This document shows positions 1 through 64,000 of a stretch of DNA of 64,000 nucleotides, one piece after another. The first letter of the stretch is position 1. Each line of letters starts with the position of its first letter. Source of the DNA: Beroe forskalii (lineage: Eukaryota > Ctenophora > Nuda > Beroida > Beroidae); contig WFMF01000053.1 in the NCBI GenBank assembly GCA_011033025.1, forward strand, positions 558,001-622,000, read 5' to 3'. The notes below the pieces were generated by a model that saw nothing but the letters and a program-made list of their open reading frames with translations, did not search any database and was not told the DNA's origin. The position numbers and the translations under genes are program-made.

Positions 1-143
1 GTGCAATTAGAGCAACAGCACCACTCTGGGCTGTTTGATTAGCGTACATTACATAATATGATATCATGAATGTAATTTTGCTGTTTTAATTAAGCTATAA
101 GATCTATTAACATAATAACTCTTATCTTCCAATTTCTTTTCAG

Positions 144-249
144 GAAGGAAAGGCGTTCCCATTTTTTGCTGGGCAAAAGGTCGAGGCCCAGTGGGTAGAT
201 AAATGTTTTTATCCAGCAACAATCGCATCTGTGGATGATAGTAATGCAG
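144..249 (+). CDS. Tudor-like domain, first half (exon)
   Basis: The acceptor is ttttcag at 137-143 and the donor is G|gtaaat. The exon reads 35 codons plus one base. The peptide contains GQKVEAQWVDKCFYPATI, the usual first two Tudor strands in which a barrel wall is followed by W/F-YPA. Tudor folds of this kind bind methylated lysine or arginine on histones or other proteins. It begins in phase 0, so at least one exon lies upstream of the window. Confidence 0.75.
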
Positions 250-3200
250 GTAAATGACAACTCAGTGATATGAAAGCAACCATATTAACGGGTGATAACT
301 AACAAATGGGACTTCCCAGCCATGAAAAAAAGGGATCTTTAGCACCAAAAAATGAACTGTACAAAACATTTTCCGAGTTTCCTTACGAAATGTGTCATAA
401 TTTTCCACTCCAACAACTTGAACAGCTGAAATTCTCGGAGCACATTGAAAAATGGCTAATCTTACTCAGAATACCAAAAATATGATGAAAATTCAATGGC
501 TTGGCTGCAGTGACCGTTACAAAAAAGTCCCATTTTTTAGTTATCACCCGTTATTATCTTTACTATTCTTTTTAAATTTGACCTCTCCTCCCTTCTTTTA
601 GTTTTAAGGAAATTTTCCTGATTCATCTTATTAATAATTTGGAGATGGCACGTGAATTATGTATGTTTGTGCGGGCGCATATTTTAAATTTGAGCTTGCC
701 AAGAGAGTATCAAGAGAAACGAATGCAAGCGGGAGAAACTATCAAGAGAAATGAAAACAAACGGGAGAAATGCAGGCCCAACGGGCCTGCTAGTCTAATT
801 AATAATTCTGTAAGGACTCGAAAGTTATGTATGTGCGGGCGCACATTTTAGATTTGAGCTTGCTAAGCAAATGTCAAGGGAAACAAAGGCTGAGCTGGGC
901 TTAGTCGCGCCGTTGCTATGGAAACCAAATCTTGTGCACGTGCAGATTATGATCAGTTCTAGGCGAGTGCTTTCTATTACGCTACAGCTTCTGTTTAGTA
1001 CTGTGCTGAAGTTTTATTTTTGAAAAGTTTGGTGTTTTCTTACCTTCAATTTCAAGATCTCAAGATGGAGAATGGACATAACTTGAATAACGGAAGATAT
1101 TACAGATGCATTGATTTCACAAAACTTTGGCAGAGGTTGGTCTATAATCATAACTGTAGAACTTATGAAATTGACGCTTATAAAGGGCATTCAAGGTTTT
1201 CAAAAGTTTGCAATTTAATCGAGTCGAATATAGGTGTAAAGCAGATTACGGAGACAGTTCCTCGCCTGGGTCAATGGAAAAACAAAATTGACCAATTCAA
1301 ATATGAGAATAATTTGTCAGAAAATCATATCTGCATTAAAAACGAAACCTCAGATGATTTAGCAATCAAAATTTAGCACAACTAAGATTCAGCGAAGGGC
1401 TACTTTTCACTCTGCTCCTTCATAAAATTGCCCATAACTTTTGTTCGAATTGAAATTTTTGTTGCGTTAAATTGGTAAAAAGTATCCAATCACTTTGAAT
1501 GGAAGCGTTGAAAATTTTCAAAAGAGGTGCTGTACAGTAGTACCGAGTGAGATGCGTTTTTGCGGCCCCAGTGCCCCAACGGGCCTGCTAGTTATTAAAT
1601 AAGATCCTTATAAGCCTTTATATCTTTCCAAATTCATCACCGTGAATTTTTTTACTTGTCAAATAATTCAATTTATTTCAGACTTTTTCAAGGTCATTTT
1701 TGATGACGGATACAGGAGAAAAGTGAAAGGACACCTAATTCGAGTACAGGTACAGAAGCACTGTTTCCGGCACATGCAATTATAATATTTAACTGATTAT
1801 TCATAATTCATTGCCTGGCTTCGGGAAAAATATCAGTCTTTCCTAACAAATGAATTTCTATTAAACTGAAGTTTCTTGAAATTTCGATTGCGATCTGAAT
1901 CAACTAGTCTCCATACCAACCAGTCTCTGAAAATCACTTTCTGGGGTCCTCGAATTAACCTTTTTCGCTTTCCTTAGAGGAACTTAATTATGCTCTGACC
2001 TTTAACTCATGAAATGGTATGCCAGGACACTCACGATTCTACAGAGCAAGACTCTGATCAAGCAGCTGCAGACATCAAAACACAGAGCGAGACAGCTGTG
2101 AAACCCTGCGAGGTTGGTACTGAGTTATAAATGATCAGTTCATTCCACATTTCACCACCACTCTCTGAAAATCACTTTCTGGGGTCCTCGAATTAACCTT
2201 TTTCGCTTTCCTTAGAGGAACTTAATTATGCTCTGACCTTTAACTCATGAAATGGTATGCCAGGACACTCACGATTCTACAGAGCAAGACTCTGATCAAG
2301 CAGCTGCAGACATCAAAACACAGAGCGAGACAGCTGTGAAACCCTGCGAGGTTGGTACTGAGTTATAAATGATCAGTTCATTCCACATTTCACCACCACT
2401 CTCTGAAAATCACTTTCTGGGGTCCTCGAATTAACCTTTTTCGCTTTCCTTAGAGCTTTAGAGGAACTTAATTATGCTCTGACCTTTAACTCATGAAATG
2501 GTATGCCAGGACACTCACGATTCTACAGAGCAAGACTCTGATCAAGCAGCTGCAGACATCAAAACACAGAGCGAGACAGCTGTGAAACCCTGCGAGGTTG
2601 GTACTGAGTTATAAATGATCAGTTTATTTCACAATTTTCACCACTCTCGTATCACTGACACCAATCTGACTTATCCCTGACACCAGTCTGACTTATCACT
2701 GACACCAGTCACTGGTGTTAGTGATAAGCCAGACTGGTGTTAGTGATAAGTCAGCATGATGTCAATGATAAGTCACACTAGTGTCAGATTGACACTAGTC
2801 TGACTCATCATTGACACCAGTCTGGCTTATCACTGACACCAGTCTGGCTTATCACTGACACCAGTCTGTCTGAATTATCACTGACACCAGACTGACTCAT
2901 CACTGAGATCAGCCTGACTTATCACTGACACCACTCTGATTTATCGCTTATTAATTAAAGACTTTTACATTAAATCATTAGAATTGTTATCTTGATCTTC
3001 ATAAAACCAATAGCAGCCTGCATACGGGAACAACGGGCACAAGAAATGCGCCGGCAGGCGCAATTCTTGTTGTTGCGTTAAATTGGTAAAAAATATCCAA
3101 TCACTTTTAATGGAAGCGTTGAAAATTTTCAAAAGAGGTGCTGTATCTCTGTATAGTAGTGCCGAGTGAGATGCGCTTTTGCGGCCCCAGTGCCCCAACG

Positions 3201-6200
3201 GGCCTGCTAGTTATCAAATAAGATCCTTCTAAGCCTTTATATCTCTTCAAATTCATCACCGTGAATGTTTTTACTTGTAAAAGTATAAAATATGAATTGA
3301 TTTTGTCGAAAATAATAAAATTTTAGTTTGATTGAAAAAATTTTAGTTTGATTGAAAACCAAAAAATAACGGAGTAACGGTTTATCTAGATGAAAAATTT
3401 GTAACCGATAATGGAAAGCCTAAAATCTACCACATATTTATGAAGAGGTGTTACAAGAAATAGCCTCCATACCCGCCCTTCACCCTGAATTCAAATGAAA
3501 AACAGTTAACACGCCGTTCTTTTAAAGGCTACATAATGAAGCAGTCAACAACGTATCAGAAAGCACTCGAAAGGATCATAATCTGCACGTGCAGAATATC
3601 TGTTCCCATAGCAACGGCGCGACTTAGCTCAGTTTAGCCTTCCTATCTCCTGATAGTCTCTTGGCAAGCTCAAATTTAATTGTATATTGGGTTTTTAAAG
3701 CCTGGCATAATATGTCCCGCTTAGCTTAGCCCTTGGATTGCTGCCGAGGGGCGGTCAGAGGACCATAACCTTGCACTGGTATTCTACCTAAAATATGGGA
3801 GCTCAGAAAGACATAATTCACGTGCTCTGTAGCAGGTTACGAAGACAGTTCCTAGCCTGGATCAATGAAAAAACAAAATTGTCCAAAATCAGTATGAGAA
3901 TCGGTTGGCAGAATTTTTAACATCATCCCGCAATCAAAACGTAAAAAAGTCGCATGGTTTAGCACGACTAAGATTAACCGAAGGACAACTCTTCACTCAG
4001 CACCTTCATAGAACTGAATATTTCATTTCGTTGATAACCGATCGGAATTTTCGATGCGGTAAAAAGTATCCAATTACTTTGATTTGGTGGTGTCTAAAAT
4101 TTGCGAAAGAGGTGCTGTGTACCGTGTAGCAGCGCCGAGTGAGATTTGATTGGGTTTTTGTTGGCCCAAGGCCCAAACAGCCCGCTAGTTTTATTTATTA
4201 TTTCTATATTTTCAGGCCACGAAACCAAGGCGCGAAGAATTGATTGAATGCTCGTGTAAAAAGACTTTCCAACGTCGTAATATGGCAGCTCATGTTCAGA
4301 GGCATTGCCCTCAGACCATTAATCTTACTGATGAACAGAAGAGTCAATTTGGAAAACGGATCTTAAAATGCACTGTATCAAATGATGCTAAGATACCCTG
4401 CTTTCTGAAAGATTGTCCATCCTTGCTATCCCCAGGAAACTATTCTGCGCATTTTTATCCAAAGGCGAAGGAATTGAACAAACTCCAGAGAGAGCACAAA
4501 ATGATTGCTGAAACAGCTAAATTATGTAAAATCCAGCTAAAGAAATTGTCCCAAGTCGATCACAAGTTAACAGCAGCAGAAGCACTTGAAACTATAAAAG
4601 CAAAGGCCTTCACCTGGGAAATTGAAGAAGGAAATTCTCGTGCAACCTCCAGTGCTGCCCATCCTGCAGATAGTGCCCATAATCCAGTCCATGTTTCTGA
4701 TGATTCTCAAGTCAAGGATCTTGATAACAACCCTGATGATGACTGTAACGATTCGGTGCTGGCTTCCAGTCTACAAGATCACGCCCCTATTCCTTCTTCA
4801 TATGGAATTACTGATTTGAGCTCCTGCACCGCAACAGCAGTCCCATCAGATGCAGGAAGTTCCAGTCAACATTTTTCATATACAAAACTACTCTACGATG
4901 AAGAAATGCTTCTTAGCGTAGGACAGGAAACTGATCTGATATCACAAATCTGGAAAAAATCTGAGGAGTCAAAGGTTGGAGATAAAGTGACTAACTGGCC
5001 AATTTCAGAAGAACTGGTAAACCCGAAAGCCACTGCCAGCCAAGCTGACATAAAACTCATGACGAAAGAAATGGGTTGGAGTGATAAAGATGCGATCCAC
5101 CACATCATAAATAAGTTTGTTGACTACTCCAAAGAAGTTAAACAATATCAGGATAAAACATTGGTAGGGTATCAATCAAAACTGAAATTATCTATATTCA
5201 GTTATATGAGTTGTATGGGAGTACTAAGTCATGAAATCATATCGGAGAAACATTTATTAAATGTAATCAGTTATTGCGACAAAACGTTGAATAGCAACAA
5301 AGGGGCCAAGACTAAGGAGTCATACCTTTCTGCACTCAAGGCCTTCACATTGTGGCTGCGTTTAGCCAAATATATTACTAAAGACGAGAGTGATAATGTC
5401 CTAACACATCTCACCGAGGCTATAAAAGCGAAATCAAAGTAAGTGGAATCAGGAAAAAAGGAAAAAGTCCTCTTATTTCTATTTCACAAAGTTACTGTAT
5501 ATTAGAAACATTTATGATTCAATCCAAGTGATTTCTTTCTTTAACAGAAGCCGAAGAAAAAATTGCACACTGTTTTCAGTTTCCTGGAACATAGCCTTCC
5601 ACATATTATTAGACGTAGGCTCTTTCATTGAATGCATATCCGATCAGGCTCAACGATCCAGCTTAACCACTCTATAATTACAGGCCAATCCAGAAACACC
5701 AAGTGGTGAAGAGGTCCCAGACAGAAAAGAATCTTCTAAAACTAAACGAGCTTGCCAAAATCACGTTGAATGAAAAGTGGTAAGTCCAAAACTACATCAT
5801 AAAATGAAAAGATTTGTCCAACGGAATTTTGATTTAAGCCTCAGAAAATATTCGATTTTGAATTTTATCGACCGGGAGAAATCATCAAAAATTGGCTCCT
5901 TGAATTTAATAACTCGTGCAAACCTCATAGGAAATCAAACTACTTAACTAGCAATGCCTGCAACGTCTCCGGTATTTCCGGAAGTGAACGCGTGTGTTTC
6001 AATCTGCACATTGTAATTTGCTCCTGTGACTTGCCATGATGCTTGACATGGGACAAAAAACTGCAGATAAACGAACTTCATAATTTTCATGAAGCACTCT
6101 GTTACAGGGCAGAGATCCCGAAGGATATTGAGGCTGATTCAGACGAACTCGAATATTTCACGCGCGCACGAGGGGCTTTGTATCTATCAATGCTAACCCT

Positions 6201-9200
6201 ACGAAGTGGGAGGTCGGGTGAGCCCTTGCTTCTTGTGGACGACGATGTATTAAATGCAGAGTCAATGAAAGATTCAGCTGGGAACGTTTTCCTGCATAAA
6301 TACTGGTAATGACTCAGATGTCTCATAATACCAAATCTGCACGTATAGTCTAGATGCTTTTACTAATGTGATTTGGCGACTCAATTATTTATTTGCGATC
6401 CCATCATAATACTTTAATAAACGGAATGGATAGCTTTTATTGTTTTGTAACCAGATGAATTATAGTTAATAAATTTTTCAAGCCTCTGTTTGAAATTAAA
6501 GGGTTAGTACTTACTTACTTACTTAGTATGCAGCTATTGCTGGGCTATTGTGGTCTAAGAAAAAGTTAAAACTTGATTGATGATGGTGTGTAGAATAGGG
6601 ATTTCTTCGTCAATTTAATCAGAAATAGGACGAGTACAGTGGTTACGAACATCTTCAATTGTCACAATTAAAACGTCGTGTTCTTGCGTAATATTTCAAT
6701 GAATATATTATCATTCATCATAGTCATACATTCTGAGAAGTTAATTGGTTAGAACATACAACTGACACACAACATATTCATATCACTAATATCTTATCTT
6801 AACTAAATCTATAAATAAGTACTATTCAGTGCATTTTTTAATAAATTAACTAAATTTAATTAGTACTTATTTATAGATTTAGTTAAGATAAGATATGTTG
6901 TATGTTCTTATCAATATACTTCTCAGAATGTATGACTATGATGAATGATTTATTCGTTGAATTACGCAAGAACACGACGTTTCAATTGTTACAATTGAAG
7001 ATGTTCGTAACCAATCTTATCGTCATATTTCTGATTAAATGGATTGATGATAATCTAAACTCTTTTCATATTTCAGCCCTAGACCAGACAGATCTCATGG
7101 AAAGGCTAAAACCTTCCACACATATGGAGCTGCACCAGAAATCTTTGTCACACCCCAGCAGCATGAGGTAGCAAAAGCATTCATAAAAAGATACTCAAAG
7201 ATCCGCAATGAAGGATGTACACAGCTTCTTTTTAGTGCTAAGACGGGAGGATCAACAAACACACAGAACAAGAAATCGTGGGTGAGTACGATGTACATTC
7301 CGTCACTTACAAATAAAAAGGTCATAACACGAATTAGCCAATTTTGAGGGTACTTGTAAGCGTGCAATAATTTGTATTATATAACGATCGTTATATAATT
7401 CTTGCTCCGTTAATTTTTGTTGTATAACGGCTTCAAAAATTGATTTTAAGGGTCAATTAATAATTTTCATAAGATTTTAAAATTTTCGAAATTTTGGGGT
7501 GTGATAATTTTTCCAGGGGTGTGATAACTGTACAGTTATCACACCCCTCAAAGGACAGTTAACACACCCTTCCAAAAATTATCACACCCCAAAAAATTAA
7601 AACTTTAGAATTTTTTGATTCGTATTTATCTACTATGTAAAATCATCTATGATCTGACTTTTCAGACAATGCTCTCACTCCATTGCGATACATCAGTGTA
7701 TACATATTGCGTTATCTTGTTTTTGCTTCATGTATACTCGTTAGTCGTTATATGAGCCGCGCACGCACGTACCACTCCAGTGCAGATAACCACAGTTCGA
7801 TATAAGGGCATATTGTAATCTCAGATATTATCTGATATTTGCACGAGTGCAATATCAAAATATCTGAATATGCACGAGTGCAATATATATCTAAACGAAG
7901 GTAGATAGGGAATTGCTATATGTGCACTGGTTTATATTGTGACCGTTTTGTGTCGTGGTATAATACGCTAATCTAACTCCTCTAGTGGTATTGTTGCACT
8001 AATTGCACTCGGCTTCTCCAAGTGAAATTAATGCTCTAATCAAACTCGACTCCGCCTCGTGTGATTAGTGCTTAAATTAGCACTCGACAATGTCTCGTGC
8101 AATAACAGCAACAATACCACTACGGGTAGTCAGATAATAGATAAGCGTATATTAGCGCATTCCCAGCCATGATCTATGTGTATATTACTGCATTCCCAGC
8201 CATATCAGCGTAAAGAGTATCACATTTTCCTGAAAATTCACCTAAAGTCGAAATAAGACATTATGGTGCACTTTCGTGAAAAATTTTGGCGTGGTGAGTG
8301 CTCACTTTGTAACGTTTTTAAACATCCTAAAAATAAATACTGTTCATAACAAGCTCATTCGGGGGAGCTGTACACGTGTCGCTTCGTTGACGAATTTATT
8401 ATATAATAATAATAATTTAAACTTTTATATTATAGTGGCACATCAACTTAAATTAATGCACAGCTGTGCCACGAGAACAGATTCAACAATAAAAGCAATG
8501 ACAGTGCTCCAAATAACTTAATATACAAATAATTTAAAGTTAACTAAAAAGCTGGAGTCATGCTGAGATTAAAGCACTGTCAGAAAACACAAAGCATAAT
8601 TTATACAAAAATGAATTGCAATAAGTTAAGTAATATAAGTTAAATATCAAATGCTATTTTGAATAAATAAGTTTTAAGAGTTGATTTGAAAGATTCTATG
8701 GAGGAACAAGTTTTAAGTTCTAAAGGTAAACAGTTCCATAGTTTAGGACCAGACTTCTGGAAAGATCTTTCACCCATATGAGATAAAACTCTAGGTTCAT
8801 ATAAGGAGATTGAGTGATTAAAATCTACATATTTGAACATTGATTCCAAATATTCTGGAGCAAAGCCATTCAAACATTTGTATACTATTAGGAGAATTTT
8901 AAAATGAATACGAAATTGTACAGGAAGCCAATGTAACTCTTTCAGTGTATCTCCAAGATGATCATGTTTATATAGTCCTACAACAGCTTTTGCAGCTGCA
9001 TTTTGAATGAGCTGTAGTTGATTGATAAGTTGTTCATTAACACCAAAGTATAATGCATTACAATAGTCTAGTCTGCATGCAATGATGCTGTTAACCAATA
9101 GTTTCATCTGATCTGTAGTGAAAATAAAACGCTTCTTGACAACATTTCTGATGAGGCGAAAGCAGTCCTTTTTTAGAGCTAAAATGTGAGTCTTGAAGGA

Positions 9201-12200
9201 GAGATTGCTGTCAAGTGTGATTCCAAGGTTTCTGGCACTTGAGACAAATCTCACACATACATTTCCAGGTAAGATTATACCCCCAATGTTAATTTGATTC
9301 AATATGTTTTGGGGGCCAAAAACAATTACTTGAGTCTTTCCAGGGTTAAGTTGTAAAAAGAAGCTTATCATCCAATTATGAATGGTCTTAAAACAGTTTA
9401 GTATTCTAATAGTAAGAGTGTCTGCTTGTTCACTAGGCTTAAAGCTTTTATAGACTTGATGATCATCTGCATAGCCGTGAATTGTGAATCCACTCTTTTT
9501 TATACAACCATAAAGGGATCGTATGTAGATATTGAACAAAATAGGACCCAATACAGAGCCTTGAGGAACTCCAAACTGAAGAGTGATTGATTCACTCACA
9601 ACATGGCCAAGCCTTGTTCTCTGAGTTCTGCTTGTCAAGAAACTCTTGAACCACTTCAGTGCAACCCCTCGGATTTTAATCTCCTTGCTCAAAATTTCAA
9701 GTAGCTTACTATGATCAACTGTGTCAAATGCTGCAGAGAGGTCAAGCATCATAAGAACAGTTGCCGATTTTTGATCACAGGCTATGAGCAAATCATTGGT
9801 AACTTTAAGCAGAATGGTTTCAGTGGAATGGTTCTTTTTATATGCTGATTGCTGAGAGATGTTCATGTTGTTCTTATCAAGATGATCATTCAGTCTACTT
9901 AGTACTACACGCTCTATGAGTTTTCCAAGAAAAGACAGATTTGATATTGGGCGATAATTCTTCAACTCCTCAGGATCAAGCTTGATATCCTTGAGAGTGG
10001 GGATTATGTCAGCAATTTTCAACCCTTCTATTGATCCAGTTGATAGAGATTGGTTAACTAGCTTACAGAACACTGGTATGAGTAGATCAATATTTTCTTT
10101 AACAATAGCTTCTGGTAAAAAGTCTGTTGGTGCACACTTAATGCCACTTTCCTTGATTATACCCTTTAGCTCTTCTTCAGTGCATGGAGTAAACTCATTC
10201 AAGTAATCACTTGTGAAAACTGGTTCTATCTTAGTGACATTATCATTGCTGATGGTTGGAAGTGATTCACGAATTTTGGTTATTTTCTCATTGAAATAGC
10301 TATTGAACTTCTCACTTAGTTGCACAACATCTGAATCTGAGGGCAGCATATTTTCCTGCTTTCTATCCAGCTCCTTGTTCACCACATTATAAACTGCTTT
10401 TAGATTGCCTTTGTTCTTTTCCAGCAACTCTCTATAGTATTGCTTCTTTTTCAAATTTGCCATTATGGTTGTTTCAGAGCGTATTTCTTCATAGAGTGTT
10501 CTATGATACTCACTTTTGCTCTTTTTCTTCTCAGCTTTCCTCCTTAGTTTGCGCTGGTTCTTATATTCTGAATCAAACCAAGGTGCATGGGCCACAAATG
10601 ATATTGTTTTCTGAGTGAGTGGTGCATGCTGATCAAGTAAACTGTTCATGGCTTTGAAAAAGTAGTTACATGAATCACTGAATTGGGAGTTCATCTCAAA
10701 GCTTGAAAGTGACTGAGATATATCAGAGGATAACATATTTTGGTCTACACTTCTTAGGTTTCTGGTAGTTATGATCTTTGGTTTTTTGAGACATATGTAA
10801 AATTCTTTGGTTGAACAAAGGATAGGATAGTGGTCACTCAATAGAAAATCATTTTTGATGTACATGGAAGCATGCTCTAAGAGATTACTATTGTCAAACA
10901 AAAGATCAATTGTCCCTTCATTGATGTGAGTAGGTTTATCAACTATTTGTCTGAATCCATACGAGTGAGCCATCTGCTCAAGTTCAGAGGAATAGTCATT
11001 AATTGATTCCATGTGTATGTTAAAGTCTCCACCAATCAATATGTAATCATACCGCATGCTAGCCTCCCCAAGCAAATTTTCTAGTTCTTCAAAAAACTTT
11101 TTTGTGACTGGTCCAGTTCTGTAGACTGAAATAAACAGTATCTTCATATCAGCTGCACATGTTATCAAGGCACAAACATGTTCAAATGTGGTGACCCCCT
11201 GAATTTTAAGAATTATTGGATTATACTGAAGGCTGGATTTCAACAGTAGTGCAGCACCACCTCCTTTTGTTTCAGATCGATGCTGATGTATAATAGCATA
11301 ACCATATGACTTGATATCAGCAGTGATTGCATTTGAGTGGTCAGTGAGCCAGGTTTCTGTAAGGAAAGCAATGTCAACAGCTTCATCCTGAAGTAAACAC
11401 ATAGTATCTCCACATTTATTGTTGATACTGCGTGCATTCCACACAAGGATTTTCAAGTGAGACTGGGCAGCCAGTTGAGGTTTTGCTAGTTTTTTGAGTA
11501 GTATGTCAAGGAGGCTTTTAATTTTTCCTGTCTTGCACGATACGAGGGGCAGCTGCTTGAAAAGGCAGGATGCTTTAGATCATCACCAGTTTTTCCAGCT
11601 TTTGAACAATTACAACACTTATATACTGATTCAACATTTTGGGTATCCTTGTGAGTGCAGTTACGAGTTTCATGATCACCAGAAGAACATATTCCACAAC
11701 AAGTAGATTGAGAACACTCTATAGCATAGTGGCCAAATCCTTGACACTTATGACAACGCTTGATGTACAGTTGATCATAAACAGGACATGACAAGAGTCC
11801 ATAGAACAGCCTATTATTGTTATTCTTTATAGCATGTCTGATGTCATCACTCACTTTGATAATTGCTTGTTTCATATTTTCATTGGACTTTAAAGGTTTC
11901 ACAGACAGAATTTCAAACACAGAGGAGTTATTTTTCAGACAGTCTCCCAAGTATGGGTTTTGGCTGAGGAGAGTGTTATATATGGTAGCAGCATGGTCCT
12001 TATTGAGCTCCTTGGGGATCCCTACCACTGAAATAGTGGGATTCTTCTCCTTGGGCTCTTTAAGGAGGTTAGGTGTAATACCAGATGTGGATAGTTTTTC
12101 CTTGAGATCATCCCTTGACTTTTGGTTAGGACAAACAATAACAGTATCACCATTTTTGTTAACAAACTTCTTGTGAACCTGAATACCATTTTTTATCACA

Positions 12201-15200
12201 GTCTGCTCTAAAGATTGCCCATCAACACTGGCATCCTTAGCTACAACAAGAAGGGATTTGACTCTATTTTTATCTAGCCAAACATTTCCTGCTGATTGTT
12301 CAGCTGCTAAATTTGACTGTGCTGGGATGCTAGGGTTTTGGTTTATTGTTGATGATAGAGTTGGTGGAGACATGGACACTGGAGCAATTAAACCAGAAGA
12401 ATTATTGGAAGAACATTGTAAGACAGGTTCAACTTGATGGCTGGGTGACTTTGTTATGACCTCTTTGAGCAACTTTTTGATTTCAGTAACATCCTCTGCC
12501 AAATTAGTAACACGATTATCAATGATATTCACACGGTCATTAGTGTCGCATGTAACCTGATTCTCATGTTTAGTGAGGCAAAGGTCACAAACGAAAACAA
12601 AGTTCCCAAATCTTTTATTTTTACTTTTGTTTGTTGCATTTTGATTAAACCCAGTGAGAAATGATTTGGTGCATGCATTATCAGAAAAGTAATCTTTCTT
12701 ATTATCTTTAAGTTGGAAACATAAAGCATGAAAGTTTACTTTACACAATAAACAGCATACCGAATCATCAGCAGTACTTTGTGCATTGCAGTTGTTGCAA
12801 ACACCATCTCCATTTATTTTCCGGATATCTTGGGATGATCTGCCAGAATCATTGTCATGGTCATCATCATTATCAGTTGCCTGAAACAGTGACATCCTAT
12901 CTGAAGAACCCCAGAAGAGAAAATTTCGGCTAGGGTTTCTGACAGGACAAGCAAAGTGCTTTCACTGTTGAGTATAAGCTCTGCAAGCAGAACTTTAGAC
13001 AATAAATCCGAGGAAATTTGACTGGGGTTCCTCAAATTTGATTGTAATTAGTAGTGTTGTTAAGTTTAAAACATATTCTACCTAAATTAGTAAATACTTT
13101 TACCGCATTTTTTCCCTCTCCAAATCGCATTTTTGTTTTACAAAAAGGCATTGTAGAGGGTTAGCTGAGATCGTATTTTTGAGAGGATCGGGTCGACAAA
13201 AATTAGGACGATGTGTATACTACCTTTATCCGTACTGTTAATTCTGAAAAGGCCCCGCAAATTTGAGGGAGATATGTCCACAAAATTTGAGGGAGATGTT
13301 CACAAATTTGAGGGAGATGTCCACATATTTGAGGGAGATTTCGTCAACAATGTGCCATTACAGGCACAAGGCGCATTAACCAACTGCTCCTTTATAAGTT
13401 TCTAAAATGACTCGCGCCGGTGCATTCTCTCAGTTTGGTGTAGTGACATCGTTGATCGTATGCAGTTCTCACAGCCGCTATAGCCTGCAGCTATTCGGGT
13501 TCAATGCTCCGGTGATCCTAACCTTGAAAATTTTGATTCCTTTTTTGAGCTTGATTTATGTCAATGATAAGACGTGGCCCAGGCCCTTGAATAAGTAGGA
13601 ATAAGTAGGAATAAATATCTATCAACACTGTTAAGGAATTTTTCATCAATATCTTATTGGATTTCAAGTGAACAAGTGATCTTGACATTGAGCAATTTGA
13701 GTGCAATCAATGATGACCATGTCTTTCGATGAAAAATTTGTCTCGGTAATCTTATCAGAATCGTCAATCTTGAACAGTTTGAAGAACCTATCAATTCATC
13801 AATCTTTTCCATGACGTAATGAAATCATGTAAAGGGACGGTGCATGAATATTAACCAGAAAGTGCAACAATTGTACAATGGTTTGTCATTCGACATCAAC
13901 ATCAAAGGAAATGTGACGCGTAACAAAAATGGGGTAATTGGTAATGAAATGGCGCGCAAACAAAATAACCAATTATGCACCTCCCAGGCGTGTTTATGCT
14001 ATGCATTCAAAAACCCTATATTTAAATAGGCAATCTGGCAATAAATTATTAAGCACTGTAGTGCCGAAATCCGGATTTATTACATTTACGCACTGAGGGT
14101 CATAATGAGAGGTTTTGTAACTAGCAAAAATTGCAAACCGCGATATTATGCACCGAGCGCGAAGCGCGAGGGCATAATAACACATTAAGACCGAGGCCGA
14201 AGGCCGAGGTTTTAATGGAAGGTTTGCAGTTTTTGCGAGTTACAAAACCGAATTATGCAACGACAATACATTTAGGCATATATTTCGTAATTATGTATAA
14301 TTCAAGCAAGAATATGAGAATAATAGAATATGTAGTGTTATTGGCTTGTCTAGTATTTGAGCTATTGTAATAAGAGCAGCTACTGTATCCTTCAGTGTGA
14401 AATCTGCGGTCTGTCACCCCAGTGTTCATTTTTAACACCTCTCCCTGCTATAGTAAGGTCACGTTTTGAAAAACACTGGGGAACAATGCCAAAATGGTTT
14501 TATTATCAACTGTAGTTCCACTTTTTTGGCACTGTAGTTACACTTTTTAAAAAGTGGAACTGTTTTAGCGTGCATAATGGGTATAAAGGAGCACTGCGTA
14601 AACCTCCTTAGAAGTTGCATAATATAGAGTTACACAACGAATAAGTGTGAAGTAACATGATTTATGCCACGAGCGAAGCGAGTTGCATAAATCGCATTAT
14701 TCACCGAAGCCGAAGGCTGAGTTGAATAATGATTTGTTTTCAACGAGGGCGTAGCCCGAGTTGAAAACAAGCTGTTACTTCATACTTATGAGTTGTGTAA
14801 CGATATTATTCACCAAGTGTACAAAAGTACAAAGCTTTGAGCCTTTAAAAGGCTGAGGTTTTTAGCATTACGCACAGTTCACAGCAGAAAAGGACGTTCT
14901 GTAGTATCACTTTTTTTGGTGGAGAGCAATTATCTACTGATCAGTCAAGGTAGCAGTGTGTCAGCTCTCCCAGCAGAAAAGGACGTTCTGTCGTATCACT
15001 TATTTGACCAAAGTGTTGAATAACATCATAAAAATGGCGAATAACACGGTGTTAGAGTTGAATAACATGGTAAAAGTGTGCAATAATACCAAAAGGGTGG
15101 AGTAATACGACAAAAAACTCAGAATAACACGTTTATATTCAACCGCAATAACCCCACCACATGGTGAATAATAATTTATTCCACACAGTTGAGCAAACTG

Positions 15201-16500
15201 TTCCTTCGAATCTTAATTTAAAACATTTCCTTGTGTTTGAAAATATTGCCATTTTTTCGAGTAAAGTCGGTGCATAATTAGATAATTCAGTTTAATAACT
15301 CGTAAAAATTACTAAACTCAGCATTAAAAAACCTCGGCTTTTCAATGCCATATTACACACTCGGGCCTTCGGCCCTCGTGTGTAATATGACGTTTAGTAA
15401 TTTTTACTCGTTACTAAACCCTTCAATCTACAAGTACAAAGAGTTCTACGAATTGGCGGAGCGCGCGCAACGATTCTGCACGTGTATCGGGCCGCATTTG
15501 CCCACGTGCCATTAGAGCATTAGATGCGCGTGTTAATTCAAGTACGTTGGAGAGGGAAATAAAGCGCCTGCAAAACAAAGCCAAAAAGAATGAAGCCTGC
15601 AGGCGCAATTCTTGAACTTTCTATTATCAATTTAAGTTTTCAAATCCCTCCTTATTACTTTATTAAGTAACCTTTTCCCTCCAGATCAAAAGTGGCCTGA
15701 AGTACCTTGACTTGGAGGAAATAGATACAAGTCGAGAGGCTGAAGTAACACCAACGTTGATAAGGGACAGTACCATTTCAGCAACAATAGATGAAGCCCA
15801 ATCTGATGAGAAGATAAGGTACATCTTACCTATAATTTGCCGTCGCATTGTCGTTGCGTAAAATGATACCCTCGTTCACCATCTTGCTGTCAGATTATAA
15901 ATGAGCATATTTTATCATTATACTATTATAGTATTGATTGGAAATAATTTTATGTACTATATCTGGGTTAACCGATTACCGAATTATGAGCAGAGCAAGT
16001 TACAAAAAGAAACTATAGACATGATTATGGTGCAGGAAAAAGATTATTTTCAATTGTAATGTGTCGGGCGCAATGCCATGTCATGACAGGCGTTCAATCT
16101 TTCAACGACAGGCGTTTAATGAATTTGCTCGTGCGATAAAATGCACGTGCGACTCACGATCACGTGACATGCACGACCTCAATTGTATCATTAATCCAGA
16201 ATCAATAGATGATAGTCGATAACTGTTTAATGGGAGAGGGAAATTGAAGCGCTCGCAGAATTAAGAGAAAACGAGCGCATTTCTTGTTACTTACCTTTAT
16301 TCACTTATACTTACAGGAACCTCCTGGCTGAAAGCGCACAGCACTCCAGTGGTTGTGCAAACAAGTACTATAACCACAGTAGGAGGGCAGGCACTAAGCA
16401 AGCCATTGCTGCGCTTGATGCTTATGAAAGATGCAGAGACAACGGGTTTGAGCTTGAGGAAACTGTTTATAGGCGCTCGAAGCGACCTCGGGCAAAATAA
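144..16500 (+). CDS. Tudor / zinc-finger / tyrosine-recombinase-like protein, 5' end outside the window
   Basis: Eleven exons join with consistent phases: 144-249, 1682-1749, 2026-2112, 2264-2350, 2510-2596, 4216-5438, 5684-5779, 6108-6305, 7077-7281, 15685-15818 and 16317-16500 (TAA). All have AG acceptors and GT donors. The total is 2475 bases, giving 824 visible residues. In order the protein has a Tudor-like fold (residues 1-58), a triplicated acidic/polar 29-residue segment (59-145), a CxC...H...H zinc-finger-like segment (from about 154), a helical region that may be the recombinase N-terminal domain (about 430-585), and a YR-type catalytic domain with RSGE (R620), TPTLIR (R746), H773 and Y782. 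YR domains cut and rejoin DNA through the tyrosine. The multi-exon structure suggests a host or domesticated gene, or an intron-bearing YR element such as a Crypton relative. Upstream exons lie outside the window. The 8.4-kb intron 7282-15684 is loaded with a LINE and cruciforms. The function is inferred from motifs only. Confidence 0.8.
790..794 (+). mobile_element. Helitron-type 3' terminus (hairpin + CTAG)
   Basis: A CAGGCCC/GGGCCTG stem with a short loop at about 772-789 runs straight into CTAG|T. Helitrons end in a short hairpin followed by CTRR and insert between A and T. This is one of four similar ends in introns of the Tudor/YR gene. Confidence 0.55.
810..1592 (+). mobile_element. 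Non-autonomous Helitron-like element
   Basis: The 3' end at 1571-1592 is CCCCAACGGGCCTGCTAG|T. The body from about 1380 is shared with 3070-3211 and 3840-4189. The 5' limit is unclear because the sequence at 640-720 is a second copy of the left part (GTGCGGGCGCA). The 118-codon open frame inside (1020-1376) is interrupted in the related copy, so I do not call it a gene. Confidence 0.5.
1682..1749 (+). CDS. Tudor-like domain, second half (exon)
   Basis: The acceptor is tttcag at 1681 and the donor is CAG|gtacag. Joined to the previous exon, it completes a GAC codon and reads FKVIFDDGYRRKV followed by GHLIRV. This is the typical strand 3-4 pattern of Tudor domains (V-x-F-x-DG...V). The phase fit and the domain continuation across the join are strong support for the model. 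Confidence 0.75.
1920..2640 (+). repeat. Tandem triplication of an exon with its flanking intron
   Basis: Three nearly identical units start at about 1921, 2158 and 2396. Each contains CTCTGAAAATCACTTTCTGG, a pyrimidine tract, the 87-bp exon and its 5' splice site. Near-identity of the intronic parts points to a recent duplication or to ongoing homogenisation. Confidence 0.9.
2026..2596 (+). CDS. Three tandem copies of one 87-bp phase-0 exon
   Basis: Exons 2026-2112, 2264-2350 and 2510-2596 read as identical here. Each is 29 codons, rich in D, T, Q, E and S, bounded by a gccag acceptor and a GAG|gttggt donor. The flanking intron sequence is duplicated as well, in units of 238 and 246 bp; the third unit carries an extra 8 bp. 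Because the exon is symmetric (phase 0 at both ends), one, two or three copies can be included without breaking the frame. No known domain is recognised; it looks like a disordered linker between the Tudor and zinc-finger parts. Confidence 0.72.
2640..2950. repeat. Minisatellite with an inverted middle block
   Basis: Units of about 22 bp containing CTGACACCAGTCTG and TTATCA run forward at 2640-2710, inverted at 2711-2800 and forward again at 2801-2945. The array can fold into a long hairpin. It lies in the intron after the exon triplication. Confidence 0.85.
3009..3069 (+). repeat. GC-hairpin element, copy 1
   Basis: A GCCTGC...GCAGGC stem is followed by GCAATTCTTG. The sequence after the end is TTGTTGCGTTAAATTGG, matching the uninterrupted Helitron copy at 1459, so the 3' edge is defined. 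The left edge is degenerate. Confidence 0.6.
3070..3211 (+). mobile_element. Helitron-like 3' part, truncated by a GC-hairpin element
   Basis: It is nearly identical to 1459-1592 and ends in the same GGGCCTGCTAG|T at 3200-3211. The left side is replaced by GC-hairpin copy 1. Confidence 0.55.
3577..3690 (-). mobile_element. Inverted Helitron-like fragment
   Basis: This is the reverse complement of about 861-966, including GCACGTGCAGATTATGATC and CGCGCCGTTGCTATGG. It shows that the family is present in both orientations in this intron. Confidence 0.5.
3840..4189 (+). mobile_element. Diverged Helitron-like element
   Basis: It is similar to 1240-1592 throughout but more diverged. It ends CAGCCCGCTAG|T at 4179-4189, 27 bases before the acceptor of the exon at 4216. 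Confidence 0.5.
4216..5438 (+). CDS. Zinc-finger plus recombinase N-terminal exon
   Basis: The acceptor is ttttcag at 4215. The donor is AAA|gtaagt at 5439, so the stop a few bases later lies in the intron. The 407-residue segment begins with CSCKKTFQRRNMAAHVQRHC, a CxC...H...H/C finger, and a second possible Cys/His cluster follows (CFLKDC...H). Residues about 95-220 of the exon are low complexity (S, D, A rich). The last part (KTLVGYQSKLKLSIFSYMS through NSNKGAKTKESYLSALKAF) is helical and resembles a core-binding or SAM-like N-terminal domain of a tyrosine recombinase. That last assignment is inference. Confidence 0.75.
5684..5779 (+). CDS. Linker exon before the YR catalytic domain
   Basis: The acceptor is attacag at 5683 and the donor is TG|gtaagt. 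Phase 2 in and phase 2 out fit both neighbours. The peptide is basic and helical (KHQVVKRSQTEKNLLKLNEL), like the linker between the core-binding and catalytic domains of YR proteins. Confidence 0.7.
6108..6305 (+). CDS. YR catalytic exon with box I arginine
   Basis: The acceptor is gttacag at 6107 and the donor is TG|gtaatg. It encodes GALYLSMLTLRSGRSGEPLL, matching the helix-turn containing the box I arginine of tyrosine recombinases (pattern L-x-x-G-x-R-x-x-E). The predicted catalytic arginine is R620 of the visible protein. Codons are split so that a Trp is completed at the entry junction. Confidence 0.75.
6600..7050. mobile_element. Foldback MITE with long inverted arms
   Basis: The left arm (about 6600-6800) is the inverse of the right arm (about 6850-7045). 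Shared anchors are TCATAGTCATACATTCTGAG with its complement, and TTAGTTAAGATAAGATAT. A single arm of the same family is at 24340-24485. It has no coding capacity. It lies just upstream of the exon at 7077. Confidence 0.75.
7077..7281 (+). CDS. YR catalytic domain, central exon
   Basis: The acceptor is atttcag at 7076 and the donor is TGG|gtgagt. The exon enters in phase 2, leaves in phase 0 and encodes 68 codons, including HGKAKTFHTYGAAPEIFVTP and a helix (QHEVAKAFIKRYSKI). In related proteins this region carries the beta-hairpin lysine and the segment before box II. The right arm of a foldback MITE ends about 20-30 bases upstream of the acceptor. Confidence 0.68.
7492..7593. repeat. Nested palindrome with GGGGTGTGATAA
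   Basis: The core 7515-7548 is a perfect 34-base palindrome around TGTACA. An outer pair (7492-7513 with 7573-7593) repeats the same GGGGTGTGATAA word. It is intronic. Confidence 0.8.
7825..8122. repeat. Multi-arm cruciform cluster (first)
   Basis: Hairpins with the core GCAC-GA-GTGC occur at about 7838-7860 and 7867-7890. A 15-bp perfect outer stem then pairs 7983-7997 with 8108-8122 and encloses three inner hairpins. The clearest inner tip is GCAC-TC-GAC-AAT-GTC-TC-GTGC. The tandem TC/TC is GA/GA on the other strand, as in the clusters at 14-15 kb. Confidence 0.7.
8640..11456 (-). CDS. LINE ORF2: endonuclease-reverse transcriptase
   Basis: This ORF encodes 938 residues. The endonuclease motifs are VWNARSI at the start, LTETWL, GGGAALL, GGDFNIH and LLSDHYPI (about residues 1-215). 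The reverse transcriptase motifs are KNYRPISNLSFLGKLIERV, LDLSAAFDTVDH, GVPQGSVLGPILFNIYI and the catalytic YADD near residue 660. The C-terminal part carries LHWLPVQFRIHFKIL, a recurrent signature of CR1/L2 elements. The enzyme nicks target DNA and primes reverse transcription there. There is no RNase H domain. All catalytic motifs look intact. Confidence 0.93.
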   Translation of the reverse strand: MKILVWNARSINNKCGDTMCLLQDEAVDIAFLTETWLTDHSNAITADIKSYGYAIIHQHRSETKGGGAALLLKSSLQYNPIILKIQGVTTFEHVCALITCAADMKILFISVYRTGPVTKKFFEELENLLGEASMRYDYILIGGDFNIHMESINDYSSELEQMAHSYGFRQIVDKPTHINEGTIDLLFDNSNLLEHASMYIKNDFLLSDHYPILCSTKEFYICLKKPKIITTRNLRSVDQNMLSSDISQSLSSFEMNSQFSDSCNYFFKAMNSLLDQHAPLTQKTISFVAHAPWFDSEYKNQRKLRRKAEKKKSKSEYHRTLYEEIRSETTIMANLKKKQYYRELLEKNKGNLKAVYNVVNKELDRKQENMLPSDSDVVQLSEKFNSYFNEKITKIRESLPTISNDNVTKIEPVFTSDYLNEFTPCTEEELKGIIKESGIKCAPTDFLPEAIVKENIDLLIPVFCKLVNQSLSTGSIEGLKIADIIPTLKDIKLDPEELKNYRPISNLSFLGKLIERVVLSRLNDHLDKNNMNISQQSAYKKNHSTETILLKVTNDLLIACDQKSATVLMMLDLSAAFDTVDHSKLLEILSKEIKIRGVALKWFKSFLTSRTQRTRLGHVVSESITLQFGVPQGSVLGPILFNIYIRSLYGCIKKSGFTIHGYADDHQVYKSFKPSEQADTLTIRILNCFKTIHNWMISFFLQLNPGKTQVIVFGPQNILNQINIGGIILPGNVCVRFVSSARNLGITLDSNLSFKTHILALKKDCFRLIRNVVKKRFIFTTDQMKLLVNSIIACRLDYCNALYFGVNEQLINQLQLIQNAAAKAVVGLYKHDHLGDTLKELHWLPVQFRIHFKILLIVYKCLNGFAPEYLESMFKYVDFNHSISLYEPRVLSHMGERSFQKSGPKLWNCLPLELKTCSSIESFKSTLKTYLFKIAFDI
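11486..12895 (-). CDS. LINE ORF1: PHD-finger and zinc-knuckle nucleic-acid-binding protein
   Basis: This ORF encodes 469 residues. The N-terminal part has a Cys/His array (CNNCNAQS, CCLLCKVNFHALC, CDLCLTKH; about residues 33-108), typical of the PHD-like finger in ORF1 of CR1/L2-type elements. The middle has an RRM- or gag-like part (TISVVGIPKELNKDHAATIY). The C-terminal third has CCHC-like knuckles: CHKCQGFGHYAIEC, CGICSSGDHETRNC and a third CCNC cluster. The product should package element RNA. The ATG at 12895 opens the longest frame. Confidence 0.88.
   Translation of the reverse strand: MSLFQATDNDDDHDNDSGRSSQDIRKINGDGVCNNCNAQSTADDSVCCLLCKVNFHALCFQLKDNKKDYFSDNACTKSFLTGFNQNATNKSKNKRFGNFVFVCDLCLTKHENQVTCDTNDRVNIIDNRVTNLAEDVTEIKKLLKEVITKSPSHQVEPVLQCSSNNSSGLIAPVSMSPPTLSSTINQNPSIPAQSNLAAEQSAGNVWLDKNRVKSLLVVAKDASVDGQSLEQTVIKNGIQVHKKFVNKNGDTVIVCPNQKSRDDLKEKLSTSGITPNLLKEPKEKNPTISVVGIPKELNKDHAATIYNTLLSQNPYLGDCLKNNSSVFEILSVKPLKSNENMKQAIIKVSDDIRHAIKNNNNRLFYGLLSCPVYDQLYIKRCHKCQGFGHYAIECSQSTCCGICSSGDHETRNCTHKDTQNVESVYKCCNCSKAGKTGDDLKHPAFSSSCPSYRARQEKLKASLTYYSKN
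13100..13400 (+). repeat. Dispersed repeat with GAGGGAGAT minisatellite (copy A)
   Basis: Four units of about 21-24 bp (AAATTTGAGGGAGATGTCCAC) lie at 13255-13345. They are preceded by a TTTTTGTTTTACAAAAAGGC block and GTTAGCTGAGATCGT. The same order occurs inverted at 50980-51250, and the left block recurs at 54900-54975. No coding capacity is seen. Confidence 0.7.
14111..14249 (+). repeat. Multi-arm cruciform with GNA-triloop arms (second)
   Basis: Outer arms 14111-14139 and 14221-14249 are complementary at 27 of 29 positions. Two inner hairpins have tips CC-GA-GCGC-GAA-GCGC-GA-GG and ACC-GA-GGCC-GAA-GGCC-GA-GGT. Both have a C(GAA)G triloop and a tandem GA/GA mismatch at the same place, although the stems differ. 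Confidence 0.8.
14629..14801 (+). repeat. Three-armed cruciform with GNA-triloop arms (third)
   Basis: Outer arms 14629-14657 and 14773-14801 pair over 29 bases, with an internal GA opposite GA. The three inner arms have tips AC-GA-GC-GAA-GC-GA-GT, GA-AGCC-GAA-GGCT-GA and AAC-GA-GGGC-GTA-GCCC-GA-GTT. Each tip sits on its own AT-rich stem. The layout is cloverleaf-like but is much larger than a tRNA and lacks tRNA boxes. Confidence 0.82.
14882..15180. repeat. Short repeats: GCAGAAAAGGACGTTCTGT and degenerate AATAACA units
   Basis: AGCAGAAAAGGACGTTCTGT occurs at about 14882 and 14971. From 15015 to 15180 degenerate units of about 25 bases start with GAATAACA. No gene is seen. Confidence 0.55.
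15291..15420 (-). repeat. Multi-arm cruciform, opposite orientation (fourth)
   Basis: Outer arms 15291-15318 and 15393-15420 pair over 28 bases, with TC opposite TC. The main inner arm at about 15351-15389 has the tip CAC-TC-GGGCC-TTC-GGCCC-TC-GTG. On the minus strand this gives the same GA/GA plus GAA arrangement as the other clusters. Confidence 0.78.
15551..15614 (+). repeat. GC-hairpin element, copy 2
   Basis: GGGAAATAAAG is followed by a GCGCCTGC...GCAGGCGC stem and AATTCTTG. It ends 70 bases before the acceptor of exon 15685. Confidence 0.7.
15685..15818 (+). CDS. YR catalytic exon with box II arginine
   Basis: The acceptor is ccctccag at 15684 and the donor is AG|gtacat. The exon enters in phase 0, matching the end of the exon at 7281 across an 8.4-kb intron. 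It encodes VTPTLIRDSTISATID, which fits the box II segment (S/T-x-T-x-x-R). The usual His three residues before the Arg is Thr here. A GC-hairpin element ends 70 bases upstream. Confidence 0.65.
16234..16286 (+). repeat. GC-hairpin element, copy 3
   Basis: GGGAAATTGAAG is followed by a GCGCTCG...CGAGCGC stem and ATTTCTTG. Both strands of the stem differ from copy 2 but still pair. It ends 30 bases before the acceptor of exon 16317. Confidence 0.7.
16317..16500 (+). CDS. YR C-terminal exon with His and Tyr
   Basis: The acceptor is acttacag at 16316. An AG|G codon joins it to the previous exon, and it ends at TAA 16498-16500. It encodes LLAESAQHSSGCANKYYNHS, which fits the final helix of tyrosine recombinases: a His followed nine residues later by the nucleophilic Tyr. 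The tail is basic (YRRSKRPRAK), possibly a nuclear localisation signal. Confidence 0.72.
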
Positions 16501-16599
16501 GTCATGTGACTTAAAGTTGAGTTTTAATGTAGTAATGTGATAGGCGCCGACTTTATAATGATCTTGATCTGACATTGGGATTTTAAGCATATTTGATAC

Positions 16600-16850
16600 A
16601 ATTTTTTGCTAAGGTTCATTGCCAGGCGTTGCCTGTCCCCCTGCGCGCGCGCCCCGACTCGCAGACAACGTCTGGCAAAAGGTTCATTATTTAATATTTA
16701 AGCAGATCTTCAACGCATTCTGAAATCTGAGACTATCAGATATCCAATGTATCAATATAACTTATTGATAAACTATTAGTATCAATAATAGCAACGTGTG
16801 TTTTAATTCAATATAACTATAACATCTGAGGAGTGAAACGCTAGCACGTG
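16600..16850. other. Gene-free stretch downstream of the Tudor/YR gene
   Basis: This is AT-rich sequence with a short GC-rich patch (CGCGCGCGCC at about 16643). No coding exon or repeat was recognised. It should contain the 3' end of the preceding transcript, but no clear polyadenylation signal was assigned. Confidence 0.4.
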
Positions 16851-16851
16851 T

Positions 16852-17215
16852 CTTTTTCTCTCGCTACATGATATTCCTACCAATTATTCTCTTGCTACAT
16901 GATATTCCCACCAATTATTCTTTCGCTACATGATATTCCGGCAATTATTCTCTCGCTACATGATATTCCCACCAATTATTCTTTCGCTACATGATATTCC
17001 GGCTATTATTCTCTCGCTACATGATATTCCCACCGATTATTCTTTTGCTACATGATATTCCGGCTATTATTCTCTCGCTACATGATATTCCCACCAATTA
17101 TTCTTTCGCTACATGATATTCCGGCTATTATTCTCTCGCTACATGATATTCCCACCAATTATTCTTTCGCTACATGATATTCCGGCTATTATTCTCTCGC
17201 TACATGATATTCCGG
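16852..17215 (+). repeat. Minisatellite of TACATGATATTCC units
   Basis: There are about 12 units of about 30 bp, each with CGCTACATGATATTCC, alternating between a CCACCAATTATT and a CGGCTATTATT type. Related arrays are at 18988-19255, 32497-32780 (inverted) and 38305-38530. Confidence 0.9.
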
Positions 17216-17934
17216 TCGGATAATCATGTGAAACACTCCGCAATCAATACAAAACGGTCTTTAAATGCGCACGGGATGGGGTCACATAAGATTCGCGGCA
17301 GGTCGCTTCAGTGTGGTAGAATTATGGTATATCGCAATGAAAAGCAATGGAACAACGATTTTTAAATTTTCCAACCTCCTACTTGTCAAGAAAAGGGGTT
17401 TAAAGCACAGAACAGATGCTAAAAATACTGTATACCATGTTATTCTCGCACTTTGTATCCTGAAATAAATTTGCGCGGCTCTCCATGCCACTGCCGCACC
17501 GTGACGTTGACAAAAAATACATGAAGAACATTAAAGAATCCCAAATTTCGATCGGATATCCATTACCAGCATTATAAATGTACGATTACCAAGTTTTTGC
17601 GCATTTTTGACCTGTGGCGCCAAATTCCGCCCTTATTTCTTGTTTCTCGGAGATCCGGGGGCTAACTCATACTAAGTTGTTCACTTTGGTAGCGTCGAAA
17701 AATTTTTTTTCATGTTTTGGAAAAATTTTAACTGCCGCCATTTTCTGGCGGTCTTTGGACAATTTCTGCCAAAAAGAGAATTTTTCTCTCCTAAAGCTGC
17801 TCTCCTATGGCCGGAAAACAATCTGGCGATTTTTTGATTTGGCGCACGGAAAATCAAGTAGAAAAAGAAAATACTACTTATAGGAAAATCATGTACTAAT
17901 AGAGTCTCTTAACACATGATATTCCGCAATTTTT
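17216..17934 (+). repeat. Direct copy of the 19256-19935 segment
   Basis: It has the same sequence order as 19256-19935 (GTGAAACACTCCGCAATCAA to the CATGATATTCCGCAA end), with small differences. Array plus segment is therefore tandemly duplicated (16852-17934 and 18988-19935). The short open frames here are not conserved between copies and are not called genes. Confidence 0.75.
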
Positions 17935-18770
17935 GCTGGGTTATTCTCAGGGAGGAGCTGGGTTGCTCTGAGGGAGGAGCTGGGTTGTTCTCTCAGGGAG
18001 GAGCTGGGTTTGCTCTGAGGGAGGAGCTGGGTTGCTCTGAGGGAGGAGCTGGGTTGCTCTGAGGGAGGAGCTGGGTTGCTCTCAAGGAGGAGCTGGGTTG
18101 CTCTCAGGGAGGAGCTGTGTTGCTCTTACTGCTCTTAGGGAGGAGCTGGGTTTGCTCTGAGGGAGGAGCTGGGTTTGCTCTGAGGGAGGAGCTGGGTTTG
18201 CTCTGAGGGAGGAGCTGGGTTGCTCTGAGGGAGGAGCTGGGTTTGCTCTCAGGGAGGAGCTGGCTTTTGCTCTCAGGGAGGAGCTGGGTTGCTCTGAGGG
18301 AGGAGCTGGGTTTGCTCTGAGGGAGGAGCTGGGTTTGCTCTGAGGGAGGAGCTGGGTTGCTCTGAGGGAGGAGCTGGGTTGCTCTCGAGGAGGAGCTGGG
18401 TTGCTCTCAGGGAGGAGCTGGGTTGCTCTCAGTGAGGAGCTGGGTTGCTCTGATGGAGGAGCTGGGGTTGCTCTCAGGGAGGAGCTGGGTTGCTCTCGAG
18501 GAGGAGCTGGGTTGCTCTCAGGGAGGAGCTGGGTTGCTCTCAGTGAGGAGCTGGGTTGCTCTGAGGGAGGAGCTGGGGTTGCTCTCAGGGAGGAGCTGGG
18601 TTGCTCTCAGGGAGGAGCTGGGTTGCTCTCAAGGAGGAGCTGGGTTGCTCTCAGTGAGGAGCTGGGTTGCTCTCAGGGAGGAGCTGGGTTGCTTTCAAGG
18701 AGGAGCTGGGCTGCTCTTAGGGAGGAGCGGAGTTTGCTCTCAGGGAGCTGGATTATTATTATCAGGGAGC
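17935..18770 (+). repeat. GGAGGAGCTGGGTTGCTCT minisatellite
   Basis: Units of about 23 bp are based on GAGGGAGGAGCTGGGTTGCT. Open frames across it (for example 18401-18967) are artefacts of the repeat. A mirrored array lies at 32885-33560. Confidence 0.95.
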
Positions 18771-18786
18771 TGATAATAGTGTTTTA

Positions 18787-18938
18787 TCGTCAACTCATCA
18801 TGTCAGTAAATGAGACGGACAATGCTCGACAATCAAATGACGGCGTGTTTTATTATACCAGCCCAGGGGAACAGGAAATTAAGCGCCTGCATACGGGAAC
18901 AACGAGCACAAGAAATGCGCCGGCAGGCGCAATTCTTG
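18787..18938 (+). repeat. GC-hairpin element, copy 4 (long form)
   Basis: About 152 bp starting GTCAACTCA and containing AATGACGGCGTGTTT, followed by GGAAATTAAG, the GCGCCTGC...GCAGGCGC stem and AATTCTTG. It is homologous over its whole length to 53736-53890 in the other orientation. Confidence 0.75.
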
Positions 18939-18987
18939 TATTTATTATCAGTGTATTGATTTTATGATTATTTACATAAATCTCTCG

Positions 18988-19255
18988 CTGCATGATATTC
19001 CGGCCATTATTCTCTCGCTACATGATATTCCCACCAATTATTCTCTTGCTACATGATATTCCGCACTAAATCCCCCTCTTGCTACTTGATATTCCGGCCA
19101 TTATTCTCTTGCTACATGATATTCCGGCCATTATTCTCTCTCTACTTGATATTCCGGCCATTCTTCTCTTGCTACATGATATTCCGGCCATTATTCTCTC
19201 TCTACTTGATATTCCGGCCATTCTTCTCTCTCTACATGATATTCCGGTCGGATTA
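18988..19255 (+). repeat. Minisatellite of ACATGATATTCCGGCCATT units
   Basis: Units of about 30 bp are mirrored at 32497-32780. The open frames on both strands are repeat artefacts. Confidence 0.9.
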
Positions 19256-20439
19256 TCATGTGAAACACTCCGCAATCAATACAAAACGGTCTTTAAGCGC
19301 GTTCGAAATGGGGTCACTTAAGGTTCGCGGCAGGTCGCTTCAGTGTGGCAGAATTATGGTATATGGCAATGAAGAGCGATGGAGCAAAGATTTTTTCGAC
19401 CTCACACAAGAAAAGGGATTTAAAGCACAGAACAGATGCTAAAAATACTGTAAACCATGTTATTCTCGCACTTTGTAGCCTGAAATAAATTTGCGCGGCT
19501 CTCCATGCCACTGCCGCACCGTGACGTTGACAAAAATACATGAAGAACATTAAAGAATCCCAAATTTCGATCGGATATCCATTACCAGCATTATAAATGT
19601 ACGATTACCAAGTTTTTGCGCATTTTTGACCTGTGGCGCCAAATTCCGCCCTTATTTCTTGTTTCTCGGAGATCCGGGGCTAACTCATACTAAGTTGTTC
19701 ACTTTGGTAGCGTCGAAAAATTTTTTTCTTGTTTTGGAAAATTTTAACTGCCGCCATTTTCTGGCGGCATTTAGACAATTTCTGCCGAAAAAGAGAATTT
19801 TTCTCTCCTAAAGCTGACTTTCTATGGCGGAAAACACTTTGTCGATTTTTTTGATTTGGCGCACGGAAAATCAAGTAGCAATAGAAAATACTGCTTATAG
19901 GAAAATCATGTACTAATAGAGTCTCTTAACACATGATATTCCGCAATTTTTGAATTAAAATTGATCAAAACAGGATTAATTTAAAGTTCTAAAATTTTCA
20001 CTTTTCAATATACCGATTATGTTTCTTATTTCCCATCGAGCTGTAGTTTTTGATTTATTTATAGCCTTTTTAAAACGAACTTATACCAAAAAAACGTTAT
20101 TCGGGTCTTAAACAGGAAAATCACGTGAGGATAGAAAAGGTCGATTTTGGCTAGTGGCCAGCATTTAAGCAAATCAAAACAACGGAAAATCATGTAGGGA
20201 TGGCGCCCTCTCTCTCTCTCGGCACCACACTTTTTGTAAATAAGTCTGTGTGGAAACGAAAACAGATATTGACATAAATCCAAATGTATAAAAAACTTTG
20301 GCATAAGGCACGTGTAGTAGGCTATATGCGAATTTAAATATCAAATTGCTTAATTGGATAATTGGCCAATTAAACCAATTATCGCTCATATCTCTCTCGT
20401 CCCAGGAACATGGCAGAGACTTAAATCCAACGGCATTGA

Positions 20440-20880
20440 AAACTTCGGCATGGATTGCGTGTTGTGTGCACTGTGAAAATTTTCATTACAAATCGCTTAA
20501 TTAGTTAATTGGCCAATTAAACCAATTATCGCTTATATCTCGTCCCAGGAACATGGTATTGACTAAAATCCAACGACATTGTGAAACTGGGCATGGATTG
20601 CGTGAGTTGAGCACTGTGAAAATTTTCATTACAAATCGCTTAATTAGTTAATTGGCCCATTAAACCAATTATCGCTTATATCTCGTCCCAGGAACATGGT
20701 ATTGACTAAAATCCAACGACATTGTGAAACTGGGCATGGATTGCGAGTTGTGAGCACTGTGAAAATTTTCATTACAAATCGCTTAATTAGTTAATTGGCC
20801 AATTAAACCAATTATCGCTTATATCTCCTTTCAGGAACATGGTATTGACTTAAATCTAACGGCATTGGAAACTTTTTTCC
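20440..20880 (+). repeat. Tandem array, about 140-bp units
   Basis: About four units contain TTAATTGGCCAATTAAACCA and ATCTCGTCCCAGGAACATGG. Inverted relatives fill 30450-31440. Confidence 0.85.
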
Positions 20881-20892
20881 TTGTCAAACACC

Positions 20893-21226
20893 AAAATAGA
20901 ATGATATGGTATGACAAAAACAATTGGAAATTGTGTTTCGCGCCTTGTAAATTTTGCGATTAAAAGTGGTGATATGGACTTTAATCGCAGCGCTGGTGTG
21001 GTAGTGGACTGTCGTTGCAAGGAATAGATATATTGAAATCCGTAGTAGATGAATGAACCTCTAAATTTATTGAATTAATTAGACTATATTCCTTGCAGCA
21101 AACAGCTCACTACCACACCAGCGCTGCGATTAAAGTCCATATCACCACTTTTAATCGCAAAAATTTACAAGGGCGCTGCGAAACATACACAATTTCCAAT
21201 TGTTTTTTGTCATACCTATATAATAA
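20893..21226. mobile_element. MITE with about 150-bp terminal inverted repeats (copy 1)
   Basis: The ends are GGTATGACAAAAACAATTGG and its complement, with TTTAATCGCAGCGCTGG inside each arm. It is non-coding. The second copy is at 30001-30339. Confidence 0.82.
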
Positions 21227-21230
21227 TAAT

Positions 21231-22745
21231 AAGATAATTTGTGACCCAATTTAAATCGATGAGATCTCAAGTTCTACAAATGGTAGAGACATGATCGAGG
21301 TCACGTTTTGTAGATATAAGATGGGAAAATGTAATAGGCTATAAGAGAAGTTCTGGTGACGTCAATATGACGTCATTATGACGTCATCAACTTAGCGAAA
21401 TTTTACTGCTTTTTTAGCGAAAATAGGTCGTTTTCGAGCGCATTTTTCACCAAGAAGGAAAGGAGATAGCTTCTTGATTTTTCCAAATGGGAGTTAGCAA
21501 ATTTAAAGAGCTTTCAGAAAATCATATGGATTATTGGTCTATCTCGATTTTTCATCGAGATATACGCGATTTTCTAAGGTGCGGTAAAACAATCGATGTC
21601 GAAATTTTAGGACAAAACTTAAACGAAAGAGATGTCAAGAACTGCGACTTATCTTGAGATGAGACCGGTCAAAGTATGTTGTACTAAGGCGGAATTGTCT
21701 TATAGGCTATATGGAAAGTTGGTTTGAGCCTATTTAGGTGCTGTGATGACGTCATCAAAATCGCGTAAAACCACTAAAATAGCGTATTTTGCGATAAAAC
21801 GCAATTTTGCGCTACTTTGAACATCTCTAACTCAGAAAGTTTTCATCGGAATATGTTTTACTTCGATATTTTGCTTTTAGATCTCGAGATTTAGCTATAA
21901 AACGAGTTTCACAGCGATCGGCTGAAATATGTCGTCATCTGAAGCCCTTAAAAATTGAGCTGCAGAATGGTTGTAATTATGTTTATGACGAAAAATTTTA
22001 CTGTAGCCCTATTCTGTGATACGATGGTGAACTAATAATTGTTTCTTCATGTCTCGCAGATACTAAATATGGGAAATATACGATGAAATAGTGAATCACG
22101 TGAGTTCACGTGGACGTTTTAGAAATTAGGGATTTCAAGAAAATGATATTTACACGCGTATTTCGACTTGATTACGTTGAAATGAGTTCAAATACGACTA
22201 ATACACTTGAAATTAGATCTGGGTGTTATTTCAGCACGAGTTCACGTGGACGATTTATAGAAATTAGGAAATTGTTCAATTCTAGTAATTCCAAGTTAGA
22301 ATAACGTTGTTTCGGACTGCGTGAGGTTTAGTTACGTTGGTTCCAACGGAAAGAAATGGACTGACGTCACCAAATCAGCAGGGGGTTACTACGACAACCG
22401 TCTCGGTTTTGGAGAGCCTATCATATAATAAGATGATGATAATTTGGGACCCAATTTAAATCGATGAGATCTCAAGTTCCACAAATGGTAGAGACATGAT
22501 CGAGGTCAGGTTTTGTAGATATAAGATAGGAAAATGTAATAGGCTATAAGAGAAGTTCTAGACGTCATTATGACGTCATTATGACGTCATCAACTGAAGC
22601 GAAATTTTTGCTTTTTACGAAAATAGGTCGTTTCGAGCGCATTTTTCACCAAGAAGGAATGGAGATATTTTTTGATTTTCCAAATAGGAGTTAGCAAATT
22701 TAAAGAGCTTTCAGAAAATCATATGGACTATTGGTCTATCTCGAT
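21231..22745 (+). repeat. Direct repeat pair (about 310 bp) with tandem TGACGTCA
   Basis: 21231-21545 and 22436-22745 share GATGAGATCTCAAGTTC and the segment around stacked TGACGTCA octamers. The 890 bases between them are single copy. This could be a small LTR-like (TRIM) element or a partial tandem duplication. No gene is seen. Confidence 0.55.
21357..21386. promoter_or_regulatory. Three TGACGTCA (CRE-like) octamers at 11-bp spacing
   Basis: Octamers lie at 21357, 21368 and 21379. Two more plus one near-match are at 22560-22589, and one is at 21747. TGACGTCA is the palindromic CREB/ATF site. Whether it works here is unknown. Confidence 0.5.
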
Positions 22746-22749
22746 TTTT

Positions 22750-24340
22750 CTTCATCGACATCTATGATTTTCATTATGAAAAAAAATGTTTTCCCAAAAG
22801 GTCCTGAAAAAAATTTGAGAAAGATTTTTTATGGTTTAAAAGAGGGGGGGGTTTTCAGGGCTCTGTCGTGCGAACTTATCAGCGCTTCTCTTTATTTAAC
22901 TCCTGAAATAGGTTATACCAACAACTTAATTAACCTTTCCGGTGCTTCACAGGCGCATTCATACGGATCAGATTGATTAACACGCACAATATCAGTCAAT
23001 TAAACACGTAGATTAAATGTTTAAATAATGATAATTAGCAAAAAAAAGATATTTAATGAAACAATTGAAAACATGGAATTTGCATGACGCATGAACTGTA
23101 TTGAACTTATCAAGTTATCAGGGCATTTGAAAAGCAGGCTCTACTTCTTGAATCGCCAAAGTACAGTTACTAATTACTAATAACTCAAACGGAGGCAAAT
23201 GCTGCAATAAAGCTATGTTTCAACCTCGTTTATGACTGCCTGTTTCTCTTGTATTCAGAAGCAGCTTGATATTTCCGTTCGACTGCAAGATCGCACCTGT
23301 ACACAGTAGCATAGTCATTATATATTCACCCCCGGAACGCGAGGTACCGCAGCTGCTAGTACTTTGTGCGCAGTTTTGGGAAACGCAGCAATTTTGCAAC
23401 GATATTGCCCCATTTCATATACTAAACGTAGGATAGAGTAATTTTGAAGATGGCCATTCGATAGAACACAGCACAGGGAGTTCAGTGGTGTAAAGATCAT
23501 TGGAATATGACTTTCATGACAGAAGTTATGATCAATAACACTCGCAGCAAAAACCAGGTTTTCAAGTAGCGCCATGTTCAGCGAGATTCACTGAAGCTCA
23601 GGAACATGATATCGAAAATCTATGATCAACCTACACTGCAGAATTTTGTCTCATCGATTCCCTGAAGGTCCCAAGTCTCTATCTTCAAAAATGTGGATTT
23701 ATAAAGAAAACCCCGAGAGGGTGTAAAAGTACATTACTGTCTATGAAAGAGGTACTGCAGCACTGTTATGAGACTGCGCGCATGTGTTGTGTGTGGTGGA
23801 TGCGAGAGCGCAAAACAAATCTTGTTCCAAGTTCATTTGTGTGTTTGCTCGTGTGTGTGTTTGACTTGTTACTGTGCTGCAAAATAATATGGTATGAATG
23901 ACTATGAATCGATATTGTTAGATGATTTGAAATACGAGCTGTTCTACACTGTAAACCCCAATCACTATGCATCATGGATACTTTTTGAATGAAAGCAAAT
24001 ATAGAACTATAGATAATAATGTTACTGGTATAATGTATTTCGAATATTAAGCAAAGCCCAAAAATGTGTAACAAGGATCAGATAATATCAATTCTGTAAT
24101 TCGAAGATAAAATTATCCCGTAATATATAGTTATACGGTAATAATCAGAGCTGATATTTATATCGGTTATGTTATAGATAGAAATCTGATACGAAAATGA
24201 AGCAATCTTAGTTAATGGTTGTTTAGAACATTCAAACGTCGGGGAACATTATTGTCGAATATAGGATATCTAATTATTTGATTGATTGAGAAGTATGTTG
24301 CAAAGTTTTAAACTTTACAACACTACTTTATACAACAAAT
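22750..24340. other. Gene-free part of the left inverted arm
   Basis: 23330-23880 mirrors 29325-29990, but open frames in the two copies differ. No exon with splice signals or protein similarity was recognised. Confidence 0.5.
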
Positions 24341-24485
24341 TTGAGAATGTATGACTATGATGAATGATATATTCATTGAAATATCACGACGTTTTTAATT
24401 GTTACAATTGAAGATGTTCGTAACCACTTGCTCGTCCTATTTCTGATTAAATTGACGAAGAAATCCCTATTCTACACACCATAGT
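24340..24485 (+). mobile_element. Single arm of the foldback MITE seen at 6600-7050
   Basis: It shares GAATGTATGACTATGATGAA and TTACAATTGAAGATGTTCGT with the earlier copy. Confidence 0.65.
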
Positions 24486-24821
24486 TGGGAATGGTCCGTA
24501 TGCACAAATTAAGGGAATCCTTTTTTTAAAGGAAAAGCTTTAAATTTAATGCTTTCCCTCGAGGAATGACCTTTTCCCTTGAAACTGGTGTCAAACCCTG
24601 GAGAATGTAGGTTGTGTTAACTCATAATTTTGTTATCCGGTACTATGGCATTGCTCGTGTTAGAAAGTTATCTAGGGTACATAAATCTGCTCACGGTTCC
24701 AAGGTAGAGCTCCTGGAAGAGACGTGGTAAAAAGTGGCTTACTTTTGAGGAAATTGCTATAGAAAGGAGGGAACACCTTAAAAAAGAAAGGGAAACACAT
24801 AAAATGAGAGGCTTAACTTAA

Positions 24822-26620
24822 AGGGGTAGTTCACTATAGAATTGACTTTTAAGAAAATTAAAATGGTTATGATTTTATCACTTCTCACGTTGCATGTTAT
24901 ACAATGGTGAAATCCCATGCCTCTATCTCAATTAAGTCGCGAGTTATTAGGTTTATAGATTTCAGCCCGATGACGTCACGTGGGCACAACAGGTTGCCGC
25001 GCAGCATTACAATACGTGTGAAATCTATGTATAGAGGTGTTAAATTGGGTACAACTGTCGGAATTTCAGTTGATCGTTTAAAATTTTGTTTTCTTTACTG
25101 TTTGCAATTGTATGATACTACAAATTTCAAGTAGATATATGCAAGAAAAGAGTAATATTTACCAAACATTATGATGACACATATTTAGTTGCAAAATGAT
25201 TACACGCTATAAAACTATAAAAGTATACTTCTAGTTCTTGAATCATGATTTGTGTAGACTGTACCTACCTATCGAGTCATATAAAATTGTTGATTCATCA
25301 TTCAACGATGTTTTTTGTTTTTCTGATAAATTTTCATCCAACAGTACATAGCCGTGTAAAATGACAATTTATCAGAGAAGCAAAAATTTGATTGCATATA
25401 AATACCTTTTATTGTCCATCTCTGCCCTTTGGCCATGTATGTGCTACTACCTTTACTGTGAGAATTGTAGTTGTATCAAATTGCCCTGTTTTTTCACCCC
25501 ATCTAAATAAACCTTAGTGTCTGTTGTAGGATTCTAGCCCATAAAAAATGCGGTAAGAATCGTTGACACGACAACAGTAGCCATCTTCAGGCGGAAGATC
25601 GTCGGAAGATTGTCTTTACTGTTTCTTACACTTGTGTTAGTCCCTCATTCTCTGAACTGTCGTGTTAACGTTCATATCCAACTGAACAGCCGAGGTTGGC
25701 TCTTTGTCAGCAGCTTGATCACTCATATCCTGTTGTCTTGCCCTTTGGTTGAGAATTTAATAATAATATCGTTGCAACCAGTAGTTAGTACTGCCGTTTT
25801 CCTTGCTTTTTGAAGTTTAGATTGTCCCGTCTTCAAACTCACGTCCTGCTCAAATATTTGAGCCATTTGAATCTTGTAAAGTTGTTGGGTTTATCTCCTT
25901 CTGAGCAGCTAGAAAGGGAGTAACCGTCACAGCTTTCCGAAATCATTATACTATTATACCTGCTTACTTTTCAATACCTTATTTGTCATCATCACAGTTT
26001 GTTCATAGTTGTGTTGTGGTGTTTTGTATAAACTTTATTAAAGTACCATAAATTGCTGTCAGATACATTTGTGGGTGTTGTGAAAGCTGAATTACTAAGC
26101 GTGAGTGGTATTTTACTATCATTCCTGTGATCTACATTTACACATTCACTGTGTCCACAGATATTTATTTAAAAATTAATATGAATCATGATCATACGAG
26201 CAATACAGGATGTAAAATACATAATATGATTCATTATTGTGAGTTGTGACATATATTCACGTGCCTTTTTTCCTCCCTGAATCGTGTTATGCCTCGCTAT
26301 TGCTTGTCTAAATAAGTACCTACATTACATCATGGGCTGAGAGAAAGTTTAATATCAATAATGAAAAACAAAAAGTAATCCAAAATACACGAAACTTCCG
26401 GCAGGAAAAACACATTTACCTTTCACATACAGTAGCGTATCTGATAGCGTTTGTTGCGGTGATGTGCCCACGAGACGTCATCGCGCCATAACATAAAGGT
26501 GCGAGTTCTCGCGATCAGAGTAACTAAGAAACACAGGGATTTCACTAAACATATGTTTGCAGTAATGGTAGATAAATTAGAACATAAAAAGTGGCACTTT
26601 TTCTAGAGTGTACTACCCCT
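24822..26620. mobile_element. TTAA-flanked DNA transposon, non-autonomous
   Basis: The ends AGGGGTAGTTCACTATAGAA and TTCTAGAGTGTACTACCCCT are inverted repeats of about 20 bp with few mismatches, flanked by TTAA (24818-24821 and 26621-26624). TTAA target sites are typical of piggyBac and Kolobok elements. No transposase frame is visible in the 1.8 kb. Confidence 0.75.
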
Positions 26621-26624
26621 TTAA

Positions 26625-27050
26625 GAGTGTGATAGGCTTACTATGGCGTGTGATTTACTTATGCTTACTTAGGCTTACTTAGGAGTGTGATAGGCTAACT
26701 TAGGAGTGTGATAGGCTTACTTAAAAGTGTGATAGGCCAACTTAGGAGTGTGATAAGCTTACTTAGGAGTGTGATAGGCTTACTATGGCATGTGATTTAC
26801 TTAGGCTTACTTAGGCTTACTTAGGCTTACTTAGGCTTAGTTAGGAGTGTAATAGGCTAACTAAGGAGTGTGATAGGCTTACTTAAAAGTGTGATAGGCT
26901 TACTTAGGAGTGTGATAGGCTTACTTAGGAGTGTGATAGGCTTACTTAGGAGTGTGATAGGCTTACTAAGGAGTGTGATAGGCTTACTTAAAAGTGTGAT
27001 AGGCTTACTTAGGAGTGTGATAAGATTACTTAGGATACTTAGGAGCACAA
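26625..27050 (+). repeat. 21-bp minisatellite GTGTGATAGGCTTACTTAGGA
   Basis: About 20 degenerate units. The open frames on both strands result from the unit being 21 bases long. Confidence 0.93.
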
Positions 27051-27429
27051 GGCTACCCATGAGAACAAGAGGATTGCTCGGGAGTCTGAGAGGGTTTCTC
27101 AGTAGTACGATAGAGTTGTTCAGGAGTGCGAGAAGGCTACAAAAAGAAGTTGATGTGTTGTTTACATTACAAGCTGCTGTCGCTGCCTTGTACTGTTAAA
27201 TCAGGGCAGCCTTTTGCAACTCAGAGTTACTAAGTTTGGCGAGTTCATGGAGAATCAAATTAGTGAGGTCTAGGTCCTTGGCCTTGCTTGCAATAGGATT
27301 AGGCTTTGACAATTGACAAATAGGCGTTACGGCAGGGACAAAATTGATGGCTGCAATATCCTTCTTGGTTTTAATCTATGAAATTAGATTATCCAGATAA
27401 TGGAATCAAACAAATTGCCTAAACGGGCT

Positions 27430-29050
27430 AATAACAAAGACCGCAGAAAGACACTCACAACACGCCCCTATTAACTCAAAACACACCCCTCTCCACTCAT
27501 AACACACCACTCTCAGCTCATACCACACCCCTCTCCACTCATAACCGATCCTTTCCAGTCATAACACACCCCTATTTACTCATAAACCGCCCCTATTTAC
27601 TCAAAACACAACCCTCACCACTGATAACCCACCCCTCTCCACTGATAACCCACAGCTCTGAACCCAAAACAAACCCCTCTGAACTCATAACAGCCCCTTT
27701 CCACTCATAACACACCCCTCTCCACTCATAATCTACCCTTCTCCACTCAGAACACACCCCCTCTCCACTCTTAACACACCCCTCCCACTCAGAACCACCC
27801 TCTCTCCCACTCCCTAACACCCTCTCCACTCATAACACACCCCTCTCCACTCATAACACACCCCTCTCCACCCACTCATAACCCACCCCTTTCCACTCAT
27901 AACACACCCTCTCCACTCATAACCTACCCCTCCCACTCCCACTCCCCACTCGTGACACACCCCTCCCACTCTAAACAAACCCCTCTCCACTCATAACACA
28001 CCCCTCTCCACTCAGAAACCACCCCTCCCACCCCTTTCCAACACACCCCATTTACTCATAACACACCCCTCCCCACCCAACACACCTCCACTCACCCCTC
28101 TCCTCCCTCGTGAGTCATAACACACCCCTCCACTTAACACACCCCTAACACACCCCTCCCACCTCTCCACCCTCTCAACCCTCTCCACTCATAACACACC
28201 ACTCTCCACCCATAACACACCCCTCGCCACTCATAACACACCCCTCCCCACTCATAACACACCACCATTTACTCATAACACACCCCTCTCCACCCATAAC
28301 ACACCACTCTTCACCCATAACACACCCCTCTCCACCCATAACACACCCCTCTCCACTCATAACACACCCCTCCCCACCCATAACACACCCCTCTCCACTC
28401 ATAACACACCCCTCTCCACTCAAACCCCATAACACACACCCCCTTTACTCCACTCATAACACAACCCTCTCCACTCAACCCACCCCTCCCCACCCATAAC
28501 ACCCCTCTCCACTCATAACACACCCCTCCCACTCATAACACACCACCAATCACCATTTACTCATCAACACAACCCCCCTCCACCCATACACACCCTCTCC
28601 ACTCATAACACACCACTCTCCACCCATAACACACCCCTCTCCACTCACAACACCCTCCCACTCATAACACACCACCATTTACTCATAACACACCCCTCTC
28701 CACCCATAACACACCCCTCTGGCCTCTCCACTCATAACACACCCCTCTCCACCCATAACACACCCCTCTGGCCTCTCCACTCATAACACAACCCTCTCCA
28801 CTCATAACACACCTCTCTCCACCCATAACACACCCCTCTCCACTCATAACACTCCCTCTCCACCCATAACACACCCTCTCCACCCATAAAACACCCTCTC
28901 CACCCATAACACACCCTCTCCACCCCTAACACACCCCTCTCCACCCATAACACACCCCTCTGGCCTCTCCACTCATAACACACCCCTCTCCACCCATAAC
29001 ACACCCTCTCCACTCATAACACACCCCTTCGCACTCATAACCCACATCTG
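27430..29050 (-). repeat. About 21-bp minisatellite (CACTCATAACACACCCCTCTC)
   Basis: More than 60 degenerate units of CTCATAACACACCCCTCTCC with strong purine/pyrimidine strand asymmetry. Minus-strand open frames here are repeat artefacts. Confidence 0.95.
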
Positions 29051-29324
29051 AACAGTGAAAACCCCTCCCGTACCTCAGAGAAACCCCCTGGCTCTACAAG
29101 CGAACTTTTTCCTCACTTTTCGAGCATTTGCCTTATTTTCAAGCATTATCACAACTTTTGGACCTTTTCCCAATTTCAAGGGAATCCCTCATTTCTGCAT
29201 GCCGGCCATTGAGTAACATTTGCAGGTTGCTCACTGTTCGAATGGCCATTTCTAAAGTTAAGAAGTTAGTAGTTACATAGCAAAATACCAAAAGTATACA
29301 AGTTTCTATACAAGGGTAACTGTA

Positions 29325-29990
29325 CTAGTACACAACATGTTCAAGCCACAAAATGACCCGTGTAAACAGTAAAGGTTGAAAGAAAGGCGAAAACCATGCG
29401 AAATCGGTAACAAGCCAAACACACGCACGAGCAAACACACAGAAATGAACTTGGAACAAGATTTGTTTGCGCTCTCGCATCCACCACACACAACACATGC
29501 GCGCAGTCTCACGTAACAGTGCTGCGGTACCTCTTTCGTAGACAGTAATGTACTTTTTTACACCCTCTCGGGGTTTTTCTTTATAGAAATCCACATTTTT
29601 GAAGATAGAGACTTGGGACCTTCGGGAATCGATAGAGGATAAAATTCGCAGTGTAGGTTGATCATAGATTTTCGATATCATGTTCCTGAGCTTCACAGTG
29701 AATCGCTGAACATAGCGCTACTTGAAAACCTGGTTTTCTGCTGCGAGGTGTTATTGATCATAACTTCTGTCATGAAAGTCGTATTCCAATGATCTTTACA
29801 CCACTGAACTCCCTGTTCTGTGTTCTATCGAATGGCCATCTTCAAAATTACTCTATCCTACGTTTAGTATATGAAATGGGGCAATATCGTTGCAAAATTG
29901 CTGCGTTTCCCAAAACTGCGCACAAAGTACTAGCAGCTGCGGTACCTCGCGTTCCGGGGGTGATATTGGAAATGGAAATTAGAATATTAT
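29325..29990 (-). repeat. Right-arm copy of 23330-23880
   Basis: It is the inverse of the left segment, including GAACGCGAGGTACCGCAGCT. It is non-coding. Confidence 0.75.
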
Positions 29991-30000
29991 ATATACATAC

Positions 30001-30339
30001 ATGGTATGACAAAAAACAATTGGAAATTGTGTAGGTTCCGCAGCGCCCTTGTAAATTTTAGCGATTAAAAGAGGTGATATGAACTTTAATCGCAGCGCTG
30101 GCGTGGTTTTGGGCTGTTTGGTGCAAGGAATATAGGCTAATCAATTCAGTAGTTTCATTCATGTATTAATGAATTCAACTGAATTTATACTATGAATTGA
30201 AATATTCCTTGCAACTACAGCCCACCAACACGCCAGCGCTGCGATTAAAGTTCATATCACCTCTTTTAATCGCAAAAATTTTCAAGGGCGCTGCGGAACC
30301 TACACAATTTTCAATTGTTTTTTGTCATACCATATCATT
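30001..30339. mobile_element. MITE with long terminal inverted repeats (copy 2)
   Basis: Same family as 20893-21226. The arms end GGTATGACAAAAAACAATTGG and contain TTTAATCGCAGCGCTGGCG. Confidence 0.82.
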
Positions 30340-30449
30340 TTTGTTGAACAAATTCTGCATTACCAATCTCATTCAACATGACTCATGATAGTGATTCCAA
30401 ATTTCCGATGCCGTTTGATCTAAGTCAAAACCATAATGCCATATTCCTG

Positions 30450-31440
30450 CAATAGTAGATATTAGCGATAATTTGTGAAATTGGCAAATTATCCAATTAA
30501 GCGATTTGCAATGAAAATTTTTACATAGCTCACTTCACGCGATCTATGCCAAAGTTTACGATGGCGTTGGAATGAAGTCGATACCATATTCCTGAGACGA
30601 GATATAAGCGATAATTGGTTTAATTGGCCAATTATCCAATTAAGCGATTTGCAATGAAAATTTTTACATAGCTCACGCGATCTATGCCAAAGTCTATGCC
30701 AAAGTTTACGATGGCGTTGGAATCCAATTGTTTGAATAACATTTTATATGAGGCGAGATAAGAAGTCGATACCATCTTCCTGAGGCGAGATATAAGTGAT
30801 AATTGGTTTAATTGGCCAATTATCCAATTAAGCGATTTGCAATGAAAATTTTTACATAGCTCACTTCACGCGATCTATGCCAAAGTTTACGATGGCGTTA
30901 GAATGAAGTCGATACCATATTCCTGAGACGAGATATAAGCGATAATTGGTTTAATTGGCCAATTATCCAATTAAGCGATTTGCAATGAACATTTTTATAT
31001 AGCTCACATCACGCAATCTATGCCAAAGTTTACGATGGCGTTAGAATGAAGTCGATACCATCTTCCTGAGGCGAGATATAAGTGATAATTGGTTTAATTG
31101 ACCAATTATCCAATTAAGCGATTTGCAATGAAAATTTTTACATAGCTCACATCACGCAATCTATGCCAAAGTTTACGATGGCGTTAGAATGAAGTCGATA
31201 CCATCTTCCTGAGACGAGATATAAGCGATAATTGGTTTAATTGGCCAATTATCCAATTAAGCGATTTGCAAGGAAAATTTTTACATAGCTCACTTCACGC
31301 AATCCATACGAGTTTACGATGGCGTTAGAATGAAGGCGATACTATATTCTGAGACGAGATATAAGCGATAATTGGTTTAATTGACGAATTATCCAATTAA
31401 GCAATTTGATATTAAAATTCACATATAGCCTACGACACGT
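30450..31440 (-). repeat. Tandem array, about 140-165-bp units (right arm)
   Basis: About six or seven units contain TTGGCCAATTATCCAATTAA and TATGCCAAAGTTTACGATGG. They mirror 20440-20880. Confidence 0.85.
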
Positions 31441-32496
31441 GCCCTTATGCCAAAGTTTCTGATACCGATGGACTTACGACGATATCTGTTTTGGTTTTCT
31501 CGCAAAGTGATTTATAAAAACTGTCGTGGTTTCGAGAGAGAGAGAGCCATCCCTACATGATTTTCCGTTGTTTTGATTTGCTTAAATGCTGGCCACTAGC
31601 CAAAATCGACCTTTTCTATCCTCACGTGATTTTCCTGTTTAAGACCCGAATAACGTTTTTTTGGTATAAGTTCGTTTTAAAAAGGCTATAAATAAATCAA
31701 AAACTACAGCTCGATGGGAAATAAGAAACATAATCGGTATATTGAAAAGTGAAAATTTTAGAACTTTAAATTAATCCTGTTTTGATCAATTTTAATTCAA
31801 AAATTGCGGAATATCATGTGTTAAGAGACTCTATTAGTACATGATTTTCCTATAAGCAGTATTTTCTATTGCTACTTGATTTTCCGTGCGCCAAATCAAA
31901 AAAATCGACAAAGTGTTTTCCGCCATAGAAAGTCAGCTTTAGGAGAGAAAAATTCTCTTTTTCGGCAGAAATTGTCTAAATGCCGCCAGAAAATGGCGGC
32001 AGTTAAAATTTTTCCAAAACAAGAAAAAAAATTTTTCGACGCTACCAAAGTGAACAACTTAGTATGAGTTAGCCCCCGGATCTCCGAGAAACAAGAAATA
32101 AGGGCGGAATTTGGCGCCACAGGTCAAAAATGCGCAAAAACTTGGTAATCGTACATTTATAATGCTGGTAATGGATATCCGATCGAAATTTGGGATTCTT
32201 TAATGTTCTTCATGTATTTTTGTCAACGTCACGGTGCGGCAGTGGCATGGAGAGCCGCGCAAATTTATTTCAGGCTACAAAGTGCGAGAATAACATGGTT
32301 TACAGTATTTTTAGCATCTGTTCTGTGCTTTAAATCCCTTTTCTTGTGTGAGGTCGAAAAAATCTTTGCTCCATCGCTCTTCATTGCCATATACCATAAT
32401 TCTGCCACACTGAAGCGACCTGCCGCGAACCTTAAGTGACCCCATTTCGAACGCGCTTAAAGACCGTTTTGTATTGATTGCGGAGTGTTTCACATG
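31440..32496 (-). repeat. Right-arm copy of 19256-20400
   Basis: The order is the mirror image of the left arm, ending at ACATGATATTCC-type sequence at 31802. The translations of 32311-32700 and 19053-19442 are identical over 129 residues, so the arms are recent or homogenised. Confidence 0.85.
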
Positions 32497-32780
32497 ATAA
32501 TCCGACCGGAATATCATGTAGAGAGAGAAGAATGGCCGGAATATCAAGTAGAGAGAGAATAATGGCCGGAATATCATGTAGCAAGAGAAGAATGGCCGGA
32601 ATATCAAGTAGAGAGAGAATAATGGCCGGAATATCATGTAGCAAGAGAATAATGGCCGGAATATCAAGTAGCAAGAGGGGGATTTAGTGCGGAATATCAT
32701 GTAGCAAGAGAATAATTGGTGGGAATATCATGTAGCGAGAGAATAATGGCCGGAATATCATGCAGCGAGAGATTTATGTA
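32497..32780 (-). repeat. Minisatellite GGAATATCATGTAG (inverted)
   Basis: Units of AATGGCCGGAATATCA followed by GTAGAGAG mirror 18988-19255. Confidence 0.9.
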
Positions 32781-32814
32781 AATAATCATAAAATCAATAC
32801 ACTGATAATAAATA

Positions 32815-32880
32815 CAAAATTGCGCCTGCCGGCGCTTAATTTCTGTGCAACCCAAAACACGCCGTCATTTGATTGTCGAG
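32815..32880 (-). repeat. GC-hairpin element, copy 5 (truncated)
   Basis: On the minus strand, AATGACGGCGTGTTTTGGG precedes AAATTAAGCGCCGGCAGGCGC and AATTTTG. Part of the hairpin is lost relative to copy 4 in the left arm. Confidence 0.65.
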
Positions 32881-32884
32881 CTAG

Positions 32885-33560
32885 CAGCCCAGCTCCTCCC
32901 TGAGAGCAACCCAGCTCCCTGAGAATAAAACACGCCGTCCCCTGAGAGCAACAACCCATTGTCGAGCATCCTCCCTGAGAGCAACCCCAGCTCCTCCATC
33001 AGAGCAACCCAGCTCCTCACTGAGAGCAACCCAGCTCCTCCCTGAGAGCAACCCAGCTCCTCCTCGAGAGCAACCCAGCTCCTCCCTCAGAGCAACCCAG
33101 CTCCTCCCTCTCAGAGCAAACCCAGCTCCTCCCTCAGAGCAAACCCAGCTCCTCCCTCAGAGCAACCCAGCTCCTCCCTGAGAGCAAAAGCCAGCTCCTC
33201 CCTGAGAGCAAACCCAGCTCCTCCCTCAGAGCAACCCAGCTCCTCCCTCAGAGCAAACCCAGCTCCTCCCTCAGAGCAAACCCAGCTCCTCCCTCAGAGC
33301 AAACCCAGCTCCTCCCTAAGAGCAGTAAGAGCAACACAGCTCCTCCCTGAGAGCAACCCAGCTCCTCCTTGAGAGCAACCCAGCTCCTCCCTCAGAGCAA
33401 CCCAGCTCCTCCCTCAGAGCAACCCAGCTCCTCCCTCAGAGCAAACCCAGCTCCTCCCTGAGAGAACAACCCAGCTCCTCCCTCAGAGCAACCCAGCTCC
33501 TCCCTGAGAATAACCCAGCTCCATCCCAAATCAAAAAACCCAGCTCCTCCCTAGGAGAGC
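32885..33560 (-). repeat. AGCAACCCAGCTCCTCCCTG minisatellite (inverted)
   Basis: It mirrors 17935-18770 with the same units in reverse complement. Open frames are artefacts. Confidence 0.95.
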
Positions 33561-33599
33561 AGAGCAAGAAAAATTCTCGACCAGCGGCCCTCCCCTTTT

Positions 33600-34490
33600 T
33601 GGACAGAAAACGTGAAAAATTGGTTAAGATCAGCGCTTTGAGCCAAGCAAAAGAAAAAATCAACTTGTTCCAATGTAACTCGCCGCCCCCTTTTCAAAAA
33701 TCTGGCTACGCCCCTGACTGAAACCATATCATATCACAGACGAGTGGCCTTGTGCGCACAAACAACTAAACAACAAAACAAACTATGTAGGTAGGTACAG
33801 CTATAAGCTTTGAATTTGAAAAGTTAAAAAGTTTATCACTATTTTATGTGATAACATAGGTACCTACAACTGTAACCCGTGCGTAAGTTCATATTATTAT
33901 TACCTTACTGGACATAATTATCACGGACATTATATTCAAAAGTCCGCTGCGGGTCCACCAAAAGACCAAAGTCCATCAAAAAATTTTTATGGTTGGCTTT
34001 AGTGGAGTCCGCAGTGGACCCGCAGCGGGTCCACCGGGTCCGCCGCGGAGTTAAGTCCACCCATTTTTTTAGCCGAATATTTATGTCCGTGAAAATTTTG
34101 TCCGATTGATTGCTTGATTGATACTAATTTCCGTGATTTTCAGGTCCGGTACCTATTTCCTCTTCGAATATCTCGGGTAGAGACGCAACATTTCTGACTT
34201 CATCTCTTTACATGCTTAGTACATGCTTAGTACATGCTTAGTACCTGAAATATGGAAAATGGAAATTGATCAACAAATTAACGAAAAATATTTAAAAAAA
34301 ATCCTTTCAAGTAGGTATCCAAATTGTAGAAGAAATTGGGAAAAATCGAGCTGGTCAGTTCGAAGTTTTGTTGGAAGTTGAAGTTGCAGGATCGAGCGTG
34401 AATATTAATGTCCGTGAAAGTTAAGTCGGTGATAATTATTCCGATAAGGTACCTATATTTTTCATTTACATTTTCATTTTCCCTGAGAGA
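33600..34490. other. Gene-free stretch with GTCCGC/GTCCACC-rich block
   Basis: 33940-34060 is rich in TCCGC, GGGTCCACC and related words. The rest is AT-rich. No exon was recognised. Confidence 0.5.
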
Positions 34491-35290
34491 TGAAGTGTCT
34501 TACCCAGAGATTAGGTAAATCTCACAGTCTGAGATGAAGTGTCGTACCTTGAAATGAAGTGTCGTACCCTGAGATGAAGTATCATACCTTGAGATGTACC
34601 TATTGTCATACCCTGAGATGAAGTGTCGCAGTCAGAAATGAAGTGTCGCAGTCAGAGATGAAGCGTTGTAGTTTGAGATGAAGTGTCGTACCCTGAGATG
34701 AAATGTCTTACCCTGAGATGAATGGTCGTACCTTGAGATGAATTGAAGCTGTCTGAGATGAAGTGCCGTACCCAGAGATGAAGTTTCACAGTCTGAGAAT
34801 CTGAGATGAGTTGACCTACCCTAAGATGAAGTATCGCAGTCAGGGATGAAGTGTTGCATTTTGAGATGAAGTGTCGCAGTCAGAGTTGAAGTGTTGTACC
34901 CAGAAGAGAAGTGTCGCAGTCTGACATGAAATGTCGCAGTCTGAGATGGAGTGTCGTACCTTGAGATGAAATGTCGTACCTTGAGATGAAGTGTCATACC
35001 TTGAGATGAAGTGACGTACCTACCCTAAGATGAATTGTCGCAGTCAGAGAAGAAGTGTCACATTCTGAGATGAAGTGTCGCAGTCTGAGATGAAACTTTT
35101 CGTACCCTAAGATGAAGTTTGGTACCCAGGAATGAAGTGTCGCAGTCTGAGACGAAGTGTCGCAATGTGGGTTGAAGTGTCGTTCCCAGAGATGAACTGT
35201 TGTTCCCTGAGATGAAGTGTCGCATCCAGAGATGAAGTGTCGCATCCAGAGATGAAGTGAGATACCATGGGATTAAGTTTCGCAGTCTAC
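34490..35290 (+). repeat. 20-bp minisatellite GAGATGAAGTGTCGTACCCT
   Basis: About 38 degenerate units alternate between CGCAGTCT and CGTACCCT types. A small relative lies at 37550-37745. Confidence 0.93.
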
Positions 35291-35299
35291 GACCTCTAA

Positions 35300-36220
35300 C
35301 AGGGCACAGAAGCTGTATATTATACATGCCTCATAATTTTAAGTCCACAATCCCACTCTTTAGTATTCCTCAGACCGTGCACAAGCTCTAACCAGTGGCA
35401 TGCTCAAAGGGCATAAGGTTAAGAGGGTCTCATCACTCATTTTTTTCTTACCATAGGAATCAAGGTAGTCAATCTTCGGAGGGGCGCCCCCGACCATTTG
35501 TTACTCCTAGAGAGTAGAGTATCACCACCTGGTACCAGGTAAGAAGTTGCTAGCAAGCCTAGAAGTACAACCAGGTGGGTCCCAGTAAAACTTTCTGCAA
35601 TGGAGAGTTGCCACCCACCCCGGAAGGGGATATTGTGGTGGTCTGTTGGATATTGCATCAAAAAAGTCAACATCTCAAAAATGGTTGTCTCATGTACGGA
35701 AGGGTCTGAACTAATAGTTTAACACGATAACCGAACTTGTCAAGTAATTTAAGTGTTTGATTTCTGCACAATTACCAAAGTAAAAGTTGAAACTGCACTT
35801 TCTGGACCATACCCTATTTGAGTTCAAAGCACCCCCTTAGAATTATTTCTACTCGACGGAAAACAGGTCATTCGTTCTGGCTAGCATCCACTTGAGCAGC
35901 AACATCCTCTTTTTGATTATGTCGCACTTCCTCGGTCCGTTGATAGCGCGTGTTCTTTGACAACGAAATTTGTGTTCAGTTTCGTACAGCGGAGCCAACA
36001 ATTAGAAATTTGATTTCGCTGTAGAATGGGTCGAGAAAACTTACTTATCGGTAAAACCCGATTATTCTAATCCAAAAATGTCTGAAAAAACCGAATATCA
36101 CATTAAAAGTCACTCCCAGCAGCCCTTTCTCCAGAAAATTGCAAGTGACAATCTTTTCCGAACGCACTAATATAATTGCATACACGCAAGACGCAAACAC
36201 AATAAATATTTATAACCAAC
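35300..36220. other. Gene-free stretch
   Basis: No convincing exon or repeat was seen. A minus-strand open frame at 35437-35673 has no recognised similarity and no supporting splice signals. Confidence 0.4.
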
Positions 36221-36223
36221 AGG

Positions 36224-37137
36224 TAAGAACTACTCAACTTCCCCAGAAGCAGGGCAGGTATCGACAGGCACCCAAATGGAGAAAGTGGGGGTGACTGTAG
36301 GTAGCCAAACATCACCGCCTGGTTCCCCTGTCACAGTTGGCACGCAGACACTGTCTCCTCCTGACTGCTCCATGTCCTGTGGAGCGTGTTGCAGACACCT
36401 GCCTCCCCTCCTTCTCAAACCTCACACCCCTAACCTGCCTTCCAGTAGATGCAGTTTTCAGACGCGCGCGACTTCACGCCCCGCAGTTGCTCCTCCATCC
36501 CCTGCTCCAAGAGGATCCACTACACCCTGCCGACCACGCCCACTTGGGGCGGACACACCCTCATCCGCGTACACTGTACAGTCGCCCGAGGGAAGGAGAA
36601 CTGCCAGCCCACCTTTACCAGGAAGTTCACGCGGACGGGTACCCCCATCCACCGGACCAACTGCCACTGCACCTTCTGCGTCTCCTCGGCAGTGGAAGTG
36701 TCCGAGACTCCGAGCTGTCGTCCTCACCCATCCTGGAGATGCCGAGCAGGCCCCACAAGAGGCTCCTCAGCCACGAACTGGGGACTCACGACTCCTCAGC
36801 CTCCTCCAAGAAGAGGAAGAGTCTCTTCTCAGGGGAGGAGGGGGTGACAGTGTCCCAGTGGCTGGGACAGCAGACAGCTAGTCAGGACCCCCTCAGTCAG
36901 ATATCCCTGAGTCAGGAACCTCTCACTCAGGACTCATCGCAGAGTAACCCCCAAACCATCCTTTCTTCCGCCAGGGGACTCTTTAGAGATCCTGGGAAGA
37001 AAGAGGACGAGAATGCCAGCAATTCGGACTCAGACGAGGAGGAACCAGCCTCTGAGGATGCCAGGGGGCACGATCATTCGCAGTGCTCGAGCATGCACTG
37101 TCTGCGGTATTATTTCACCAGGAACGGCAGGGAATGA
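36224..37137 (+). CDS. Unidentified protein, C-terminal exon(s), reading frame uncertain
   Basis: The acceptor ccaacag ends at 36221-36223. One frame opens KNYSTSPEAGQVSTGTQ and carries a V-T-V-G-S/T-Q-T repeat to about 36365. From about 36449 to 36690 a second frame has strongly C/G-ending codons and many Cys (CSSIPCSKRIHYTLP, TNCHCTFC). From about 36690 to the TGA at 37135-37137 a third frame is clearly coding-like (PRPHKRLLSHE, SKKRKSLFSGEEG, then an acidic DSDEEEPASED tail). Joining them needs short introns or sequence errors. I do not recognise the family. The Ser/Gln-rich and KKRK segments suggest a nuclear, partly disordered protein, but that is inference. Confidence 0.5.
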
Positions 37138-37373
37138 ACTTTTTAATCATTATATTTATATCCGGATATCCCTCAGCCTTTAACATTTAAAGAAACTTTT
37201 ACTTTTATTTATTTTGCGCAACGTTTCAAAGTGCCATACGTTTGCTTTTAATTGAAAAAATTAATGAAAGTTTGATGAACGTTCACAGGGGAACGTTCTG
37301 TTTGAAATTGACGCTTTTGAAGGTAAAATTGCAGTAAAATCAACAATGTTTGATGTTCCGAGTTGCGCATATG

Positions 37374-37421
37374 TTTCGATCGATCTATATGTGCACACGT
37401 GCACATATAGATCGATCGAAA
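37374..37421. repeat. Perfect 23-bp hairpin with AC loop
   Basis: TTTCGATCGATCTATATG continues to GTGCAC, then loop AC, then the exact complement. The stem is uninterrupted over 46 bases. Confidence 0.95.
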
Positions 37422-37549
37422 GATTCGTCAACTTTCATGTTTTAATTCATTTTAACTTTTAATTATAAAGTAAGTATCTATTTTCTATTATTCAGCTTTT
37501 ACTTATTTTTATAACGTTTTTAAATTGAATTGCTTAAACTTAAAAAAGT

Positions 37550-37745
37550 TTCGCAGTCAGAGTTGAAGTGTCGTACCCAGAAACTTAGAAATGAAGTGTC
37601 TTAGCATTGGAGATGAAACTTCGTACTCTCGAGATCAAACGCCGTACTTCAGGATACGATTTATTTACTGTGCGAGATGAAATTTCGTTCTTTTAGATGA
37701 AGTGTCGGATATGAAATTTCGTGAGATGAAGTTTCGTTTGGAACG
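37550..37745 (+). repeat. Degenerate GATGAAGTGTCG repeats
   Basis: A short diverged relative of the 34490-35290 minisatellite. Confidence 0.7.
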
Positions 37746-37760
37746 GACATTTATTATTTA

Positions 37761-38006
37761 ATGTCCGTTCCCCACGAAACAAGCTCTGCAAGCTTACGCT
37801 TGATAAAAAATGTTTTCGTTGGGTCATTAGAGGACCACCGTATCAGGTGGTTAGCCAAGAGACTGCTAGACCAATTGACCAGGTGTAGCGGTACTCAAAC
37901 CAAAGCAGCATGGTATCCAACAACTGATCTCGTTAAAGCTTTGAAAGAGAAAAGTTATCAAATTTGCAACTACCGTACTGCTCGGGCAAAGTTATATAAA
38001 TATTAG
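37761..38006 (+). CDS. Possible exon or fragment, unidentified
   Basis: An 81-codon frame including LEDHRIRWLAKRLLDQLTRC and YPTTDLVKALKEKSYQICNY. The helical pattern faintly recalls BEN-type DNA-binding domains, but key positions cannot be confirmed. It starts at an ATG and ends at TAG with no obvious splice sites. It could be a transposon remnant. Confidence 0.25.
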   Translation: MSVPHETSSASLRLIKNVFVGSLEDHRIRWLAKRLLDQLTRCSGTQTKAAWYPTTDLVKALKEKSYQICNYRTARAKLYKY

Positions 38007-38304
38007 TTGCTCATAGAATTTTGAGTAATTATTCAAAACAAATTAGAATTTAGATAAAAATACTTAAACACCTAAATTCGTAACGCGCCTTGCACCAGAA
38101 ACAGTGAGAGGCTACTGCTCTACTATAGCAGTCAGCAATTTTCAGGAACTATGCTCTCAGAAGTCACGCCCCTACACTCACGCCCTATTCACCGCAATTA
38201 CATTAAGTAAATTCCGTATCATGAAAATATATGCTTCATTGTTCATCTTGATTACATTGAATATAGTAATATGTTATTTTCTCTCCTTTCCTGTTTTTCC
38301 TATC

Positions 38305-38530
38305 AATTATTCTCTCGCTACATGATATTCCCATCAATTATTCTCTTGCTACGTGATATTCCGGCCATTATCCTCTCGCTACATGATATTCCTACCAATT
38401 TTTCTCTCGCTACATGATATTCCGCACTAAATCCCCCTCTTGCTACATGATATTCCCGTCGGATATATCAAGTATTCTCTTGATTTATCCGATCGGAATT
38501 TTCAAGATGTCTCTTGATATTCCGCAATTT
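38305..38530 (+). repeat. Minisatellite of TACATGATATTCC units (fourth array)
   Basis: It has the same units as 16852-17215, decaying into GATCGGAATTTTCAAG and CTTGATATTCCG forms. Confidence 0.88.
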
Positions 38531-38894
38531 TGCTTGATATTCCGGTGGGAAAATCATGAATGGATAGAGAGAGAGAGACGACGATAACACTAATTTCCGT
38601 GATTTTATGGGCATTTTTGATAATTTTTCCTTCCAAAACGGTGCGGTCGATTTTCATGAAATTTTCAGGGTTTTAATCATGTAATGGACTAAGCCTGTGC
38701 AAATTTTCGTGATCAACAAACAAAGTTAACGCCTTGAAAATGCGACACAAAAATCGCGATTTTCGCAAATCACTGTATTTTTATATAATGGGCGCTGGCA
38801 AACAAGTTTTTCAATACTTGAAAAACGATTCCACTACCACTTTTAGCACTTCATGCTGGTACTACCGGCTTGTTTTGAGTGTCTGGCCAGCAGT

Positions 38895-38970
38895 CCCCGG
38901 CCCTTCGGGCCGGGACTATGCTCTCGGCCCTTCGGGCCGAGGGCATCTGCCCTTCGGGCAGATGCCCTGA
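38895..38970. repeat. Three consecutive C(TTC)G hairpins
   Basis: GGCCC-TTC-GGGCC, CTCGGCCC-TTC-GGGCCGAG and ATCTGCCC-TTC-GGGCAGAT follow one another. They share the TTC loop (GAA on the minus strand) with the cruciform arms at 14-15 kb but lack the GA/GA mismatch. Confidence 0.75.
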
Positions 38971-39563
38971 GTTCTGTGCAAACATGCGCTGCGGGCGCTT
39001 GCCAGCGCCCTGATATAAACTCCTGTGACACTGAATTCTCTCATATATAGCCCTGGCCAGTTACGTTACTGTAGCGTGCGATTTAAGTATACGCGTATCT
39101 ATAAGAACGGTTGTTCTAGACCTAAAATTTTACGACGAATCGTTCTAGATAGGTCCCAACTCTCTATTTCTTTTTCTTTTTCTGATATACAGGGGGTTAT
39201 ATTATTATTATTATATCACCCTGTGACACTCAAATCTCTAACTTATACCCCTGGCCAGTTTTTTCTTTACCGCGGGGGGTTACCGCCCTGGCCAGGGCGG
39301 GAATGGATTTTCATATACTTCGTATGTAAATTTTTCAAAATGTCTTAACGGGGAGGGTGTTAAAAACTTAAAAAACCGTCCCATACTGTAGTAAAAATCT
39401 AAAAAACTGCAATCAATCACCCCCCCCCCGTCTATTTGAGACTGAAGAGTAGTGCATTAAACCGCCCATATAATATCCTAATAAAGCTACTTTGATCGCA
39501 TCAAAAGTCATTAAGTGAAGTTTTGATCACAGGACCTTACAATTTACACTGAATTCTCCTCAG

Positions 39564-42047
39564 TTCTCTGACTGGAAGTCGAAGGAGGAAGAACTGGAGA
39601 AGCAGGAAAGGGTAAGATTTATGACTGTTTGTTGAATGGCAAATATATCACCAACCAAGATGCAAATTTTAGAATCATTCTCAGACGTTAAGAATAGTTT
39701 CCAATCTCGCACCATCCATGATATTGCTTTTTTGGTTGAAAATATCATAATTAACTTAGTTTCTTCCTCAGTTGGCGCCTTGGAACATTGATACCATCTG
39801 CAGAGATGGTTTCAGTAAGACTGTGAGTTGTCGTTGCTTTATTGCTTCCCTCAAACCTCAGTTTCTCCAAACCTAAGTTTTAGAATTTTAGATTTAGAAT
39901 TTCATCACATTAAGATGAAAAGAAGGCTTTTTATTCTAAAATTGTATGGGTGTCTCTGGATGGTCTTTATAATTCATCCTGCAGATATTTTGATACAGAA
40001 TGATGTGTTTCGTTACATGTAAATAATATGCCTTTTACAGACAGTAAACAAGATTGATAACAAGAAAGAAATGAGTGAAGAGGAACGCCTTGATCAGTCG
40101 GTGAGTTAATGTCCGTGATTGAGTTAGGTATGGGGCTAACCTCATCTATTCGGTGAATGGCAAGTGAGAGATTTCAAATAGTATTGACAGCACTGAAAAT
40201 ATTCTGATTTTTAAGTAATTATGGAACATTCACCACTGTTTCCAGCAACAATTCATGGACAAGTACAAGCAGGACATAGAGAAGTTCGGTTTCTTCAGCA
40301 ACTGGGACGACAGCAAAGAGTACCTGCTGGCTAACCCTCACCTGGCGTGTGAAGACACGGCCAACTACCTCACCTACTGGTGTGTCAACCTCCAAATGGA
40401 AGAGGTGAGGGTTACTAATATACTGGAGGGAGGGGTTAGGGTGAGGATTTGGTGATGGCTTGTGTTGAAATTAGCATGTTAGAAAACCCGGTATTTTGGT
40501 CAAATGTTTTACATTGTAGATGTAAGGTTTATTATTCGGTACAATGAGTTCAGGGATGTTGATCAAGGATTTTTATTTACTTTAGGAGTCATGTCATGGT
40601 GATATTACGGTATTGAAATGTACCTGCACACGATACGCGAATTTGGGGTGGGTGAAATGTCAAAATCGTGTACCCTGAATCTCCCGAAACACCAGTAACC
40701 CCCATCCCCTCTCCCCATTGCAGAAGAACGAGCTGATGAAGAGAGTAGCACATCAAACTATCGTCATGCAGTACATTCTGGAGCTGTCCAAAACGATGGA
40801 AGTCCCACCGATAGCTTGCGTCCACTCTTTCTTCACCAAAATTAAGGTCATTCTGATTAGCTTGCGTCCACTCATTCTTTACCAAGTTAGTTTTCATTCT
40901 GATTAGCTTGCGTCCACTCTTTCTTCACCAAGTAAGTTGTCATTCTGATTAGCTTGCGTCCACTCTTTCTTCACCTAGTTAGTAGTCATTCTGACTAGCT
41001 TGCCTCCACTCTTTATAGTTTTCATTCTGAATAGTTTGCGTCCACGTTTCAGAGTATCAAGTAATTGTTGTTTTATCTCACTTACCACTCTTTCTTCACC
41101 AAAATTAAGACATGCGATGCAAAGTACATGGAGGGTTTCCATTCTGAACTTACTGCATTCATTGGAAGAATAGAGACACGAGCCAAGGAGAAGACTGACA
41201 AGTTGATGAAAGAGATAGGTCAGTCTAACAATTTGATGATGGTTTCGGGAATTATCACACCATTCAATTGTTTTTTGCACATGAAACCCACCAGTAAGAT
41301 GTCCAGAGCATGCCACTTGATGCCGGTGACTTTTACAACAACCTATAAATCATCAGATAGAAGAGGAAGAACGAGAAAAGCGCCTTGGACCTGGAGGACT
41401 CGACCCACAGGAAGTGTTTGAGGAACTGCCCCAAGTAAGTTTTACTGAAATCCTGTGCGCTCGGGGATTCCGGGATTAAACATAATTTCAATTACTAGAA
41501 GGGGATCCTAATTCCGAGGGAATTTTCAAAATTCTGGTCTGTATAATAACTTGATAGTGTATCTTTGGTGGTCCAACCGGTCGAGACTTTTATTAGTTAG
41601 CAGTAACTCTTGGAAATTTGCACGTTATTACAGTTTCATCCATCTGGGGAATCGAGGCTAATTTCAAGATTAATAGCCTCTTTCACATATTACGTAATCA
41701 ATTTTTGGCCAATTTCCCCCTCCCCCTCGTAATCATTTGGAAACCCCCTCCCTCCCCCTAGGTGATTACGTAATATGTGAACGATCCCTAATAAAGTTCA
41801 CTCATTCATTTCTCCCGATATAATTTAACAACCCTCTCCCCAAGAACTGCAGAACTGTTTCGAGACCCAGGACATTGGAATGTTGCAGGAAGTGCTTACT
41901 CAGATGCCCCCAGACGAGGCTCAGATCTGGCTTAAGAAGTGTATTGACTCTGGGCTGTGGGTGCCCGGGCCTAATGATGACGACGAAACTCAGCCTCCGG
42001 GTGACACCCCTGCTCAGCCACCAGCTGACCCCAATCAATGTGAGTAA
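39564..42047 (+). CDS. CDC37: Hsp90 co-chaperone Cdc37, N-terminal exons not found
   Basis: Eight exons: 39564-39611, 39772-39822, 40041-40100, 40246-40404, 40724-40846, 41110-41218, 41361-41434 and 41853 to TAA 42045-42047. Phases agree throughout. Hallmarks matching Cdc37 are APWNIDTICRDGFSKT, WDDSKEYLLANPHLACEDTA, VAHQTIVMQYILELSK, FFTKIKTCDAKYMEGF, EEEEREKRLGPGGLDP and KKCIDSGLWVPGP. Cdc37 loads protein kinases onto Hsp90 in the cytosol. The visible part corresponds to roughly the C-terminal three quarters (about 280 residues). The conserved first exons, which carry the kinase-contacting N-terminus, were not seen between 37.1 and 39.5 kb. The last exon may instead splice at 42040 (gtgagt), which would create a split TGA. 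Intron 40847-41109 is made of copies of the neighbouring exon end. Confidence 0.92.
40847..41109 (+). repeat. Cdc37 intron built from exon-derived tandem units
   Basis: Units of about 55-60 bases with TTAGCTTGCGTCCACTCTTT and TTCATTCTGA repeat four to five times. TAGCTTGCGTCCACTCTTTC itself is exon sequence at 40812-40831. A 25-bp direct repeat beginning CCACTCTTTCTTCACC occurs at 40822-40846 (exon end) and 41085-41109 (just before the next exon). Confidence 0.85.
41676..41795. mobile_element. Short MITE in a Cdc37 intron
   Basis: The ends are TTCACATATTACGTAATCA and TGATTACGTAATATGTGAACG. A longer relative is at 43427-43852. Confidence 0.75.
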
Positions 42048-42645
42048 AAGAGCCACCTTCTGGGATCATTGAACTACTCGCATTCACATCATTTATTTCA
42101 AGCATCGAAATCTCTGAGCAAAATTATTGAATCTAATTTTCAGGAACATTTAATCTGCATTATAATCGGCTAATTTGAGAAAGAATTAAGTTTATATCTT
42201 TGAAAGTTCTCTCAGTTTGTTAAATTTTGAACTTGATGAAGATCTTTCAGGAAATCGGATGAGTGGTGACGAGCCTCTTTCTTCTTGGTCCTCCTATTGC
42301 TCTATCACGTGATCTACTGCCCCTCCTATTCTCTATTCTCAAACCTCATTGTCTTATCTCAAGCATATCTCGTTTCTGCAATTGCCCTGAAGGGAAATAT
42401 CAAAACAGAGCAGTGCTCGAAATGTTTTATTGATTTCTTGATATTTGGAAGTTTATTTATTTTATATGTTAAACCATCTAACTGATCTCATTTTCCAAAC
42501 ACTCTTTTGCTGCAATTCCCAATATATTAGAATATTGATAGATATAATGCTTTTGTAGAAAACAATTTCACGAAATTCATTTTTATTCTTTGAATACTTC
42601 GCATTTTATTAATAGAGAATTCTGGTTACAATATGTACCCCATGA

Positions 42646-43085
42646 AATTGTAAGGCCGGTTGAGTGACTTTTTGTACCTCAGATCCTGCCTGGCGTTTTC
42701 CGAAAGTCTCTTTCGAACCATCAACCACCCGGATGGTTGATGGTCACTCAGCCGGTCTTACAATATATGGAAGACCTTTCTAAACCCGGGTGTTTCAACC
42801 CGAAACTGGCAGTTTTGGGTCTTGATGGTGTACAACATTGATCAGTTCCGGACCGAAAGTGCTGCGCACATATTTTAACAATTTCACCCATTTTTTGTCC
42901 ATCCAAGCGACCCTACCGCTGACGCTTGCGTCAGCGGGTCAAACATCGTACAACATGAACAAACCATTTGAGGAGCCGTCACATATTGATCATTCACAGA
43001 TGGTTTTATGAGCGAAATGGTTAAAATTTGCACGCAGCCCTTTCGGTCCGAACTGATTTTTGTTGTACCCACTGATGGTTCGAGG
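42646..43085. repeat. Two adjacent inverted-repeat elements
   Basis: The first is 42646-42668 with 42742-42763 (AAGGCCGGTTGAGTGAC and its partner), enclosing a CCATCAACC hairpin. The second is 42815-42860 with 43031-43080 (TGTACAACATTGATCAGTTC and its partner). Both are non-coding. Confidence 0.65.
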
Positions 43086-43426
43086 CCAAAACGGCCATTT
43101 TAATTTTGCCAAACCACAAGTCCACAAACCCCGCGCACTTGAATCTTGTTAATTGCGCGCGCCTTTATTATATTCGCGCGCGCTTCAGTTGCGCGAAAAT
43201 ATACTCCAAAACGTCTCAGCGTATTCCAAAAAATACGCAACGACCAGCCGAAAGTTGACAGTCATTTCATATGACGATTTTCTATTTTTATCAAAATCTC
43301 AAATAGTAAATTCAAACCACAAGATTCAAATAAAAACAGTATCGATAGTCAAGGTAATATTCAGGGAACATAACCCTCTATGCCGAAACAACGCTTCCAT
43401 GGAAATTCTTAATCCCTGCCTAATCA

Positions 43427-43852
43427 GAGATCGTTCACACATTACGTAATCATCGAGGGGGAGGGGCTGTTTCAAATGATCACGTCTGATTACGGGGAGG
43501 GAGATAGGGTTTCAGTGGTTGATAACGTAATCAGAGTATCCGATTTTCGGCAAATTTTTTGAAAATTTTCCCCAAATTCTCGGTATTCTTTGGCAAAATT
43601 TCCAGAAACCGACTCAAAAACAACATTTTTCAGGAATATTTTTCAAAACTTTCCTCTATATTTTCATCAAAATTTTCCAGAAGTTGAATTGAATAATTAA
43701 TATTCTTCATTGTGTACTCAAGTAGGTGGGGGAGGGAATGAGCCATGATTACGTTATTTTCTCTTCTTTGGGCTTTGATTACGAGGAAGAGGGAGGGGGT
43801 TTTTAATGGCCAAAAATTGATTGAGTAATATGTGAACGTCGAACGATCCTTA
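43427..43852. mobile_element. MITE with GATCGTTCACA-type ends
   Basis: The left end GATCGTTCACACATTACGTA pairs with the right end ATATGTGAACGTCGAACGAT. It is the same family as 41676-41795. The interior is AT-rich and non-coding. Confidence 0.7.
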
Positions 43853-43859
43853 CTTCTAC

Positions 43860-46100
43860 CGGAACAATTGAAAGAAACTTCTCGCAGTTGATCAGTAAAA
43901 AGGGGGAATATTTGAATTATTTATTATCAGTGTAACAGCGGGATACAATTTGTACAAATATGAAATTAATCGACGGAAAATAGAGCAAATACCACAGACT
44001 ATGTATGTTCCAGTTAAAATCAATATAACACGAGCTAGCACACGAAAGTTGCCATCATTAACATTTCCGTCATTCGTGACATACGGAGAGAACACGATTT
44101 TTATAGATTCTTGGCAAAATGGTACATTGAAGCAGTTCGTACACATAACACTGAAAATACATCCCATAATGGCATTAATTTCTCATGTTTGACGAATCAA
44201 TATCACTGATATATATCCCAAAACAGACAATTGTGAACGAAGAAGTTATTTTACATCAACCCATCAATGCGTAAACATAAGTTTTAAAAGTGTATTAATA
44301 GGTGTTCAAATCATAAATTGGGAAAAGCTGAATACAATGTACTTTCTCATATAAAAGCGGTCACGGTCGTAAAAGGGCTGAGCAACTGAACTTCAGATCA
44401 GTTTAGAGCAATTATACCAGGAAAAGAAAATCTGATCTTCTCAGTGTCTCAAAAGATCATGTTTTTTGATCAGAGCTTTTCTGATAAGAAGCCCAGCGAA
44501 CAACCGAGAGCTGCATCATATACAATAAGACAAATATATTTTCTGTCACATCTCTAATTGATAGACTGATATATGTGCCAGAGTAGTGTGTGGACTCAGG
44601 TAATACGCACACAATCCACGCAGTCGAGAGCTAGAGGAAGTAGTCGGGTTGTGGTTTCTTGCAAGGTACTCCCCTAGATTCCTGGAATGGTCAAAATATT
44701 AGCAAACTTTGATGAACCATCCGAGAGAAGAAAAAAGTACAAGCAGCAAACGTGGATACTGATTAGGGTATCACTTTTTCGATTTTATCTTTATCTGGTT
44801 ATTCCGGTCATACCAAATTACCAGGTAGTAAGTGAAGGTGACAGCCTGTCACCTTCACTCGAGTACGAAAATGGTTATTATTAATTTTGTACATAGCAAT
44901 TGTGTTGTGTAGTATTTACCTAAAATTGGCAACGCTTTTGCTGTTATAGTGGACTATTCATTGCAATAAACATGAAACATGAGAAATCCTTCAGCATACC
45001 TACAAAGGTAATAGGAAAGAAATCAAGCCTGCCGGAGTTACCAGATATTGCATTAAATGCTGTTACTGATATGGCTTTGGTGTATTTCGAGTAGATTCAG
45101 TGTATAAATAGAATTCAAGTGCAGTGTACATATTGTGTCAACTTTACATACACTGCACTGTACATACTGTACACTATATGAAATAAGTAGCTAATAAGAG
45201 ATTAGTCAAAAACCAAAGCAGTTGTCATGCCAAAGTTAATAAACTTAAACAGTTTGCATATAATTTATCATAATATGCACACGTCATAGGTATGTCCATA
45301 TTTCACCTAACTACTCCAATGTACTTTGGTATTACACCATGAAATACCAGCGAAAAGTTACTGATCTTCTCATAACTACTGCGTTGCTTCTAATTCTTTT
45401 GTACGTGTTGATAAAATATTATTTTGTATTTGAAAGTAAATGAAAAGTATTATAGAAAATGATTGCATACCATGAAAACATAATCTGTGAAGAGTGCATG
45501 CATTGATATACACTACAAATCTACAAGATTACTCAATCGATGTTTATTAAAATACCCCCTGGACTACTTAATCACAACTCACAATGCTTCCAAGTCAATG
45601 GTGCTCATAAAGATATATGTAAGGACTCTTTTAACACAAAAGTCAGAGTATGACCGGATTTTGATGAGAAATACACTAAACAAGGAATTTCCAGTCCCAC
45701 TATGGCACTATCATACACCAGATGTAACAAATGATTTATCTAAGGAACGTAACAACGTACTTTTGATACAATTAATAAACCAACTTGAGAACTCACCGTG
45801 GGGGCTGCTTCAAATATCGTGAATTCCTTCTGGAGATTCTCATCCAACTCCAATATGGCTGCAACATTCCCACACCTAGCAGGGGTAGTGAGTCGTTATG
45901 CAGATCGAACTTGTAGGCTATCCTTATAAAACTGTATCCTAGTGGACTTGAAAATGTGGTTTTCATATTCATGCATTAGTAATGTATTTAAGAAACATAG
46001 AGAGTCGTTACTTGAAAAAGATTTTATTAGATCTATGTTAAAATTGCCAGCAATCACAGACTTAGTCTTATTTTTTCAATATTTTCTAATGTTTAATCAA
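43860..46100. other. AT-rich stretch, no gene recognised
   Basis: Apart from the hairpin at 44830 nothing stands out. A plus-strand open frame near 45487-45822 has no ATG start, splice support or recognised similarity. Confidence 0.45.
44830..44858. repeat. Perfect 14-bp hairpin
   Basis: AGTGAAGGTGACAG, one C, then the exact complement. It sits in otherwise featureless sequence. Confidence 0.85.
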
Positions 46101-46129
46101 GTTTACTTATGAAATTAACCACATCTACA

Positions 46130-46515
46130 CTAGTTTTCTTACAATGTCGATGTATTCCAGTTATTGTGGTAGAAAACTTGCCCCTAGTGTAGCCTTTATC
46201 TTTTATCAATATGGAACAGATATCATAGGTATTGTTGCTTCCTGAGCAACTCGGTATTTCTATAATATCAAACCGTTCATTAACATAGATAATAACGCCA
46301 CCAAATAGTATAGTATAACTGATAACGAAGAATTTATTTTATCCAGTAATGGGGAACATTTTGTCAAGAATTTTCTTGTCAACGCTTTTGCTTTCTAAGT
46401 GACATACGGTGATAATATTGACATCAAACGCTAAATCAATAGAGTTATGCCATGTTAAGAAATTGTCAAAGTTTGATGACATTCCTCTAATATTCAAACT
46501 TTTAATATTCAAAGT
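46130..46515 (-). pseudogene. Decayed LINE endonuclease fragment
   Basis: On the minus strand SLNIRGMSSNFDNFLTW is followed by DVNIITVCHLES and, past a stop, by FGGVIIYVNERFDI. This matches the order of apurinic-type endonuclease motifs (N at the start, the usual I-x-L-T-E-T region, then GGV-x-x-Y). It is broken by at least one stop and is unrelated in detail to the LINE at 8.4-13 kb. Confidence 0.5.
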
Positions 46516-46825
46516 GTATTTTGTGTACCTGTATTTTCCACACCATAGTAATCAAACGAGTCGATACAATTATTGAGAAGTCTTGGGGCAATTGGGACAA
46601 ATGGGACAATTGGGATTTGGGACACACGAAACAAAAAAAAGTGTCTCAAAAAGTGAATTGGGACAGGCTTACCTTCCAAAATGGAAAAATGTCACAGTTG
46701 CACAGAATCAAAATGTCACACTTGGCTGAGCGGAGCTACTTTCAGTTATTCAAGAAGAAATCCCCCCTGTCAGCAGCATTCGAACTCTCATTGTTCAGAC
46801 TTTTGGTGGAATCATTTAAGAGTTA

Positions 46826-47040
46826 AGACCAGCAGGGGTCTGGGGGCGGCAGCCCCCAGGAGCCAGACATTAATGTAAACAAATTAAATTGTCATCTCTT
46901 TAGGATTTTTAGATTTTTACCCCAAATGTACAATGTTAAACTCACCGACATTAGAAGTCATTCGACTTAAGTCATATCAGTAAAATAAAGGAAAAAACCA
47001 GCAGGGGTCTAGGGGCGGCAGTAGGGCCTAAAAGATTTAA
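46826..47040 (+). repeat. CCAGCAGGGGTCTGGGGGCG repeat, two copies
   Basis: GACCAGCAGGGGTCTGGGGG lies at about 46827 and a close copy at about 46997. This word often marks the edge of a dispersed repeat, but no element was delimited. Confidence 0.45.
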
Positions 47041-47121
47041 AGAACATGCCAGCATGATGCTGGGAATTCAATTTGTAAATTTAAGTTTTTTACAGAAGCA
47101 GAATCTGACGCCCCTCCCAAC

Positions 47122-47457
47122 CTTTCATACCTCTTCAAATTTCTGATATCAGCCATTGTCTTCTCCCTCTCCTTGTCCAGCTTTTCAAGGTGATCTTCTA
47201 AGTTCTTAAGCGTGGAATCATAGTTATGCTGGGCCACATGGTCTCTGCATGACTCACATATGTTAAACTCAAATTATTTTTGCGTGCGTGCGTGTTCAAT
47301 ATAACTGATATACTTGCAATGTAAGTGCAGGGATGCACGATGAAGAATTGTAAAATGTTAACTGTTTAAATGGTTCAAGTATTAGTATTTGGTCGATTTT
47401 CGTTACCTGGCATTGAGTAATATGGTCAAATAGCATTCTGTTCTCGTTTTCGGCCAT
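47122..47457 (-). CDS. Possible two-exon 5' end of a small coiled-coil protein
   Basis: Exon 47407-47457 reads MAENENRMLFDHITQCQ and ends CAG|gtaacg. Exon 47122-47267 follows in phase 0 after an AG acceptor with a weak pyrimidine tract. It encodes FNICESCRDHVAQHN and then a charged helix (LEDHLEKLDKEREKTMADI), probably a coiled coil, and may end AAAG|gttggg. Later exons were not found. No family is recognised. It lies downstream of the minus-strand FEN-like gene, same strand. Confidence 0.4.
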
Positions 47458-47459
47458 AC

Positions 47460-48300
47460 TTGATCCTGACCACGGGAAAAAAGGTGTCACAATGATATTC
47501 ATAACAGCTCTTGAATTTCTATAATGTCATATGTCTATATGTATCTATTAATGTCAATACATGAAAATGTAAGCACAATTCGATGATCGTGAGAGAATCA
47601 ACAAGCGGCTTCATCAATTCAATAACAGGATTGGAGTGAAAAGCAGAGAAATACAGAAGTATATTACACTACTAAGGGTATCATTGTATATATACAATAA
47701 GTTTGCTGCCATTCATTTCAATAACTAGAATATTTCAAAATACCTATCAACTACTTTCCAATGAGAAACGTCAAACGCAAATAGTGTTAAAGTGACCACT
47801 TATTTTTACAAAATTCTGAATAAACATAACCGAATTTACACAACAACTTGAAAAACTTGGATTCTACTTTATCTTAATAACAATTTACAATGTATTTACA
47901 TTTGAAAGCTTAAAGAACCATTAATAAATTATTAATATAACCGTCAAATAATCTTGATGTAATTTGATTAATAACAGACTTCATTCATGAAACTGACGTG
48001 ATTTACTGGAGTCAATACTAACAGCAGTCTACGTAAAACATGCCAAATCATTTTATAATTATTCACAAAATAAATAATAGGTCAAAGTATAAAGAAGCAT
48101 TATTGTTAAATATTAGCAAGTATATATTGTTAATGCAACGTCATGAGATATAAAATTAATACAGATGATCAAATGAATTTTTTAAATATGGAACTGTATC
48201 TTAATAACATTTTGCGACTGAAAATTCAACAAAATAAATTATTCAAAACATTATTCGAAATACGTCAGCTGTGCAATAACAAATGACAATTAATTTGTAT
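47460..48300. other. AT-rich stretch, no gene recognised
   Basis: About 75 percent A+T by eye. It probably includes the 3' untranslated and intergenic region of the minus-strand gene ending at 48312. Confidence 0.5.
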
Positions 48301-48311
48301 ATGCAAATAAT

Positions 48312-50355
48312 TCACTTGCAAGAACATTTACAACCTTTTGTGCACCCAGGTGATGTGTCCTTGGAGCAGCCGCACCGAGAGGAGCAAGACAACCTACAGC
48401 TGCAAAACTTGGTTAGTTTGGAGAATATCTGCTGGTCTTCAAGAAGTCTTGCAGTCCAAACATGAGCGTAAACTTGTCCATTACGCACCCATCCATGACT
48501 CGTCATCAAATCATAGTCCAGAATTGGATTGGTGGCAGATCCCCAAACATGAACAGCGATGAAGACCGATTTTAAGGCTTGGCAGACAGCCGCCCCAGGA
48601 GAAGGTGGTAAACTTCTCAGTGTTTTTGTCTTCTTACGCATTAGCACTTGAAACCGGCCTTTGGCAAGACCTAAAGTAGGGTCCACTCCATACCCTTTCA
48701 ACGTGAAAGTTACAAGATTCATCAGGTCAGAAAAACTGTAAGAACCTTCAGCAATCCGCTGAAATTGGTCTTTAACTGATGAGTCCTGCTGAAACAATTT
48801 GAACCAAGCAACTTTCCCAATATCATAAAAGTAAGGCGTGTAATCGCATCCTGTAAATGCGTACCACACCAAGAAACCTTTACAGTATTGGAGACCGATA
48901 GCTTTAGCAATTTTGGTCAGATCAAAATAGGAACGTTTGCCAGCTGCTCTAAATACCGCATTAAGTGATATTTAAGGACACATTCGAACAAGCTCACAAC
49001 AGTGTCCGACCAGTATAGCCACCACGTCAGTATCACCGGTAGCCACAGTCACCGATGAATGCCCTAACCTGAGAGCCTCCTGTACGAAAATTACTATCCT
49101 GTAGTCTGCCTCGAAATGGTTGCAGTCCATCCCGAGTGTTTTTTCGTTGAAAGTGATGGCAACTCTGTGGAGAGGTCCATTTTGTAGTTTGTTGAACAAG
49201 TAGGGTACTAATAGCTTGTAAAATTCCTCCTTGTTGTGTCTGTTCCTCATGAAGTTGGCCTGGATGTCAGTGGGGACAGTCATGTTAGCTGTCACATGCA
49301 ATTGAGTACCAGCATCTTTGCGCTGCTTCATAGGATTGGCTGCGTCGTATCTGTCAGTTACCACAAACAGAGTGTTTGCTCGAGACGTCTGTGCTATTCT
49401 CAGCAGTTCAGCAGACATTTTCTCAAAAAGGTGACTTAGCGACTTCCCCTTGCTGGATGATGACATGTAGTGAACGACATGACTGAGATCCACCACAACA
49501 ACAGAAGATTGGAGGTTTACTGCTCCAACGTCTCCCAGTTTCTTCATGGTTGGAAGCAGAGAAGATTTTGACCCCTCGTAGGGAGCACCATCTTTGCAGA
49601 AAACTGCCGGAGTATTGTTGGGCTCAAATTCTAGTGCGTCTATGATGGCTGTCTCCCGTCCGTCTCCGGCAAGTTGCAGTTCGCGGACCAACTTAAGATC
49701 AGCTGCCGTTTCTGCTCGTCGTTCTTTATCTCGCTCAGTGCCCACTGTGGACGGGATCGTCAACGAGTTCTTGTGCAGCACCGCACTTATTGGAGTTCCT
49801 CGATTTACAATTCGCTCCTCCAAATACTCTCTGAACTGGTTATCGCCGATATCTTCGAGTGATCGCACGGACAGGCCAACTGCTTCGGCGTTTCCCATCT
49901 CCTCTCCACTATTAACCAGGCAAAGCTTTTTCTTCTCGGTTGCGAAAGGATTTAACACGCTATTTAACTTTGCCTTCAAACGGTGGCAGTTTTGAAGAAA
50001 GGTTTTCTGGAAACTTGGCCTATCTTCGTGGTGTCGAAGTTCGTTTTGTGGAAGAACTTCTTCCTCTTCCTCCAATACTCTTGCGAGCTCCGGGAGTGCC
50101 ACACTCCATTTTAGCAGGTCATCTTTTTTGTTCTCGTTTAGGAAGAGAAGGCCTCCACTCATACTTTTGATGATATCGTTATATTGCTCGTGAGCTTGAT
50201 CCAGTCCCATGGAAGAGTTTGGTCTCATACTCTTGGAAACGGTAAAGAACTCACTCAGCTCTGCATAAATGTCTGGTTTTTGCTCCTTTAAAACAAGAAG
50301 ATCCGCGAGATGAACAGGCACCCATCGCGCATAGTTATGGTGGTCCATAGCAAAA
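48312..50355 (-). pseudogene. FEN1-like C-terminal block with one in-frame stop
   Basis: The frame from FAMDHHNYARWVPVHL (50354) runs to the stop at 48312-48314 with a single TAA at 48972-48974. Translation resumes in the same frame as NAVFRAAGKRSYFDLTKIAK and TGCDYTPYFYDIGK. The FEN/XPG-type acidic residues sit in VVVVDLSHVV (near 49490), VVTDRYDAAN (near 49345), FEADYRIVIF (near 49110), TGDTDVVAIL (near 49035) and GCDYT (near 48845). The GCDYT segment matches the helix-hairpin approach seen in FEN1 (GSDY). The tail has CSCRLSCSSRCGCSK and CTKGCKCSC. The upstream end abuts GC-hairpin copy 6. The stop removes GCDYT and the tail, so this copy is probably inactive unless the stop is a sequence error. 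Confidence 0.72.
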
Positions 50356-50400
50356 CAAGAATTGCGCCCGTTACCCATTTGCGGGCGCTTAATTTCCCTC
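50356..50400 (-). repeat. GC-hairpin element, copy 6, abutting coding sequence
   Basis: On the minus strand GAGGGAAATTAAG is followed by a GCGCCCG...CGGGCGC stem and AATTCTTG, directly followed by TTTTGCTATGGACC (coding FAMDH). The stem is a third covarying variant. Confidence 0.75.
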
Positions 50401-51450
50401 CCCCGAGCTTGAAGAAAATATTAATAGAAACGCGCAATTCTAAATGCATGTGGGACATGGGCAGCTTCGATCCACGTTGATGAGCTTTTTAACAACGCAA
50501 TTGAATTACTTCACGAAGTTATTTATTTCATAAACTCCGTAGTTTGCCATGGTTTTCACGCAAGCAACTATTACTATAGCATTGATGATTCAATTTCATG
50601 TCGACGGACGTTGCCCACGTCTATTTCTTCTGACTGGATGGCTATCAAAAGTGACGTCCAAATGTGGAACGTTGCGCCGCGCACGTGGGTAGGGTAACAT
50701 CCTACGAATTTCATGATATACAATTTCATGATACAGTAATTTGTTTTCCACCATAAATTGTTCAAAATTGCTAGAATTTCAAACATTGGTAAAGTGTTGA
50801 CTCGGCGCTTGAATTTTCGCTGAAATTTGATTGGCTAACTAAAGCTTAACATGAGCGCGCCACGCATGATGTTGAGCCGCAGCGCCGCGCACAAAACTGT
50901 TCGATATGTACATCCATCCTGATCTTGCGGAGTGAATTGCGCGCAACTGCGCGCGCAATTAAGGTGCTACGCGACTCCACCTGATGGTACCATTGTTGAC
51001 GAAATCTCCCTCAAATATGTGGACATCTCCCTCAAATTTGTGGACATCTCCCTCAAATTTTGTGGACATATCTCCCTCGGACTTTCCGGGCACTTTCCAG
51101 AAATTACAGTAGTTGTATTGCAAATCTGGACCTGCTATGCACATATCCTATTTCTCACCTTCCCAAACACGATCTCTGCTAACCCTCTCATTTGCCTTTT
51201 TGTATTCACAAAAAGGCCAATGGGGAGGGAAAAAATACTTGCAGGTGGATGCAAGTACTGCACGGAATAGCTCTAACTTTCTTTCGCGAACAGACCTGCA
51301 GAAAAGGGATTGGGGGTTAGGATTAGGGATTTGATCGGGGTTAGTGTAAATTAGTGGGGTCTTAAGCTTAGGGTTACGGTAAGGTTGCGGTCTGGAAAAT
51401 TGACGAATTCAGCCTAAAAACCTAGTTTGCAGAGTTCTAAGTCATTACTA
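50400..51450. other. Disrupted region replacing an expected exon
   Basis: It holds GC-hairpin copy 6 at its edge and the 50980-51250 repeat. A second GCGCAATTCT word is at about 50434. No exon encoding the missing family segment was found. Confidence 0.5.
50980..51250 (-). repeat. Dispersed repeat with GAGGGAGAT minisatellite (copy B)
   Basis: It is the reverse complement of 13100-13345, including GACGAAATCTCCCTCAAA units and the AAAAAGGC palindromic block. Confidence 0.75.
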
Positions 51451-51451
51451 C

Positions 51452-51609
51452 CTGACAAACAAGAGTATCGTGAGCTGGAGGTTCAGGATCATGTTCCAGT
51501 AGAAGAAGTTGTCATTCTCGTTGCACCGCTCTTTCAGCCACTCATTGAAGTTTATTTCAGAGTCGCGGTAGCTGTCCATGATCATAGAGTGTAATACTAC
51601 TGCTATTAT
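51452..51609 (-). CDS. Seventh exon of the FEN-like gene
   Basis: 52 codons plus two bases, acceptor acttcag, donor CAG|gtagta. It encodes VLHSMIMDSYRDSEINFNEW then FFYWNMILNLQLTILLFV. The expected following segment, leading to the FAMDHHNYARW motif, is missing between 50.4 and 51.4 kb. Confidence 0.68.
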
Positions 51610-52047
51610 CTGAAGTCAAAATTCATATTAGTTTAGTGAAATTAACTGGCAATGTCAACCATATCTTTCACGCCATGATACACCGATACGCCATACATTA
51701 GGTTTTTTAATGAAATACTTGCTTAATTTATACATCTTTGTTTCCAGCATATGCTTCAGTTATACATGATTTTTATATTAGGTATCCTGGCACGTAAGAG
51801 CCCGACATTTCCTGACGGAGTTCTGCAAAACCCGACATATTTTGTCAACAACCCGACCGAAACCCGACCGAAACCCGACAAAAACCAGACCAAAACCCGT
51901 CCAAAACCTGCCGTCGGGCTCTTACGTGTCAGGATACCTTATATTGCATTGTTAAGATTGATGTGTACAAGTTCAGTCAGAAATGTTTACACCTACTAAA
52001 GATACCTGCAAGAGATACCGTGCCCGAGTTATGAAAGCGGCACTCAC

Positions 52048-52146
52048 TGTTGCAGTTCCCGGGGACTCAACTGTCAGGAACGAAACATCCATGACTTTGT
52101 CGAGCCCCGTGTCTCTTATTAAGTTTCCGTGAATGTGCAGCAGGAC
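52048..52146 (-). CDS. Sixth exon of the FEN-like gene
   Basis: 33 codons, phase 0 to 0, acceptor ttcactcag, donor ACA|gtgagt. It encodes VLLHIHGNLIRDTGLDKVMD, continuing the helix begun by LHIEQ. Confidence 0.68.
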
Positions 52147-52340
52147 CTGAGTGAAACAAACATGTTCACATGATCATCAAAATTCTTAAAGCCTCAATCC
52201 CGTCGTACAGGAGTGTACAGCTACAGTTACAGTGCAAATACATTGTATTTGTGAAGTAGATTTTGCTTCAATAAAGCAACGAATCAACGGTAAGATAAAG
52301 TGGCTTAAAATGGCACTCCTTATGAGATGTGAGAAAATAC

Positions 52341-52888
52341 CTGTTCAATATGTAGTGGACCAAGGATTGAAAAAATGGAACGTTGAAGGTCAGGGTTTTG
52401 GAACGCAAGTATCTTTTGGGAAGCATAAAGAGGTTGATCAGAAGCTATGAAAGTTAGGCCTTGGGATGGGTTTAAAAGTTCTGTCAATTTTTCGAACAGA
52501 TGAATCACATGACCTTGGACTTTTGGTGAATTAGGAGCTTCTTCTATGAGGGGAAGAAGGGCAGAAACTGTCTTCTGTGGAGGTGTCGTTTTATTTTTCA
52601 CCGCAAAGTATGGTATGCAGGAAACTGGATTTTGGAGTTCAGGAACAACTGGACGTTGGAGGGACTCGTGAATATAATTCAGCCATGAGTACATCTCTCG
52701 AACACCCAGCTTAGTGTCTGCCTCATGACCTAAAATTGTCTGCCCATCTAATTCAACATCCGGATAGAAGTAGTCTCCTCCGACTGTCAACTCTGTGTCA
52801 AATGGAACAACAAATTCTGTTAGGTCGTATTCGAACTCCAGATCCAATTCTTGGAGAGGTGGTATAGGAACTTTTTCACCCAATTTTC
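52341..52888 (-). CDS. Fifth exon of the FEN-like gene
   Basis: Acceptor ttttctcag at 52889. Its phase-1 entry makes a Gly codon with the previous exon. The donor is CAG|gtattt. It contains KVPIPPLQELDLEFEYDL, then IASDQPLYASQKILAF and SILGPLHIEQ at the donor; SDQPLY and GPLHIE are family signatures. The in-frame ATG at 52904 lies in the intron just upstream and is unlikely to be the start. Confidence 0.7.
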
Positions 52889-52919
52889 CTGAGAAAAGAT
52901 TCATAACTATGCAGCTCTT

Positions 52920-53735
52920 GATTTACACGGGAAAATACGACCAGAAACACTCAATAATGGGATAATATGATAATAGGATAATTCAGGAATCGATACACTT
53001 AAAAGTTTACTTCATAGTAAGTCAGCATCCCACTCAAAAATTGGAATCAAAAAAGGTCAAATGATACGCCCAGGTCAATATCATATTGAGTTGGTCGTTC
53101 TCAGAACTAGTCTTGGTCTAAGTGATTAAATTTTTTGATGAATTAATTTTACCATAGGTTTTGTGAGGGGTGAGCAAACTGAAATGAAGGTCAATGAACG
53201 CCCACTTGAAATAAAATATGAATCGTGATATCACAAATCATATCACAAACGTAGCACAGTGTGAAAGGGAAATGGATTCCCGACACTGTAGCATAGAGGA
53301 GAGCTCATTCATATCTTATTTTAGCAGCACTGGAAGAGCAACGGGGTGGTTATAGTTATATGATATTAAAACCCCGATTTAACATAGTGAATAACGTCAT
53401 TTTGCCCGCCTATTTATTCACTATTCAGGGTGCTATATACTCATAGTAACTCAGTGACAGTAGGAGAGACTTTAAACACTGCGAATTACGAATGATTCTC
53501 TGTAGCCCGTTTTCATTGCACTGTTTCTATATTTTATACTCTTTAATGCAAATATGAACAAAAATGATTTTTGAAAAACCAAATTATTTTTGGTATGTTT
53601 TGGTCGTTCTCATTGGTCTGTCGGTGTACAACGATATTGACCTAGGATGATACGTCCATGTGACATTGTACAGATTAAAAGTTTTTTACTTTTGTTGTAA
53701 AGGATGAGATTGGAATAGAGTCTTTAACATATCAA
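52920..53735. other. Intron sequence, nothing recognised
   Basis: Lies inside the 2.1-kb intron of the FEN-like gene. AT-rich, no repeat family recognised. Confidence 0.4.
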
Positions 53736-53890
53736 CAAGAATTGCGCCTGCCGGCGTATTTCTTGAGCCCGTTTTTCCCGTATGCAGGCGCTTAATTTCC
53801 TGTTCCCTGGGGCTTGGTACACAAACACGCCGTCATTTGATCTACGACCATTGTCCGTCTTATTTACTGACATAGTGAGTTGACTATAAA
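53736..53890 (-). repeat. GC-hairpin element, copy 7 (long form)
   Basis: Homologous to 18787-18938 from GTCAACTCA to AATTCTTG, with several substitutions. The stem is GCGCCTGC/GCAGGCGC. Confidence 0.75.
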
Positions 53891-54879
53891 CTTATATGAC
53901 CTCCAAAATCAAGGTACAATCGCGTTTGTACACCGACGAGAATTGAGAGAAAGAGGTTTTCTTTAATAGAAATAAGAGTTATCTTAAATAATTTTCCGTG
54001 ATAAAACGCTTCTTCTATCAACCTCAAGTGTCACATGATAGTCACAACTCACATCACAATACTAACATCATTGAATAAGTTTCATTAAATATTCCTTGTT
54101 ATGCACGGGCGCTATATAGTACATTTCCTTCTACAAATTTGAATTAACGCGCAGATCTGAATATCACGTGGGCGATTTCGTTTCACGTGCCAAATGTTTG
54201 CGCGCGCGTTCCCGCCATTTCATAGAACTCTTTCAAGATTTGTTTAGTTGCGCGCTGTTGAGAGTTTCATAACTTTGATCAACATTTCGTTACGCGTTAC
54301 ATTTCTTTGTGTGGTGTTGCAGATATCAAACCATTGTAATGTTCGATATTATTATTGCCCCGCCTTGATAATTTCAAGATTGAGATACACAGTATGATTA
54401 CTGACCAAGATAGAAGATTCAGATATATCATTATTATCAATCACGAACCGAGACAAACTCGAACATGTTTTTACTTTTCTCAAGTCAATTCTTTAGATCA
54501 TTCGTTACTGATTGCAAATACTGCCCATTATAAATTGGCCAGTGCCCCGCTATAAACATAGCCAAATGACTGTGTGATTGAAATCAAATCAATTATTTGA
54601 TTGATTCCGTGAAAATTGATATTGTTTTGATTTGATGATTAAATAATTGTAGAATTTTGAAAAAAGAATTTACCGAGCATTGAACTCAAATACCTACTAA
54701 GCAGCCCAGTTAGCTAGCTGTAGCCCACAATGCAAAGGATGCCACTACACCAAGCTACTCTGACGCGAGTGATATTATAAAAAGGCAGTTGGATGCATGA
54801 AAATGGAGCATACGACGACGACGACCAACTTTTGTCGCGCGCAGCACACCACCTATTTCAGATTTAACAGTACGCGTAA

Positions 54880-54985
54880 AGGTAGTATACACACAACCCC
54901 AAAATACACGATCTCTGCTAACCTATTCTCAATGCCTTTTTGTAAAACAAAAACGCGATTGGGAACAGGAAAAAATCATCATTGA
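54880..54985 (+). repeat. Partial copy of the 13100/51250 repeat
   Basis: It contains CACGATCTCTGCTAACC and GCCTTTTTGTAAAACAAAAA. The minisatellite part is absent. Confidence 0.6.
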
Positions 54986-55020
54986 ACTGTATTGAATTAC
55001 CAACTGCTATATAATGGCAC

Positions 55021-55354
55021 CTGGACGAGGTTGCTGATAAACTGACAGGCTTATTCCGTGGAAATGACCACCAGTAGTGTTGCGGGCGTGTTTATCAACA
55101 TTGTCCACAGCGCATATTAGCGTGATTCCCTGGAGCATGTTGAAAGGTACGAGTGCACCCCTCCGTTTGAAGTAGGCAATCGCTCTCTGGACAAGCTGCA
55201 AGACAATCTCCCTCACCCTGTTGTATGGGAGAGCGATACCCTTGGAGTGAAGAAAATCAATGATTGTTCTACTCTTGACGGTCATATAAAGCTTGAGGGT
55301 AATGAATTGCATTGTAGGTGTTTCCTTGTGCTTTGCCGACCTTCGGTGAGTTGT
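55021..55354 (-). CDS. Fourth exon of the FEN-like gene (DNxD-HG core)
   Basis: Acceptor ccttttcag, donor CCAG|gtgcca. It encodes KLYMTVKSRTIIDFLHSKGI, LPYNRVREIVLQLV and CAVDNVDKHARNTTGGHFHG. The last motif is the most recognisable signature of this uncharacterised family (A-V/I-D-N-x-D ... T-T ... F-H-G). Confidence 0.7.
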
Positions 55355-55529
55355 CTGAAAAGGATATAAATGAGTAAATGTAATCTAGGTAAATTTGTAA
55401 GTCATGAATATATATTTGGCCGTGTTTATCAAGTGAAGCGTATTAGTGAGCCGTCAAGTGAGCTCCCAAAGTTGCTTTGCCAGTTTTTTGTGTAATATTT
55501 CACAGATATAAAAAATGACTTATGAATAC

Positions 55530-56015
55530 CTTGGCTGTCTTCGAGATCCTGACCCTGGAATTGTAAATCATGATAGAAGAAAGTACATTCGAAATCCGAT
55601 CTCCATTCGCTTGAGAGCCATAAAGAATGGTCCCAACTGCCTTATCGATGGAAGCAGGTTTCGGTGGCCCAGTCAGCAGACCAGTAGAACGATATTCAAC
55701 TACGTCGTTATGTATCTCGCACAGATCAGGCAATTGATTATTACCAGTCGAGTTCTGGTTACTATTTTCATCTGATGGCTGAACCCTGCGCCGTTTTCTT
55801 GACACATATTGGTCAGAGGTGTTTACATGGTGCCTTTTCCGTGCTGCTGAAATGCGCTGCTTACAGGCAGAGTGATAATAACAGTTGCGCGTGGTGCTGC
55901 GTGTAAGACCCTCTTTATCCAGCAGATCAGGTCTGTTGGATTTCATCCACTGCATATTGTCTATGATCTGCAGCTTAGTAGTCTCCTCGCATTTTCTCAA
56001 CTTCCTATCAGAGCA
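55530..56015 (-). CDS. Third exon of the FEN-like gene
   Basis: 162 codons, acceptor ctttttcag, donor AAG|gtattc. The peptide includes KCEETTKLQIIDNMQWMK and NCYYHSACKQRISAA, then a basic, Ser/Asn-rich linker (VSRKRRRVQPSDENSNQNST) and DKAVGTILYGSQANGDRIS. Phases agree on both sides. Confidence 0.65.
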
Positions 56016-56149
56016 CTGAAAAAGAACTTTGCTAAAGAAAAATTGTACAGGTCTGATTTTAGAACGCTTTCATTGTCAGCATTTGACAGCTTTTGGAAAT
56101 AACACCACCTGTCAATTATACATTGAATATAATAGATTTGAATACTCAC

Positions 56150-56236
56150 ATCTCTCTGACAGATCATACATTTATCAAAGTTGAAAGATACATCAGTAAC
56201 AACCCCTACACCGACTTTGTCCAAAATCTCCGAAAC
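56150..56236 (-). CDS. Second exon of the FEN-like gene
   Basis: 29 codons, phase 0 to 0, with acceptor ttggacag and donor GAT|gtgagt. It encodes VSEILDKVGVGVVTDVSFNF then DKCMICQRD, contributing a CxxC pair that likely pairs with the Cys/His in the next exon. Confidence 0.62.
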
Positions 56237-56289
56237 CTGTCCAAGGACTTATTAAGAAAAGACTTTTGTCCTGTAGTAAGGGAATCGTT

Positions 56290-58875
56290 CGGAGTGCCTG
56301 CAAAAAAATTCATAACAAAGGTTTTAGTGGTTCAATCGACTCCAATAGGTGTCTAGAGCCACCAAAAAAATTGATTCAAATTTTCGACTTCCGGAAACCT
56401 CAGGGTGGCCACGCCTTTTTGACCATTAGAACTTTTATGAAAAATTGCTAAACATTGATTCAAAAGCAACTAGGGCATGATTATACTCTAACCCCATGTT
56501 TTTTGGCACGAGAAATCGTTTAGAACCAATATCCAGGTCCTAAAACCAATATTTTGGCCATTATTGGCTACGCCCACTTTTTGTCATCAAAATTATAATG
56601 CGAAAATTTGAATTTTCTATGGTTCCAACTAGAGCATGATTATACTAGAATCCTAGGTATTTTGGCACGAGAAATCGTTTAGAACCAATATCTCAGTCCT
56701 AAAACCAATATTTTGGCCAATACGGGCCACGCCCACTTTTGGCATATGAATAATGGTCGAAAATCTGAAGTTTTCATATTGTTTTTCAAATAGGGCATGA
56801 TTATACTCGAATCCTAGGTATTTTGGCACGAAAAATCATAAATTAGAACCAATATCTGGGTCCTAAAACCAATATTTTGGCCATTATGGGCCACGCCCAC
56901 TTTTTGTCATCAATACTATGGCCGAAAATCTAAAGTTTTCATATGGCTTCAACTAGGGCATGATTGTACTCGGAATCCTAGGTATTTTGGCACGAGAAAT
57001 CGATTAAAGAACTTTTCAAAACGCTAAAACCAATATTTTGGACATTTGGACCTCACCCACCTTTTGTCATAAAGTGTATGGCCGAACATCTGAAGTATTC
57101 ATAAAATGGGTTCAACTAGGGCATGATTATACTAGAATTTTAGTTTTTTGACTAAGTCGATAAAAGCAATTTTGTAAACTAAAAGCAATTTTATGGGTAT
57201 TCTGAGCATTTTGGATTATGATCAATTTTGGCAGAAGAGTAATATCAAATTACCAAAAAAAATTGAAAAAAGAGGATCATTATACTCTAAACCTGTGTTT
57301 TTAACATTAAAAATAAAAATCGATTTAATCTATTATCTTCACTCTAAAATAAAAATCTAGACTATATTATGTGACTTTATGATCGTTCATAAGTTTGGAC
57401 TATTTAGTTAAATTTTCCCAGCTGTCCCTCCTCCCCCTTCCAGTTTAAGTCCTCTATTCCGACTATTTAGCTGAATCTGTGTCAGCTGTCCCTCCATCCC
57501 AATTCAATTCATTGGTCTCCAAGGAGCTTGATGGTGGGCAGTGCTGAACTTAATCTAACTCGTCTGCCCAGCCATGAGGGAAAAGATATGGCAGTTCAGT
57601 TGCTTTCCATTTCCGAAATCTTGAAGGAACCAACACTGTCAGTAATAATTGTACTTGGTGGTGAAGGTCATGGAGAAACTCTTTTTCTTGATGTCGTTCC
57701 TCTTGGAAGACGTTGATCTCTACTTCCCTGGTTAGGTGTGGCAAAAGGGGACTGGTGAGGGCTCCGTCTGTGAAGGTGATCCGAGCCTTGCATGTCTTCT
57801 GTTCCCTTCTGCTGTAGGTTTTGTTGTTAGTAACCTTTCTTTATTATATATTTTGAAGCCCTGAGGCGTAGCTAAGAAGCGACACTTCATACTGTTCAGT
57901 GCATGGTGTATCGTTTGATACAGTGCAGATATCTTTGTTACTTATTTATGATTGCTATAATCTAAATGGGACGAATGTAACAAAAGGTGATGTACTTGAT
58001 TTGATGGTAAAATTTCGTCAGTGATTGATGTTGATACTTGATAGGGGTAAACTGTTGCTAATGAAAAATGAAACATGTCGCAACATTACGTGATGAACTC
58101 TGATCAGGTGTGATCAGACGACACAGGGTCATCTTTTTTAAATTTTGGTTGGCCAGAACAGGGATCATTGTTGAAAGAGGGAACACGGTTTTGATCCATT
58201 GGCAAAGCGGAAATTACCCTAGGGAGATTTCCCTATACTGAGGAACATTAGGTCAGATTTACATATTGCCCCAGTGATAAAAGTGGGCGTGGCCCAAAAT
58301 GGGGGTTTTTGGGTTTTTAAAAAAACTTGGCTATACATTTTTTGGCCCAAAATAACATCTGGTTAGGAGTAAATCATGCCCTTGTTAGAACCATATTAAA
58401 ACTTTAGATTTTCGGCCATAATTTTGATGACCAAAAGTGGGTTGTGGTCCAAAATGTCAAAATATTGGTTTTAGCGTTTGGAAGTTGCTTTTAATCAGTT
58501 TTCGTGCCAAAATACCTATGATTCGAGTATAATCCTTGCTTCTTTGAAACCGCCATAGAAACTGGATTTTCAAATATAATTCGCCGCCTTTCAAAAAGTG
58601 GGCGTGGCCCGTAATGGCCAAAATATTGGTTTAGGACTCCAGATGTGGTTCTAACGATTTCTCGTGCCAAAATACCTAGGATTCGAGTATAATCATGCTC
58701 TAGTTGCTTTGAATCAATGTTTAGCAATTTTTCATATAGTTCCCACAGATGTAAAGGCTGTATTGCCTGGGTTTCGGAGTCAATTTGAATCAATTTTTTG
58801 GTGGCTCTGAACTTCCCTATTGAGGTCGAGTGCAGACCACCAGAGCCTTTGTTATGAATTTTTTTGCAGATACCT
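56290..58875. mobile_element. Large foldback element with internal tandem repeats
   Basis: The left arm (56290-57190) starts GCCTGCAAAAAAATTCATAA. The right arm (58260-58875) ends TTATGAATTTTTTTGCAG. Each arm carries units of about 165 bp with CCACGCCCACTTTT and CCTAGGTATTTTGGCACGA, inverted relative to one another. The centre (57200-58250) has no recognised gene. It lies in an intron of the minus-strand gene. Confidence 0.78.
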
Positions 58876-59053
58876 TATCTATATCAAAATGATTCCCTTA
58901 CTACTGAGATATATTTCATAAAGGAAACTAGGTAAAATGCAGTGCAGGGAAGGAAAAATGTTACAAAATTGAACAGCATAAGGACTTCGGGAGTTGGAAA
59001 ATTAGCTGGCTACTTCGTTTATGGTCATCAGCGAGTTAAAGAAATTGTTCAAC

Positions 59054-59265
59054 CTTCATTTTCGTTGAGGAAACCAGATTTTGAAGATCTTGTAGTTGTT
59101 TGCAGCACTCACTACACAATAATCCCTGGTTGAATGTCAGAGGATGCTTGTACTGTGTAAAAGTCCTCCTCACTGTTTGCGCGGAAGTACTGTTCTTGAC
59201 GCTGTCTTTGTGCACAACAACCGGCCATGTTTCGGGCCCAAACGTTTTTCCACAAACTGAACAAC
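59054..59265 (-). CDS. N-terminal zinc-site exon of the FEN-like gene
   Basis: The acceptor is attgcag (59268-59266). The donor is AAG|gttgaa. It encodes GCSVCGKTFGPETWPVVV and later LLCSECCKQLQDLQNLV: two CxxC pairs about 45 residues apart, as in ZAD-like N-terminal domains. It ends in phase 0, matching the next exon at 56236. The first exon of the gene was not found. Confidence 0.6.
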
Positions 59266-59349
59266 CTGCAATAAACGTGGACTATTACAAGGAAAATTAA
59301 AAAAAATGAAGTATGATGATTCATTGAAAAATCCCGAGTAAAATGTTTG

Positions 59350-60530
59350 TCTCCAACATTCAGTAGGCTAGCTTTGAACTTGCATCACATAATGTTCACA
59401 TTCAATTAAAAAAATTAACAATCCTTATTCAAAAACTTACCAATACGTCCGTTTAGAATAGCCTCACGGTCAATTCCTGGAAATAAGCCTTCATGGGTAC
59501 GAATTCAAAGTCATTACTATACATGACATATTTATAGTGGACTAAGTTGCGACAACCGAAATTTTGGCGATCCGAAAATATGACGAAATCCTACCAGTAC
59601 TATCATATTTTGAAATTCTGAACATAACGTAAAATCAAGGTATTTTCACCATTTAAAATTTTTAAATTGTTAGAGTGCGGTATAAATATGTCTTGTAAAG
59701 TAATCATGATCCAAACAATCAGAATTTCAAACTTACTTTTCAAATGTCAACATAAATCCAATTATTACTATCACATTATACTCTTATGTATTATGTATGA
59801 TTATATAACTTATTGGTTGTCTCCATTTTGAACTTTTTCAAATGAAAGATGGTAAATTTCTATACGGAGATTATTTTAACAATTCTGGATGCAACTTTTA
59901 CATCTTGATTAAGCTCAGATTCCTTTAAAGCTTTCCAATAACTTTTTTGGAGGGAAATTTTTCAAATGCAGGGGACTCATCAATTCAAAAGGGATGGTTT
60001 TCAAGTAGGATGAGCTGAAAGAAGCATATTTCTTATTACATTTACAATCTAAAAAAAAAATACATCAAACAAAGTTTTGGTTAGAATCATAAGGGAAAGG
60101 GTTTTTCATAAACAAAATGCTCTATCATTTGAAATGAAAATAAATTTATCATTTAAAATTTTGCAAAATTGAATTTATTATCACAGTCATTTTTAATTTT
60201 TATAATACTCTTTAGGTTTCCCTCTTAAAGACACAGAAATTTCGTTTTTGAGGAGGTTTCTAAAAAGAGAGCAGCAAAAAAGACAGAGTTGACTGGTAGG
60301 GGGGGGACATGAAATTTTCATCATGCATCAACAATCTTTTACCCCCTTTCCTCTTATTTGGGGGGCGTAATCTTTTAAATATCTCAATATCCTCATTTTC
60401 AAGTTTTCAAGAGCCCCTAAACCCCAAGTCTAACAGCTAAGTCTTGGGCGATTTGAACCATGTAATGTGTTCAATATTTACTGGAAAAGATATAAACATT
60501 ATTAGGTAAAAAGTATATATAATTTCATTG
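59350..60530. other. AT-rich stretch, no gene recognised
   Basis: Homopolymer-rich (runs of A and G near 60050 and 60300). It should include the upstream exons or promoter of the minus-strand gene, but none was identified. Confidence 0.45.
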
Positions 60531-60535
60531 AAATA

Positions 60536-60699
60536 CAGTAAAACTTCTATTTACCAGGCCAGGCTCCTTCGGGGAAGGACAAAGGCACAATAAACGGTAA
60601 ATAGCAAGGTGAATATCCTGATGAATTACATTAGTTTAATCATGAACCCGATATTTGGGGGTCAGGTAAATCCACGCACAGTAAATAGAGGTTTTGCTG
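60536..60699. mobile_element. Short pogo/Tigger-like MITE
   Basis: CAGTAAAACTTCTATTTACC at the left pairs with GTAAATAGAGGTTTTGCTG at the right. CAGT-x-x-AACCTC ends are typical of pogo/Tigger non-autonomous elements. It is flanked by TA on the left; the right TA is shifted by two bases. Confidence 0.6.
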
Positions 60700-61099
60700 T
60701 GTTATGATTTTCTGCATTTCAGAATTTAAAGATTACGATGATAAAAATACCTTGTGTGAATTTATTCCATTGAACAGCGATTTGTATTGAGTGAATATGA
60801 TGATATGTAGGGTGAATGGGATGCTATTTATTTCGTTCATTTCTGTGACATCATCATACAGTCATCTTCCGTTCCCTCATCACAAACCCCGACAAATATA
60901 AGGCAGATTAAGTTAATACTATCCTTTGTTGTTTGCTGTATAGTAGTAAGAGTTCATTTCATTTCAAGGATAACTTACTACCAAGATAAAAGTGATGGCA
61001 TCAATTAATTTTCATTTCATTCATTGAATTTATTTGCATCATGATAGATAAGAAGGTTTTTAGCTTGGTTGAAACATACCTACTTTTTAAACCCGCGGA

Positions 61100-61700
61100 G
61101 GGCGTTTAAAAACCCCAAATTAGCCCCCACCCTAAAAACCCTTTAAGAAACGGGTTTTCAGTTACTGCTGGTTACAACTGTCAGATAAGTGTGTTTTTTG
61201 TGTTAGGGGTGGGCCAGATATTGGGTGCGCTACTGGCGGATACTGGCCTAAAACAAATCGCCCTTTCCCCCAAGGTTTTATTTTTTTAAAAATTTTGCAA
61301 TCTTTTTAGGGCTTTCCTTTTAACCCTTTGGTTTTTTGTATCAGGGATGTCTGTATCATGGCATGTCTGTCTGGCATGTCTGTTACCCCAAAAATAAATA
61401 CCCTGGTACCGGTTTTGGGATGTCTGTACCCGGGAAATGTATGTACCCATTTATCCCATCCTGGAAAGGTCTTCCAAGGTATTCTGTTCATGGTTTTCTG
61501 TATCATAGGGGGGCCCTGTATCCTGGTTTGGTTTTGGGGGTTGTCTTTCACAGGGGGCTTATATGGCATGGCAAATTGGTGTGTCTGATCATGGAAGGTC
61601 TGTCCGGGGTTTTCTGTATTATGGTATCTCATCCGAATGTCTTTTCATGGTATGTTACCCCAAGTATGTCGGGGCTTCCCCCTTTCTCCAGGTAAAACCC
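61100..61700. repeat. Degenerate ATGTCTGTA-type repeat, homopolymer-inflated
   Basis: The words CATGTCTGT, TGTCTGTACC and TTCTGTATCATGG recur irregularly, with many runs of three to six C, G or A. The open frames here are not credible. It may be a poorly resolved satellite. Confidence 0.5.
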
Positions 61701-62579
61701 ACCCTTGGAGTGTGGGATTGCCTGTTGTGTTTTGTGGGGATTTCAACACGTGTGCCCACGCTCCCTTTTTACAATCTCATGAGTATGGTAGAATTCAAAA
61801 CTCTGACTTCACTTTATTAAGAATATCAGGTGATTGGGTCGAATTGAATCCTAATCGAACCTAAATATAATTCGATTTGTTTGTACCAGTCTTACATTTC
61901 ATTTATACTATTTCTATTTCTGGTAGATCAGTTAATCGTTTAAACTCCTTGTGTTACATAAGATTTGATGCTGGGAATATTATTAAACAAGGTTTATGTC
62001 ACATGGTATATACCCTCGGGATAAACATCTCGGACTGTGCACTCAGATTGTGGCATCATATATTAGCAGTTCTAAAACTATGATTCTATAGGTGAATATT
62101 TTGCTTTTTGATTTAAACCGATTTAAGAACAATGAATTGGACTGAGTCACCACATCAACTTATTTACCGGTTCAATAATGTATAACTAATTTGACTCCCC
62201 CTCTTTGGACTCTTGACACACACACTTAGCTCAAATGAAAAGCTCATTTATAGGTAATTAACTTTAATTTTCACGTTGAGATTAGATTAAACTCACTGAT
62301 GATTCAATGACTATTGAGTTTTGATTCATTAAAATACATTATGATAATCAATGATCATTGCTTCAAGGATTTGTTGTGGCCGATCCCATTTAGTGATAAT
62401 AATCTAAGGAGCTATTTAGACGCTTTTATTAGCTTCGGAGTGTTAATAACACAATGATGAGTTTGCTCTCTGGTGAAGTGAATGGAATAGATGAGGTCAT
62501 CCGCTTAATTTAAATGACGTTTAGAACGGTTTCGGGTTTAAAAAATATCAGTACCACCCGAGATAAAATGATAATGTAC

Positions 62580-62774
62580 CTCAACCAATCCCAAGAACTT
62601 ATCAAAGGACAGTTTATCTTGTGATAATTGACCCGAGCTCTGTAAGCAATATCTACGGAAAACTTTGACAAATGCAGTTCGGGGTAAGCTTTCCTGGCAC
62701 GAAAGCTTACAGTAAGCTTCCCCGTCTTTTATTTTAGAAATAGTTTGATTGAGGTTATGCTGTCTGTATACCAA
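62580..62774 (-). CDS. Orphan exon, unidentified
   Basis: 65 codons, phase 0 to 0, acceptor atacttcccag, donor GAG|gtacat. It encodes LVYRQHNLNQTISKIKDGEA, then CKLSCQESLPRTAFVKVFRR and LSFDKFLGLVE. The splice sites are good and the helical pattern looks coding. I do not recognise the domain. It may belong to a gene upstream on the minus strand outside the window. Confidence 0.5.
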
Positions 62775-62799
62775 CTGGGAAGTATCTGAAGTGAAAACT

Positions 62800-64000
62800 T
62801 AATAATCGTTCAGGGACGAGGGGACTTTTGCGCTCAATAAAGCCCTCCTTGAGTCCTTGATATGTTCTTTTATAATTTCTATTCTGGCTGGAAGTAAAAT
62901 CACTGTCACCGTGTTGTGTGACTTGTTTCTATGATAGTAACATGATACTCTTAATTTACTGTTTCAAACTAAATAGTAGACATCTTGCCAGTCAAAGCTA
63001 GGCCATACGCCTGTCATAAAGAGCTGGTTGTAGAGCTTCGTTAATTAAGTAATTCTGTAATCTGGTGGCAGGATCCATTATGTATTTCTGTATACATCGC
63101 AGGACGCAGTGTATACCTACACTATTGCAACACTTCTGAGTTGAGAGCTTTTTATGTAGATAAAAATTCATGCATTGTAATGAAATGGCGACTATGTATT
63201 CTTTATGTAGAATACATCATATCTGGGGTTGTGTTGAGAAACGCAGCTTGTATATACCAATATTTGACACAATAGCTGCTCGGACTGAACGGAACCTCTC
63301 AGCTTCAGTTCCTTGTTTAACATATCCTCATATCCAAACAACCATAGTGACAAATGTTGGCTTTATATATTACATACTTTATATATTACATACTTTTCAT
63401 GAATAAATGAATACATGAATACATGAATGCATGCATATTTCATGCACACAGCTTAAAACAGCTTAAAATAATGCAAAACGTTCCACGTATTGTATTGTGC
63501 AACTTTTCTAAGTTATAATAACCTTGTGCTATTGCACATGTCAAATGACATGTTATTACATTGGGCAAGTGTTGATTATTTTACACTCAATCGAGTCTTA
63601 ATGTGTTGACGTTAGTAGAGCCTTTAGAACCCGTTTACTTCAAAAAAAAATGTGGCGATAACCTTTTAAATGTAGACCGAAGTGTTTTATCGGAGTCTAA
63701 TTTATAGATCTATCGAGCTGTGATGTACATTCAGGAGCACCATACAGATTTCAGAGGTCTGTTTGATGTGGCGATGTGTGCTCGTCATTACTATACTGAG
63801 TTCTGAAGAGATTTATCAAATTGACTGGAACTTATAATGTGCCATATTTGCTAATGGTTTATCGCATAATTTCTCAGTGATTAAGAATACTGCAAATAAT
63901 TTGGAAAGAGAAATATGCGAGTTGTCGTGTATATTTTCCGTTATATGGTATAATGCTATATCATTTTTCAGTTCAAATCGTTTCGAAGATTCTTATCCAC
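62800..64000. other. No gene recognised
   Basis: AT-rich with short simple repeats at 63365-63435 (TTATATATTACATACTTT, GAATACATGAAT). No splice-supported exon was found on either strand. Confidence 0.45.

Follow-up and report, generated by a model that had tools for sequence, protein, structure and literature searches.

In integrons, the folded single strand of attC sites is recognized by its structure while the stems vary, and head-to-tail arrays are formed. DNA-guided single-strand transposition of the IS200/IS605 style is known from bacteria and archaea. As described for that family (PMC5934647), insertion takes place 3' of a tetranucleotide which is kept as the left flank, and guides located at the base of imperfect hairpins base-pair with the cut sites. 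The REP sequences of Escherichia coli are described as needing two conserved stem mismatches and as being recognized on one strand alone (PMC8266576).

The locus presented here lies in a 64,000-nt stretch of DNA of the ctenophore Beroe forskalii (the window, meaning the whole stretch that was analysed; all positions refer to it). Judged from sequence comparison, each of its cruciforms forms the folded end of a short mobile element without coding capacity, and these elements belong to three families, A, B and C. With a probability of about one half, we read these and a fourth family, E, as non-autonomous single-strand (HUH-type) transposons resembling IS200/IS605, equipped with a folded end and a putative DNA guide. 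In the titles and abstract openings of the open literature searched, there was no description of these elements or of the arm motif in a transposon.

Folded ends and element families

The initial annotation had reported arms of the type stem-GA-stem-C(GNA)G-stem-GA-stem between 14100 and 14810, and a script found five of them there again on the plus strand, with loop centres at 14162, 14200, 14676, 14713 and 14752 and with the loop GAA in four and GTA in one. The same scan of the whole window gave a sixth arm at 15349–15389, near 15371, on the minus strand. A comparison with shuffled sequence placed the arms of the window above chance. Counting both strands, there were 7, 5 and 3 arms with GA/GA and GNA when the minimum length of the outer stem was set to 1, 2 and 3 bp, respectively, compared to means of 0.77, 0.23 and 0.05 and maxima of 4, 2 and 1 in 60 dinucleotide shuffles; the rule of this test did not require the closing C-G pair, hence 7 arms against the 6 of the script scan. 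The arms are nested in longer stems, which gives T- or cloverleaf-shaped cruciforms with two arms in A, three in C and two in B, the second B arm being damaged in the window copy. The elements, cruciforms and arms are as follows.

14107–14623, plus strand: family A, 517 bp, non-coding; folded end first (GAGAGG...), ends ...GTTGCATAAT
14111–14249, plus strand: A cruciform, outer stem 14111–14139 / 14221–14249 with two arms inside; inverted repeat I2; predicted DNA fold of −47.0 kcal/mol
14145–14178, plus strand: A arm 1, GA at 14155–14156 and 14168–14169; inner stem GCGC; loop GAA at 14161–14163
14183–14217, plus strand: A arm 2, GA at 14193–14194 and 14206–14207; inner stem GGCC; loop GAA at 14199–14201
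14624–15172, plus strand: family C, 549 bp, non-coding, directly head-to-tail after A
14629–14801, plus strand: C cruciform, outer stem 14629–14638 / 14792–14801 and onward, three arms inside
14659–14693, plus strand: C arm 1, inner stem GC; loop GAA at 14675–14677; GA at 14671–14672 / 14680–14681
14695–14731, plus strand: C arm 2, inner stem AGCC/GGCT; loop GAA at 14712–14714; GA at 14706–14707 / 14719–14720; one paired base directly outside GA/GA, then a mismatch
14734–14770, plus strand: C arm 3, inner stem GGGC; loop GTA at 14751–14753 (GCA in other C copies); GA at 14745–14746 / 14758–14759
13972–15424, minus strand: family B, from 15424 (GAAGGG...) to 13972 (...GGTGCATAAT); about 420 bp without the insertion
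15349–15389, minus strand: B arm 1, with GA/GA; inner stem GGGCC; loop GAA

A further GA/GA step lies in the outer stem of both the B and the C cruciform (14639–14640 with 14790–14791 in C); in A this step is TA/GA.

The families were compared over 40 genomic regions and 30 further loci. One tip pattern alone occurs at 586 places in the 216 Mb genome, and its reversed control at none. Copies of A aligned to that of the window share its left end in 14 of 16 cases and its right end in 14 of 16, amid unrelated flanks; the exceptions start later (L021, L023) or diverge at the right end (L027, L017). Allowing up to 3 mismatches, a genome-wide count for family A gave 143 hairpin ends and 163 of the other ends, with zero in the controls. 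For family C, at least 42 matches including the window's own, with 40 of 337 candidates scored, show 93–100% identity over most or all of the 545-bp query, and the pattern of C arm 3 is found at 146 genomic places within 3 mismatches. Like A, the C copies have precise ends and unrelated flanks, a few of them being truncated. The B arm pattern occurs at 202 genomic places and, as it is symmetrical, all 202 are counted on each strand. Alignment with other B copies showed that B in the window is split by A and C at 14107–15172; to the right of this insertion 33 bp of B, lying between two short repeats, are absent. Family E, with elements of 185–191 bp, was met next to C. At the precise ends of aligned A, B and C copies there are neither terminal inverted repeats nor target duplications, the two marks by which a MITE of a DDE transposon is known.

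The statement of the initial annotation that the stems differ each time holds between arms and between families. Within a family it fails, since many copies have identical stems. Moreover, the contrary outcome it had named, a family of genome-wide copies sharing their stems, is in part what was found: the arms belong to repeat families and the copies are not independent.

Evidence that the folding of one strand is constrained

Two-sided changes were counted in paired positions of aligned cruciforms, whereby all such covariation counts are inflated by the relatedness of the sequences. Among 36 A and B cruciforms, 106 cells were changed on both sides, compared to 38.0 (sd 6.3) in shuffled-partner controls; slid-partner controls gave 0–21 such cells, although the structure used was the fold of one of the 36 cruciforms and is thereby favoured over its slid versions. 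Such changes fell in 14 of 60 pairs, weakly above the shuffles (11.0, with 13 of 500 reaching 14), and further pair types were not above them (30 versus 31.4). The 24 C cruciforms had 7 two-sided cells versus 1.3, in 6 of 70 pairs, and none of 500 shuffles reached either value. Overall, the stems are the same within a family, and between families they are different and covarying.

The tips behave in another way. GNA loops and G-A steps are known as stable structures, and the context C-GA-G favours sheared pairing. From the loci collected, arm strings were drawn that have a triloop, an internal loop of 2x2 and 4 bp or more of outer stem, leaving out matches to the pattern used to collect the loci. 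Among them, GA/GA was the mismatch of 29 of 358 distinct strings (29 of 179 hairpins, since the strings include both strands), the next-best mismatch reaching 9; the strings are not all independent, as some are the same arm cut shorter. A GNA loop accompanied GA/GA in 27 of the 29 and other mismatches in only 11 of 300, neither feature having been imposed, and C-GA-G stood on both sides in 24 of the 29. The B arms were collected with a pattern of fixed stems and open mismatch and loop positions. Letters were listed for 42 of the 202, and 41 of these keep GA/GA together with G-N-A, the middle base of the loop being A in 25, G in 14, T in 1 and C in 1; the lone exception has GG/GA with the loop TAA. 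Across the arms, GA/GA and GNA are found together again on inner stems 2–6 bp long and within many outer stems.

These features are located on one strand. With DNA parameters, the other strand is predicted to fold nearly as well (A, −47.0 versus −42.7; B, −43.2 versus −40.6; C, −51.5 versus −50.6; E, −27.3 versus −26.4), and since the energies differ so little, the choice of strand rests on the known stability of GNA loops and G-A steps.

Cruciform-templated repair could in principle keep the palindromes symmetrical with no selection at all, the tips then deriving from one ancestral hairpin. Indeed, stems are common to the copies within a family, quasi-palindrome correction can make two-sided changes, and some of those counted above could have this source. 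However, such repair should erase GA/GA too, yet the B arms keep it beside a varying loop base. Nor does it account for the recurrence of GA/GA with GNA across so many inner and outer stems, or for the covariation of guide and terminus (see below), which lie apart in the duplex. We therefore regard a mere by-product of repair as very unlikely. The initial annotation had supposed that the folding of one DNA strand, rather than its sequence, is under constraint, a view supported by the covariation, by the association of GA/GA with GNA and by the B arms. Stems that change around kept G-A steps and GNA loops suggest that an enzyme reads the fold of one strand, and they offer a natural case, on the scale of a genome, of GNA triloops and tandem sheared GA steps being maintained in changing surroundings.

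The motif was also looked up in viral sequences. The string ACGAGCGAAGCGAGT was found in at least 120 viral stretches, compared to 115 for the reversed control, so its frequency alone is uninformative; 15 of 124 matches extend by at least 3 pairs, about 2 being expected. The string CCGAGGCCGAAGGCCGAGG gave 8 viral stretches with 9 matches, none extending by at least 3 pairs.

Guide-like sequence, target site and arrays

In A, B, C and E, the cruciform is followed directly by 10 nt whose reverse complement forms the last 10 nt of the same element. The corresponding features in the window are listed below.

14252–14261, plus strand: guide-like sequence of A, ATTATGCAAC, complementary to the last 10 nt of A and with its first 5 nt to a TAAT-type target
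14614–14623, plus strand: 3' terminus of A, GTTGCATAAT
14805–14814, plus strand: guide-like sequence of C, ATTATTCACC
15163–15172, plus strand: 3' terminus of C, GGTGAATAAT
14098–14106, plus strand: target of the A/C insertion in B, GGTCATAAT, the insertion being just 3' of TAAT

The pairs of guide and terminus are ATTATGCAAC/GTTGCATAAT in A, ATTATGCACC/GGTGCATAAT in B, ATTATTCACC/GGTGAATAAT in C and ATTATTTAAC/GTTAAATAAT in E, which is a 10/10 match in four families with four different sequences, i.e., with compensatory changes. The ATTAT of the guide is constant and complementary to the preferred flank, and the other five letters are family-specific and matched each time. The 10-mer of the C guide is also present in C arm 2, at 14696, which counts against its reading as a guide. 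When the flank or the terminus of A and C was folded together with the cruciform and the guide, the putative cut site was predicted to lie in a small internal loop at the stem base; joined ends were likewise predicted to fold with the terminus on the guide. Moreover, flanks matched the terminus of their own family at position −6 in 23 of 64 cases, compared to 15.9 with shuffled labels (p 0.008), this being one of five position sets tried.

Read on the hairpin-first strand, the non-tandem left flanks have T at −1 in 63 of 67 and A at −3 in 61 of 67, and the full TAAT occurs in 28 of 67 distinct flanks where 0.6 (0.9%) would be expected. After the removal of three rows, one of them a duplicate and two misplaced by the palindrome, the numbers for the remaining 64 were 62, 58 and 28, respectively. 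This is insertion 3' of a fixed short target with no duplication, as in IS200/IS605. On the right, 49 of 58 distinct flanks begin with a purine. The last 8 letters of the element are invariant in 20 of 20 A, 18 of 23 B and 21 of 21 C copies, counted only where the match reached the end, so that altered ends may be missed. Since nearly every copy counted ends with ATAAT whatever its left flank reads, TAAT is not a target duplication. Two C insertions in copies of one palindromic repeat (L054, L069) point the same way, as their mutual comparison restores an intact site with no duplication.

Exact head-to-tail arrays were found as A-A-A (L024), C-C, four E (L061) and B-B (L019), and mixed ones as A-C in the window, A-B (L040) and C-E. 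E was preceded by C in 13 of 18 E units, a share which is biased because the loci were found through C. The end of one element supplies the TAAT site for the next, and joined ends recreate the junction seen in the arrays. Insertion at palindrome centres, suggested as a rule by L054, L069 and L061, was rejected owing to its weak enrichment: joined empty sites scored 8 or more as palindromes in 7 of 51 cases (the A rows including one extra element base) versus 4.8% of 2000 control sites.

A tyrosine recombinase of the Crypton kind could also bring elements to TAAT, if circles recombined with such targets via a short identical overlap. TAAT at both sides, the lack of duplication and of terminal inverted repeats, and the arrays would all agree with it. 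DUF3504 has 7 matches in the genome, 6 of them above the cut-off. The window itself contains a gene (about 4189–7344) with a Phage_int_SAM_1 domain (4192–5439) and, about 0.6 kb past its last exon-like frame, a decayed cruciform at 7985–8120. However, overlap exchange should sometimes carry letters of the target to the right end, and this end reads ATAAT in nearly all counted copies even with a left flank other than TAAT, so its near-invariance speaks against a recombinase. Such an enzyme would also give no role to the one-strand fold or to guide pairing. Around the SAM-domain gene no second end was found in the window: a search below 7984 that allowed 1 mismatch gave no terminus to match the guide-like 10-mer which follows the decayed cruciform. 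Taken together, recombinase-driven movement is unlikely.

Enzyme search, proposed mechanism and known systems

The searches linked no transposase to the families. The Pfam family Y1_Tnp, which would mark a TnpA of IS200/IS605, had no match in the genome, while 5 of 14 control genomes were matched. Viral_Rep and Parvo_NS1 had no match in the genome or in any of the control genomes. Two of the longest A copies among 100 of 143 and 100 of 163 listed ends (longer ones are possible), C274 of about 4.4 kb and C421 of about 9.4 kb, were sampled over 1.8 and 1.6 kb, respectively; one sample contained a LINE and the other no long open frame. The LINE protein of the window shares 58% identity with Mnemiopsis leidyi, the only animal named in full among the hits, next to one distant hit named 'bacterium'. 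The galactosyltransferase-like frame of locus L016 shares 41% identity with Mnemiopsis leidyi, next to one 'eukprot' hit, most hits being nameless.

A hairpin-ended virus of the parvovirus kind might have been the source, with the cruciform as its inverted terminal repeat. In AAV, the terminal fold is T-shaped with inner arms and has the cut site at its base. Against this, the fold stands at one end only in A, B, C and E, the elements are non-coding and have a specific target site, and there is the blank result for Parvo_NS1, shared by the control genomes. We consider a viral source extremely improbable.

The main rival is movement like that of Helentrons. Read in reverse, each element would be a HINE-type non-autonomous Helentron/Helitron2 with the 5' end ATTATGCAAC... 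(in A), a subterminal inverted repeat and an elaborate 3' palindrome ending replication, moved by RepHel. Helitron_like_N has 20 matches in the genome, several of them in long open frames. HINEs are described (PMC4067079) as non-coding elements whose inverted repeats are subterminal and whose 3' end has a palindrome, and head-to-tail junctions and read-through are described for a Helitron (PMC4778049), which the C-E composites at 13 loci would fit. Against this, insertion is beside TAAT, with mostly purines to the right, and not within TT as in Helentrons or between A and T as in canonical Helitrons, whose 5'-TC and CTRR-3' ends were also not found. A subterminal inverted repeat and a large palindrome are present, but the repeat has 10 bp compared to the 12–15 bp of Helentrons and starts 107–182 nt from the folded end, not 38–60. 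Moreover, at the one RepHel locus inspected, the 2.5 kb at the 3' side (reaching some 0.9 kb past the apparent stop) contained no such cruciform. We hold Helentron-like movement to be plausible but the less likely reading.

Returning to single-strand transposition of the IS200/IS605 kind, the support comes from the defined elements and ends, the constraint on the fold, the covariation of guide with terminus, the TAAT preference, the lack of duplication and the exact junctions, all read from the sequence. From these we infer a single-stranded intermediate, HUH chemistry, the moving strand and recognition by fold. The elements would be transposed as single-stranded DNA, and a nickase of the tyrosine HUH type would act on them in trans. 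This enzyme would recognize a fold and not a sequence, namely the multi-arm cruciform, with its tandem sheared G-A steps and its arms tipped by C(GNA)G, that the 5' end would form on the hairpin-first strand. The 10 nt 3' of the cruciform would act as a DNA guide, pairing through ATTAT with the TAAT-type flank at both the donor and the target site and through all ten nucleotides with the 3' terminus of the element to which it belongs. In this way it could bring flank, terminus and target to one position beside the 5' end, where each would be cut just after ...TAAT. The ends would then either be joined, giving a circle or a copy in head-to-tail order, or be inserted at another TAAT, on its 3' side. 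If so, each family carries its own guide, and the choice of target could be predictable from the sequence and checkable on real insertion sites. More tentatively, there may be an animal lineage of DNA-guided single-strand transposons, with a structural code of GNA loops and sheared GA, one internal guide for flank, terminus and target, targets that differ between families by guide, and arrays.

The known systems resemble these elements to different degrees. Integron attC sites share the arrays and the recognition by fold that is proposed here, but the organisms and the enzyme differ. REP sequences and TnpA-REP, as described, are alike in having hairpins with conserved stem mismatches for strand-specific recognition and in being perhaps non-autonomous (PMC8266576). 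In contrast, the aligned ends have no GTAG at the fold foot, the elements are much larger, the motif is GA/GA with GNA, and no Y1_Tnp was found. Replitrons are described as eukaryotic HUH elements without terminal inverted repeats and with short direct end repeats; by a review's description only, they differ in occurring in algae and land plants and in target duplications of 2–8 bp (PMC10741241). Helentrons, HINEs and Helitron2 are described as having non-coding members, no duplication, a subterminal inverted repeat and a palindromic end (PMC4067079); here the target is TAAT rather than TT, and the palindrome has grown into one to three arms on a stem. IS200/IS605 elements such as IS608 and ISDra2 are described with a short left-flank target, subterminal imperfect hairpins, a guide for cut sites and target, and a joined-end circle (PMC5934647); the target and the imperfect hairpins have a likeness here, as would the putative guide and the proposed circle. 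The differences are the animal genome, one elaborate multi-arm end in place of a hairpin at each end, and the lack of a TnpA among the proteins searched; also, the IS200/IS605 guides lie 5' of the hairpin, whereas here a single guide 3' of the fold would serve both flank and terminus. Because Y1_Tnp was not found and the guide is on the other side of the fold, we claim no membership in IS200/IS605. If the proposed reading is true, DNA-guided single-strand transposition of the IS200/IS605 style has an animal counterpart, in which recognition depends on a fold that is readable from the sequence.

E arrays and C-E pairs

Units of E (185-191 bp), one of the families of short non-coding mobile elements with a folded cruciform end, build short satellite-like arrays (L053, L060, L061 and L065), and pairs of E with the 549-bp family C were found repeatedly, at 13 of the loci examined, as if the two members of these recurrent pairs had moved together. 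Some viral contigs, L166 and L176 among them, though few in all, contain the same hairpin tip as the cruciform arms, extended by 9-10 more base pairs.

Possible recombinase frames and a RepHel locus

Window 4189-7344, plus strand: frames resembling exons, with 4192-5439 encoding a phage-integrase SAM-like domain

These frames possibly represent a Crypton-like or domesticated tyrosine recombinase. Elsewhere in the genome, at C802:1511200-1513700 (L079), the end of a frame for the Helitron-type protein RepHel is followed by a simple hairpin, CTAGAAGGCCCAACGGGCCTTCTAG; a repeat apparently breaks into this frame.

Repeats and a LINE in the window

Window 7985-8120, minus strand: decayed relative, a cruciform with outer stem GTGGTATTGTTG/CAACAATACCAC, arms inside damaged
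Window 8640-12895, minus strand: LINE with two frames, one for an endonuclease-reverse transcriptase and another lying upstream of it

One damaged arm of the decayed cruciform retains the tandem G-A mismatch step (GA/GA), with ATT as its loop. A palindromic repeat at about 7340-7420 (ATTATATAACGATCGTTATATAAT and its flanks) is similar to the repeat hosting the C insertions in L054 and L069. The upstream frame of the LINE had no Pfam match, and the named animal relative comes from Mnemiopsis leidyi.
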